Virus record (IMG/VR): IMGVR_UViG_3300046804_004376
Coordinates: 1-40,020 of that record
Source of the DNA: a virus
DNA length: 40,020 bases
Direction: 5' to 3' (one strand)
The notes below the pieces were generated by a model, which was not told the DNA's origin, did not search any database, and saw only the letters and a program-made list of their open reading frames with translations. The translations under genes and the position numbers were made by a program. Positions 1 to 40,020 of this stretch are shown piece after piece. Within the stretch, counting starts at the first letter, position 1; the number at the start of each line of letters is the position of its first letter.

Positions 1-430
1 GAAAATAAAGCTCCCCGCCATTGAAATCATCGTTTAAATATAGAACAGCAGCATACTCTAATTTTGGATCATGTTTTTTATCAACATGTAATTCAATACC
101 TGAGCCAGGCTCGTGTCTTTGTACAGATAAAAAAGATTTTACTTTTAAATCAGAGTTAATTAAATCTTTTAATCTTTTTTTTAATTTTTGCGGATATTCA
201 GAATCTGTTAAATTTAAAGCTCTTTTATACCATTGATCTGTGTAATCAAAATTTTTATCAGTATATCTTTCTTCAAAGTCAGATAGCCAATCTTTATCAC
301 TTTTATTTAATATTTCAAGCATTAAATCTTTACATTCTTGATCAGTAATAAAATTTTCAACCCGAAAGATATTTTCATCTATTTGCTCTATTTTATATCT
401 ATTTTTTTCTAAATCATCAAATTTTATCAT
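1..430 (-). CDS. 2OG-Fe(II) oxygenase (copy A), C-terminus cut by window edge
   Basis: Open frame from the ATG at 430 to the window edge, 143 residues visible. The conserved prolyl-4-hydroxylase-type core is present: an N-terminal ENIFRVENF segment (about 20-28), the first metal-binding pair H115-x-D117 (ELHVDKKH), and the following YLNDDFNGGELYF strand. The distal His and the 2-oxoglutarate-binding Arg would lie beyond the edge. Family members use Fe(II), O2 and 2-oxoglutarate to hydroxylate proteins or small molecules; the substrate here is unknown. The start has a clear AGGAG ribosome site 5-6 nt upstream. An extended -10 promoter lies between it and tRNA-Leu. Copies B (1222-1752) and C (3145-3750) are clear relatives. 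Confidence 0.85.
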   Translation of the reverse strand, partial: MIKFDDLEKNRYKIEQIDENIFRVENFITDQECKDLMLEILNKSDKDWLSDFEERYTDKNFDYTDQWYKRALNLTDSEYPQKLKKRLKDLINSDLKVKSFLSVQRHEPGSGIELHVDKKHDPKLEYAAVLYLNDDFNGGELYF

Positions 431-446
431 CTTTTCTCCTTCTACA

Positions 447-455
447 ATTATATCA
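447..455 (-). promoter_or_regulatory. extended -10 promoter TGATATAAT before 2OG copy A
   Basis: On the minus strand the sequence reads TGATATAAT, a perfect extended -10 element, 16 nt before the ATG at 430. The region 17 nt further upstream is the tRNA-Leu T-arm and has no -35 match. It would give copy A its own transcript in addition to read-through from the tRNA array. Confidence 0.6.
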
Positions 456-458
456 TTG

Positions 459-540
459 TACCCGTAACCAGACTTGAACTGGTATATCTTTCGATGGCAA
501 ATTTTAAGTCTGCTGTGTCTGCCTATTCCACCATACGGGC
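459..540 (-). tRNA. tRNA-Leu(UAA)
   Basis: Cloverleaf with acceptor GCCCGTA pairing with TACGGGT (one G-U), anticodon loop CTTAAAA (anticodon TAA), long variable arm typical of leucine tRNA, and a TTCAAGT T-loop. No CCA is encoded. It is the last tRNA of the array, one nucleotide from tRNA-Lys. Confidence 0.93.
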
Positions 541-541
541 G

Positions 542-614
542 TGTCCCCAGTTGGTCTCGAACCAACGACCCGCAGATTAAAAGTCTGCTGCTCTACCAAC
601 TGAGCTATAGGAAC
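542..614 (-). tRNA. tRNA-Lys(UUU)
   Basis: 73-nt cloverleaf. Acceptor GTTCCTA pairs with TGGGGAC with two G-U pairs. Anticodon stem GCAGA/TCTGC holds a loop with anticodon TTT, and the T-loop is TTCGAGA. No CCA is encoded. Third position A/T decoding suits the AT-rich phage genes. Confidence 0.94.
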
Positions 615-617
615 CTG

Positions 618-688
618 TTCTCTTATCTAGACTCGAACTAAAACTAAAGGCTTCAAAGGCCTCTGTGCTGCCATTACACCATAAGAGA
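618..688 (-). tRNA. tRNA-Gln(UUG)
   Basis: 71-nt cloverleaf with perfect acceptor TCTCTTA/TAAGAGA, anticodon loop CTTTGAA giving anticodon TTG, and T-loop TTCGAGT. Separated by 3 nt from tRNA-Lys and 4 nt from tRNA-Arg. Confidence 0.93.
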
Positions 689-692
689 AGAG

Positions 693-765
693 CCTCCCTG
701 GAAGGATTTGAACCTCCGACACGCAGGGTAGAAACCTGCTGCTCTGTCCCCTGAGCTACAGAGAG
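693..765 (-). tRNA. tRNA-Arg(UCU)
   Basis: 73-nt cloverleaf. Acceptor CTCTCTG/CAGGGAG, anticodon stem GCAGG/CCTGC with loop TTTCTAC giving anticodon TCT (reads AGA/AGG, codons favoured by AT-rich genes), T-loop TTCAAAT. No CCA is encoded. Confidence 0.92.
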
Positions 766-769
766 ATGG

Positions 770-842
770 AGCCTCGTATCAGAGTCGAACTGATGACCCT
801 CCGCTTACAAGGCGGATGCTCTGGCCACTGAGCTAACAAGGC
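770..842 (-). tRNA. tRNA-Thr(UGU)
   Basis: 73-nt cloverleaf with acceptor GCCTTGT/ACGAGGC, anticodon loop CTTGTAA giving anticodon TGT, T-loop TTCGACT. The discriminator T is followed by genomic CCA (769-767), the only member of the array in which I see an encoded CCA. Confidence 0.93.
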
Positions 843-845
843 AAG

Positions 846-920
846 TCGGACGAGTTGGATTTGAACCAACGATACATACCTTATAAGAGTACTTCCAAAA
901 CCAGGCTAGGATATCGTCCG
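846..920 (-). tRNA. tRNA-Ile(UAU), reads AUA
   Basis: 75-nt cloverleaf with perfect acceptor CGGACGA/TCGTCCG, anticodon stem GTACT/GGTAT (two G-U pairs), loop CTTATAA giving anticodon TAT, and T-arm GTTGG/CCAAC. Bacteria usually read AUA with a lysidine-modified CAU tRNA, so a UAU tRNA is notable. The D-loop is long (about 12 nt). Confidence 0.85.
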
Positions 921-927
921 TTATTCG

Positions 928-1001
928 TGGAACAAGTAGGACTTGAACCTACGATAACCGAATTATGAGTTCGGGGCCTTAACCAACTTGGCTATTGTTC
1001 C
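928..1001 (-). tRNA. tRNA-Met(CAU), elongator or Ile2
   Basis: 74-nt cloverleaf with perfect acceptor GGAACAA/TTGTTCC, anticodon stem CCGAA/TTCGG, loop CTCATAA giving anticodon CAT, and T-loop TTCAAGT. The G1-C72 pair argues against an initiator. Sequence alone does not separate elongator Met from lysidine-type Ile. The AUA-reading tRNA-Ile next to it makes Met more likely. Confidence 0.9.
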
Positions 1002-1002
1002 G

Positions 1003-1075
1003 CTGGCCCACCAGGTCTCGATCCTGGGACATTCGAATTAACAGTTCGACGCTCTACCAACTGAGCTATGGGCCA
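1003..1075 (-). tRNA. tRNA-Asn(GUU)
   Basis: 73-nt cloverleaf with perfect acceptor TGGCCCA/TGGGCCA, anticodon stem TCGAA/TTCGA, loop CTGTTAA giving anticodon GTT, discriminator G. It is the first tRNA of the array and starts 7 nt after the end of the leader RNA candidate. Confidence 0.93.
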
Positions 1076-1081
1076 ATAAAG

Positions 1082-1188
1082 GTACAGCAGACATTCCCTA
1101 GAACTGCACAATGGCCCAGATTCCACCACGAACCACCAATAAGGGTCTTGTGTGTTGTAACTATACCATCCTAAGTTGTCTGCTGTAC
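1082..1188 (-). ncRNA. candidate structured leader RNA of the tRNA array
   Basis: The two ends form a perfect 12-bp helix: minus-strand GTACAGCAGACA (1188-1177) pairs with TGTCTGCTGTAC (1093-1082). Inside, CACAA/TTGTG plus CCC/GGG can form a second arm with a large loop, and AACT/AGTT a small hairpin near the 5' side. No convincing ORF, tRNA or 5S rRNA consensus is present. The 5' end coincides with the start expected from the -10 box at 1196-1201, so the molecule would be a discrete 5' domain of the tRNA precursor. The closing helix could be a processing site. Function unknown; the inner folds are my own pairing by eye. Confidence 0.55.
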
Positions 1189-1195
1189 TGATTAT

Positions 1196-1225
1196 ATTAT
1201 ATACTAATTAAATATTTAATGTCAA
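1196..1225 (-). promoter_or_regulatory. sigma-70-type promoter of the leader RNA/tRNA array
   Basis: Consensus -35 TTGACA (1220-1225), 18-nt spacer, -10 TATAAT (1196-1201), minus strand. The expected start is about 1188-1189, the first base of the 12-bp helix. The -35 overlaps the TGA stop of the upstream oxygenase gene. Confidence 0.75.
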
Positions 1226-1752
1226 TCTTTTTTCACAAAAAAAGCCATTGCAATATATCTATTTCCAGATAATATGTCTTTTACTTCATGGGTTGTATTT
1301 TTAGGAAATATTAAAAAACTCCCAGGTGTTGGCTTAAATAAAATGTTGTAGTCTGGTAATCCCAGTTCTCCACCTTCATAATTGTTGTTAAAATATAATA
1401 AAGCCGTATAATCTGGATATTTCATATCTGATTTGTTTTTTCCAAAAAAATATTCATCTGTATGTGGACTGATCCCAGCACCTGGGGTATACATTCTAAC
1501 ATGTCCATTAAAAATTAAATTAAAATTATTTTTGTTTTCTTTTGTGCTTAAAATAAAATTTTCCCAAAAAATATTCTCTATTTGTTGTAAAAGATTTCCT
1601 TCAAGTAAATGCTTAACGCCAAAATATGTGCCATTTTGTCTTAATTCATTTTCACGCTTTTCGATTGATTGTATTTTTAAAAGCATATCATCAATATCTT
1701 CAATGATATTTTCAAAATAAAATATATTTTCTGCTAATTTACTAATATTGAT
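1222..1752 (-). CDS. 2OG-Fe(II) oxygenase (copy B), probable AUC start
   Basis: Prolyl-4-hydroxylase-like dioxygenase of about 176 residues. With the long start, H97-x-D99 (SPHTDEYF) and H155 are the metal ligands, and the R of GNRYIAMAFFV is the likely 2-oxoglutarate contact, so the active site looks complete. The first ATG is at 1686, but the 22 codons before it read on in frame as KLAENIFYFENII. That matches the N-termini of copies A (DENIFRVENF) and C (DENVFYIENF). The ribosome site AAAAGGAG lies at 1759-1766, and 6 nt after it is ATC (1752-1750). No ATG, GTG or TTG exists in that stretch, so I infer a non-canonical AUC (or nearby AUU) start. The gene follows hsp20 closely. Confidence 0.8.
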   Translation of the reverse strand: MNISKLAENIFYFENIIEDIDDMLLKIQSIEKRENELRQNGTYFGVKHLLEGNLLQQIENIFWENFILSTKENKNNFNLIFNGHVRMYTPGAGISPHTDEYFFGKNKSDMKYPDYTALLYFNNNYEGGELGLPDYNILFKPTPGSFLIFPKNTTHEVKDILSGNRYIAMAFFVKKD

Positions 1753-1769
1753 GATATGCTCCTTTTTAT

Positions 1770-2177
1770 TTATTTGATGTCAATAGATTTTGGCTTTTTT
1801 TCTTCTGGAATAATTCTTTCAATAATAATTGAAAGCATTCCATTTTCAAATTCAGCTCCAGTAACTTCCATATACTCTCCAAGAGCAAATGAACGTGTAA
1901 AAGAACGTGTAGCAATTCCTTTATGCTTGAATTCTACATCTTTATTTTCTTTTTCACCCTTGACAATTAAATTGCCATTATCTACTGTTACATTAATTTC
2001 AGATTTATTAAATCCCGCCAAAGCAAGTTCAACAAGATATGTATCTTCATCTTGTTTTATTACATTGTAAGGTGGATAATTGTTTTGTGTTGTTACACGT
2101 GTCCATGAATTAATGTTTGGCTGAAAGCCAATAAAAAAAGGATCATTAAAAAGATCCCATGCAAAAGTATTAGTCAT
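1770..2177 (-). CDS. hsp20: Hsp20/alpha-crystallin small heat-shock protein
   Basis: 135-residue small heat-shock protein, an ATP-independent holdase chaperone that forms oligomers. The alpha-crystallin domain spans about residues 37-125: a YLVELALAGFNKSEINV strand region, NGNLIVKGEKE, and the family GxLxI-type signature as GMLSIII. A short C-terminal tail PKSIDIK follows. The ATG at 2177 is chosen because AAGGAGA sits 6 nt upstream; a longer frame from an in-frame TTG would bury that site. Small heat-shock proteins are known in T4-like cyanophages and may help fold virion or host proteins. A structured leader and a hairpin lie just upstream. Confidence 0.92.
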   Translation of the reverse strand: MTNTFAWDLFNDPFFIGFQPNINSWTRVTTQNNYPPYNVIKQDEDTYLVELALAGFNKSEINVTVDNGNLIVKGEKENKDVEFKHKGIATRSFTRSFALGEYMEVTGAEFENGMLSIIIERIIPEEKKPKSIDIK

Positions 2178-2212
2178 ACTATTCTCCTTTTCTTTAAGCA
2201 AGTTAGTTTTTT

Positions 2213-2235
2213 AAAAATTCCCGAAGGCAATTTTT
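2213..2235 (-). terminator. weak terminator-like hairpin before hsp20
   Basis: Minus strand forms AAAAATT(G)CC-TTCG-GGAATTTTT: nine pairs with one bulged G and a UUCG tetraloop, ending in five U. Only two G-C pairs, so termination would be inefficient. Placed between the pseudoknot candidate and the hsp20 ribosome site, it could be an attenuator or an mRNA 5' stabiliser. Confidence 0.4.
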
Positions 2236-2247
2236 ATTTTTGAAACC

Positions 2248-2308
2248 CCAGCCGTTTGGTCTGTTATATACGCCTAACGCCAAAGTATAACTTCAGGGAC
2301 GGCTCTGG
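2248..2308 (-). ncRNA. candidate pseudoknot RNA in the hsp20 leader
   Basis: On the minus strand an outer helix AGCCGT/ACGGCT (2304-2299 with 2255-2250, extendable by two pairs across a bulge) encloses two interleaved helices. GTTATA (2291-2286) pairs with TATAAC (2268-2263), and TTTGG (2284-2280) pairs with CCAAA (2259-2255). Because the second helix begins inside the loop of the first and closes outside it, this is an H-type pseudoknot. It lies just after tRNA-Trp and about 70 nt before the hsp20 start. No coding frame is apparent and I could not match it to a named riboswitch or ribozyme. Confidence 0.5.
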
Positions 2309-2318
2309 AGTATTCGCA

Positions 2319-2385
2319 CGTCTCCAAAGATTTGAACTCTGACTAACGGGTTTGGAATCCGTTGTGCTACCTTTACACTAGAGAC
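2319..2385 (-). tRNA. tRNA-Trp(CCA)
   Basis: 67-nt cloverleaf, short because of a small D-loop. Acceptor GTCTCTA/TGGAGAC (one G-U), anticodon loop TTCCAAA giving anticodon CCA, T-arm CAGAG/CTTTG with loop TTCAAAT. The anticodon stem has an A-C mismatch next to the loop. No CCA tail is encoded. It stands alone, 1.2 kb from the main array. Confidence 0.85.
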
Positions 2386-2460
2386 ATATGGAGTAGTTTT
2401 TTACAGTCTTGCTCAGGACTATACCAGTTTTTTAGAGTCGCTGTCTCCCCCGACTTTTAT

Positions 2461-2490
2461 ATTATACCAAAAAATATAAAAAAATGTCAA
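2461..2490 (-). promoter_or_regulatory. promoter of tRNA-Trp / hsp20 leader
   Basis: Minus-strand TTGACA (2485-2490), 18-nt spacer ending in TGG, and TATAAT (2461-2466), so it has both a consensus -35 and an extended -10. The -35 overlaps the TGA stop of the SDR-like gene. About 75 nt of AT-rich leader with two small AGTC/GACT hairpins precede the tRNA. Confidence 0.75.
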
Positions 2491-3152
2491 TCTTTTCCAA
2501 GTTTAATAACTTTACCGTTATTATTTACATCAGATTTAATTAAAAAAGAAGCAATTTCTTCTTTTGTTGCTAGTTGTGACGGGTCATTGTTGTAATTTGA
2601 CGGATCATTATCATAAAACGCTTGAGTATCATAAATTAAACCTGGAGCAAGAGAAAATACACTTTGATTTGGTCTTACTTTGGTAGATAAAGATGTAAAA
2701 AATATTTGTATTACTCCTTTTGCCACTGCGTAATTTATATCTGGTACTGGCCTATTTGCTGCAACAGAAGATATATATATAATTTTACCGTCATCCGATA
2801 ATTTTTCTAATATTTTTTTTGTAGCCAACATTACATTTACAACATAATTAGAATAGAACATTCTCAACTGAGAATCTGGAGTTGTAAAAAAATCACGACC
2901 AGGTGATGACGCTGGTAGTATTACTACTACATCATAAGACGCTAAATTTTCACAAAAATTATTTGTTGAGTCTGGAGAATCAAAATCCAAATACATCCAA
3001 TTTACATCTTCTCCGTATAATTCTTTCTTTAACAACATTTTTTCTTTGTTCCTGTAAGTTAAATCAATTTGATAATTGTTGTTTTTTAAAACTGATATCA
3101 TTTCTGGCACTATACTTGCTGTACCACTAATTATTAAAGATTTTTTAGTCAT
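2487..3152 (-). CDS. short-chain dehydrogenase/reductase-like protein
   Basis: 221-residue Rossmann-fold protein. The N-terminal strand and turn SLIISGTASIVPEM is a degenerate form of the TGxxxGxG nucleotide site. The catalytic set is recognisable: serines at 128-129 (YISSVAA), Y141 and K145 (NYAVAKG). SDR enzymes use NAD(P)H to oxidise or reduce alcohols, sugars or lipids; the substrate is unknown. The start at 3152 is preferred because it forms an ATGACTAA overlap with oxygenase copy C and places the first strand at the N-terminus. An ATG at 3167 is the alternative. The unusual glycine motif leaves cofactor binding open. Confidence 0.75.
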   Translation of the reverse strand: MTKKSLIISGTASIVPEMISVLKNNNYQIDLTYRNKEKMLLKKELYGEDVNWMYLDFDSPDSTNNFCENLASYDVVVILPASSPGRDFFTTPDSQLRMFYSNYVVNVMLATKKILEKLSDDGKIIYISSVAANRPVPDINYAVAKGVIQIFFTSLSTKVRPNQSVFSLAPGLIYDTQAFYDNDPSNYNNDPSQLATKEEIASFLIKSDVNNNGKVIKLGKD

Positions 3153-3750
3153 CGCCCTCAAACGCATCTACTTGGTTTATTAATTGTTTTTGCTTTCTGT
3201 CCAAGATAAACATCGGAGATGTATATCTTGTTTTTCCATATACTTGTGTTACTCCATGCAAATATTTAGAAGTTCCTGGATGAGATAAAAACATATTAGG
3301 TTTTGGCTTTATTCTTAAATTAGCTCTTGGGTAAACAACTTCCCCACCATCATAATCATCATTTATATAATAGATACATCCATGCAAAATAACTGGATTT
3401 TCTGAATCTATTTTATATCCTTCTTTATATCCATTGTCATCTTCATGAAGTCCAAAAGCCCAATCATCAGCGATTGCTTCATTTGCTGGCTTAAATGCAG
3501 AAAAATGTCCAGTATATCTATACATATGATCAGATTCTGGGTATATTTCTTTTAATTTACCTAAAACTATGTCCCAATATTCCTGATAAATTTCATATGG
3601 CATATTTTTTGTTCCTCTTTGAGGTACAATTAAATCTTCAAATTTCCATCCATCTTCTTTTTTGCAAATATCCAAAGTTTTTTGCCATAAATCTGTAGGC
3701 AAAAAATTTTCTATATAGAAAACATTTTCGTCTAAATATACTTTTTTCAT
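3145..3750 (-). CDS. 2OG-Fe(II) oxygenase (copy C)
   Basis: 201-residue prolyl-4-hydroxylase-like dioxygenase. Metal ligands H102-x-D104 (GLHEDDNGY) and H165 (YLHGVTQV), with R175 (GKTRYTS) as the expected 2-oxoglutarate contact, and the DDYDGGEVVYP strand between them. All key residues are present. Its ATG overlaps the stop of the preceding small gene as TAATG, and its own stop overlaps the SDR-like gene, which suggests co-translation of the three. Related to copies A and B in the N-terminal ENVFYIENF segment. Whether it acts on a virion protein, a host protein or a metabolite cannot be read from sequence. Confidence 0.88.
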   Translation of the reverse strand: MKKVYLDENVFYIENFLPTDLWQKTLDICKKEDGWKFEDLIVPQRGTKNMPYEIYQEYWDIVLGKLKEIYPESDHMYRYTGHFSAFKPANEAIADDWAFGLHEDDNGYKEGYKIDSENPVILHGCIYYINDDYDGGEVVYPRANLRIKPKPNMFLSHPGTSKYLHGVTQVYGKTRYTSPMFILDRKQKQLINQVDAFEGDD

Positions 3751-3902
3751 TATTTATTCTTTTCTTTTTTGTATTCTCCGTATTTACCTAAAACAGCTTT
3801 AACTGTTCCATCTTTTCTCAACCTTACAATCATACCATCTTTTATTTGAATAGGGTTAAAAGGATGTTTAGTTTTGTATTTACCTGAAGATTTTTTAGGC
3901 AT
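3750..3902 (-). CDS. small basic hypothetical protein
   Basis: 50-residue lysine-rich protein (start MPKKSSGKYK). A longer frame from 3989 would overlap the upstream gene by 95 nt. The ATG at 3902 instead gives an 8-nt ATGCCTAA overlap like several other junctions here, so I chose it. The middle segment IKDGMIVRLRKDGTVKAVLG looks like a small beta-barrel-type repeat, but I recognise no family. Translationally linked on both sides (TAATG with copy C). Confidence 0.6.
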   Translation of the reverse strand: MPKKSSGKYKTKHPFNPIQIKDGMIVRLRKDGTVKAVLGKYGEYKKEKNK

Positions 3903-4536
3903 TTCCGTAACCAACTCTTGGCTTCCCATCATTTTCATATGTTGCTTTTGATGGATAATAAAATCTGCTATCTTGATATTGTGTTCCAAAATTTATTCCA
4001 GATAATGCTTCCCCATTTGGTATAAATACCCCATCCCAAATAGATTTTGTCATATCAGTTTCTTTAATTTGTAAAGCATCTAAAGCTTTTTCTGCTTCTT
4101 CTTTCGTAAGATAACAACCGATGGATTGTCCAGTCCCGCCTTTTAAAATTGACCAACCATGTTGACAGTCTGGAGTACTGAATTCAATACTCCAGCCGTC
4201 GCCACCTGTTATTATTTGTTTCTTAAGAGGGATACAATTTGGCACTGTTTTACCATTTTTTTCTTTTGTGCCTGCATACTCGTACCCTTCCCAACATGGT
4301 CCCTGTTTTTTATTAATGCAATAAGAACATTTTTCAGTATCTGAAATATAATGATGATCATTACCTAAATCATCACATCCACATGTCATGCACTTTCTAG
4401 CTTCTGGTTCATTAGCATATAATGCAGCCACTTGAGCTTGTGCTTTTTCTTTACTTGGATGTGTTCCAGCTACGTGCCCAGTATCCTGGGCAATTACTGA
4501 AAATTTATTTCCATGTTGTACTATCTTATAAGGCAT
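3895..4536 (-). CDS. Cys-rich phage protein with CWEGYE...VPNCIP motif
   Basis: 213 residues. The N-terminus (1-42) looks like a small domain with THPSKEKAQAQVAALYAN, the kind of 'process and repeat' segment seen in phage head proteins. Cysteines C49, C52, C54, C70 and C73 could bind zinc. Then comes GPCWEGYEYAGTKEKNGK and VPNC, a motif I recall in many phage structural proteins. A second short domain (about 107-155) contains LTKEEAEKALDAL. Function unknown. The ATG is preceded by TATAAT with exactly 6 nt between and no ribosome site, so the mRNA is probably leaderless. Confidence 0.7.
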   Translation of the reverse strand: MPYKIVQHGNKFSVIAQDTGHVAGTHPSKEKAQAQVAALYANEPEARKCMTCGCDDLGNDHHYISDTEKCSYCINKKQGPCWEGYEYAGTKEKNGKTVPNCIPLKKQIITGGDGWSIEFSTPDCQHGWSILKGGTGQSIGCYLTKEEAEKALDALQIKETDMTKSIWDGVFIPNGEALSGINFGTQYQDSRFYYPSKATYENDGKPRVGYGNA

Positions 4537-4542
4537 AAATTA

Positions 4543-4551
4543 ATTATACCA
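4543..4551 (-). promoter_or_regulatory. extended -10 promoter TGGTATAAT, leaderless arrangement
   Basis: Minus-strand TGGTATAAT. The -10 hexamer (4543-4548) ends 6 nt before the ATG at 4536, so transcription should begin at or within a base of the start codon. No -35 match is visible. Confidence 0.65.
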
Positions 4552-4567
4552 TATAGGATATGTTATA

Positions 4568-4870
4568 CTATTCTGCCTTTTTATCTACTGAATTAAATGC
4601 TGCATTTATTTCAGTAATAGTAAGTTTGCCATCATCCAAAAAGCCACGAGCAAGCTTTTCAACTACTGAGGCAACTCCAAGAGTTCCCGCCAATATGACA
4701 GCTTTTACCGTGCTAATTCCTACTACAGCACCAGCACCTATTACGCTTAATCCTGAAGCAGCAAATACAGCAACTATTCTAAAGAATATGTTTTTTACAC
4801 TTGAAATTGGGCCAGCTTCCAAAGCTTCTGGGGCTAGTCCAAATCCAACTTCAACTTTTTTCTTTGCCAT
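4568..4870 (-). CDS. small membrane protein, holin candidate
   Basis: 100 residues with a basic N-terminus and two hydrophobic, Gly/Ala-rich stretches (about 27-50 and 53-70) that could be a transmembrane hairpin. A C-terminal DDGKLTITEI resembles an EF-hand-like loop. The size and its position in the block that begins with the endolysin fit a holin, which would form membrane lesions to release endolysin, but no family motif proves this. GGAGG ribosome site 9 nt upstream of ATG. It follows another small membrane protein by 20 nt. Confidence 0.6.
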   Translation of the reverse strand: MAKKKVEVGFGLAPEALEAGPISSVKNIFFRIVAVFAASGLSVIGAGAVVGISTVKAVILAGTLGVASVVEKLARGFLDDGKLTITEINAAFNSVDKKAE

Positions 4871-4890
4871 TATTTATTGCCTCCTTCCAT

Positions 4891-5085
4891 TTATTTATCT
4901 TTTCTTAAAGGAATTGTTGCTAACCATATTACTGTAGATGCAACAGTTGCCAGCCCAACTACTTGTTGTGCTGTTCCAGTAAGAGTTAACCACGCTATAA
5001 AAAACCCTAGGAGGGTAAATATTTGAGCAATGCTTTCTTTAATTACCTCGCCAGCGTACATTAATATACTTTTTATTATTTTCAT
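4891..5085 (-). CDS. small membrane protein, second holin candidate
   Basis: 64 residues. Two hydrophobic segments, IFTLLGFFIAWLTL (about 22-36) and VVGLATVASTVIWLATI (about 42-58), with a short polar turn and a basic C-terminus (LRKDK). This is the layout of small two-helix holins. The ATG overlaps the TGA of the PA14 protein (ATGA) with an AGGAGG site just upstream, so the two are translationally coupled. Confidence 0.6.
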   Translation of the reverse strand: MKIIKSILMYAGEVIKESIAQIFTLLGFFIAWLTLTGTAQQVVGLATVASTVIWLATIPLRKDK

Positions 5086-7016
5086 TTTATCCTCCTTGTC
5101 ATGGCTGCTGCCACGAGATTAGATGCTATGATTACAGGAACAATTACTTCTTGCGCCTTTTCTCTTTGATCATCTGTCATATCTTTACCCCATTCAGATG
5201 GGCTAAGAACTTGTGTTAAATCTATATTTGTCAACGCTCCAATTGGATCTGACAAAAGTTTTTCTGCTGCAACTTCAGTTGTAGCATCTGCTAGTGTGTA
5301 GGGCATTGGGGCATTTAAATTAGCATTTGCTCTATCCCCGAATTCCTGTAATGCTTGTCCTACATTTGGATCTGCCTTAGCTAGTTCTGCTACCTTAGCA
5401 AGTTCTTCAGTTTTAATACCTAATGTTCCCGCAACAGCAATTTTTTGTTCTGGTGTTAATTTAGTTAATGTGTTAGAATTTGTAATATCAGCAATTAAAT
5501 TTGCCATTTGTGGAGATACGGGAGAATTATCTGTTTTATCAGGAATTACAACAGGATCTTGAGTTGGTTCAGGAGTTAGACTTGGATTTATATCCGTTGG
5601 CTGAGGTGAAGGCTCTGGTGAAGGCTCAACTGAAGGCTCAGGAGTTGGGTCTGGAGTTGGATCTACCGAATGTGTTGTTTCAGGTGTTGGCTCTGGAGTG
5701 GGATCGGTTGGTTTTGTTTGCTCAGGAGTTGGTGTTGGAGCAACAGGTTCAACAGTAGGTTCTGGTGTCGGATCTATTATTATTGTAGGTTCTGGTGTGG
5801 GCTGTGGTTGATTAGCTAATGCTTGTGCAATTGCTGCAGCAACTCTTTGTTTTTCTTCAAAATCCCATTGTTTATTATATTCTGTTTGTGCATCAATAAT
5901 TGCTACCTGCATTTCTGTTATTGCAGTATTATAGTTATTTGTAGCATTTGTTAGGTTTTGTTGAGCATTTGTTAGGTTTTCATTTGCCGTTGTTAGGTTT
6001 TGCTCAGCAGTTGTTAGGTTTTGATTATATTGAATTAATAAATCATTTTCTGTATTGTATGTAGATAAAGCATTGTTATAGTTTGTTTGAGCTGTTTGCT
6101 GTGCTAATACAGCTTGATTATATGCATCTATAACTTCTTGACTAGATCCTTGTCCGTAAGATAAATATGCTCCTGGAACTCCTGTCCATATTCCATTATA
6201 CCCCCAGCCAATAGTCATAATTCCTGGTCCACCGCCGTTATACCACCAGACTTCTAATTCTAAAGTTTTATCTGTTGAAGTATTAAAGTGTCTTGAATAC
6301 TGACTCCAAGTTCCGCCCTGTTCTATCCAGTTACTTATTTCCAATACACCATCAACATATAATTTAAATCCATCGTCTGTATATCCAGCAAAATACACAT
6401 CATTAATTTCTTCTGGAATTGTAAGTGTTGCGTTAAATATACCAATAATATTTTGAGATGATCCGCATATTGCACCATCTCCAGCATATGTATAAAAATA
6501 TGGAAGTGCACCTTGACACATTAGCCCAGCGTACTGAGATAAGTAAGCAATATTTCCACTTCTGGATAACGGGTAAATTCTAAATGAAACTCCTTGTGAG
6601 CCAGACGATGGTACGGGAGTATTTGATAAATTAATATTTGCTATATCTAAAGCATCTTGTTTGTTTTGCAGATTTGTATAGGCGGAATCTCTAACTGTTT
6701 GTTGAGAATCTACCGCAGATTGTGCATTATTTTTTGCTGTTGTTGCGGTTGCACCATCTGAAACAGCAGTATCATACGCAGTTTGTGCATCCTGCATATT
6801 TTGTTTTGCAGCAACTGCTGCACTATATTTGCTTTTTGCTAAATCTATTAGTTCTTGAGTTTTTGCCTGATCTGTAAGTTTTTGAACATCTGATTCAAGT
6901 TGAGATATCTGGCTGGCAGCAATTTGAAGTGGGTCATCGCTATAGGCGGGAGTTAAAAACATCCATCCAAAGCCCAGGATGGCTGTTAATGATAATCTCC
7001 ATAATTTATCTCCCAA
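5082..7016 (-). CDS. secreted PA14-like protein with coiled coils and PEPT linker
   Basis: About 644 residues. The N-terminus has a Sec signal peptide (hydrophobic LTAILGFGWMFL, cleavage likely after PAYS). Then come a coiled-coil region (about 30-120), a PA14-like beta domain (about 140-285; FAGYTDDGFKLYVDGVLEI and ELEVWWYNGG are characteristic), a second heptad-repeat coil, a Pro/Glu/Thr linker of PTPEPT units (about 405-495) and a C-terminal region. PA14 domains usually bind carbohydrates. I chose TTG at 7016 because GGAGG (7025-7029) precedes it and the signal peptide then starts normally. ATG at 7046 lies only 4 nt from the -10 box. It may be a cell-surface or lysis-related protein. Confidence 0.7.
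   Translation of the reverse strand: MGDKLWRLSLTAILGFGWMFLTPAYSDDPLQIAASQISQLESDVQKLTDQAKTQELIDLAKSKYSAAVAAKQNMQDAQTAYDTAVSDGATATTAKNNAQSAVDSQQTVRDSAYTNLQNKQDALDIANINLSNTPVPSSGSQGVSFRIYPLSRSGNIAYLSQYAGLMCQGALPYFYTYAGDGAICGSSQNIIGIFNATLTIPEEINDVYFAGYTDDGFKLYVDGVLEISNWIEQGGTWSQYSRHFNTSTDKTLELEVWWYNGGGPGIMTIGWGYNGIWTGVPGAYLSYGQGSSQEVIDAYNQAVLAQQTAQTNYNNALSTYNTENDLLIQYNQNLTTAEQNLTTANENLTNAQQNLTNATNNYNTAITEMQVAIIDAQTEYNKQWDFEEKQRVAAAIAQALANQPQPTPEPTIIIDPTPEPTVEPVAPTPTPEQTKPTDPTPEPTPETTHSVDPTPDPTPEPSVEPSPEPSPQPTDINPSLTPEPTQDPVVIPDKTDNSPVSPQMANLIADITNSNTLTKLTPEQKIAVAGTLGIKTEELAKVAELAKADPNVGQALQEFGDRANANLNAPMPYTLADATTEVAAEKLLSDPIGALTNIDLTQVLSPSEWGKDMTDDQREKAQEVIVPVIIASNLVAAAMTRRIK
5944..6027 (-). repeat. 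four 21-bp tandem repeats encoding coiled-coil heptads
   Basis: The core TTAGGTTTT (plus strand) recurs at 5951, 5972, 5993 and 6014, an exact 21-bp period. It encodes four seven-residue units of the type LT(T/N)A(E/N/Q)QN inside the PA14 protein, as expected for expansion of one heptad of a coiled coil. Confidence 0.85.
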
Positions 7017-7050
7017 TCTATAATCCTCCAGGGCTTTTAAAGCCATAAGT

Positions 7051-7059
7051 ATTATATCA
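7051..7059 (-). promoter_or_regulatory. extended -10 promoter TGATATAAT before the PA14 gene
   Basis: Minus-strand TGATATAAT, start expected near 7044-7046. This leaves a leader of about 28-30 nt that contains the GGAGG site for the TTG start at 7016. Confidence 0.6.
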
Positions 7060-7080
7060 TGAATTACAAATTAAATAAAC

Positions 7081-7734
7081 TTATATTTTTGATACTACAA
7101 TTTTAGTTTTTTTGCATTGTTTTAAGGTTAAAATTAATGCATCTTTTTCTTTTTGATCAAGATTTAAATTCCAGCGAACTTTTATTGCAATCCAATTAGT
7201 AATATACTGACAAATATATGATTTATTTGTTGGTAACCATTCGGCTGGATCCTGATCTGATTTTGACCTATTGGATGCTGCCGTTACTGCAATTAAATGA
7301 ATTGGGTCTGTTTGATCATTTGCATATTTTTCACGCCTTAAAGCATCCCAAGAAGATGCTCCAGAATCCCAGGCTTCTGCTAATGGAACCATGTGGTCAA
7401 CATCTAGCTTAGATGCATCTGCAACTTTTACATCGTCATAAGGACTGTACCATTCTCCCCCAGTAATTTTACATGATTTATCTACCGTTGGTTTTTTAAT
7501 TGCTTCAGAAATTATTACAGATTTTCTTGCGTCGCAATTGTTTCCAGTTGAAACCCAATGTTTAAATTTTGATCTTACGTAACCAGATCTGCTTTCTTCT
7601 TTTACAACAAGAGAGTTTAATGCAGTAATCTGATCTTTATAAATGCCATCTTGCGTGGCTAATGCTGAATATCCAACAAATGTAGTGGCTACTAATGTAG
7701 CCACTAACACTGTTGATTTAATTTTGTTTTTCAA
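7081..7734 (-). CDS. secreted HNH-type nuclease (DUF1524/GmrSD-C-like)
   Basis: 217 residues. An N-terminal signal peptide (KNKIK, then hydrophobic 8-24, Ala-rich end) precedes an HNH-like core: DVDHMVPLAEAW with H114, then HLIAV and N155-R156-K158 (SNRSKSDQDPAEWLP), the signature of the DUF1524 family. This family hydrolyses DNA with a divalent metal; two cysteine pairs could form disulfides outside the membrane. The start is TTG (7734), directly after the endolysin stop, so the genes are coupled. A secreted nuclease may degrade DNA released at lysis or act at the cell surface; both are inference. Confidence 0.85.
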   Translation of the reverse strand: MKNKIKSTVLVATLVATTFVGYSALATQDGIYKDQITALNSLVVKEESRSGYVRSKFKHWVSTGNNCDARKSVIISEAIKKPTVDKSCKITGGEWYSPYDDVKVADASKLDVDHMVPLAEAWDSGASSWDALRREKYANDQTDPIHLIAVTAASNRSKSDQDPAEWLPTNKSYICQYITNWIAIKVRWNLNLDQKEKDALILTLKQCKKTKIVVSKI

Positions 7735-8514
7735 TTATTTTACACCCTTAAGATGACGATATGTTTCTTCATCAACAATACCAGTTACTTTCAATTTATC
7801 TTTCTTTTGAAAGTTTTTAACTGCTGTTTCAGTTCCAGCACCAAAATCTCCATCTGCATTAATTTTAAGAAGCGTTTGAATTTCTTTAACCTTTGGAGTT
7901 TTCATACCCTTTTTAATAGGTGTCCATGTTTTAACTGCAGGAACTTCTACACCTTGTGCTTTTACGGTTTCAGCAAGTGCAATCTTCTTTTCTTCAAGCG
8001 TTGCTGGAGCATCTGCATCTGGATAGTCAACTGCTCCATATCCTGCAATAAATACTTGAAGACCTTTCTTGTTGGGACCATATGCACGAAGTTTCTTTGC
8101 ACACTCACCACCATTTGACTGGCTACCCTTCTTTCCATCAGCGGATGTATTTCCTTCAATACACCAAGCAGTTCCATCACCATTATCTTTAAGAACCCAG
8201 CCAACATGGTCAATATCACGACCACCAGGGAAGTCAAAATAAACTACCCAACCTGGCTGTGGTTTGTTACCTTTAACAGGAACCCACTTATTCATCTTTT
8301 TAAATGCTGCTACACCAGCAGGTGTATAAACTGTATTTGGAACTTTTACACCAGCCTGATTAGCGGACCAGTTAACAAATGATCCACACCATGGCAAAAA
8401 GTTTGCCTTTGTATATGCACCATATTTAGTTTCATTATCTTTTGGACCTTCTACGTATCCAACTTCTTTTTGAATCACTTCAAGTAGAAGTGCTCTTGTA
8501 CCTTTTTCTGCCAT
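7735..8514 (-). CDS. endolysin: CHAP-like amidase/peptidase + PG-binding domain
   Basis: 259 residues, no signal peptide. N-terminal CHAP-like domain (about 8-165) with the catalytic Cys in PWCGSFVNW (C43), His in DIDHVGW (H103) and a polar third residue in WCIEGNT (E120/N122). C-terminal peptidoglycan-binding domain type 1 (about 197-257: TPKVKEIQTLL, DGDFGAGTETAVKNFQ). It should cleave peptidoglycan cross-links at the end of infection. Own extended -10 promoter at 8542, AAGGAG ribosome site. It begins a block with secreted nuclease, PA14 protein and two holin candidates. Confidence 0.93.
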   Translation of the reverse strand: MAEKGTRALLLEVIQKEVGYVEGPKDNETKYGAYTKANFLPWCGSFVNWSANQAGVKVPNTVYTPAGVAAFKKMNKWVPVKGNKPQPGWVVYFDFPGGRDIDHVGWVLKDNGDGTAWCIEGNTSADGKKGSQSNGGECAKKLRAYGPNKKGLQVFIAGYGAVDYPDADAPATLEEKKIALAETVKAQGVEVPAVKTWTPIKKGMKTPKVKEIQTLLKINADGDFGAGTETAVKNFQKKDKLKVTGIVDEETYRHLKGVK

Positions 8515-8541
8515 TATATTCTCCTTATTTATAGCTATATT

Positions 8542-8550
8542 ATTATACCA
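8542..8550 (-). promoter_or_regulatory. extended -10 promoter TGGTATAAT of the endolysin gene
   Basis: Minus-strand TGGTATAAT right after the terminator of the surface-protein gene and about 28 nt before the endolysin ATG. The -35 position falls in the terminator stem and has no match. Confidence 0.65.
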
Positions 8551-8579
8551 AAAAGGGGGCGGAATCCCGCCCCCCTTTT
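8550..8579 (-). terminator. strong rho-independent terminator after surface-protein gene
   Basis: Minus-strand GGGGGCGG/CCGCCCCC stem (8 G-C pairs, short loop) flanked by A-run and followed by five U. It is the only strong intrinsic terminator I see and separates the surface-protein transcript from the endolysin promoter that directly follows. Confidence 0.85.
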
Positions 8580-8590
8580 GTTAAAACAGA

Positions 8591-9706
8591 TTACTTAACA
8601 AGCGTAACCTTAGCTTTTGGGTTCTTTGCATTCCACTTTTTAGCGAGTGCATTGAAAGCAGCCTTAAGATCTGCAAGTGCCTTAGCATTTGCATCCTTTA
8701 GAGATTTAATCTCAGCATCTTTTGCTGCTACTGCGTCTGCAATAGCCTTAGTTGTTGCAATTGAAGCAGTTGCAGAATCAGCCTTCAACTTAGCAATTTC
8801 TGCATCCTTAGCAGCAAGATCTGCTGCAGACTTTGCGTTTGCTGTTGCAAGCGCAGCATCTGATACTGCCTTAGCAGCAACTGCTGCATCAGCAATAGCC
8901 TTTTGTGCTGCAAGTTCGCCAAGAAGATCACGAACTGTGATTGTCTTAACTACGCTTGAAGTAACTGTATTGAATCCAGTTACGACTGATGCAACGTCAG
9001 AAGAGTTTGTAACAGAAACAACAAGTGTTGAAGAGCCAGTTGTAGGCAATGTAACCTTGAATTCTGCTTGACCATAATTTGTCAATGCAGATCCAGTTGT
9101 TGCGGTTGTAGTATCAAGAGTTCCGCCAACAACAAGTGCTGTTAGACCCTTTGATGCAACCTTGTTACCAAATACGTCTGTTGCAGTTACTGTTGCGGTT
9201 ACAACACTTGAAGTTGTTCCTGCATCAGCAGATGAAAGTGCAAGAGTATTAATCTTGCCAGCAGTTCCCTGAACATAATATGTTAAGGTTGTTCCGCCAT
9301 TAGTAATAGCAATTGTTCCAATTGCTGTTGTCTTTGTATAGACATAAAATGTTGCAGTTGTTCCTGTACCAGTTGCAATTGTCAAAGATGAAGATCCTGA
9401 CGATGCTGATACTGGAGCAGCAGATGTATGTAATGCTGATACGATTGTTGCATTTGTTGTTGAAACTGAAACTGATGTTCCTGTATCAACTGTTGCAACA
9501 AACTTTAATGCATCTGCAGCATCTACTGTATTGTCAGCAGGTACTGGTAATGCAGCAGGTGTAGCAATTGATGAAGCGGTTGTGTTAGCCGTTCCATCAA
9601 GAGTCACTGCGACTGTCATTACAGCAGCACTTGCAGGTGTTGCGACGAGTGTTGCGGTAGTCATGGCTGCAACCAAGGCTAGGGCAATATTTCTCATTTT
9701 TTTCAT
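8591..9706 (-). CDS. secreted S-layer-like surface protein
   Basis: 371 residues with a clear signal peptide (MKKMRN, hydrophobic 7-20, cleavage near TPASA-A). A Thr/Ser/Ala/Val-rich body follows, with an Ig-like stretch (about 155-235, including VTATDVFGNKVASKG). The C-terminus is an alanine-rich coiled coil (about 255-350) and a basic tail. There are no cysteines. GC content is visibly higher than in neighbouring genes, suggesting recent gain from a host-like genome. It resembles actinobacterial cell-surface proteins more than virion proteins, so masking of the infected cell or surface remodelling is possible. It ends at a strong terminator, consistent with high, separate expression. Function unproven. 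Confidence 0.75.
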   Translation of the reverse strand: MKKMRNIALALVAAMTTATLVATPASAAVMTVAVTLDGTANTTASSIATPAALPVPADNTVDAADALKFVATVDTGTSVSVSTTNATIVSALHTSAAPVSASSGSSSLTIATGTGTTATFYVYTKTTAIGTIAITNGGTTLTYYVQGTAGKINTLALSSADAGTTSSVVTATVTATDVFGNKVASKGLTALVVGGTLDTTTATTGSALTNYGQAEFKVTLPTTGSSTLVVSVTNSSDVASVVTGFNTVTSSVVKTITVRDLLGELAAQKAIADAAVAAKAVSDAALATANAKSAADLAAKDAEIAKLKADSATASIATTKAIADAVAAKDAEIKSLKDANAKALADLKAAFNALAKKWNAKNPKAKVTLVK

Positions 9707-9735
9707 ATTTTTTTATATATCCTTTTCTGTTAGGT

Positions 9736-9975
9736 TTATTTTCCTAGGTTTTTACCTAATGTTTTAGGCAAATCTAATATATTCTTTTTTAAAGAATTTA
9801 GCTCTTTTTCTAAAAGAGTCTTTTCGTGCCTCAGTCTTGAGACAACTTGTTCTATTGTATCACATTGTATTTGTTTTTGCTCAAGTGCCTCTATATACCA
9901 GCTTAATTTTTTCTGAGATTCATGGTATAAATCTTCATAATCAATTTTAGATTTTCTACTCTTGAGTAACTTCAC
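9736..9975 (-). CDS. small coiled-coil hypothetical protein
   Basis: 79 residues, basic at both ends, with a long predicted coiled coil (about 15-67: heptad-like leucines in IEQVVSRLRHEKTLLEKEL). GTG start overlapping the TAG of terL by one base (TAGTG). Its place directly after the terminase genes could suggest a packaging or head role, but there is no recognisable family. Confidence 0.6.
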   Translation of the reverse strand: MKLLKSRKSKIDYEDLYHESQKKLSWYIEALEQKQIQCDTIEQVVSRLRHEKTLLEKELNSLKKNILDLPKTLGKNLGK

Positions 9976-11807
9976 TACAATATCCTAAAATTATCGCTAA
10001 ATCCATCTGAAGATGGATCTTCATTCTCTATCCCCAGAAATTCTCTTAAATTACTTGGGATTTCTCTTGCTTTTTCTACTCTTATGACTCTATTTTCAGG
10101 TATTTCATCTCTTTCGACATCTTCCTCAAAACTATCATAACGATAAACGTGAATTTCACTATCACCTTTAGGACTTAATGATATCGCATTATAAATTGCT
10201 CCGCAAGTTGCATCTGCAAGATCTTTAGATCCTTTACGTGGATGATCCACTTTATCTTTTTTTACTATCCTGAGCTCAAGCAATTCATCAATTAAAAGAG
10301 GAATTCTTGGCCCCTTCAATCTTTCTTCCATAACCGCTAAAAGCATGTCATCATAATGTTTTTTTGCTACTGAAAGAATTTCACTATTCATTCCATACGA
10401 TTTAATTTGTTCCATCATGTCATATGAATTCCAACGGTCAAATGTGACCATTTTAATATTAAATCCTCTTTGTTTTAAACTAATTATATAATTTTTTACT
10501 TCAGTAAAATCTACTGCTCTTTCTTTTGTAGGGGTCCAATATCTTACCGCATCTACGATTACGTATGGCTGAGCATTTGTATATGCTCCTGCCATTTTCA
10601 TTGTAACCCACCTATCTACGTGAGCCATTGTTACTGCACAGTGGTCATGTTTTAATGCAAGGTCTACGTGTATATAATAATGTTTATCTTCCTCTGGCTT
10701 AAACCATTCTTTAAAAGAGTTTGAATTATCTAATGCAATATCTAAATTACTAAATGCACGTTCAACCTTCTCACGAGATGTAAATAGAGCATCAACTGCT
10801 TCTGGGGGCATGCATGCAAATCTTGATAAAGCATCAATCGGGTCTGAATAAAAATTTCCAGCTAGATCATTTATTTTTATAGTAGGATTTATTTCCCATG
10901 TTGGCCTTTTTAATGCAAAAATTTTAGGTAAAGCATAACTTATTATGTGATCTTCTTCCCATTCAATACTAAATTCATTTCCCTCAGTGCCATTTGGAAG
11001 ATCTTCATCTATTTTAAATGTATGTGTTCTAATTATTACTTCTTTTTCTGCAATAACCTCATTATATCTTTGTTGGATATAATCATTTTTAAATCTTGGA
11101 AAAGAAAGCAATAATAATTTACCATATTGAGGAAAACGAGAATCAACTGAACCTCTAAACATTTTATAAATTGCAGAAGCTGTTTTAGCTTGCTCATTTC
11201 CAGTAGTTGATTCCAGATCAAAACCTGAAATTTCATCAAGAACAGCAAATAAAAGGTTATACCCTTCCCAAGATTCTCTTTGTGAGTGACCTGAATGAAC
11301 TGTTATGCCTTTATCAAACACAAAACTACTTACCTTTTGTTGATATTTCCCGTCAAACCAACGGCATCTTGTAATGCGATTTGTAAAACCTTTAAAAAAA
11401 ACTTGTTGTGCTTGGATAGCGTTAATAGCAACGTTAATAATATCAATGCTGTCACCAGGTGGTTTGCCGTAGTACCTAGCTGGATCCTTTAGACATAAAA
11501 GTAGATAAACTACATATGAGCAAGCAATTGTGGAGGTGTAGTCTTTGCCTGAACCCTTGCCAAGTTGAAAAATAACTTCATTACAAGTCTGTTTCCATCT
11601 TTTTTCTGCTTCATCTTCTCCATATAATTTTATCAAAGTTTCTTTTTTATAAATTTGAGTAGAAGCTTTAATCATTTGATATTGATATTCTGACAGAGGA
11701 GGAAGACCTAAATAATCTCTAGAGGTAACGAATTCCTCAATATCTACTGGGAGCTCTTCAAAAGCATCTTCTTCAAGTGCTTCTAAAAATGCACTAAAAT
11801 CAGTCAA
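9975..11807 (-). CDS. terL: terminase large subunit
   Basis: 610 residues, usual size for TerL. ATPase domain: Walker A GKGSGK (83-88), Walker B LLFAVLDE ending at D191-E192, and a coupling region after it. Nuclease domain (RNase-H fold): first acidic strand in YYIHVDLALKHDH (about 375), VTFDRWNSYDM (about 455), and the last acidic group in GSKDLADATCGA. It pumps DNA into the prohead and cuts it into genome units. TTG start at 11807 inside an 8-nt TTGACTGA overlap with the preceding TerS candidate; no ATG lies near. Confidence 0.95.
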   Translation of the reverse strand: MTDFSAFLEALEEDAFEELPVDIEEFVTSRDYLGLPPLSEYQYQMIKASTQIYKKETLIKLYGEDEAEKRWKQTCNEVIFQLGKGSGKDYTSTIACSYVVYLLLCLKDPARYYGKPPGDSIDIINVAINAIQAQQVFFKGFTNRITRCRWFDGKYQQKVSSFVFDKGITVHSGHSQRESWEGYNLLFAVLDEISGFDLESTTGNEQAKTASAIYKMFRGSVDSRFPQYGKLLLLSFPRFKNDYIQQRYNEVIAEKEVIIRTHTFKIDEDLPNGTEGNEFSIEWEEDHIISYALPKIFALKRPTWEINPTIKINDLAGNFYSDPIDALSRFACMPPEAVDALFTSREKVERAFSNLDIALDNSNSFKEWFKPEEDKHYYIHVDLALKHDHCAVTMAHVDRWVTMKMAGAYTNAQPYVIVDAVRYWTPTKERAVDFTEVKNYIISLKQRGFNIKMVTFDRWNSYDMMEQIKSYGMNSEILSVAKKHYDDMLLAVMEERLKGPRIPLLIDELLELRIVKKDKVDHPRKGSKDLADATCGAIYNAISLSPKGDSEIHVYRYDSFEEDVERDEIPENRVIRVEKAREIPSNLREFLGIENEDPSSDGFSDNFRIL

Positions 11808-12321
11808 CTGATATTACCTCTACTCTATTTGTAACTTCAGATAATCTTCTAGCTACTTCTTGCTTACATGTATTACAAGAAGAAGTAACATCTCTTAAAA
11901 TAGCAACAAGCAGTTCTTGTTTACGTTCTGTTTCAAGTATTTGATCAGCCATTTCATTTTTTTCAATAACGCCAGCTTTTTGTAACATATCAATTCTTTT
12001 TTGTTCAACATCTGCAACAAGTTTTAATGCTTGTGCTTTTGTCCTTAAATCATCTTGAACATTTGCTTGGTTTACTGTATTCCAAGCTTCGTTAATAACC
12101 ATAGAATAGTGTTGATCTGCTGCGCCTAGGGCTTCTTTAGCACGTTCACGTATTCCATTATCACTATGCATTATTTCACGCCAAGCGTTGAGCATGTTAG
12201 AAACTTGAATTGGCTTCAAATCAAATTGTTTAGCAATATCATTAACATTACTGCCTTTTATAAATTCTGAAACGACTTTATTCATTTGATCAAATTGATC
12301 AGACAATTCTATTTCACTCAT
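11800..12321 (-). CDS. terS: terminase small subunit candidate
   Basis: 173 residues, mostly helical. The N-terminal part holds a helix-turn-helix (about 16-45: EFIKGSNVNDIAKQFDLKP), followed by long helices suited to oligomerisation. The C-terminus has two cysteines (SSCNTC). Position immediately upstream of terL, size and HTH fit a small terminase that recognises packaging sites and regulates TerL. Identification rests on context plus the HTH. ATG overlaps the upstream stop (TAATG). Confidence 0.7.
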   Translation of the reverse strand: MSEIELSDQFDQMNKVVSEFIKGSNVNDIAKQFDLKPIQVSNMLNAWREIMHSDNGIRERAKEALGAADQHYSMVINEAWNTVNQANVQDDLRTKAQALKLVADVEQKRIDMLQKAGVIEKNEMADQILETERKQELLVAILRDVTSSCNTCKQEVARRLSEVTNRVEVISVD

Positions 12322-12509
12322 TATTTTCCTTTTTTATTATCTGTGCTATAAAAACCAGATCCCTTTAAATTAATTCCAAACGTGCTATAAACTTTTGTCA
12401 TTCTATAACCGCACACTGGGCACGGAGGAATAGTTTCTTCTTCTTTTATTCCTCTTGTAATTTCTTCTGTTGTCTCGCATTCTATACAACTATATTCATA
12501 AGTAGGCAT
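12321..12509 (-). CDS. FmdB-type zinc-ribbon protein
   Basis: 62 residues with MPTYEYSCIEC and CPVCG forming a CxxC...CxxC zinc ribbon, the pattern of the FmdB putative regulatory family. Such ribbons bind nucleic acid or proteins; the partner is unknown. It lies between the tiny HTH gene and the TerS candidate with TAATG overlaps on both sides, so it probably belongs to the same translational unit. Confidence 0.8.
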   Translation of the reverse strand: MPTYEYSCIECETTEEITRGIKEEETIPPCPVCGYRMTKVYSTFGINLKGSGFYSTDNKKGK

Positions 12510-12661
12510 TATCTTTTTTTAATCAACCCATGTTTCTCTAAATATCTTTGGATTGTCATATGGCTACAACCAGCTTCCTTTGCTATATCTACTATATTTT
12601 TACGCTCAACAATATATCTTTTATATAGCCAAGCTTTTGATTTATATAAATTATTGTCCAT
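12509..12661 (-). CDS. 50-residue helix-turn-helix protein
   Basis: Small complete frame, M1 to R50. Residues about 18-42 (VERKNIVDIAKEAGCSHMTI) form a recombinase/transposase-type helix-turn-helix, with a basic tail (HGLIKKR). The stop overlaps the FmdB-like start (TAATG), and the ATG overlaps the end of the RuvC-like gene by 11 nt, so the frame fits the packed operon exactly. It could be a small DNA-binding regulator or packaging factor. Confidence 0.75.
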   Translation of the reverse strand: MDNNLYKSKAWLYKRYIVERKNIVDIAKEAGCSHMTIQRYLEKHGLIKKR

Positions 12662-13178
12662 TTGATCCCCACCATGCTATCCCTACGGCATCTGCAACAT
12701 TATCATTTTCTGTGTAAATGCCCAAAGTGGAAGCAAATTTTATTGTTCTTTGTTTCCTTAATTCTCTTATTTTATTTTTATACCAAGATTCACTTTTACC
12801 TGGAAATTCTTTTTTTACATTTTCTTTTTCAGCTTTTGTAAAATTAGGGTTATTAATATAGCCCTGCCATTTTAAAGGATGAACTTCAACAACTTTTGTG
12901 TCGTCATACATCAATTCCCCCATAATAGTTCCAAACATATAAGCCATCTTTAAGCCAGTTGCTACAGATTTTACAGATACTGCAGCTTCTATACATATTG
13001 TATCATAGTTTAAACGCTCACGAATTGCACGTACTTTACGCTTAGCATCCAAAATTCTTTCATATACAGTAGATCCATGGAACATTAATTCTCCCCATTT
13101 TACTGGGGTATCGCCATCAAAAAGACAAAAAGCAATGCTATTTGTACTTGCATCTATCCCTAAAACTTTAGTTGCCAT
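12651..13178 (-). CDS. RuvC-like Holliday-junction resolvase
   Basis: 175 residues, RNase-H-like fold. The acidic catalytic set is visible: D9 (VLGIDASTNSIAF), E64 (ICIEAAV), and D159/D163 (NDNVADAVGIAWW). This matches RuvC-type resolvases that cut four-way junctions; in phages they debranch DNA before packaging. Its neighbours are nuclease, RecA and terminase genes, which fits that job. Start ATG overlaps the previous gene by 11 nt. Confidence 0.85.
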   Translation of the reverse strand: MATKVLGIDASTNSIAFCLFDGDTPVKWGELMFHGSTVYERILDAKRKVRAIRERLNYDTICIEAAVSVKSVATGLKMAYMFGTIMGELMYDDTKVVEVHPLKWQGYINNPNFTKAEKENVKKEFPGKSESWYKNKIRELRKQRTIKFASTLGIYTENDNVADAVGIAWWGSNGQ

Positions 13179-13449
13179 TTAAAATATCCATTATTTCTTT
13201 ACGATCTTTTGTTCGTTGCTTTGCTTTACAATTTTCACAAATTAAATCTGTTGTAAATTTACTTAAAATTTGGCTGCATCCTCGATTTTTACATGTAAAT
13301 TTAACTCCTGATGCCCTTGCTTTTTTATAATAATATTTTTCTTTTATTTTTAAGTTTGTAGCAATTTTACAACATTCATCGGAACAATATTTCTGATTAT
13401 GTGTTCTTGGTTCAAATTGATTGTTACATTCTTCGTAATCACAAATCAT
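13168..13449 (-). CDS. zinc-finger protein, function unknown
   Basis: 93 residues with two likely zinc sites. The N-terminal one is CDYEEC...CSDECC (C3, C8, C22, C26/27), a pattern of 'cysteine-rich DNA-recognition' fingers. The C-terminal one is CKNRGC...CENC. The middle is lysine-rich. Probably binds nucleic acid. ATGA overlap with the Cas4-like gene stop. Confidence 0.65.
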   Translation of the reverse strand: MICDYEECNNQFEPRTHNQKYCSDECCKIATNLKIKEKYYYKKARASGVKFTCKNRGCSQILSKFTTDLICENCKAKQRTKDRKEIMDILNGN

Positions 13450-14225
13450 AGTTTAGTCTGCATAGCAGGATAAATAACCTGCCCCTCATCATTTTTCATT
13501 TGTTTCCAGCAAACATCTCTGACTGGACAACCTTTACAAGCATATGAAGTTTTTTCAAATGCTCTGTTTGGCAAAGTTTCTGCCAAAAATATATCATAAA
13601 CTCCTCGCAACCAATCAAAAACATAATCAATTAATTGTGTATTTTCTTCATCCATTGAAATTACAATAAGGCATAACTCTTGATCATTTTTATCTTCATA
13701 CATAAAGACTCCGTGCTTATGTCCCCAAATTTTCATATAAGTTAATAATTGTATTTTATGGTTTGCTGAGGGTTCTCCTGTAAAATTTTTATTTAACCAT
13801 TGACTATCTTCTGCGGTTTTAATTTCAAATGGAAGCATTAAATCATTTTCTAAATCTTGGATTAAACTATCTTGATATCCATGTATAGGTGGATCTTGAT
13901 AAACAGTATCAATTTCATGAGCAACAACTTTATAAGATTGATTCATTTTACTCAATCTTTGCTGTAACCTATCGTGAGCAAAGGTTCCGTTTTCCATTTT
14001 AGCTTTAGATTTAACCGTTGCAGTATCTTTAAAATCTGCTCCTGTGAACGCTATGAACCAGTACCTAGCGCAATTACCATGCCCATATCCCAATGTGCTT
14101 GGAGAAAACGTTTTCTTTTCTGTAAATCCAGCTTTAGATTCATAAGTATCATAAAATTCCTTAAGAAATTTTTCTTTATCAAAACCTCCTGGCTTTTTTT
14201 TAATTTTTAGAGTTGTGATAGTCAA
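13446..14225 (-). CDS. Cas4-like PD-(D/E)XK nuclease with Fe-S cysteines
   Basis: 259 residues. The nuclease core has H in NGTFAHDRLQ, D in HGYQDSLIQ, and ExK in PFEIKTAED (about 145), followed by Q in HKIQLLTYM (RecB-type motif). One cysteine near the N-terminus (GNCARYW) and three at the C-terminus (CKGCPVRDVC) are the four ligands expected for a 4Fe-4S cluster, as in Cas4/AddB-type enzymes. Likely an exonuclease acting in recombination with RecA and the resolvase. TTG start at 14225 right after the previous stop. There is no CRISPR array or other cas gene here. Confidence 0.85.
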   Translation of the reverse strand: MTITTLKIKKKPGGFDKEKFLKEFYDTYESKAGFTEKKTFSPSTLGYGHGNCARYWFIAFTGADFKDTATVKSKAKMENGTFAHDRLQQRLSKMNQSYKVVAHEIDTVYQDPPIHGYQDSLIQDLENDLMLPFEIKTAEDSQWLNKNFTGEPSANHKIQLLTYMKIWGHKHGVFMYEDKNDQELCLIVISMDEENTQLIDYVFDWLRGVYDIFLAETLPNRAFEKTSYACKGCPVRDVCWKQMKNDEGQVIYPAMQTKL

Positions 14226-14552
14226 TTAAATACCATACCTTGCTGAATATTTTAAAGCATCAACAAGTTTATCTATTGCTTCCGATGCAGTGTAGTATGT
14301 ATTCTTTTTCTTTGAATTTTCTCCACCTTTTTGAAAGGTTGTATAGTATCTTGCCTGTATTGACAATTTTGCGCTTATTGATTGTAGTTTAACTATTAAA
14401 GATGGAGCTGCAGATGGTGGCACATCTGGTTTTGATATTAATTTAATTATCAATTCCAGTGCCTGATCAAGATCTTTATCTTGCATATATTCTGACATAT
14501 CATTAAACTCTGTAATTTTTGATAATTGTTCTAGTACTGTTTCTTCTGCCAT
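14226..14552 (-). CDS. hypothetical protein
   Basis: 108 residues, predicted mainly helical: an acidic N-terminal half (DLDQALELIIKLISKP) and a C-terminal half with KKKNTYYTASEAIDKLVDAL. I recognise no family. It overlaps the upstream possible nuclease gene by 22 nt and directly precedes the Cas4-like gene, so it may be an accessory factor of the recombination block. Confidence 0.55.
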   Translation of the reverse strand: MAEETVLEQLSKITEFNDMSEYMQDKDLDQALELIIKLISKPDVPPSAAPSLIVKLQSISAKLSIQARYYTTFQKGGENSKKKNTYYTASEAIDKLVDALKYSARYGI

Positions 14553-14839
14553 TCTTTCACCATTTCTTCAAATAAAGCCCATTCTAATACAGCTAATCTT
14601 GTTTTTTTACTTCCGCCCCCCAAAACTAATTTAAGCAAAGGGTGTGCAGACCTATTTACTTTAAATGTGTCTGTACAAATTTTTGCCCAAATTTCTTCTG
14701 ATACTGAAATTGATTTTGAATATTCTTTGTAATCAACAACAAAACCATTCCAAGTGGCATCTCCTTTTTGGATTTTACCACGACCACTATTTTTTTGGAG
14801 TTTTGCTCCGTCTCTTTTAGCTTCTCCTTTTTCAGTCAA
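14531..14839 (-). CDS. possible small PD-(D/E)XK nuclease
   Basis: About 102 residues. The motif SGRGKIQKGDATWNGFVVDYKEY has the order G-x-G, D, then DYK, which fits the minimal PD-(D/E)XK core of phage and archaeal Holliday-junction resolvases. No other signature is seen, so this is a tentative call. Start TTG at 14839 gives an 8-nt TTGACTGA overlap identical to that before terL; GTG at 14869 is the alternative and would overlap the zinc-ribbon gene by 38 nt. Confidence 0.5.
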   Translation of the reverse strand: MTEKGEAKRDGAKLQKNSGRGKIQKGDATWNGFVVDYKEYSKSISVSEEIWAKICTDTFKVNRSAHPLLKLVLGGGSKKTRLAVLEWALFEEMVKEWQKKQY

Positions 14840-15014
14840 ATTGCATTTCCGATCTGTGATTGTCAGCACATACCCATATCATTTTTGATTGATTCCTATC
14901 CCAGTATGCAGTATCTGACTCTTTTTTGCAAAACTTGCATCCGTAACGGCCATTTATTTTTTCTAACTTTTCTAAATCTTTATTACTATTTGCAAAAGTA
15001 TCGTAATTACCCAT
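14832..15014 (-). CDS. small zinc-ribbon protein
   Basis: 60 residues. C26-x-x-C29 (YGCKFCKKE) and a later C...H (VCADNH) could hold one zinc. Function unknown. The ATG overlaps the recA stop as ATGGGTAA. Confidence 0.6.
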   Translation of the reverse strand: MGNYDTFANSNKDLEKLEKINGRYGCKFCKKESDTAYWDRNQSKMIWVCADNHRSEMQFD

Positions 15015-16005
15015 AAATTTTTTCTTTTAATCTTTCTACAACTTCTGGATTTTCTCTTAAATATTCAACAGCTTTTGCTCTTCCCTGAAATCTTTCTTCT
15101 TCAACTGTATACCAAGCTCCGCCTTTTTGGACTACCCCCATCATTTCTGCAACGTCAAGTACTTCTGCAACCTGATCTACTCCCAGTGAATCACCTTGGT
15201 AGTAAAAGTCATATTGTCCTGACTGACCTTGCGGTCCGAGTTTATTGTAATCAATAATCCAGTTGACTGGTCGCCCAACCTTTTGTTCAATAATCTTATC
15301 GCCAACTTTAATACCAGATTTAATGGCATTAGCCTCAGCTTCTGAAGACCAAAGTTTAATGATTGTCGAGGAGAAGAATTTAACTGCCATTCCACCTGTG
15401 GGTATGTGGGTGGCATGCATGCTACCAAACTGATTACGTTGTTGTGAAATGAGAACCAGTAGCGTGTTTTTATTGGCATAGTTTAACATTTTGACAGCGT
15501 GTGTCATATCCTTTGCTTCTGCGCCAATCTGCTTAGTATCTTCAAGCTTCTTTAACTCTGTGCTATCTTTTTCAAAATAAATTGCAGGTAGCAGGGCAGA
15601 AATTGAGTCAACCACTATTATATCAACTTCGGCATCCATTAACTGGGTTGCTACATCAACCATGTCATTTATGCTTTTAGCTTGTGAATAAATAAGAGAA
15701 GATGAATCTACTCCAAGTTTTTCAGCCCATTCAGCATCATAAGAATGTTCAGAATCAATCCATGCACATGTCTTACCTTCTTTTTGCGCTTGACCAATCA
15801 TTTGTAGGCAAAATGAAGATTTACCTGCTGATTTGTTTCCCCAAATTAATACTTGCCTACCATACCCTAAGCCACCCTTTAAAGATAAATTTAATCCAGC
15901 ACTTGGAGTTTTTTGTCTTTTAGCACTTACGCCAGTAGCTAATTGTATTCTTTGTCTAGTTTTAGGGTCTAATTTAGCTAATATATCCTCTGCTATTACA
16001 GGCAT
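15007..16005 (-). CDS. recA: RecA-family recombinase
   Basis: 332 residues, close to bacterial RecA length without the long acidic tail. Walker A GNKSAGKSS (56-64), then CAWIDSEHSYD, Walker B as VDIIVVDSISAL, and loop L2 region QQRNQFGSMHATHIPTGG. It would coat single-stranded DNA and drive strand exchange for repair and concatemer formation. Start ATG 4 nt after AGGAG. Followed by zinc-ribbon, nuclease and resolvase genes, a coherent recombination set. Confidence 0.93.
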   Translation of the reverse strand: MPVIAEDILAKLDPKTRQRIQLATGVSAKRQKTPSAGLNLSLKGGLGYGRQVLIWGNKSAGKSSFCLQMIGQAQKEGKTCAWIDSEHSYDAEWAEKLGVDSSSLIYSQAKSINDMVDVATQLMDAEVDIIVVDSISALLPAIYFEKDSTELKKLEDTKQIGAEAKDMTHAVKMLNYANKNTLLVLISQQRNQFGSMHATHIPTGGMAVKFFSSTIIKLWSSEAEANAIKSGIKVGDKIIEQKVGRPVNWIIDYNKLGPQGQSGQYDFYYQGDSLGVDQVAEVLDVAEMMGVVQKGGAWYTVEEERFQGRAKAVEYLRENPEVVERLKEKIYG

Positions 16006-16006
16006 T

Positions 16007-16204
16007 CTACTCCTGAGTTTTTTCTACCAAAGAAAATTCAACAGATCTATCTTCATTTTGATTAACCGCTACATGTCTATCGCCATAATTTTCAACTAAT
16101 TTTTCTATAGGGACTGTAATTGTTCCCATTGTATTAATAATTGATGCAAGAATTTGCTCAACTGATATGTTTACTTCTTTGTTTTCTGTGTTTTGTTCTG
16201 TCAT
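16007..16204 (-). CDS. small acidic hypothetical protein
   Basis: 65 residues, acidic, with VEQILASIINTMGTITVPIEKLVE forming a probable helical segment. ATGA overlap with the DNA polymerase stop and one base before recA's ribosome site. No recognised family; the position between polymerase and RecA suggests a replication accessory, but nothing in the sequence proves it. Confidence 0.6.
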   Translation of the reverse strand: MTEQNTENKEVNISVEQILASIINTMGTITVPIEKLVENYGDRHVAVNQNEDRSVEFSLVEKTQE

Positions 16205-19200
16205 TCTATATCCTTTACATATTTTGTTCCGTCGTCTAATTTACCTATAATTGGTAAACAATAACTACCTGGTTTCATTTTTCCAAGCGCAACCGTATAC
16301 ATTTTTGGAAAAGCAATTACACGGTATAAATTTTTGTCTTCGTCACAATATATAATGTGAGCCATCATTTTTTTCTGTTTAGTTTGATAATGAGTAAAAT
16401 CAACAATATAATTTTTACCATTTGGTACTTCTATTTTTTCAGAATGTAAATAATTAATAAAAGAATCTTCTTTAAAATTAACTACTTCATCTATTGTAGC
16501 ATACTTATGAATTCTATTGTCCCCTACTAGAAAAAAATACATGTTCCCAGTTTCAATTTGAGTATTTTCGCTATGAAATATTCCGATAGATCCTGTGTCG
16601 TCAACCAACTCTACTCTTGACCAACCTTTACCCTTTTTTATTGATTTAACCATTGCGCACAATATAAACACTCCCTCCTCTAGGAAATCTTCTAGGGGTG
16701 TGACCTGAGATTTAATATTAGGAGTTATTCCACGTGTGTCAAATTTAGGAATATTTAAATATTCATAATAGTTTTCAGATTCTTTGCCAGTTCTTGGGTT
16801 ATCTTCAAAATTAGCCCCGCCGATGATGTTGAGTGCTGAGATTGCTCTTGAATTAATTCCAGATTTTTTTTCTCCAGCCACTTCCAAAAGATGAGCATAG
16901 GACTTGAATGGTCTTGCATTTATAATCTTCTTTCCAATATTTTCTGATATATATTTAACGCCCGACAATCCAAATCTAATTGAATTGCCTTGTATACTAA
17001 AATCTAATTCCGATTCATTGACATGGGGTAAAAGAATTTTAATGTTAAGTCTTTTTGCTTCCAGTAAGTACTCTGTTCTTGTATCTTTATTTCCTTCGTT
17101 TTTAAGTAAAGCAAATACAAACTCAATCGGGTAATAATGTTTAAGCCAAGCAGTCCAATAAGACAACATAGAGTAAGCCACAGCATGGGAACGATTAAAT
17201 GAATAACCAGCATGCGCTTCAAAATCATGCCAGAGTTTTTCAGCATCTTCTTTAGAAATAAAACGCCTTGCTCCATCAATAAATTTATCTTTAAAAACAT
17301 CAAATTCTTTAGCATCTTTCTTCTTTCCAATGATTTTACGTACTTTATCAGCCTCTGACCAAGTCATACCCCCCAAGTGTACGCAAGCTTGCATTACTTG
17401 TTCTTGATAAATAATTACACCATATGTATTTTCAGTAAATGGTTTCATAATTGGATGAACGTATTGAACAGATTTATTTCCATTTTTTCTTGCAAGATAT
17501 TCTGCTCCAACTGTATTCATTGCCCCAGGTCTAACCAAAGCATTTGATGCAACCATATCTTCAAATTTATCTACACCCATTTTTATTAATAAATTTGTAT
17601 ATGGGGTAGCTTCTGCTTGAAAAACTCCTTTTGTAAAACCGCTTGATAGATCTCTAAATACATCATTATCATTAAGTGGTAATGAATTTAAATCAATATT
17701 CTTTCCATGTCTTTCACTAATGCTCTTTAAGGTATCATGTATCACAGATAAAGTTTTTAATCCAAGTACGTCAAATTTAATAAGCCCTACATCAGCAGCT
17801 TGGTCCATATCATAAGCAATAACAGGGACTCTACCGCTAACGTCATCGCTAGAATCGCTCCTGGTTTCAATAGGAACATAATTTGAGATAGGATCTTTAG
17901 CAACAACAACACCTGCAGCATGAATACCCACACTGCGAATACGACCACGAAGATTGGAAGCAAAATCAATAACTTCAGGGTATTTTTGCTTAAACCAATC
18001 AACGTTTTTATTTGATTCAAATTCTTCAAAAGTTTCAACTCCTTTTAATGCTTTATTTACTTCTCCAAGTGGAACACCAAAAACACGAGAAGCATCTCTT
18101 ACAACTCCTTTATCTTTAAAATATTGATATGTTGAAATAGAAGCAACATTTTTAAACTTTTTTCTAAGGAATTCTTTTACTTCTCCTCGTCTTCGGTCCA
18201 TAAAATCCGTATCAATGTCTGGAAAATCATTGCGCTCAGGATTAATAAATCTAAAGAACAATAAATCATATTTAATTGGATCAACTTCTGTTATTCCAAG
18301 TAAATAACAAACTAACGATCCTGCTGCTGATCCACGACCTGGCCCAACAAGGATTTCATTTTCTTTTGCCCAGCGAACCATGTCGCTAACAACAAGAAAA
18401 TAACTGCTAAAATCTTTATCTTTGATGACAGAGAGTTCTTCTTCAAGTCTCTCTTTATACTTTTCATTATCCAATTCCTTTTCTTTTAATGCTGTATCGC
18501 ACATTTCTACTAGCTGCTTATGTGCATCTTTTTTTGGTTTTGGTAATAACTGTAAATTTTGATAAAAATCATACTCTTCTATTTTATTTGCAATAAACAT
18601 AGAATTCAAATAAATACTTTCATCCCATTCTGGACCAAAGTCGGATTTAATCTCATCATAAGACTGTATATAAACATTTATATCTTGAAAGCTAATCGGG
18701 CGGTCTGGATATAAATGATTTAATCTTTCAAAAATATTTTTATATTTTTTACCTGAATCGTAATTTGTATTTGCTGCTTGGTCAGGTTTTGTTGAAAGAA
18801 TTAATAAAACTTCTTCTAGAGCTTTTTGAGTTTTAGTTGCATAGTGGCAATCGCCAGTTGCAACCATTGCAATTCCAAGTTTGTCGGATATTGCTTTTAA
18901 TCCATCATTTACAATTTTATCATTATGTGATTGCACTTCAAGATAAAAATCATCCCCAAATCTATTTTGAAACCAATTAGCATACATTATTGCTTTATCC
19001 ATATTATCATTTTGCAAAGCTTTTGCTATAAGTCCATTCATGCATCCAGACAGTACAATTAACCCATCTCCGTATTGATCTAAAATCTCTAAATCTATAC
19101 GTGGCTTTCTGTAATATCCTTCCGTCCATGCTATTTCCGATAATTTATGTAAATTGTCAAGTCCAATTTGATTTTTAGCTAGTAATATTATATGATTAAA

Positions 19201-19467
19201 AACCTGAGTATTATCATCACGATTTTTAATATCACGTTTGTCAAATCTATCTGTAGCTGATATGTATGCTTCTAAACCAAGTATTGGCTTCATTCCCAGC
19301 TCTTTAGCTGCAATCTGTAAATCTCTATGTGATGCTAAAGTTCCGTGATCTGTAATAGCCATTGCTGTTTGTCCTGCATTTTTTGCAGCAAGCAACAACT
19401 CTTCAGGCGAACATAGCCCATCCATAAGACTGTAGTGCGAATGCACATGTAAATGTGTAAAATCCAC
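16201..19467 (-). CDS. dnaE: DNA polymerase III alpha subunit (DnaE-type)
   Basis: About 1088 residues. The N-terminal PHP domain has HLHVHSHYS, ITDHGTL, LEAY, FNHIILL, LSGCMNG and GDCHYA, so all nine usual metal ligands appear present. The polymerase core has GPGRGSAAGS, catalytic PDIDTDF (with NDF before it) and the third Asp in KFDVLGL. A helix-hairpin region and an OB-fold (about 930-1020, SRVELVDDTGSIGIF) follow. The C-terminal tau-binding region of cellular DnaE seems short. It copies the phage genome, probably with its own proofreading PHP. TTG 19470 or GTG 19467 can start; GTG has the better spacing from GGAG. Confidence 0.94.
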   Translation of the reverse strand: MDFTHLHVHSHYSLMDGLCSPEELLLAAKNAGQTAMAITDHGTLASHRDLQIAAKELGMKPILGLEAYISATDRFDKRDIKNRDDNTQVFNHIILLAKNQIGLDNLHKLSEIAWTEGYYRKPRIDLEILDQYGDGLIVLSGCMNGLIAKALQNDNMDKAIMYANWFQNRFGDDFYLEVQSHNDKIVNDGLKAISDKLGIAMVATGDCHYATKTQKALEEVLLILSTKPDQAANTNYDSGKKYKNIFERLNHLYPDRPISFQDINVYIQSYDEIKSDFGPEWDESIYLNSMFIANKIEEYDFYQNLQLLPKPKKDAHKQLVEMCDTALKEKELDNEKYKERLEEELSVIKDKDFSSYFLVVSDMVRWAKENEILVGPGRGSAAGSLVCYLLGITEVDPIKYDLLFFRFINPERNDFPDIDTDFMDRRRGEVKEFLRKKFKNVASISTYQYFKDKGVVRDASRVFGVPLGEVNKALKGVETFEEFESNKNVDWFKQKYPEVIDFASNLRGRIRSVGIHAAGVVVAKDPISNYVPIETRSDSSDDVSGRVPVIAYDMDQAADVGLIKFDVLGLKTLSVIHDTLKSISERHGKNIDLNSLPLNDNDVFRDLSSGFTKGVFQAEATPYTNLLIKMGVDKFEDMVASNALVRPGAMNTVGAEYLARKNGNKSVQYVHPIMKPFTENTYGVIIYQEQVMQACVHLGGMTWSEADKVRKIIGKKKDAKEFDVFKDKFIDGARRFISKEDAEKLWHDFEAHAGYSFNRSHAVAYSMLSYWTAWLKHYYPIEFVFALLKNEGNKDTRTEYLLEAKRLNIKILLPHVNESELDFSIQGNSIRFGLSGVKYISENIGKKIINARPFKSYAHLLEVAGEKKSGINSRAISALNIIGGANFEDNPRTGKESENYYEYLNIPKFDTRGITPNIKSQVTPLEDFLEEGVFILCAMVKSIKKGKGWSRVELVDDTGSIGIFHSENTQIETGNMYFFLVGDNRIHKYATIDEVVNFKEDSFINYLHSEKIEVPNGKNYIVDFTHYQTKQKKMMAHIIYCDEDKNLYRVIAFPKMYTVALGKMKPGSYCLPIIGKLDDGTKYVKDIE

Positions 19468-19486
19468 CAATACTCCGTTTATTTAA

Positions 19487-20158
19487 TTACCACTCAACAG
19501 ATGATGAAGTGGTTGACTCTTGTGAGTTTTCTGAAACAACACCAAGATAAAAATTTTCTTGGTCTGCATATGTAACATTACGAACTGCTGTTTTTTCTAA
19601 GTCGTATAGCTCATATTTTGAATAATCAATTGCTTTAACCTCAGCGGTTGGCAATGGAATGATTGAATAATTTGTATCAGTTTTTTCACCAGTACGTTTT
19701 AACTTCCATACAAGATTTGAAATGCTACCAGTTTCTGCAGCATATTGACCAATTTCTGGTGTTGCAGATTTTGGACCAGTTCCTTGTGATAAAATAGCAA
19801 CATATGGATCTTCTGTTCCATCTTCAACTAAAACATTTACATAAAATCTTGGACGTGCTTTCCATCCAGCTTTTGGATCACGGCGGTGTTGTTCACATCC
19901 AAAACATTGACCTTCATCTTCAAAAGTACATACTGCTTTACGCTTATAGTCTTTTGGATTTGTATGCTCAATGCCAACAATACCTAATCCTGCATCTTTA
20001 TTGTAATTTGGTGAATCAGGATCAATTTCCTGAAGAAAACGAACTTTTACAGATTGTCCGTCTTTAAGTTGTAGCCAACGACCTTTTTGATCGTAGTTTT
20101 GATTGTTTGATGGCTCTATTGCCTTATTGATAGCTGCTAAGCCTTTTACTATTCCCAT
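19487..20158 (-). CDS. single-stranded DNA-binding protein, gp32-like
   Basis: 223 residues. An OB-fold-like body contains a zinc site (CTFEDEGQCFGCEQH: three Cys and a His), as in T4 gp32, preceded by GRWLQLKDGQSVKVRFL. The C-terminus is Ser/Glu-rich and ends VEW, a short acidic protein-interaction tail. It should coat single-stranded DNA during replication and recombination and contact helicase, primase and polymerase, all encoded beside it. It has its own extended -10 promoter and a leader hairpin. Confidence 0.8.
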   Translation of the reverse strand: MGIVKGLAAINKAIEPSNNQNYDQKGRWLQLKDGQSVKVRFLQEIDPDSPNYNKDAGLGIVGIEHTNPKDYKRKAVCTFEDEGQCFGCEQHRRDPKAGWKARPRFYVNVLVEDGTEDPYVAILSQGTGPKSATPEIGQYAAETGSISNLVWKLKRTGEKTDTNYSIIPLPTAEVKAIDYSKYELYDLEKTAVRNVTYADQENFYLGVVSENSQESTTSSSVEW

Positions 20159-20177
20159 TTTATTCTCCTTGTGTTTT

Positions 20178-20193
20178 GGGCTATAGGATGCCC
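20178..20193 (-). other. leader hairpin of the SSB gene
   Basis: GGGC-N8-GCCC inverted repeat in the 40-nt leader, between the promoter and the AAGGAG ribosome site. It could affect mRNA stability or be bound by the SSB, as T4 gp32 does with its own leader. Only four pairs, so weak evidence. Confidence 0.3.
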
Positions 20194-20202
20194 TGTATTA
20201 CT

Positions 20203-20211
20203 ATTATATCA
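20203..20211 (-). promoter_or_regulatory. extended -10 promoter TGATATAAT of the SSB gene
   Basis: Minus-strand TGATATAAT at the 3' end of the primase gene. No -35 match at 16-18 nt. Gives a leader of about 38 nt. Confidence 0.65.
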
Positions 20212-21171
20212 CCAAGAAATATATTCAAAATGACTTACTGCATTTTTAATGCAACTTTTTATTTCTTGGTCTGTGAGATCCCCCACATCTTTTGCACCAT
20301 TAGGATATATGACTCCATCGGTAAATGAAGCCCAGCTTATATTTTTATTAGTAAGCCGTCCAGCTATTTCATTCCCAAGTTTTCTTCCTGCTTCATCTGC
20401 ATCAGTTGCAATAATAATAGATGAAGAATATCTATTTAAATTTTGTACATTTTGTTTAGAAATCCCGCCCCCTAGGGTTGCAACAACATTTGGGTATCCT
20501 GCTTGATGAATTCTAATCGCATCAAATGAAGACTCGCAAACTATTGTAGTAGCACTTAATTTTTTAGCTCTGTGTATGTTAAACATTGTTAAACTACGTG
20601 GGAGGTTATCGCTGTTTTTAAATCTTTTTCCTTCTACAGACCTACCAATAATACCGACAGGCATCCCATCTGGGCTATGCAAGGGGACAGTTACCATATC
20701 TTGTTTATCAGAATACCCAAGTTCAAAATAATTCATTGAATCTTCATTAATATTTCTTGATAAAAAATACTCTTTAGCACGTTCAGATTTATTTAAATTA
20801 CTGTGCAAATCATCAATAACCATTTGTGGGAATAGATTAAATTCCTTTTTATCTGTAAATATATCCTCAAGATCTTCATAAAAAGTATCGGGTCTATTTT
20901 TATGTAATTCTCTAATAAACTTTGCAACTTCAAAATTATTATATTTTCCAATTTGAGATATCAAATATTCTAAATTTCCTCTAGCATCGCATGATGGATT
21001 ATAACAAATAAACAACCCAGTAGTTTTACTTATAGCAAATGACGGTGTGTGTTTATTATTGTGAAATGGACAATAGCATAAAAAATCACTATCTGATTGG
21101 TTATAAATTTTAATTCCAATGTTTTCTAACACATCTTTGATTTGTGACGGTAAATATTTTTCCATAAGCAT
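20209..21171 (-). CDS. DNA primase, DnaG-type (zinc finger + TOPRIM)
   Basis: 320 residues, compact. CHC2-type zinc finger at about 32-61 (CYCPFHNNKHTPSFAI ... CYNPSC), then TOPRIM at about 205-270 with VCESSFDAIRI (catalytic Glu) and IIIATDADEAGRK (DxD). The helicase-binding C-terminal domain of cellular DnaG is absent. Makes RNA primers at the fork with the DnaB-type helicase encoded upstream. The first ATG (21171) comes exactly 6 nt after TATAAT, with no ribosome site, so the mRNA looks leaderless; a second ATG at 21165 is possible. Confidence 0.92.
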   Translation of the reverse strand: MLMEKYLPSQIKDVLENIGIKIYNQSDSDFLCYCPFHNNKHTPSFAISKTTGLFICYNPSCDARGNLEYLISQIGKYNNFEVAKFIRELHKNRPDTFYEDLEDIFTDKKEFNLFPQMVIDDLHSNLNKSERAKEYFLSRNINEDSMNYFELGYSDKQDMVTVPLHSPDGMPVGIIGRSVEGKRFKNSDNLPRSLTMFNIHRAKKLSATTIVCESSFDAIRIHQAGYPNVVATLGGGISKQNVQNLNRYSSSIIIATDADEAGRKLGNEIAGRLTNKNISWASFTDGVIYPNGAKDVGDLTDQEIKSCIKNAVSHFEYISW

Positions 21172-21177
21172 TTTAAA

Positions 21178-21186
21178 ATTATATCA
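21178..21186 (-). promoter_or_regulatory. extended -10 promoter TGATATAAT, leaderless primase mRNA
   Basis: Minus-strand TGATATAAT. The hexamer (21178-21183) is separated from the primase ATG by six bases (TTTAAA), the spacing expected if transcription starts at the A of ATG. Confidence 0.65.
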
Positions 21187-21195
21187 AAAAATATA

Positions 21196-21567
21196 TTACT
21201 TGTCTATTTGCTTAACAAAAGCTGGGGGGAAAAAATGTGGAAAATTTTTTACATTAAATGCTGGAGGTGGACTTATTACTTCCATTGTTATTCTTTTGAA
21301 GAATTGTTGGCCAGAAAAACCCTCTACTTCTTGAGCTTTTTTTTTGCCTAAATACACGCCAAACATTTCAAGAAAAAAACTATAACTATCTTTATTTTCA
21401 TTATACTTTATAGAAAATTGAGACTCAAGATCTAAGACTGGCACATAACCTTTATCTCTCATATCTTGCAATAATAATCTTTCATAATTTTCTCTGGCTT
21501 TACTTATTTTTGAATCATCTTTAATAACTCCAGAAATTATAAAACTTTTTATATTTCTATTTAGCAT
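21196..21567 (-). CDS. hypothetical protein with Pro/Phe-rich tail
   Basis: 123 residues. A mixed alpha/beta body (KARENYERLLLQDMRDKGYVP) and a C-terminal segment rich in Pro and Phe (SPPPAFNVKNFPHFFPPAF). No known family recognised. Located between helicase and primase genes, with an AAAGG site 7 nt before ATG and a possible -10 box (TATAAT) at 21590-21595. Confidence 0.6.
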   Translation of the reverse strand: MLNRNIKSFIISGVIKDDSKISKARENYERLLLQDMRDKGYVPVLDLESQFSIKYNENKDSYSFFLEMFGVYLGKKKAQEVEGFSGQQFFKRITMEVISPPPAFNVKNFPHFFPPAFVKQIDK

Positions 21568-21589
21568 AACTACCTTTACTCTTGATGCA

Positions 21590-21595
21590 ATTATA
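21590..21595 (-). promoter_or_regulatory. possible -10 box between helicase and hypothetical gene
   Basis: TATAAT preceded by TAG rather than TG, in the 54-nt gap after the helicase stop. No -35 match. Weaker than the TGRTATAAT sites. Confidence 0.35.
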
Positions 21596-21621
21596 CTAAA
21601 AAAAAAGATTGTTACATAAAA

Positions 21622-22854
21622 TTAATCTTGTTTTATGTCCATTTCGTAAATTTCTTCAACAATTCCCCTATTGAGATCCCAATCTAAATAGAAGGCAAAA
21701 TCAGTACCGTGTCTATTTTTTCTACTAACAATTTCCATAATATTGCTTTGTGGGTTTTTGTGAACAGCAATAGCCATATCAGCATCGTATTCGATTGCTT
21801 TAGACCAGGCTACTTGGCTCATCATTGGAGGAGAATCTTGATCTGAAATATCATCCATTGTTGCAGCAGTAATATCAATTACTGGAATATTATTACGCAT
21901 TGCAAGCAATTTAAAATCACGAGAAATATTTCTATTTCTTTCAATTTCTGATTTTGCACCTGATGAATCATTAAACAATTGATGGTAATCTAAAATTACT
22001 AAATCTGGTTTATATTGATCTATTTTTGCTTGTACTGTATTTGGAGTTACCTGACCTTGCCCTTCATTAGATATCAAAATGAACTGTTGCTTATCGGTAA
22101 ACTTGTCTGTTGCCCAATTTCTAAAATCATCTGTATTTACCATGCCCTTAGAAAAATCTGAAGCTTTAAATAAGCCAGACCCCATCATGGTATAAATGCG
22201 ATCACGCATATTTTCTGGAGACATTTCAAGAGATATGATCATTGGTTTAAAGCCTTGTTCCCACGCTTTACAGGCCAAATAAGAAGAGAACCAGGTCTTA
22301 CCCCTACCTGGCCATCCAATCATGACTATAAGGTGTCCTGGAGCCATTCCAGTAGGGTATGCAAGGTCTATGGCGTTAAAGCCTGTCTTAATGCCTGGGC
22401 TTCCCCCCATGGCAATTGAACGCTCACGAATTGATTCAAAATGTTTTTCAGCTAATTCAAAATCAGTTAAATCTACATCTCTTACCTCTCCAGTCATTCT
22501 TGCTAATCCGTAGAGTTCTGTCTGCATGTCGAGTAACACACGCTTTGCTGAATTATTTTTTAAAGAAACTCCATTTCTTAAAAGTATATCTTTAATTCTA
22601 GCTGTCAGAAAATCATTTTTTAAATTATCAAGATAATACCCAGTTTCTGCATTTACAGACTCAGGTTCAAAATCAGGAAATTTTTCTGTTAAAACAGACG
22701 CATCTGGAACTGCTCTAAATTTTAAATAATACGACTTTAAACCTTCCCACACATCTCTATGCGAAACAAAAACTTCGTCTACATTATCTGTTAAAACTGT
22801 AGCAATGTCTTTATTTTTACATATTGCAGAAAGCAATGCTGCTTCAGTATTCAT
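21622..22854 (-). CDS. replicative DNA helicase, DnaB-type
   Basis: 410 residues. The N-terminal domain (1-120) is followed by a RecA-like motor: Walker A GWPGRGKT (180-187), MIISLEMSPENMRDRIY (motif 1a), Walker B PDLVILDYHQLF, Q-rich motif QVAWSKAIEYDADM and arginine finger region SRKNRHGTDF. It would be the hexameric 5'-3' fork helicase working with the primase and polymerase. The ATG lies in an 11-nt overlap with the previous gene. Confidence 0.94.
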   Translation of the reverse strand: MNTEAALLSAICKNKDIATVLTDNVDEVFVSHRDVWEGLKSYYLKFRAVPDASVLTEKFPDFEPESVNAETGYYLDNLKNDFLTARIKDILLRNGVSLKNNSAKRVLLDMQTELYGLARMTGEVRDVDLTDFELAEKHFESIRERSIAMGGSPGIKTGFNAIDLAYPTGMAPGHLIVMIGWPGRGKTWFSSYLACKAWEQGFKPMIISLEMSPENMRDRIYTMMGSGLFKASDFSKGMVNTDDFRNWATDKFTDKQQFILISNEGQGQVTPNTVQAKIDQYKPDLVILDYHQLFNDSSGAKSEIERNRNISRDFKLLAMRNNIPVIDITAATMDDISDQDSPPMMSQVAWSKAIEYDADMAIAVHKNPQSNIMEIVSRKNRHGTDFAFYLDWDLNRGIVEEIYEMDIKQD

Positions 22855-23176
22855 TTAATTCCTGTTCTACCATGTCTTTTGTTTTATTTCTTAATTCTAC
22901 TCTATACTTTTTATCTATTTCAGACTTTATTAATGTGTCATCTATTCTATCAAAATTATATAAAAACCAATTTAAAGGATGACCACTTTTATTTAAATGA
23001 AAATAATATTCAAGAAGTTCTTTTGCCCTTTGATAGCCAACAGTTTCTATAACATCTTGCATAGCCCATTTTTCACGGTATCTATTTACAATTGGTTGCT
23101 TATTATATTTATTTTTATATAGGCTTATATAAAGAGATACTAGTGCATACGCTTGCTTAGGATCTTCTTTAGACAT
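22844..23176 (-). CDS. hypothetical protein upstream of helicase (loader candidate)
   Basis: 110 residues, helical and basic, with YREKWAMQDVIETVGYQRAKELLEYYF and PLNWFLYNFDRIDD. The second motif resembles the C-terminal helices of phage replication-initiation/helicase-loader proteins. It overlaps the helicase gene by 11 nt. I therefore think loader or helicase accessory is likely, but no defining motif is present. Confidence 0.55.
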   Translation of the reverse strand: MSKEDPKQAYALVSLYISLYKNKYNKQPIVNRYREKWAMQDVIETVGYQRAKELLEYYFHLNKSGHPLNWFLYNFDRIDDTLIKSEIDKKYRVELRNKTKDMVEQELNEY

Positions 23177-23382
23177 TACTTCCTACCTTTTAAATCTTCC
23201 TCTATTTCATTAACTTTTTCTAATAATTTTTCTTCTACAAACTTGTAAACTCTATCCGTAGCAGTTGAAGTATTTTCTCCTTCACGAACCCAATCTTCAA
23301 CGCCTATACCTATTTTAACACTTTCAAAATTACCAAGATTTCTTGTAAAATTTAATTCTACCTTTACATTAGTCTGACTCAT
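23176..23382 (-). CDS. small acidic hypothetical protein
   Basis: 68 residues. Beta-rich start (VKVELNFTRNLGNFESVKIGIGVEDW), then a charged helix (VYKFVEEKLLEKVNEIEEDLK). Family not recognised. ATG at 23382 is chosen over a frame start at 23406 because it gives a short overlap and a GAGGA site. Confidence 0.6.
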   Translation of the reverse strand: MSQTNVKVELNFTRNLGNFESVKIGIGVEDWVREGENTSTATDRVYKFVEEKLLEKVNEIEEDLKGRK

Positions 23383-23620
23383 ATTCAGTGTCCTCTTCCT
23401 CATCATCTTTTTTCCTTGTAACTGGTTCTATTGAAAAACCAGTTTTAAATTTCTTAACATTTTTATCAGAAAGGTGTTGATATAACATCATTAATCTATC
23501 TGATATGGCAATTATTGCTTCTAAATCTTCTTTTTCTGAAGCTAACTCCATTGCATGCTCTAAAACCCTCAGTGCTAAATCTAAAGTGTGCTTTGCCTCT
23601 TTATTTAATTTATTTACCAT
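23369..23620 (-). CDS. small helical hypothetical protein with acidic tail
   Basis: 83 residues from MVNKLNKEAKH. Two helices (DLALRVLEHAMELASEKEDLEAIIAISDRL) and a C-terminal acidic tail (KKDDEEEDTEYESD), the sort of tail used in single-stranded-DNA or protein-interaction mimicry. Start chosen for the 7-nt ATGGTAA overlap with the HTH gene. Confidence 0.6.
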   Translation of the reverse strand: MVNKLNKEAKHTLDLALRVLEHAMELASEKEDLEAIIAISDRLMMLYQHLSDKNVKKFKTGFSIEPVTRKKDDEEEDTEYESD

Positions 23621-24129
23621 TCTGGAGCCTTCCAAACTGGAACAAATTCTCCATCTTTATTTTTTGCATATAATATGTTTTCATTTCTAAGCAATGCTTC
23701 TAATTCGGCTTTTGATGGAATATTACTTGCAGTAATTTCTCCATCTTTCCTTGGCCTACCTATGTGTACGGTTTTAAAAAATTCTCTTATCTGTCTGATA
23801 TCTTCATCATTAAAATAATATCTACTTAATTTACTTTTATCTTCTACGGCATAAGCCTGTTGTGGCTTTTTAATATCTCCCGATCTTAAATGCCTTTTAA
23901 TTGTATCAGTATGTCTATTTATTAATTTAGCTACCTCAGAGATTGAGTAAGCGTGTTTTCTGTTTTTTTTAACATCCATATAATTATATGCTACACGCTT
24001 ACCCTCTCTGAAGTTGAATGCAATAATTGTATCATCAGAGCGATTTACTTGTAAAGTTCTATGCAAATCGTTATTTAAATAAAAATACAAGATTCTACGT
24101 TGAGTTTGTGCTCTTTTTTGTTTAGCCAT
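23614..24129 (-). CDS. HTH (MerR/excisionase-like) DNA-binding protein
   Basis: 171 residues. Basic N-terminus (AKQKRAQTQRR) and a central helix-turn-helix of the MerR/excisionase type (about 62-95: YSISEVAKLINRHTDTIKRHLRSGDI). A second basic region, GRPRKDGEI, resembles an AT-hook-like motif. Probably a transcription regulator or replication-origin binder. It overlaps the zinc-ribbon gene by 55 nt, an unusually long overlap; both frames look real because each keeps a domain there. Confidence 0.65.
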   Translation of the reverse strand: MAKQKRAQTQRRILYFYLNNDLHRTLQVNRSDDTIIAFNFREGKRVAYNYMDVKKNRKHAYSISEVAKLINRHTDTIKRHLRSGDIKKPQQAYAVEDKSKLSRYYFNDEDIRQIREFFKTVHIGRPRKDGEITASNIPSKAELEALLRNENILYAKNKDGEFVPVWKAPEW

Positions 24130-24263
24130 TCTCCAAATGCATTCCCACTTTTACGTATAAACCAACGTTTGCCACATAAACCACAGAATAATTCTATCCT
24201 TAATTTTTGCGAAAAAACACGGTCTATAAAAACCCTGCCATTACATCTTTTGCAGGTCATCAT
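24075..24263 (-). CDS. small zinc-ribbon protein
   Basis: 62 residues. CKRCNGRVF and CGLCGKRWF give two CxxC pairs of a zinc ribbon. C-terminal end overlaps the HTH gene. No clear ribosome site; starts with ATG ATG. Function unknown. Confidence 0.6.
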   Translation of the reverse strand: MMTCKRCNGRVFIDRVFSQKLRIELFCGLCGKRWFIRKSGNAFGEWLNKKEHKLNVESCIFI

Positions 24264-24272
24264 TATTTAATT

Positions 24273-24464
24273 TTACTTTGCTGCTCCACGCCCAAAAGAA
24301 GAATCATTTGGGTTAACGGCTCTAGCCAAAGGTCCGAGAACAGCACCAAGTGCTGCCATTCCTAGAGACTTAGCGTCAGTGTGACCTGCCATGTACATAG
24401 CTGCTGCAGCAGAGACTGCTGTGCGAACATATGAAGCAAGTGCTGCTTGTAATTGCTTATTCAT
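24273..24464 (-). CDS. holin-like small membrane protein
   Basis: 63 residues. An Ala-rich amphipathic/transmembrane region (LASYVRTAVSAAAAMYMAG) and a second hydrophobic stretch (SLGMAALGAVLGPLARAV), followed by VNPNDSSFG. That ending, with the Ala-rich hairpin, is familiar from small holin-like proteins of marine phages. It lies far from the endolysin, next to a phosphoesterase, so holin function is uncertain. AAGGAG site 6 nt upstream. Confidence 0.6.
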   Translation of the reverse strand: MNKQLQAALASYVRTAVSAAAAMYMAGHTDAKSLGMAALGAVLGPLARAVNPNDSSFGRGAAK

Positions 24465-24473
24465 TATATCTCC

Positions 24474-25286
24474 TTATAATGTAAATTTCTTGCCATCCAC
24501 ATAACAAGTATAATCTGGCGAAATTTCAATAATTTGAATGTGTGGATAAACACCATTTTCAATATGTGCTATTGCAAATGCTTTTTGCCAGTTATGAACA
24601 TTGGTATATCCCATACCAGTGCTTTTTTCATCACTCATATGACCTAGTTCATACCCTCTCAGTATCTCACCTTTACCGTTATTTCTCAACTCATATGTTT
24701 GAAAAAATGTGCCAGCACGGTGAGAATGTCCTCGGATCAAGGATATTCCCCAGTTTTCTACATCCTTACGGACTGATTCACCTGCGTTTTGAGATAACCC
24801 AACGCCGTGATGAATATGTATATCGCCAAAGCGTAACTTTGGCAACTCGTTATAGTATATGTATTCATAACCTAACGAATCTAATCCCCATAAAGTTTCA
24901 GGGGTAACTACTGGAATATAATCTGGCAATTTTTTTTCTAGGTAATCAAAAATACGAATATCATGATTACCCAATGCACTAAATAATTGCGCATCTTTTC
25001 CAGCTACTTGTCTAGTTTTTGCATAAAAATCAGCAGCTTGTTTAGCCTCATGCTGAATTAATGGAACAATTGCATCTCCATTTTCATCTTTATGCATTTT
25101 TAAAAATTCAGTAGGACGATTATCAGTATATTTGCTGTAGCAAGCCTGATCATCTGTATCTCCCGCATAATCAACTACATCTGGCTTAAACCATTTCATC
25201 ACTTTAAACCATAATTCAATAGCCTTATCGTCTTGATAAGGAAACTGTTGATCAGACGAAATCATCCATTTAAGATCGTTTGTCAA
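24474..25286 (-). CDS. calcineurin-like metallophosphoesterase
   Basis: 270 residues. Metal-binding motifs in order: D12-Q-Q (SSDQQFPYQDD), GDTDD (42-46), GNHD (106-109), HIHHG (about 157) and GHSHR (about 188). These make a two-metal phosphoesterase site with the usual GD/GNHD/GH pattern. Such phage enzymes may act on nucleotides or DNA ends. TTG start at 25286 with AAAGG 7 nt upstream; no ATG is available until residue 8. A -10-like box GATAAT with TTGATT 17 nt upstream lies in the gap before it. Confidence 0.85.
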   Translation of the reverse strand: MTNDLKWMISSDQQFPYQDDKAIELWFKVMKWFKPDVVDYAGDTDDQACYSKYTDNRPTEFLKMHKDENGDAIVPLIQHEAKQAADFYAKTRQVAGKDAQLFSALGNHDIRIFDYLEKKLPDYIPVVTPETLWGLDSLGYEYIYYNELPKLRFGDIHIHHGVGLSQNAGESVRKDVENWGISLIRGHSHRAGTFFQTYELRNNGKGEILRGYELGHMSDEKSTGMGYTNVHNWQKAFAIAHIENGVYPHIQIIEISPDYTCYVDGKKFTL

Positions 25287-25309
25287 TTAATACCTTTCAG
25301 TTTGTATAT

Positions 25310-25338
25310 ATTATCTAATATATTATTTTATAAATCAA
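25310..25338 (-). promoter_or_regulatory. possible promoter of the phosphoesterase gene
   Basis: TTGATT (25333-25338), 17-nt spacer, GATAAT (25310-25315), minus strand. Two mismatches to consensus at -35 and one at -10; lies at the end of the preceding coiled-coil gene. Confidence 0.4.
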
Positions 25339-25510
25339 GTTTATTTTGAAGTTCTTGAGTATATTCTTCAATAGCATTTTGTTTTTCTTCTTGAGAATTT
25401 GAAATAAGAGTTAGCTCGGCTCTAAGTAATGCTATTGTTGTTTCATAATTGGCAGTCATTTCGCCAATGCGCTGCTGTAGAGCAGCAATTATTAATTCTG
25501 CTTTTTCCAT
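25328..25510 (-). CDS. small coiled-coil protein
   Basis: 60 residues, almost entirely predicted coiled coil (IIAALQQRIGEMTANYETTI, ELTLISNSQEEKQNAIEEY). Weak GAGAAAA ribosome site. It follows the other small coiled-coil gene by 13 nt. Position right after the fibre genes suggests a fibre chaperone or trimerisation helper, which is inference. Confidence 0.6.
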   Translation of the reverse strand: MEKAELIIAALQQRIGEMTANYETTIALLRAELTLISNSQEEKQNAIEEYTQELQNKLDL

Positions 25511-25523
25511 TTTTTCTCTATTC

Positions 25524-25739
25524 TTATTGTAATGTTGCTAGTTCTTCGTTTAATGCAGATATTTTTGCAACATGATCAGAAATCCTTAAATTAATACTTG
25601 CAATTACTTCTGAGTCAGGGTTGGATATAGCTTGAGCTTCTTTAAGCTCTAACTCAAATCCGTATAGGGAATAATTAATTGATTTAATATGTTGATCAAT
25701 TATTGTGATCTTTTCTTCATTTGTTAATAGTGCCGACAT
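25524..25739 (-). CDS. small coiled-coil protein
   Basis: 71 residues with heptad-like spacing (IDQHIKSINYSLYGFELELKEAQ, INLRISDHVAKISALNEELATL). Strong GGAGGAAAA ribosome site. Its own extended -10 promoter precedes it after the long adhesin gene. Confidence 0.65.
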   Translation of the reverse strand: MSALLTNEEKITIIDQHIKSINYSLYGFELELKEAQAISNPDSEVIASINLRISDHVAKISALNEELATLQ

Positions 25740-25754
25740 TTTTCCTCCTCATAT

Positions 25755-25763
25755 ATTATATCA
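25755..25763 (-). promoter_or_regulatory. extended -10 promoter TGATATAAT after the adhesin gene
   Basis: Minus-strand TGATATAAT with a partial -35 (TTGCTT) 16 nt upstream that overlaps the adhesin stop codon. Leads the two small coiled-coil genes. Confidence 0.6.
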
Positions 25764-25774
25764 TTTATTTAAAA

Positions 25775-28700
25775 TCAAGCAAATACCTTTTTATTATGAA
25801 CAACAAGGCTTCCTGCTAACAGCAAATCATGGGGGGATGCATCAAATTCAAAAACCTCTCTTTGACCATCTATAATATCTATAGATGTAACTTCTATGTT
25901 CTTAAAGCTTTTATCATTTTGCTCCTCTAAAAGAATGTCACCAATTTCTAGCTGGCCAGTTGAGCCAAAAAACCAAACTCCCGACCTATTCATTAAAACT
26001 GTTTGCTCAAGGGAAAATCTTTTATTTTGATCTTTATTTAAGATTAAAGTAACATCTTTTGTGTGGGTTAATATATTTTTAATTTCAGTTTTTTCATATT
26101 TAATATTTTTTAATTCTTTTGATGACCATGTGTAAGGATCTATTTTTGTTTCATCTTCCAAATTATCCATTGAAATAGAAACTGCAATATCTCCAATTTT
26201 TACTTCTTTAGCTTTTGTCCAAATTATTTCATTATTTTTAATCAAGGCGATAGGAGTATCCTGATCAATGCAGAAAAAGCTTGGTGGGAAGAACGGCGGA
26301 AAGAAAGGTGGGCTAAAGAAGCCTGGTGGGAAAAATGGTGGAGTAAAAAAGCTTGGAGGAAAGAACGGTGGAAAGAACGGTGGGAAGAAAGGTGGACTAA
26401 ATACTGATGGAGAGCTAACCCCTACGCTATTTGATCCTGCAACAGTGGAGCCAGCTGAATTCGTAGCAGTTACTTCGCAATACAATGTATACAAAAATCC
26501 AGTGATGCTTGACAAGGATGTTGGCGGAGTATAAGTACTTGTAGTCACTCCTGTTGAAGTCCAACCACTGGATTTTAAATAATACCAATTGTATGTATAC
26601 GTTGGAGTTGGAGTTCCATTCCATGTTCCAGTGCTACAAGTAAATTGTGTAGAACCTAAAGTTCCGCTTGTTGGAGTAATAGCTGGATATGTAACAATAG
26701 ATGGTTTTACAGCTGGAGGAGTATATGTAAGATAAAAAGGACCACCTGTTGCTGAAACAGAAGTTCCAGAAGCTGTCAAAGAACTGCTACCCGAAACAGA
26801 TCCTCCTTTTGATACTCCCGTTCCGTTTGCATTAGAGTAGGCTGTAACGCTTGCAGTTACGCTTTGATCAGTTGTATAAGTCCAACTGTTGCCAGTAATT
26901 GGTCCAGACCATGCACCATATATACCTTTACCTGGTATAGTGTAATTAACCATATAACTTTGTGCATTTGCAGATGGGGTCCATGAAACAGTAACTGAAT
27001 ATGTAGATGTATTATTATTATAAGCGTAAACTGTTGCAGATTCATTACCACTACTACTATAAGTCCAAACATCGCTTGTTGATAAACCAGTATTATACAA
27101 ATAAGAATTGTACACACCACTTACTTGGTCTGCATATGAACTCACAACTCCGTCTGCTGGTCTCCAAGTTACAGTCATAACATTGTTTGAGGATCCAGTA
27201 ATGTTAATACCAGCTCCTATGCTCCAATAAGGAGTAGGTGTACTATTTGATAATGAGTATGTAAAATCTCCCAATGTAATCTGTTGAACCGTTACGCTGT
27301 GAGAATTAGATTCATAACCTTTAAAATATAACCCAAGAGCACTTACATATTTTGTTCCGTACAATGTAACTACAACATCTCCCGCTCCTGGAGAAAATGT
27401 TTTGTCTGTTCCTATTGCTGTCCTAGCTATTGCATACGTGTTACCTGCGTAAGTATATGACCCTTCATAATATCCAGCTCCTCCTGAAGCAACTCCAGAT
27501 ATCGTAAATGTTCCATTATTATTGTTTGTCAAACTAAATGTAGGGGCAGATGGAACAATTGTAAAACCATCAGTAAAAAGATATCCACTACCATTTGTGG
27601 GGTAATTAGAGTTAGAATAAGTAACTTTGCAGTATGTATTTTCTCCAACGTAAGATGTTCCAACTGCTTGTGAAGCAGAAGATCCCCAAGCACCTACATT
27701 TTGTTGTCCTCCACTAGTTCTATACCATTGGTATGTAAAAGTAGTTCCTGTGGGCCAACCAGTTGGCGAAACTGTTAAAGTTGCTCCAGCTGAGACATCT
27801 CTTGTGCCAGTGTCTGAATACGTACCAGAAGATCCTCCCGAAACTGGAACAGTTCCAAGTGTGAAAGGTGCTAAAATTGGCCCAAGTGACGTTTGTGCAA
27901 AAGCATAATTTAAAGATTCACTTCCATTGGTTGCCAGCACGTAGAAAGATAAAGTATCTGTTATTTGATTATTAAATGTATAGTCAAAATATGTGTCAGA
28001 AGTAAAAGTAGTCACTCCTGGATTTGTAAATACATTAGTTCCTGATATATTATTTTTGTCTAATATATATCTATATTGCAATGTTGTCCCTGATGCTGGG
28101 TTATTCCAAGTTCCTGGATAAAATCTGTACGTTGCTCCAACTGTATTTGCAGTTCCAGATATTAATTCATAATATGGTTTTACACTGTTTGTTGGTGGAG
28201 GTACTCCAATTTTTCCATTTGTTGAAACACGATAATCCACTGGGTTGTTAAAATATTTTGTATATGAATTTTCAACATGTGTTCTACAAATTAAATAATA
28301 ACCTGAATCAGCAGAAGTAACATTATAACTTAATGCTCCTTGTATACTTGTAGTATTATTTGTTGAAGAATCTGTAAAATATTTAATAGCAACTGGATTT
28401 CCAACATCACTATCTGTATTAACCCCAGGTAGTGTATATCCATCTGAAGATCTGTACCAAGCTATATATGAATCTGATTGATCTGGGCTGTTATACCAAT
28501 AATTTTTATAATTATAAACCATTGATATTGTATTGTCAACAGATTGAGTACCAGAAATTGATGGAAATGAATTTGCATATACATCTTGCTTGATCATATA
28601 TACAGGTCCAGCTTCGAATTCTACTGCGTCAAATGGGTCTGAACCATTCCAAACTTTTAAGTTATACCAAATATAACAATTTTCGGCAACTTCCATATTT

Positions 28701-29140
28701 GATTTTGTATTTAATATATCATCATCCTCTAGAGTGCCAAGCACGTCATTTATAGTTGGATATGCGTATTTGTAGTGTCTATTTGTTATAGAAGTATAGT
28801 TTGTATATGAACCGTCATGTCCATATAAATAATATGCAGAAAGAAGAGATTGAGTATCAGTTCCATCAGATGCTGGACCACCTATAAAGGCATAAGAGTC
28901 AGTTAATTTAGTTCCAGTATATGAATTATATCTTATTGATATTGGATCTGTTTCACTAGATACAGGAAGATTCCCGCCTGAAAATATTAATTTCCAAGTT
29001 CCAGTTGTGTATACCTTTAACCATATTTTTCTTGCACGTTCCCAAATAGTACCTGGATCTTTTTTAACCCAAACTCTTTTTATTTCTCCCCAATTAGAGT
29101 TGGTATATTGTTTTCCCCATATTTTTGGAGCATTTGCCAT
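25775..29140 (-). CDS. tail adhesin: Ig-like repeats, FFPP repeat, C-terminal Hint domain
   Basis: 1121 residues. N-terminus NAPKIWGKQYTNSNWGEIKRV, then a long Thr/Ser/Gly/Tyr-rich body with several Ig-like modules (e.g. STGTWNGTPTPTYTYNWYY and CEVTATNSAGSTV just before the repeat). A 42-residue FFPP repeat (DNA 26273-26398) follows, then a 165-residue Hint domain beginning at Cys (codon 26270-26272, CIDQDTPIALI) and ending LVVHN-KKVFA. It is the last large gene of the tail block and would be at the tip or fibre. ATG 29140 is preferred to TTG 29152. Whether the Hint domain cleaves is open: the block-B His seems to be Gln (SLEQTVLM). Confidence 0.85.
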   Translation of the reverse strand: MANAPKIWGKQYTNSNWGEIKRVWVKKDPGTIWERARKIWLKVYTTGTWKLIFSGGNLPVSSETDPISIRYNSYTGTKLTDSYAFIGGPASDGTDTQSLLSAYYLYGHDGSYTNYTSITNRHYKYAYPTINDVLGTLEDDDILNTKSNMEVAENCYIWYNLKVWNGSDPFDAVEFEAGPVYMIKQDVYANSFPSISGTQSVDNTISMVYNYKNYWYNSPDQSDSYIAWYRSSDGYTLPGVNTDSDVGNPVAIKYFTDSSTNNTTSIQGALSYNVTSADSGYYLICRTHVENSYTKYFNNPVDYRVSTNGKIGVPPPTNSVKPYYELISGTANTVGATYRFYPGTWNNPASGTTLQYRYILDKNNISGTNVFTNPGVTTFTSDTYFDYTFNNQITDTLSFYVLATNGSESLNYAFAQTSLGPILAPFTLGTVPVSGGSSGTYSDTGTRDVSAGATLTVSPTGWPTGTTFTYQWYRTSGGQQNVGAWGSSASQAVGTSYVGENTYCKVTYSNSNYPTNGSGYLFTDGFTIVPSAPTFSLTNNNNGTFTISGVASGGAGYYEGSYTYAGNTYAIARTAIGTDKTFSPGAGDVVVTLYGTKYVSALGLYFKGYESNSHSVTVQQITLGDFTYSLSNSTPTPYWSIGAGINITGSSNNVMTVTWRPADGVVSSYADQVSGVYNSYLYNTGLSTSDVWTYSSSGNESATVYAYNNNTSTYSVTVSWTPSANAQSYMVNYTIPGKGIYGAWSGPITGNSWTYTTDQSVTASVTAYSNANGTGVSKGGSVSGSSSLTASGTSVSATGGPFYLTYTPPAVKPSIVTYPAITPTSGTLGSTQFTCSTGTWNGTPTPTYTYNWYYLKSSGWTSTGVTTSTYTPPTSLSSITGFLYTLYCEVTATNSAGSTVAGSNSVGVSSPSVFSPPFFPPFFPPFFPPSFFTPPFFPPGFFSPPFFPPFFPPSFFCIDQDTPIALIKNNEIIWTKAKEVKIGDIAVSISMDNLEDETKIDPYTWSSKELKNIKYEKTEIKNILTHTKDVTLILNKDQNKRFSLEQTVLMNRSGVWFFGSTGQLEIGDILLEEQNDKSFKNIEVTSIDIIDGQREVFEFDASPHDLLLAGSLVVHNKKVFA
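26273..26398 (-). repeat. FFPP tandem repeat before the Hint domain
   Basis: Codes 42 residues made only of F and P with single S, T or G spacers, built from FFPP units of 12 bp. The DNA is a strong polypurine/polypyrimidine strand-asymmetric tract (plus strand purine-rich). Confidence 0.9.
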
Positions 29141-29142
29141 TT

Positions 29143-32100
29143 TTAAGACCAACTAACCCATATATCGCCAACATGGCCAGTACCAGCTGAAGGGGCTGTG
29201 CTTCTACTTCCATAATAAATTGCAAAACCTCTGTAAAGTTGTTTATCATAAGGATCCATAACAATAGTTCTTTGTCTAGCACCTGCACCCATACCATAAC
29301 TACTATTATTATAGTTTTTTTGAGTTAACGTATAAATTCCACCACCACCATATTTGCTATAATCTCCTAATTTAGGTAGTCCAAATATCTGTGTTCCACT
29401 TGAGTTCATTCTAATTCTTCCGCTATAACTCATATTATAAACTGCTAACGAGTTCACTTCATCTCCATCGTTTGTATCTTCTTGTCCACTCATTGTACCA
29501 GCTTGTATTATAATATCCCCAACCTGACCAGTTCCTGCGCCAGTGGCCGAAACATAAAATTGACTTGAATTCCAAACATTTACGCCGTAATTACCAATAT
29601 CTACTTGATTTGCAGTTATTGTTCCAGATATTTCTGCATTGGTAGCAACAAGTTTTCCTGCATGTGTCACATAAAAACTTGGGTTACTTAAATTACCAAT
29701 TACCAAAGCCTTATTTGAAGTATCAACATCTCCATTTAATTGAACTCCGTAAGCATTATTTGTTGAATAAATACTTATTTGATGATTAGCTGAATTTAAA
29801 GTTACATAATCAGATTTCATAACACCATCTTCAATTAGCCATCCCGAACTTGTTGTTGATCCAAACAAAGCTTTTTTACTCCAAAGACTAACTCCCGCAA
29901 TGCCAGATACATCAGGGGCACTTGAATATATTTTTGTTGTTACTGCAGAAGCGGATCTTGCGCTTAACCCAGTTGAATCTATCTGTACATTTGGTCCAGA
30001 ATTTGGTCCACCAGATCCTGCTATTATGTAGCCATTTCTAACATTTACATTTGAATCAAAATAAGACTGTTGATCTACTGTAAGGCTTCCCGTAATAGTT
30101 GCAGATGTTGCTGTTAAATCTCCATTTTGATTAACTGTAAATTTAGATCCTCCAGCACGAATTAAATCACCGCCAGTACCGTCTCCAATTATACTAATGC
30201 TTCTTGAAACAACAGCCCCGCCAGGAGTTACTGAAAATTTAGCAAGTCCATCTGAATTATTTGATGTACCTGAACCAGCCCAGAATGCATAAGTTCCACT
30301 TGCAGACATTCCAGTATATGTTTTATTTGGTCCAGAGGCGTACAGATCATTTTGTATGCCTGCTGGGTTTATTGTCCAGTCACCAATCACTGCTCTTTTT
30401 GTAATAAAAGTTGGAGCATTTGTTGTTGCACTATTTATTATTTCTGTTGTCCAATTACCGCTTGCATCATATGCAAATAAACCATCTTTATTAAAAAATA
30501 CTTGTGGATAAACAGTGCTGCCACCAGCACCTGAAAAAATACTTCCATCTGTTTGTATTTTAATAGGGTTAGCAATTAAAGAATTTCTACCAATATCTAC
30601 TGGACTTACTAAAACACCACTTGTTTGTCCAGATTTTTCCATGCTGTAATGAGAATAATTATCATATTGGTCATAATATCTCACAATCACGTATCTATTG
30701 TTTGTGTCTGGCGTTATAACAACAGCTGGGCTTAGTCCAGAATATACCATATTAGAATCATCTGTTGGAACTGTTGTCCACGCAGTGGATTTTTCATATA
30801 CTTCTAGTCTTGTTGCTCCAGAAGGTAAATCAAATTCAACAACATATCCGTTTGATATTGCATTAACTCTAAATACGCCTGTTGGTGAATTAACATTTGG
30901 AGTACCTAATGTCGGATATATAGATGATATTGAACTTGATCTTGTAATTGGTCCAGATGTTATAACTGCCCCAGTTGTTTCAACGCCTTGTGCAGAAACA
31001 GATGTTATATATGCTTTAAAAGTACTGTAATATGTCCCAAATTGACCATACAAATCTAAAGATGGTATTGTAAAAAATGTTTCAGAACCATTTATAATGT
31101 GATAATAATATGCATACAGTGATGTTGATTCAACACCATTTATATAAGGCACTAATTTTACTTTTACCGTATTCCCTGAATTTGAAGAAGGTTGTGTAAA
31201 ATTTACTCTAACGTCGTTGCCAACCCACTGTATGCTTGCAGAACTAAATTGTCCTGGAGGGTTTGTATTTGTTTGCTGAAAAGGCAAAGGTGTTATATCT
31301 TGAATATCTGAATATGTAGATCCTCTTCCAGATTTAGATAAATATTTTACTCTTACCCACCTATGTGCTTCATCTGGAGTATATATAACTACCACGCTAT
31401 TTGTAGTTAAAGCTGTGGCTTGAACCCATCCATTTGTCATAGTAGTTGGTTGAGGGATTTGAGCTTTTACTGTTATTGGACTTATGTATTCTTCTACAAT
31501 TATTCCATAATAAGTTCCTTTGGAAATTGCAGAAGATAAATTTGATATATTTACAACATAATAGTCAACTCCTGCAGATAATGTAAATTCTGGTGTGGGT
31601 AAACTTGGTACATAAGACCCAGCATTTAAATCTGCATATACATAATCTCCTGTTTGAAGTATATCTGCTGTTGCAACTCCTACTTGTGAAATAGTTTCTG
31701 GATCTTGTATTCCTGAACCTGACCAATCTTCCCACGGAATAATTATTTCTTGAGAGATTGATGCCAAATCTAAAATATTTTGTGCGTCATATCCTACGCC
31801 AGAGCGTAATGGAAAAAGTTTATCCGCAGAGTTTTTTAACTTTACTTTAAAATAAGCAATATATTGATTAGCTTCATCATTTGGATCAAAATCAAAATTA
31901 AGAACAATACTATCATCGTCGCCCCACGCTGCTGTAAGATTTTCTACTTGTAATGGAGGAGTTCCAATTGATGGTAATCCTGGTGGATTACCACTTCCAC
32001 CACCATCGCTTCCAGTGTGTGGGTTTTGATAACTAAATAGAGCTTGATTTTTTAAAGTAAGAAGAAGTCCTGCTAAATTTTTTCCTTCACCAATTGGAGT

Positions 32101-32241
32101 ATATTCTGCATTTTGTCTTGCAATTTTGAAATTTGCAGTCAAAGATGTAAGTCTAGGGTCTAACAGCATGTCAATAGGGATCGTCTGCTTTTTAGCGTAA
32201 GACGAGCTGGAAAGATATTTTGAATTTAGATCTATTTTCAT
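29143..32241 (-). CDS. large tail fibre/minor tail protein with FN3-like domains
   Basis: 1032 residues. After an N-terminal attachment segment come FN3-like modules (from about 115: PPLQVENLTAAWGDDDSIVL, then TNPPGQFSSASIQWVGNDVRV). The C-terminal half has beta-helix-like text (DLTATSATITGSLTVDQQSY and SGTITANQVDIGNYGVNVW) typical of fibre shafts. The end, GTGHVGDIWVSWS, reads as a repeated GQVGDIIIQAG-type motif. Probably binds the host surface. AAAGGAG ribosome site. Between the lectin-like gene and the Hint adhesin. Confidence 0.8.
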   Translation of the reverse strand: MKIDLNSKYLSSSSYAKKQTIPIDMLLDPRLTSLTANFKIARQNAEYTPIGEGKNLAGLLLTLKNQALFSYQNPHTGSDGGGSGNPPGLPSIGTPPLQVENLTAAWGDDDSIVLNFDFDPNDEANQYIAYFKVKLKNSADKLFPLRSGVGYDAQNILDLASISQEIIIPWEDWSGSGIQDPETISQVGVATADILQTGDYVYADLNAGSYVPSLPTPEFTLSAGVDYYVVNISNLSSAISKGTYYGIIVEEYISPITVKAQIPQPTTMTNGWVQATALTTNSVVVIYTPDEAHRWVRVKYLSKSGRGSTYSDIQDITPLPFQQTNTNPPGQFSSASIQWVGNDVRVNFTQPSSNSGNTVKVKLVPYINGVESTSLYAYYYHIINGSETFFTIPSLDLYGQFGTYYSTFKAYITSVSAQGVETTGAVITSGPITRSSSISSIYPTLGTPNVNSPTGVFRVNAISNGYVVEFDLPSGATRLEVYEKSTAWTTVPTDDSNMVYSGLSPAVVITPDTNNRYVIVRYYDQYDNYSHYSMEKSGQTSGVLVSPVDIGRNSLIANPIKIQTDGSIFSGAGGSTVYPQVFFNKDGLFAYDASGNWTTEIINSATTNAPTFITKRAVIGDWTINPAGIQNDLYASGPNKTYTGMSASGTYAFWAGSGTSNNSDGLAKFSVTPGGAVVSRSISIIGDGTGGDLIRAGGSKFTVNQNGDLTATSATITGSLTVDQQSYFDSNVNVRNGYIIAGSGGPNSGPNVQIDSTGLSARSASAVTTKIYSSAPDVSGIAGVSLWSKKALFGSTTSSGWLIEDGVMKSDYVTLNSANHQISIYSTNNAYGVQLNGDVDTSNKALVIGNLSNPSFYVTHAGKLVATNAEISGTITANQVDIGNYGVNVWNSSQFYVSATGAGTGQVGDIIIQAGTMSGQEDTNDGDEVNSLAVYNMSYSGRIRMNSSGTQIFGLPKLGDYSKYGGGGIYTLTQKNYNNSSYGMGAGARQRTIVMDPYDKQLYRGFAIYYGSRSTAPSAGTGHVGDIWVSWS

Positions 32242-32255
32242 AAATCTCCTTTCAA

Positions 32256-32753
32256 TTACTTAGGTCCTATGGCCATCCAGTTAAAATAAAATTTTGTATC
32301 GCTGGCAATCCAGTCTGTATTTTCTCCTACTGATCTAAAATAAAAAGTAAAGGAAGTTGGAGTTGTATTTCCAATCCAATAAGTTAGATTTGATTTTTTA
32401 GGGTCTGTAGTGCTATTAATATTTATATTTGCCGTTACTATTGGAGCAGATGAAAAAGGAGTTCCTACAAAAGTTACTGGAACTGTATAATAAGTCATTT
32501 TTGTACTCACATTATGATATGAAGACGAATCGGCAGTAATTTCAGTTTTTCCATACATAATCTGTTGCGAAGAAATATCAAACTGATAAGATGTTGTCCC
32601 ATTTAGGGTTGTTGCGGTTGAACCAGTGAATGTTGACCCAAAATTACTTGTTAACGCAGTAATATTATCGCTATGCTGATTTACCACATTTATTATTTGA
32701 TGGATAGTTGATAAATCTATAATTTTTGGATCTGATATTTTTATGTATGCCAT
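32256..32753 (-). CDS. tail-associated protein with H-type-lectin-like fold
   Basis: 165 residues. N-terminal helix (IIDLSTIHQIINVVNQHSDNI) then a beta-rich domain with VPVTFVGTPFSSAPIVTANI and FYFNWMAIGPK, matching the strand pattern of H-type lectin domains found in tail proteins. It may bind glycans on the cell surface. AAAGGAG site and its own extended -10 promoter upstream. Confidence 0.7.
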   Translation of the reverse strand: MAYIKISDPKIIDLSTIHQIINVVNQHSDNITALTSNFGSTFTGSTATTLNGTTSYQFDISSQQIMYGKTEITADSSSYHNVSTKMTYYTVPVTFVGTPFSSAPIVTANININSTTDPKKSNLTYWIGNTTPTSFTFYFRSVGENTDWIASDTKFYFNWMAIGPK

Positions 32754-32774
32754 TTTTTCTCCTTTTGGTATTTA

Positions 32775-32783
32775 ATTATACCA
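32775..32783 (-). promoter_or_regulatory. extended -10 promoter TGGTATAAT inside the tail module
   Basis: Minus-strand TGGTATAAT in the 32-nt gap between the tail hub gene and the lectin-like gene. No -35 match. It would raise expression of the receptor-binding genes separately from the tail tube genes. Confidence 0.6.
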
Positions 32784-32785
32784 TT

Positions 32786-35700
32786 TTATATATTAATACC
32801 CTTATTTAATTGATTTAAGATTAATTTAGTAGTAAACCCTTCATTAAAGCTATTTTGAACTGAATGAACCAAATATTTTTGTTGGTTAATACCAGCCAGA
32901 GGATATGTAAATTTTACAATGTCTCCCACTTCAATAATTGGATTGCCAAATATTGTTATAGAAACATCTTTTGAAAAATTATCAAGTGAATGCTCTACTA
33001 ATTTAAGCAATTTTAATGCAGACGATTTTGATTGAATAAAAGGAGTATCTATTTGCATAGTTTCTAACAGATTGCCAGCGTCCGTTATATGCTCGACAAT
33101 CTCTGGGTCAGAAGGAACGATTATTTCATGAGTCCATAAATTAAAATTAACAACCGATTGAACAAGTTCATCAGAATCCTTTTTTAAATAAACCATGTGT
33201 GGAGAATTATTCGCCAAAGCAAACTTTGCTCTGAAGCCCGTATTTAATGGAGTTGAATATGATACTGAATATTCATCAACAAGTTGATGCTGGATAAATT
33301 GTTGTTCCAATAAAGTATTCCCAGGAAAATATAGAAGTGAATACTCGGCTGGTAATACGTCTACCGACACTGCTGCGCCATTTGTATATTGAACATCATA
33401 AGTATTTATACCAATTGCAGTTGGTTGAGTTTGCATAATATATTCTTTATAATCAGAAAATAATCTTTCTCCCTGTATCATTCCATTTAAAAATTCACGA
33501 TCTTGAAAATAATAATTTACGCTTCTTTCTTTTAAAACTTTTTGTGTTGCATAAATTTCTCTAATGTATACAAAACTGCTTCCTGAAGAATAATTGCTAG
33601 TCGGATAAGTTATATCTGGGTCTGTTGGATAAATAATAATAGGTGCAGAGTCTGCAACGGCTCCAAATTTTAATCCTGGAGATGTTGACCAATTTAATCT
33701 TACTTTTTTTCTCAACCCAGTTAGTGTGTTTAAATCTGTAGTTGTCCATTGGTTATCTATATATTGTTGCCAATTTGTAATTTCAAAATTATTTAAAAAT
33801 ACACCCATTACGTATCCAGAAGGATAAGCTGATGATCCTTCTCCATCTACCGAATTTGTATAAGGAATTGCTGTAAATCTCAAATGAAAAGTTTCTGCAG
33901 GATGAGTATATAAAATATAAGCATCTGATCCATCTGCCTTTGATGCCGAATTATTTTTATAATATAATTTTTGAAAATTATTTACAATGCCTTGAGCAAC
34001 TGAAGTTACATCTGCATATGCTGTTGGGGCATAACCCTCTTGAGATAGCACTAAAATATATTTAAAATTAGGAATTGAATTGGTAGAAACATTATATCTT
34101 ACAAGTTCAAGGAAAGTTGCACCATTGGGATTGCTTGTATTTAATCCCATAAATAAACCTGCAGAAGCTAAATTAGCAGATGTATCAAAATTAAATTTTA
34201 CTGAAAATGTATTATAAGATTCATCTACATTAGATGTTGGATATACAACATTTCTTCCAGTACTATAAGGATTAATTGTTATTGACTTGTTTGAAGAATC
34301 AACAGAAAACCCAGTCGAAGTATTTGAAAATCCAGAATTAACTATACCTGAAGATAAATTTTTTGATGTTAATGTTGATATTACATTGTGTGCAGATACA
34401 TTTGTTCCAAACATTCCTCTTTGCACATTTGTTATTTTGCCAGTTGGAGCAATAACTACGTCATAATCAAATCCTTTTGTGACTTCCCCTCCTGAAACAA
34501 ATGGTTTATTAATATCAGAGCGTACTGTAAAAGTATGTCCAGATGTACTTACGACTTGTGCAGACACATTAAGTTGATCTGGATTCATTCCAGAAACTGA
34601 AATATAATCTCCTTTATTTACAGAAGTTAAATGTCCACTAGAAGATATAGTGTAGGTGTTGTATCCTAGCCCTCCAGATGTACTATGTGTTACATTTGTT
34701 ATAGCTCCATAATTTTGTACCAACCCAATTTTATTTTCTTGTATAAATCTATTTACTGCTTCTGCAAGCTCCAGGTGATTTTTAACTGATACAGTTACAG
34801 TTGCAGAACTATTTGTGTTAGATATGGTATATTCTTTATAGGCAAAAGACATTATTTCATCTTCTACGGCAACATACCCATTATTATTCAAATCAAAAGT
34901 ATGGAATATGTCTAACAGATCTGATGCATTTAAATTAAAATAATTTTGTGTATTATTCATACTTGACGAAAGAAAATTAAGACCGACTGCATCTGTAGTT
35001 TGTTGTTCCCACACGACATCATTACTTGTTGTGTATACATAACCAGGTCCGTTTTTAATATCTATATTTGAAACGTTTTGCAGTGATAACGATTGTTTGA
35101 TTCTTGGAGTTGTATACCTTAAAGAAATTTTTCCTGGTTTTGTTTTGTTTGTAATTGAATATCCACCTTGAACAACATCATCATCTCCAAGAATAAAATC
35201 TTCAGATGTATTTGTTTTTTGCATTATAGAAGAAAGACTTAAAAATTTCATAACTCCATAATTATCTATATATGCTGCTATCTGATATGGCAAAAATATT
35301 TGGTTTAAAGCTTCCATCAAAGTTGTATCTTTAGAATTGCAGAAATAATAATTCATATTAATTGGAGTGTTGTTGTCTTTGCACACAGAATATAAAGAAT
35401 CAATATCATAATCTGTAAAGCCTGCTAAATCCAAAACATTTGCTATTACTTCAAAAGCATCTCTATAGGTTGAAACATAATCGGACGATGGGGTAGTTTG
35501 CAAATATCTAGTTATGTCAAAACACTGTATATCTATTGTATTTATATCTTGCTGCTGCCAAATATCTGAATACCAAACTCCTCCTGGGATTATCTTATTG
35601 ACAGAAATATTTGCATTTGTAGAATACGAAACATAATCTTTTAATAAATAATTAATGTAAAACTTAACATTTTTTCTTAATAGCCCTTTTAATTTTGTAT

Positions 35701-37090
35701 TTGAATAATTACTCACATTAGAAAAAACTGGGATTGGGCTATTAATATCTCCCAGAGGGATGCCACTAAAAACAATACTTGCATCATCTGTAACAACAGA
35801 TGATATTGGCATATAAGTTTCTTTTCCGTCTAGCGACTTGTTTGAACTTACACTAATCACATAATCTGTCAAATCTAATTCTAGTCTTGGAGAAATTTCA
35901 ACTACGTGCATTCTATTTTTATCAGAAGACACATATGAGTTTGAAGTATTAAAATATGTGCTTGGAGTTGGTGTGCCAACTAGCTGTACTGTAATTTTTT
36001 TTACATCAATGTAATTTGTAATTGCTCCATTACTATCAATTGTTGGCATAGTTGACCATTTTGTTGTATTAAGAGTTCCAGAATTAAGGTAAAGAATTAA
36101 TGTCCCCGTATTGTCTGGAGTTACTGATCCTGAATTTATTACTGAATTATCTGAAAGCGTTAATGAAACATTCACAGTTGGTATTGAAAGATATGTATTA
36201 AATTTTATAACTACCTTATTTGTTAAAACTGTATCTGCATATATCCCAGAAATTGAAGTGCTAGAATTGGTATCAGAGATAAAATATTTATAATTAGATA
36301 AAGATGAAAATAAACTATGTTTATATACTGGAGCTGAAGTAGATGTCATAAAAAAACTTGGAGATGAAAATAACGGAGAAACTGGCATATAAAAGTTATT
36401 ATTACCTTTTAATAAATTACTTGTATTTATTTTTCTATATTCCGAAGGAAAATTTATTAAAGAATTTCCGCTTGTAACATATGATTCTCCTGGCCTAAAA
36501 CCAGTAAATACTGCTTCTGTGTTCCAGATAGCTCCTCTTTGATAATCAAAATATGTTGTTTCATAAACCTCTGGTTGCGTTAAATATAAATGTCCATATG
36601 AATCTGCAGAACTTAATTTATTTGGAGTAATATTAAATGTAAAAGAAGATATTGTGTCATTTGTGCCACCTATGACTGTTTCTACTTTAGTCCACCCAGC
36701 AGATATAACTTCTACGTTATTAGATCCAAATTGTCTTGAGCCTCCCGCTGCGTAGGTGTTAACTAAAATTGGACTTAAAGAATCTGTTGTAATATAAGTA
36801 ATTATTTTATAAGCTTTCCCCGACAACCCAGTACAAGTATATGATATTGTATCCGAACCGTCCATATCATAAGAAAATGTATTAAAATTAGGATGCTTAT
36901 TGCTTTCAGTTTCTTCTGTAAGAGTTGGTCCACCAGTTTTTGTAATTGTTTTTTTTGTACCATCTCCTGCAACTGTTACGTACGGCGAATTAAATATATT
37001 TTGATTCCATTCTGCAGAAATGCATGGAACCATGCTTATAGAATTTGAACTCAAAAAAATATCTTTATCAACGCCATTTACTGTTAACAA
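32786..37090 (-). CDS. tail hub/tip protein
   Basis: About 1434 residues. The middle part (YVSTYRDAFEVIANVLDLAGF; TTLMEALNQIFLPYQIAAYID) looks like the baseplate-hub fold. The C-terminal region GNPIIEVGDIVKFTYPLAG and KLILNQLNKG matches the last domain of phage tail hub proteins. N-terminal beta-sandwich and several carbohydrate-module-like stretches in between (concanavalin-like, about 980-1130). It sits between the small tail protein and fibres, as expected for a siphovirus tip. I chose TTG at 37090 because GGAGG lies 6 nt upstream; the ATG at 37126 lacks a site. Confidence 0.8.
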   Translation of the reverse strand: MLTVNGVDKDIFLSSNSISMVPCISAEWNQNIFNSPYVTVAGDGTKKTITKTGGPTLTEETESNKHPNFNTFSYDMDGSDTISYTCTGLSGKAYKIITYITTDSLSPILVNTYAAGGSRQFGSNNVEVISAGWTKVETVIGGTNDTISSFTFNITPNKLSSADSYGHLYLTQPEVYETTYFDYQRGAIWNTEAVFTGFRPGESYVTSGNSLINFPSEYRKINTSNLLKGNNNFYMPVSPLFSSPSFFMTSTSAPVYKHSLFSSLSNYKYFISDTNSSTSISGIYADTVLTNKVVIKFNTYLSIPTVNVSLTLSDNSVINSGSVTPDNTGTLILYLNSGTLNTTKWSTMPTIDSNGAITNYIDVKKITVQLVGTPTPSTYFNTSNSYVSSDKNRMHVVEISPRLELDLTDYVISVSSNKSLDGKETYMPISSVVTDDASIVFSGIPLGDINSPIPVFSNVSNYSNTKLKGLLRKNVKFYINYLLKDYVSYSTNANISVNKIIPGGVWYSDIWQQQDINTIDIQCFDITRYLQTTPSSDYVSTYRDAFEVIANVLDLAGFTDYDIDSLYSVCKDNNTPINMNYYFCNSKDTTLMEALNQIFLPYQIAAYIDNYGVMKFLSLSSIMQKTNTSEDFILGDDDVVQGGYSITNKTKPGKISLRYTTPRIKQSLSLQNVSNIDIKNGPGYVYTTSNDVVWEQQTTDAVGLNFLSSSMNNTQNYFNLNASDLLDIFHTFDLNNNGYVAVEDEIMSFAYKEYTISNTNSSATVTVSVKNHLELAEAVNRFIQENKIGLVQNYGAITNVTHSTSGGLGYNTYTISSSGHLTSVNKGDYISVSGMNPDQLNVSAQVVSTSGHTFTVRSDINKPFVSGGEVTKGFDYDVVIAPTGKITNVQRGMFGTNVSAHNVISTLTSKNLSSGIVNSGFSNTSTGFSVDSSNKSITINPYSTGRNVVYPTSNVDESYNTFSVKFNFDTSANLASAGLFMGLNTSNPNGATFLELVRYNVSTNSIPNFKYILVLSQEGYAPTAYADVTSVAQGIVNNFQKLYYKNNSASKADGSDAYILYTHPAETFHLRFTAIPYTNSVDGEGSSAYPSGYVMGVFLNNFEITNWQQYIDNQWTTTDLNTLTGLRKKVRLNWSTSPGLKFGAVADSAPIIIYPTDPDITYPTSNYSSGSSFVYIREIYATQKVLKERSVNYYFQDREFLNGMIQGERLFSDYKEYIMQTQPTAIGINTYDVQYTNGAAVSVDVLPAEYSLLYFPGNTLLEQQFIQHQLVDEYSVSYSTPLNTGFRAKFALANNSPHMVYLKKDSDELVQSVVNFNLWTHEIIVPSDPEIVEHITDAGNLLETMQIDTPFIQSKSSALKLLKLVEHSLDNFSKDVSITIFGNPIIEVGDIVKFTYPLAGINQQKYLVHSVQNSFNEGFTTKLILNQLNKGINI

Positions 37091-37091
37091 A

Positions 37092-37598
37092 TTAAACCTC
37101 CGTAAATTGAATTGACATGTCAACATAATCTGATAATGTCAATCTTTTCTTTACAGTATATTTAAAATCAGTTATAAAAGCTTTAATAATGAGATGATTG
37201 GATGTTGATGGCACTACAATTTTTGATGAATTGTGAGAATTACCAGAATAAGAATCTTTAGCATAAGTTAATTTAACCCAAATTGGTTGGAAAACATATT
37301 GATCGTAAAAAGCTTTTAAAAACCCTGCTCCGTAGTTTCCGTCAACTGTAGGAGAAAATTGCGATACTGAAATTCCAGATTGAGTTGAAATACTTTGTGT
37401 TGCTGAGGGAACATCTTGCCAACTTATATCATAGACAGCTTTATTAGCTATGACCATTTTCCTCATAGTTCCATTTGCCATTCTTTGAGATTGTTCTATT
37501 CTTTGTGGGGTGTAAGATATTGGTTGTCTATTGTGATCTGTTAATTTATACCACGTGCTCTGATCAAGTGAAATTGATACTCCAGCATCTATTTGCAT
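37092..37598 (-). CDS. tail protein, distal-tail-like candidate
   Basis: 168 residues. Starts MQIDAGVSISLDQSTWYKL and contains RMANGTMRKMVIANKAVYDISW, then YVFQPIWVKLTYA and a final SDYVDMSIQF strand, a beta-rich layout like tube- or distal-tail proteins. The place directly after the tape measure gene supports a tail initiator (Dit-like) role. TAATG overlap with the tape measure stop; followed by the hub gene. Confidence 0.65.
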   Translation of the reverse strand: MQIDAGVSISLDQSTWYKLTDHNRQPISYTPQRIEQSQRMANGTMRKMVIANKAVYDISWQDVPSATQSISTQSGISVSQFSPTVDGNYGAGFLKAFYDQYVFQPIWVKLTYAKDSYSGNSHNSSKIVVPSTSNHLIIKAFITDFKYTVKKRLTLSDYVDMSIQFTEV

Positions 37599-40020
37599 TA
37601 TACCGCCACCTTGTTAGTTTTATTAATTTTAGCATTTACTGTTTTTAATTTTTGCATTACAACTTCTGCTACCGCATTTGGATCGCTAACTCCGCTAATA
37701 TAAAAATTAATATTTTGATTATTAGAAGAAGACATTTGATTTGGTACTTCGTAATTTCTGTTATTCAATGAATACATAGTACCCAATCCGTATTTACTTA
37801 CAGCTGCTGAACTCATAACAAATTCTCCATGAGAAAGCATTGCTGGGATAGAATCTGATGTCCAGGTTCCAGCTCCAGTAATTGAACCACCTGCAGCCTT
37901 GTTTGCAACTGGAACTATTGACCAGCGTCCAGTTAACGGGTCTTGTGCTCCCACTTTCCATTTTTTACCTTGCCAAGTTATATATTGACCAGCGTAAGTA
38001 CCTTGATTCCATCTATCTCTTCCAGTAGCTTTTGCGCCAGCTTTTTCTAAATCTGCCGTTGTAACAGAATCAAAAACATGTGCAGCAGCCCCCTGCCCTA
38101 AATATTCCTCTGTTTTCTTTTTGTTTTCTGCAGAAATTATTAAAGGTTTTACTACAACTGGATCATCTATTGTTCCCTTTGCTTGGATACCTGCTGGTTT
38201 ATTCAATTCTTTTTTCAACGAAAGCAAATCTTTAATTTGGCCTTGCAATACTTTTATTTGTGCTGCATTTGAAGCGGTTGCCTCCGCTGCAGTTTGTATG
38301 TCTTTCAATGCTTGTAATTGAGCATTTAATTCATTTATTAATTCACTTTGAGCATCAACCTGTCCTTGTTTTTCATCTATTGCTTGTTGAGCTCTAAATG
38401 CCGATGTTTGTTGGTTTTGAACGTTTTTTAATTGAGCTGCTTGTATATAATTACCAGTAATTTCTGCATGTTTAATTTGTTGAACAATGTCTGACTGCTT
38501 GTTATAATATTCATTTATTTTATTAACAGTTTCTGCTTGATGTTGCATTGCTTTTAATTGAGCATCTAATTCTTTTTTAATTAATTCTTGTTTTTTTATT
38601 TCTTTTGTTAAAGCGTCTTGTTTTTTCTGGTTAGAAACTCCTGCAGCATTTACTGGATTCTGTAAAGATGTTATTTGATCTTTTAATGTTTTTATTTGTT
38701 TATCAAGGAAATCATTCATAAAATCTTTATCCATTAAAGATTTTGCTCCATTTTGAGTTAAAAATGTTTGTGGATCTATCCCAGATGCAGCTAGGGTTGC
38801 TAGTCTAGACATTGCAATAATTGCTAAATTTGTTTTTCCAAAAACTTTATCTATTGACGTGGACAAAGTTATTAGATTCTGGTCTCCTGCTGCTTTAATA
38901 GCATTCTTAAAAGCATTCCACTGCGTTTTACCATTAACTGCACTTGAATTAAGTGCGTCTAACGTAGTTGTTAATTGTTTTCCCTTTATGGCCCCAGACC
39001 CAATATTCTGCACCATTCTCATTAAAGTGTCTCCATAAACTTTTCCGTATATAGACATTTTATTATAACTGGTTGCAGTTTTATCTTGTTCTGTAACTTG
39101 ATCTTGTATTTTTGCTATAAACTTTTCTGGATCTTTTTCTATTTTTGCATAAGTTTCTATAACACCAGCTTCAAATTTTTTCCTTGCTACATCTGCTCTT
39201 CCAAATGCCCATTTCAATCCACTAAATATTGCAGCCCCAGCTGCAATTTCCAAAAGGAAAGGTTGTAAACCTGGGATAAAGGCTGCCATTCCAACAATGC
39301 TTGCAGTAGTTCCAATTCCAGATTTAAGTCCAGATAAATCTGTTCCTCCACCTGTTTTTTCTGGAAGCATAGACATTATTGATGGAACCATCATTGCTGC
39401 CATTCCTGTTCCATATCCACCTTTAAAATTACCAAGTCTTTGTCCAGCTCTTCCAATTATTCCAGGGCCTTTGGACATTCTTGAAGCAATTCCGTACTTA
39501 CTTGCAAACCTGCTTGATCTACTTTCTTGCTCTGTTTCTTTTTCAATAGTATCAACAAATGTGTGTGTGTACATGTGCCCATCATCTGCACCATCAATCC
39601 CTGCTTGCTCTATTGGACTATTTCTTCTTTTTGAACGAGATACCATATAAGGATCATTTTTTTCACGTGTTGCAGCTGCAGCTGCAATTCTTGCTTCATC
39701 ATAAATAAATTGATCTTGTACTGCTTTTGCTGCAATAGCTCTTTCCTCTGCAATAGCTCTAGTATAATTATTTTTCATTTGATATTGAATATCTTTTACT
39801 CTTGTGGTTCCTCTAGACTTGCTATTAGCAACTTCCCCAACTCTTGTATCAGTACCTGCTGCATAAACAACTGTTCCTCTTTGTTCAAGAGTTCCGTTGG
39901 CAAGCCCAGTCATAATATAATCTTTTCCAGGATTGACTCTAACCTGTCCTATTTGTAACGCAGCTTGTTCCAATGCTTCTGCTACATTTCTTGTTGCCCC
40001 TCTGGTGTTTTTCCATTCAG
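37598..40020 (-). CDS. tape measure protein, N-terminus beyond window
   Basis: 807 residues visible; the frame stays open through 40020, so the gene continues outside. Contains helical regions (VQDQFIYDEARIAAAAATRE), a hydrophobic segment (about 240-275: IVGMAAFIPGLQPFLLEIAAGAAIF) and a long coiled-coil region (about 430-620, IKKQELIKKELDAQLKAMQ). The C-terminal end PAMLSHGEFVMSSAAVSKYG is the usual ending of tape measure proteins. It sets tail length and is ejected with DNA. The size suggests a long non-contractile tail. An in-frame TTG at 39971-39973 is internal and not the true start. Confidence 0.88.
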   Translation of the reverse strand, partial: EWKNTRGATRNVAEALEQAALQIGQVRVNPGKDYIMTGLANGTLEQRGTVVYAAGTDTRVGEVANSKSRGTTRVKDIQYQMKNNYTRAIAEERAIAAKAVQDQFIYDEARIAAAAATREKNDPYMVSRSKRRNSPIEQAGIDGADDGHMYTHTFVDTIEKETEQESRSSRFASKYGIASRMSKGPGIIGRAGQRLGNFKGGYGTGMAAMMVPSIMSMLPEKTGGGTDLSGLKSGIGTTASIVGMAAFIPGLQPFLLEIAAGAAIFSGLKWAFGRADVARKKFEAGVIETYAKIEKDPEKFIAKIQDQVTEQDKTATSYNKMSIYGKVYGDTLMRMVQNIGSGAIKGKQLTTTLDALNSSAVNGKTQWNAFKNAIKAAGDQNLITLSTSIDKVFGKTNLAIIAMSRLATLAASGIDPQTFLTQNGAKSLMDKDFMNDFLDKQIKTLKDQITSLQNPVNAAGVSNQKKQDALTKEIKKQELIKKELDAQLKAMQHQAETVNKINEYYNKQSDIVQQIKHAEITGNYIQAAQLKNVQNQQTSAFRAQQAIDEKQGQVDAQSELINELNAQLQALKDIQTAAEATASNAAQIKVLQGQIKDLLSLKKELNKPAGIQAKGTIDDPVVVKPLIISAENKKKTEEYLGQGAAAHVFDSVTTADLEKAGAKATGRDRWNQGTYAGQYITWQGKKWKVGAQDPLTGRWSIVPVANKAAGGSITGAGTWTSDSIPAMLSHGEFVMSSAAVSKYGLGTMYSLNNRNYEVPNQMSSSNNQNINFYISGVSDPNAVAEVVMQKLKTVNAKINKTNKVAV

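Follow-up and report, generated by a model that had tools for sequence, protein, structure and literature searches.

Phages and prophages carry structured RNAs near tRNA islands, among them ROOL and GOLLD, whose function is unknown; in pull-downs, ribosomes are reported to bind GOLLD (PMC12286853). The RNA described here resembles ROOL and GOLLD in its setting, but whereas these are about 659 to more than 800 nucleotides (nt) long and form RNA nanocages, it spans 107 nt and has no Rfam ROOL or GOLLD match. Phage T4 likewise encodes small stable RNAs, rnaC and rnaD (species 1 and 2), which adjoin tRNAs within the phage tRNA cluster. Unlike those of our RNA, their matches to 23S rRNA are no better than those of shuffled sequences.

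Antisense systems offer a second point of comparison. As in trans-acting antisense sRNAs, pairing would be imperfect and directed at a target made elsewhere, but the target of the phage RNA would be rRNA rather than mRNA, and the molecule would form a closed ring that comes in two permutations. An antisense element to rRNA within a structured RNA is also found in guides of the snoRNA type (C/D and H/ACA), whereas the phage RNA has, on inspection, neither their boxes nor a pseudouridylation-pocket layout, and its pairing would be far longer. Helix 69, part of the rRNA element in question, is targeted by an antisense PNA, a synthetic molecule that inhibits E. coli growth and so provides a precedent for an effect (PMC7038079). 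PhiKZ014 (PMC10914614) is a phage factor directed at the 50S subunit in early infection, but it differs in being a protein that binds 5S rRNA. Among the open-access papers searched, none describes a natural RNA of bacteria or phages that acts on rRNA by antisense pairing, and a prior description elsewhere is possible.

Here, we report an RNA family that is previously undescribed, as judged against Rfam and the open-access literature. From its sequences, we consider it probable that its members are trans-acting phage antisense RNAs against host 23S rRNA that modulate ribosome assembly or use.

A structured RNA lies between a promoter and a tRNA array

The window, by which we mean the whole stretch of 40,020 nt of viral DNA that was analysed, contains the following features.

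1082 to 1188, minus strand: the whole putative antisense RNA, 107 nt, recognized by its inverted repeat, its promoter and homologues with a covarying helix
1177 to 1188, minus strand: 5' arm of the closing helix P1, GUACAGCAGACA; 12 of 12 pairs covary over 28 distinct helices
1082 to 1093, minus strand: 3' arm of P1, UGUCUGCUGUAC; same covariation over the 28 helices
1157 to 1175, minus strand: motif A, CUUAGGAUGGUAUAGUUAC, antisense to 23S helix 69/70 (taken as E. coli ~1910-1929), 1 nt short
1104 to 1115, minus strand: motif B, GCCAUUGUGCAG, antisense to 23S CUGCACGAAUGGC (~1962-1974) by alignment, 1 nt short
1094 to 1156, minus strand: body, linking motif A to the 3' arm; some of it is antisense to the 23S segment that follows the motif A target
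1196 to 1225, minus strand: consensus sigma-70 promoter, 12 of 12 positions matched
458 to 1075, minus strand: array of eight tRNAs (Asn, Met, Ile, Thr, Arg, Gln, Lys, Leu), by ARAGORN and Rfam

The perfect 12-bp inverted repeat (1082-1093 with 1177-1188, and 83 nt between the arms) on which the original prediction was built is indeed present, as is the promoter on the minus strand (TTGACA-18-TATAAT, 1225-1196, 12/12), from which transcription would start 7 to 8 nt on, at 1189 or 1188. The eight tRNAs (458-1075) of the array that it had described are also recovered by ARAGORN and Rfam, following the RNA in the same orientation. Because tRNA-Asn ends at 1075, its spacing to the helix is 6 nt and not the 7 nt first given. 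The 107-nt RNA folds better than shuffled sequences (z -3.2 to -3.5). Within 1082-1188, both ARAGORN and Rfam were negative for a tRNA or 5S core, in agreement with the first reading, and the covariance search that had been proposed as a check matched the RNA to no Rfam 15 family at curated or loose thresholds.

The RNA belongs to a family with a covarying closing helix

Relatives were sought by scanning a viral collection, with a 14-mer from the window RNA as the starting query. Matches in this first scan lay mostly in coding sequence, and in some contigs they extended to CTTAGGATGGTATAGTTAC inside dissimilar-looking RNAs with a closing helix of 12 to 14 bp. The pattern CTTAGGANGGTNNAGTTAC gave 81 stretches, and about 75 of them have a closing helix of 12 to 14 bp (44 distinct sequences); in L127 a closing helix is present but is not the regular one. 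Motif A, with the 19-nt consensus CUUAGGAUGGURUAGUUAC, thus marks a structured RNA of about 75 IMG/VR contigs that is absent from Rfam. At the variable position of the motif, G is commoner than A, and U is rare. An Rfam search of 12 related loci returned tRNAs only, plus a separate manA element (L189:2297-2482, minus strand) that shares its tRNA array with a copy of the antisense RNA; this manA element gave no signal of complementarity to 23S rRNA.

The original prediction had pointed to compensatory changes in the 12-bp helix as a check. Across 28 distinct homologue helices, all 12 pairs have two-sided changes. All 336 of 336 cells are paired, a proportion that is partly due to the picking of members for a long helix, whereas the variety of their sequences is not. 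In shuffles 52% of cells are paired, and 0 of 500 equal the observed result. Homologues that lose the pairing, which the prediction had named as evidence against itself, do not occur among the members found, all of them chosen for helices of 12 bp or longer.

tRNAs are found at 73 of the 75 loci, and because the nearest tRNA shares the strand of the RNA in 73 of these 73, usually 1 to 5 nt away, the transcribed strand is fixed. Most relatives lie after or between tRNAs, 1 to 5 nt from the tRNA ends, and a few loci have no tRNA nearby. This setting suggests that the RNA is released through processing of the neighbouring tRNAs. The earlier view of a discrete structured phage ncRNA with a possible action on the host is supported, whereas its essence as a leader of the tRNA array does not fit the position of most relatives.

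The carriers are mostly metagenome fragments, and their hosts are inferred. A blastn search of cultured phages found no family member; two weak matches in faecal phages were noise-like, one of them read in sequence. Among three related Streptomyces phages, the motif is missing from two even when 3 mismatches are allowed, and the third, Faust, has one 3-mismatch match.

Two parts of the RNA are complementary to 23S rRNA

The key feature of the 107-nt RNA, which lay beyond the view of the original prediction, is an extended complementarity to 23S rRNA. Motif A equals 23S GTAACTATAACCATCCTAAG reverse-complemented and shortened by one nucleotide; we take this site to be E. coli ~1910-1929, in helix 69/70. 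With its flank, this target site occurs in at least 119 genome contigs, and among those listed 80 of 80 are from Actinobacteria. Salmonella 23S and others examined have CGGU where Actinobacteria have CCAU, and the CGGU version of the helix 69 site is that of most bacterial phyla. The predicted duplex of motif A with 23S (-26.6 kcal/mol) has one bulged A, and the U variant bulges one U. A scan for uninterrupted antisense gave 0 matches. Motif A of the window RNA is partly hidden in the structure predicted for the RNA by itself, and pairing is predicted to bring a net gain of only -2.5 kcal/mol, against -2.4 to -19.3 in other tested members; the gain is weakest for the window RNA and L087. Base modifications of helix 69 in mature ribosomes could also hinder pairing.

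For the remainder of the RNA, motif A was masked, and the best complementarity of the body was sought across a 3,120-nt actinobacterial 23S, with 200 shuffles for comparison. In more than half of the members, no other part of the 23S matches as well as the segment directly 3' of the motif A target. In alignments, the body elements GAGUC, GAAGUC, UUACGC and GUGCAG pair in order along 23S ~1962-2030. The body score is matched by 0 of 200 shuffles in L087, L177, L027, L128, L144, L189, L174, L182 and L168, and the strongest complementarity is that of L182 (z 7.7). The window RNA is a modest case, its body scoring 56 against 45.4 +/- 4.7 for shuffles, 2 of 200 of which score as high. Body complementarity is not significant in L060, L129, L126, L180 and some permuted members, and unrestricted duplex folding against the whole 23S gave long duplexes without meaning. 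The family has extended predicted complementarity to a target encoded elsewhere, as would be expected of a trans-acting antisense RNA, and we strongly infer from the matching segments that the phage RNA pairs with host 23S rRNA.

The family has two circularly permuted architectures

Most members have the order helix, motif A, body, motif B (with a GUGC core), helix. In L007/L050, L125, L135, L155, L157, L168 and their copies, the order is instead helix, body, motif B, a few nucleotides, motif A, helix. The two orders are circular permutations of one another. The permuted form reads as a linear antisense that skips helix 71; in the normal form, these parts are connected via the closing helix. 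Two permutations are what would be expected of a ring-like antisense with two alternative junctions at which it can open. The permuted core also brought to mind ribozymes such as hairpin, hatchet and pistol, which were set aside on the 23S match.

The motif follows the rRNA type of the inferred host

Helix 69 differs between Actinobacteria and E. coli at two positions, and at these positions the motif carries either UG (dozens of contigs) or CC (10 contigs). The E. coli-type version, CTTAGGACCGTNTAGTTAC (CCG for UGG), was found in 10 contigs in the viral scan. Between them, the scans admitted V,N and N,G at the two positions. The wider one, with eleven further dinucleotides, returned the same ten CC contigs and nothing else, and the V,N scan of the viral collection had no visible background of chance matches. 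Predicted duplex energies are -26.6 and -27.7 kcal/mol for matched and -23.2 and -17.5 kcal/mol for mismatched combinations. Among 42 UG-type carriers, 12 encode the actinobacterial regulator WhiB, and all UG-type carriers longer than 60 kb are among these 12; it is encoded by 0 of 7 CC-type carriers, two of which are longer than 40 kb. The restriction to UG and CC, together with the split in WhiB, therefore indicates that the sequence of the RNA follows the rRNA type of the inferred host. Pairing would thus appear to be kept by change on both partners, a conclusion drawn from just two types, whose RNA scaffolds differ.

Nine of the ten CC-type contigs share another structured RNA, in which the motif lies in a hairpin loop with a varying closing stem. 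Because this RNA has motif A in common with the UG-type RNA and nothing more, functional contact may be limited to motif A. The E. coli-type motif in its hairpin loop is followed by further hairpins (L195-L204), and this second RNA had no Rfam match among the loci searched. No tRNA gene was found at the nine hairpin loci, one of which has a gene resembling a T4-type DNA polymerase. The tenth CC-type contig stands alone, with CTTAGGACCGTATAGTTAC (L202:4781-4799) followed by a strong GC-rich hairpin; this could be another scaffold or chance.

A third context is tmRNA. The motif, as TTCTTAGGATGGTATAGTT with the same one-nt gap, lies inside the tmRNA genes of five viral contigs (L008, L010, L014, L078 and L089), downstream of the tag reading frame, and 4 of the 5 contigs encode WhiB. 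Since these tmRNAs were found by the motif, its invariance in them is not independent evidence. A search for the 17-nt motif core that allowed one mismatch gave nothing in 24 actinobacterial genomes, nor did an exact search of 397, and the A-type 19-mer was not found in a genome collection of about 85,000 species.

A proposed antisense action on the large ribosomal subunit

We lean toward a model in which phage RNAs, tmRNAs included, present a ring-form antisense of host 23S helix 69-72, with one constant gap and fitted to the host phylum, and so seize ribosomes or block new ones. As far as sequence goes, the support covers an RNA family, a closed helix, bipartite complementarity, two permutations and host-type matching. 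The RNA would be made from its own promoter or within tRNA array transcripts, freed by processing at the adjoining tRNAs and the closing helix, and its antisense strands would be held as a ring by that helix. Motif A would pair with 23S ~1910-1929 (helix 69/70), leaving one target nucleotide bulged (A1918, or U1917 for the U variant), and the segment ending in motif B would pair with 23S ~1962-2030, with helix 71 looped out. Such pairing would disrupt the native helices 69-72, and because it is incompatible with the native fold, nascent or free 23S or 50S is the likely substrate. New large subunits or subunit joining would then be held back or remodelled, and host translation capacity would be turned to phage use. 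Transcription, binding in vivo and an effect on the ribosome are what we infer here. If the model is true, this RNA joins the known means of phage ribosome takeover, a testable function is provided for one or more classes of the unexplained RNAs found in phage tRNA arrays, a weak spot in 50S assembly is indicated, and uncultured phages acquire a sequence signature of their host phylum.

Other readings give the same features a different meaning. The pairing could act as a guide that marks the bulged A1918 or U1917 for a modification enzyme or nuclease, which would account for a one-nt gap that is invariant over three unrelated RNA contexts and for the absence of uninterrupted antisense. Inspection of members gave no box C/D or H/ACA layout, however, and among the enzymes sought (RNase III, RNA ligase and RtcB), RNase III is absent from the carriers, so that we hold a guide to be unlikely while keeping it in view. 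We find it rather unlikely, too, that the RNA protects or repairs 23S, as a shield or splint around the cut site, against host toxins of the MazF-mt3/mt6 class that cut helix 70. The carriers are actinophages, helix/loop 70 is where mycobacterial MazF-mt6 and -mt3 cut (PMC5930309), and the pairing segments flank the UUCCU site of helix 70, but the cut site itself falls in the stretch left unpaired, a search of 15 carrier records, often fragmentary, found neither RNA ligase nor RtcB, and motif A also occurs in CC-type phages of other hosts.

The remaining readings are more doubtful. That the RNA is just the processed 5' leader of the tRNA precursor, or a cap that protects it, as originally proposed, suits the window, where the RNA stands between the promoter and tRNA-Asn. 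With relatives that follow tRNAs, are flanked by them or have none close by, and since such an element would not keep 23S antisense through permutation and host-type change, we consider this quite improbable. The opposite strand is 23S-like and might be transcribed as a decoy that mimics 23S rRNA, but the nearest tRNA is on the antisense strand at 73/73 loci, and the window promoter reads that strand as well. The closing helices also contain G-U but no A-C pairs, a count that is biased by the choice of helices and on which an orientation-neutral recount was uninformative; a decoy seems very improbable. An endonuclease or integration site acting at the DNA level, like that of I-CeuI, is hardly credible. 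The motif resembles the homing site of I-CeuI in 23S rDNA, which overlaps the 23S target, but a covarying RNA helix, a strand fixed relative to the tRNAs, and a constant one-nt gap with a G-U tolerant position argue for RNA. An antisense RNA against host 23S rRNA is thus the reading that we prefer.

Other features of the window

A second perfect promoter, followed by a leader of about 70 nt with two hairpins, stands ahead of tRNA-Trp (2388-2490, minus strand). This leader was considered as a second copy of the RNA and rejected, its 23S complementarity being not significant (39/500). Small 2OG-Fe(II) oxygenase-like genes lie around the tRNAs (2-421, 1222-1686 and 3145-3750, the third by a weak family match), and an Hsp20 gene adjoins them. 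At a 2OG-oxygenase gene start, a perfect 16-bp inverted repeat (1682-1697 with 1745-1760) encloses a 47-nt loop.

Follow-up and report, generated by a model that had tools for sequence, protein, structure and literature searches.

A conserved RNA element between tRNA-Trp and hsp20 in a phage genome belongs to a new RNA family linked to Abi_2/AbiF-type genes in Actinobacteria

The tRNA-Trp to hsp20 interval

The DNA analysed here (the window, a 40,020-base viral record) carries on its minus strand a tRNA-Trp gene followed by an hsp20 gene, and raises the question of what the structured sequence between them is and on what it acts. The original prediction read it as a single leader, an aptamer with a pseudoknot plus a UUCG hairpin as expression platform, controlling hsp20 in cis. 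The same stretch, letter for letter, is found in a near-identical 60,775-base record (L144), which a 14-mer search retrieved amid many chance matches. All the segments named in the prediction are present on the minus strand and covariation supports a structured RNA at this place, but the interval holds two different things, an RNA element (2313-2243) and a separate hairpin (2235-2213), which are listed with their surroundings in Table 1.

Table 1. Features of the tRNA-Trp to hsp20 region of the window
Feature	Position	Strand	Basis
Sigma-70 promoter TTGACA-18-TATAAT with TG extension, upstream of tRNA-Trp	2461..2490	-	Consensus scan, 12/12 matches; consensus only
tRNA-Trp (CCA)	2316..2387	-	ARAGORN; Rfam tRNA 51.6 bits; its end directly precedes the RNA element
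Abi-associated RNA element, whole motif	2243..2313	-	48 bits, E 4.9e-11 with model R1 (window not among its sequences); alignments A1, A7
P1 5' strand: ACUCCAG (2311-2305), AG bulge (2304-2303), CCGU (2302-2299)	2299..2311	-	Covariation in A3, A7
Internal-loop strand CCCUG	2294..2298	-	Invariant in A2, A3 and A7
P2 hairpin GUUAUA/UAUAAC with GGCGUUAGGCG loop insertion	2263..2291	-	P2 fully covarying in A3; subtype alignment
Conserved strand GACCAAA, not a pseudoknot arm	2255..2261	-	Kept in members without loop UUUGG
P1 3' strand: ACGG + CUGGGGU, then UU	2245..2255	-	A3, A7
hsp20-leader hairpin AAAAATTGCC-TTC-GGGAATTTTT, separate element	2213..2235	-	Hairpins of the displayed hsp20 leaders are homologous but differ in stem; TATAAT in 62/62
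hsp20 gene, ATG at 2177, SD about 2190-2184	1770..2177	-	ORF; 80 relatives

The element is a real, conserved and covarying RNA. Its family has the consensus CCCCRG-AA-CNGU-CCCUGUAA-(hairpin)-GAUCAAA-CNG-CYGGGG, and in the 24-sequence alignment A3 compensatory changes were found at 10 of the 15 pairs. In this alignment 96.1% of the cells were paired, as compared to 79.7% in shuffles and at most 40.6% in slid controls, and none of 500 shuffles matched the pairing. Alignment A7, which joins the window to Abi-linked copies, had 100% of its P1 cells paired. Because the search patterns fixed some columns, only pattern-free pairs count as covariation; neither the outer stem nor P2 was constrained in every scan. 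An independent covariance model recognised the window copy (48 bits), in which P1, P2 and the loop strands are conserved. By folding energy the structure does not stand out (leader z -1.35, element z -1.0); it is covariation that makes the case for it. Moreover, G-U cells outnumber A-C cells 16 to 1 on the strand of the neighbouring tRNAs, which establishes this as the RNA strand.

These alignments also bear on the helices first proposed. The outer AGCCGT/ACGGCT pairing does mark a helix of the conserved structure, although the family pairs in a slightly shifted register, CUCCAG with CUGGGG and then, after a 2-nt AG/AA bulge, CCGU with ACGG. GTTATA/TATAAC is the covarying P2. On the other hand, an H-type TTTGG/CCAAA pseudoknot is not supported: the complementarity arises in the window only from its long hairpin loop, and most members have loops of 3-8 nt that lack UUUGG, although the CCAAA/UCAAA strand is retained. 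The window copy departs from the family with a bulge of AG in place of AA and with a long P2 loop; it has this long-loop subtype in common with L205, L229 and L234, and its GACCAAA is GAUCAAA in most members.

The UUCG hairpin exists as predicted; it belongs, however, to the phage hsp20 leaders, whose conserved 5' hairpin it is, and not to the upstream element. In each of the 62 phage hsp20 relatives inspected a TATAAT box stands upstream of the gene, and the leaders displayed, whose hairpins were compared by individual folds, run from TATAAT through a hairpin with a differing stem and a conserved UGCC..GGG core to a short ribosome-binding-site stem and ATG. The upstream element was not found in these displayed leaders, and L001, the closest hsp20 relative by protein, has the hairpin without either tRNA-Trp or the element. 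Since the window leader is without a TATAAT box, its hsp20 may be driven by read-through from the tRNA promoter.

Other structures were noted in the same leaders and nearby. In the window (2240-2178, minus strand) and the L001-L080 leaders, the promoter-proximal hairpin is accompanied by a second one over the ribosome-binding site that pairs UUAUUC/GAAUAA or CUC/GAG and resembles an RNA thermometer. Just upstream of tRNA-Trp, both the window (about 2426-2390, minus strand) and L234 carry a hairpin GTCCTGAGNANGAC followed by AAAACTACTC. Ahead of a second tRNA array in the window stand a promoter-like sequence and an RNA (about 1200-1076, minus strand) with a 12-bp closing stem, GTACAGCAGACA..TGTCTGCTGTAC, around about 85 nt.

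Distribution of the family

With Rfam, the only significant matches in the window and family members were tRNAs and a cobalamin riboswitch, sub-threshold matches such as ncS54 being due to chance. The family is thus not in Rfam 15 and is a new RNA family. A large RNA of the GOLLD/ROOL type, considered given the tRNA neighbours, was set aside for lack of an Rfam match.

A related element between tRNA-Glu and tRNA-Thr in the tRNA array of L046 was the source of the search pattern. Pattern scans of IMG/VR yielded 29 different sequences on about 54 viral contigs, counting only sequences that also form the outer stem, and further copies came from contigs labelled Streptomycetaceae, Bifidobacteriaceae, Enteractinococcus and Mycolicibacter. 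Phage copies follow tRNA-Trp in the window, L234 and L403, other tRNAs in L046, L394, L396 and L406, and tRNA-like RNAs not called by ARAGORN in L218, L230, the L239 group and L249; the others lie at gene ends, by various unrelated genes. No neighbour gene is common to the phage copies, which argues for action in trans. A blastn search of INPHARED with consensus elements gave nothing convincing, and the pattern CCCAGAACCG..CGGCTGGGG returned only chance matches beyond the known members.

Among cellular genomes, the RNA was carried by 6 of 396 in a sample of the phylum Actinomycetota and by 13 of 396 in the order of genome G003, and by none in two other phyla, those to which a Pseudomonas and a Bacillus belong (349 and 348 genomes sampled). 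Within these samples, the cellular copies are confined to Actinomycetota. A weak match in G290 was set aside as probably false.

The tRNA-like structures (L218 about 6560-6735, L230, L239 about 1420-1510 and L249) have acceptor-like stems of 7 bp, for instance GGACUG/CAGUCC, and a T-loop UGCRAYY. Some are in arrays and some inside longer structured RNAs, and that of L239 is downstream of a predicted prohead-protease gene. In the tRNA arrays (L046 2458-2502, and L394, L396 and L406) a further similar stretch, GGAAC.. and then AGACUGGCU or AGUCUGGCU, stands after the RNA and before the next tRNA.

Association with Abi genes

In 14 of the 23 cellular or plasmid carriers, an Abi_2/AbiF-type HEPN gene was found within 1.5 kb of the RNA, often divergent and 30-40 nt away, and in the other 9 there was none within that distance. 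Control loci (116, amounting to 876 kb) contained no Abi gene. An Abi family gene begins about 31 bp from each of the three plasmid copies (Dietzia pI, Arthrobacter pA40H1 and Glutamicibacter pR912A). When RNA and Abi protein were searched separately in the 396-genome phylum sample, the RNA was found in 6 genomes, the protein in 10 and both in 5, in all of them side by side (hypergeometric P 6e-7 without the focal genome and 2e-5 without either seed genome). Similarly, 5 of 11 new RNA matches in a Micrococcales sample adjoin an Abi gene. Read by eye, several Abi-linked copies have a promoter-like sequence at or near the abi start codon that points at the RNA.

Two arrangements depart from the usual one. 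In L421/L425 and L422/L426/L435, the Abi gene is flanked on both sides by an RNA mini-variant of 42 nt, present in two or three copies, which recalls the two abiF motifs of RCd22. In Enteractinococcus (L289 890-1498) the RNA adjoins an AbiEi-type gene, not Abi_2, and three Abi_2-like genes are found elsewhere in that genome.

The Abi proteins match Pfam Abi_2 around its cut-off as well as PADLOC PD-T4-5 and AbiD, and conserve the HEPN motif RNxxxH. The best PDB match of the predicted fold was 8VZ6, the PbAbiF-ncRNA complex (Foldseek probability 0.99, E 0.12), with Z 8.9 against 6.3 for the next match, a score to be read knowing that helical bundles often give middling Z and that the model is modest (pLDDT 67.7, two sequences). 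A profile sequence search in PDB was weak, with 8VZ6 at E 0.68. By its Abi_2 domain, RNxxxH motif and predicted AbiF fold, the partner protein qualifies as a putative AbiF/Abi_2 toxin.

The phages present a different picture. Pfam Abi_2 matched none of 30 viral records, and the A4 family profile none of 9, while three actinobacterial genomes and a plasmid matched the latter as positive controls. None of 93 viral loci fetched by RNA patterns held an Abi gene, a pattern-limited scan of IMG/VR for Abi returned one distant relative, and neither the window nor its 60.8 kb relative contains the toxin gene of a full toxin-RNA module. There is thus a strong, if not final, case that the phage copy is an orphan RNA and not a full Abi module; it holds for the record fragments searched, so that a toxin gene farther away is possible.

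Proposed role of the RNA

AbiF toxins are HEPN RNases held by a dimer-binding RNA (PMC12373285; reviewed in PMC12737573), and RCd22 neutralises AbiF in trans in a stem-dependent manner (PMC12373285). At E 10, the Rfam abiF model (RF03085) matches nothing in G000 or G005; its gathering cut-off is 37 bits and the positive control, phage phiC2, scored 37.6 bits. Nevertheless, comparison by eye with the consensus of RF03085, a family that includes RCd22 of C. difficile phages, brings out a similar order of parts: a GC-rich outer stem of 6 bp, a 5' adenosine bulge, a short hairpin and a 3' CAAA. Both are linked to Abi_2/AbiF genes, and the 42-nt mini-variants of G221 come near the 37 nt of RF03085. 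The element differs in its inner CNGU/ACNG stem and invariant CCCUG loop, in being divergent from the toxin gene whereas RF03085 is in the toxin 5' UTR, and in its occurrence in Actinobacteria and in phages, in the latter without toxin. This similar part order, in the face of a model without match, suggests a new variant of AbiF RNA that is not RF03085. The partner recalls PbAbiF-AbiFr (PDB 8VZ6), a type III-like toxin with an RNA antitoxin, in its predicted AbiF-like fold and HEPN motif, but it is only about 16% identical and its RNA partner is putative.

We believe that the best reading, with a probability of roughly 0.6, is that of a new actinobacterial AbiF RNA antitoxin variant whose phage copies are orphans that would neutralise the host Abi in trans. 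By analogy with RCd22/AbiF and PbAbiF-AbiFr, the RNA in cells and plasmids would be an antitoxin that binds and silences the Abi toxin dimer. The phage, with the RNA only, would probably transcribe it during infection, jointly with tRNA-Trp, using the promoter at 2490-2461; the RNA may then bind the host Abi protein and block abortive infection. We infer transcription, binding, neutralisation and benefit to the phage from linkage, fold and precedent. Being without toxin and behind a tRNA, the phage RNA probably disarms the host defence, and an antitoxin mimic best accounts for a phage with the RNA alone. A DNA region of the lactococcal phage sk1 is said (Rince, 2000, cited in PMC12737573) to protect another phage from AbiF.

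Other readings fit parts of the evidence. It is unlikely, in our judgement, that the phage copies are specialised 3'-end elements (terminators or exonuclease blocks) behind tRNAs, ncRNAs and operons, with the Abi-linked copies terminating an Abi-associated RNA and the conserved loop binding a non-Abi cellular factor. Many phage copies do start 4-20 nt past the stop codon of a gene or immediately behind a tRNA, and GGGGUUUU forms the end of several. A position at a gene 3' end with a U-run, as in many phage copies, fits a terminator as well. However, termination needs no extreme conservation of the CCCUG and UCAAA loop strands, the copies in the tRNA arrays of L046, L394, L396 and L406 have no U-run and are followed by further tRNAs, and the recurrent Abi linkage would be left unexplained. 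That the same RNA is found in phages and beside Abi genes would also agree with an opposite effect, the RNA triggering or being sensed by the host Abi that binds it, or serving as decoy for another HEPN system. This we consider quite improbable, because a trigger would be counter-selected, yet the RNA persists in many unrelated phages, and the AbiF RNAs tested elsewhere inhibit (PMC12373285).

We find very improbable, too, a mobile or DNA-level hairpin (a REP or IS200-IS605-type end, or an integration site) that does not act as RNA. The bulged palindrome is scattered on mobile elements, and in G221 and G258 several copies surround Abi genes, but the excess of G-U over A-C on one strand, the promoter-like sequences just upstream of Abi-linked copies and the lack of any transposase association seen all speak against it. 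Finally, a riboswitch or attenuator acting on hsp20 in cis, as first proposed, retains hardly any chance. It was suggested by the position in the window, and hsp20 leaders do carry conserved hairpins. The element's absence from the leaders of relatives argues against aptamer and expression platform as one unit, and most copies are not near hsp20: some stand between tRNAs or follow tRNA-like RNAs, others are found where unrelated genes end or, in cells and plasmids, beside Abi genes. In L046 the element lies within the tRNA array, and hsp20 follows about 500 nt downstream, behind a promoter of its own.

For the antitoxin reading there is a precedent in phages. PhiTE evades ToxIN via a pseudo-ToxI RNA (PMC3475682), which is likewise a phage non-coding RNA that resembles a defence antitoxin and comes without toxin; it belongs to another toxin family, however, and PhiTE escape mutants expanded repeats, while here single structured copies are found in many phages. 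The cyanophage S-CREM1 (PMC9964418) has many tRNAs and an annotated AbiF-type sRNA, and no Abi gene is mentioned in the portion of that report used here; its sRNA differs in belonging to RF03085, and in its cyanophage host genome. With respect to the tRNAs, Cas13a is described as cutting tRNA anticodons (PMC11042736), and the tRNA neighbourhood would be meaningful if Abi did the same, as tRNA cleavage by Abi may explain it. We advance tentatively, and at a little under even odds, the broader proposal that phage-borne orphan AbiF-type antitoxin RNAs are a widespread RNA anti-defence in phages of Actinobacteria, often expressed from tRNA operons, so that one transcript would both replace tRNAs and disarm a tRNA-cutting HEPN RNase.

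The new RNA family predicts an antitoxin of Abi_2/AbiF toxins in Actinobacteria, and the results suggest that many environmental phages may carry that antitoxin alone. If this is true, antitoxin RNA mimicry would be a standing phage strategy and not a rare escape mutation, phage tRNA arrays would be tied to RNase-based defence, and the finding would bear on AbiF as the proposed ancestor of Cas13.
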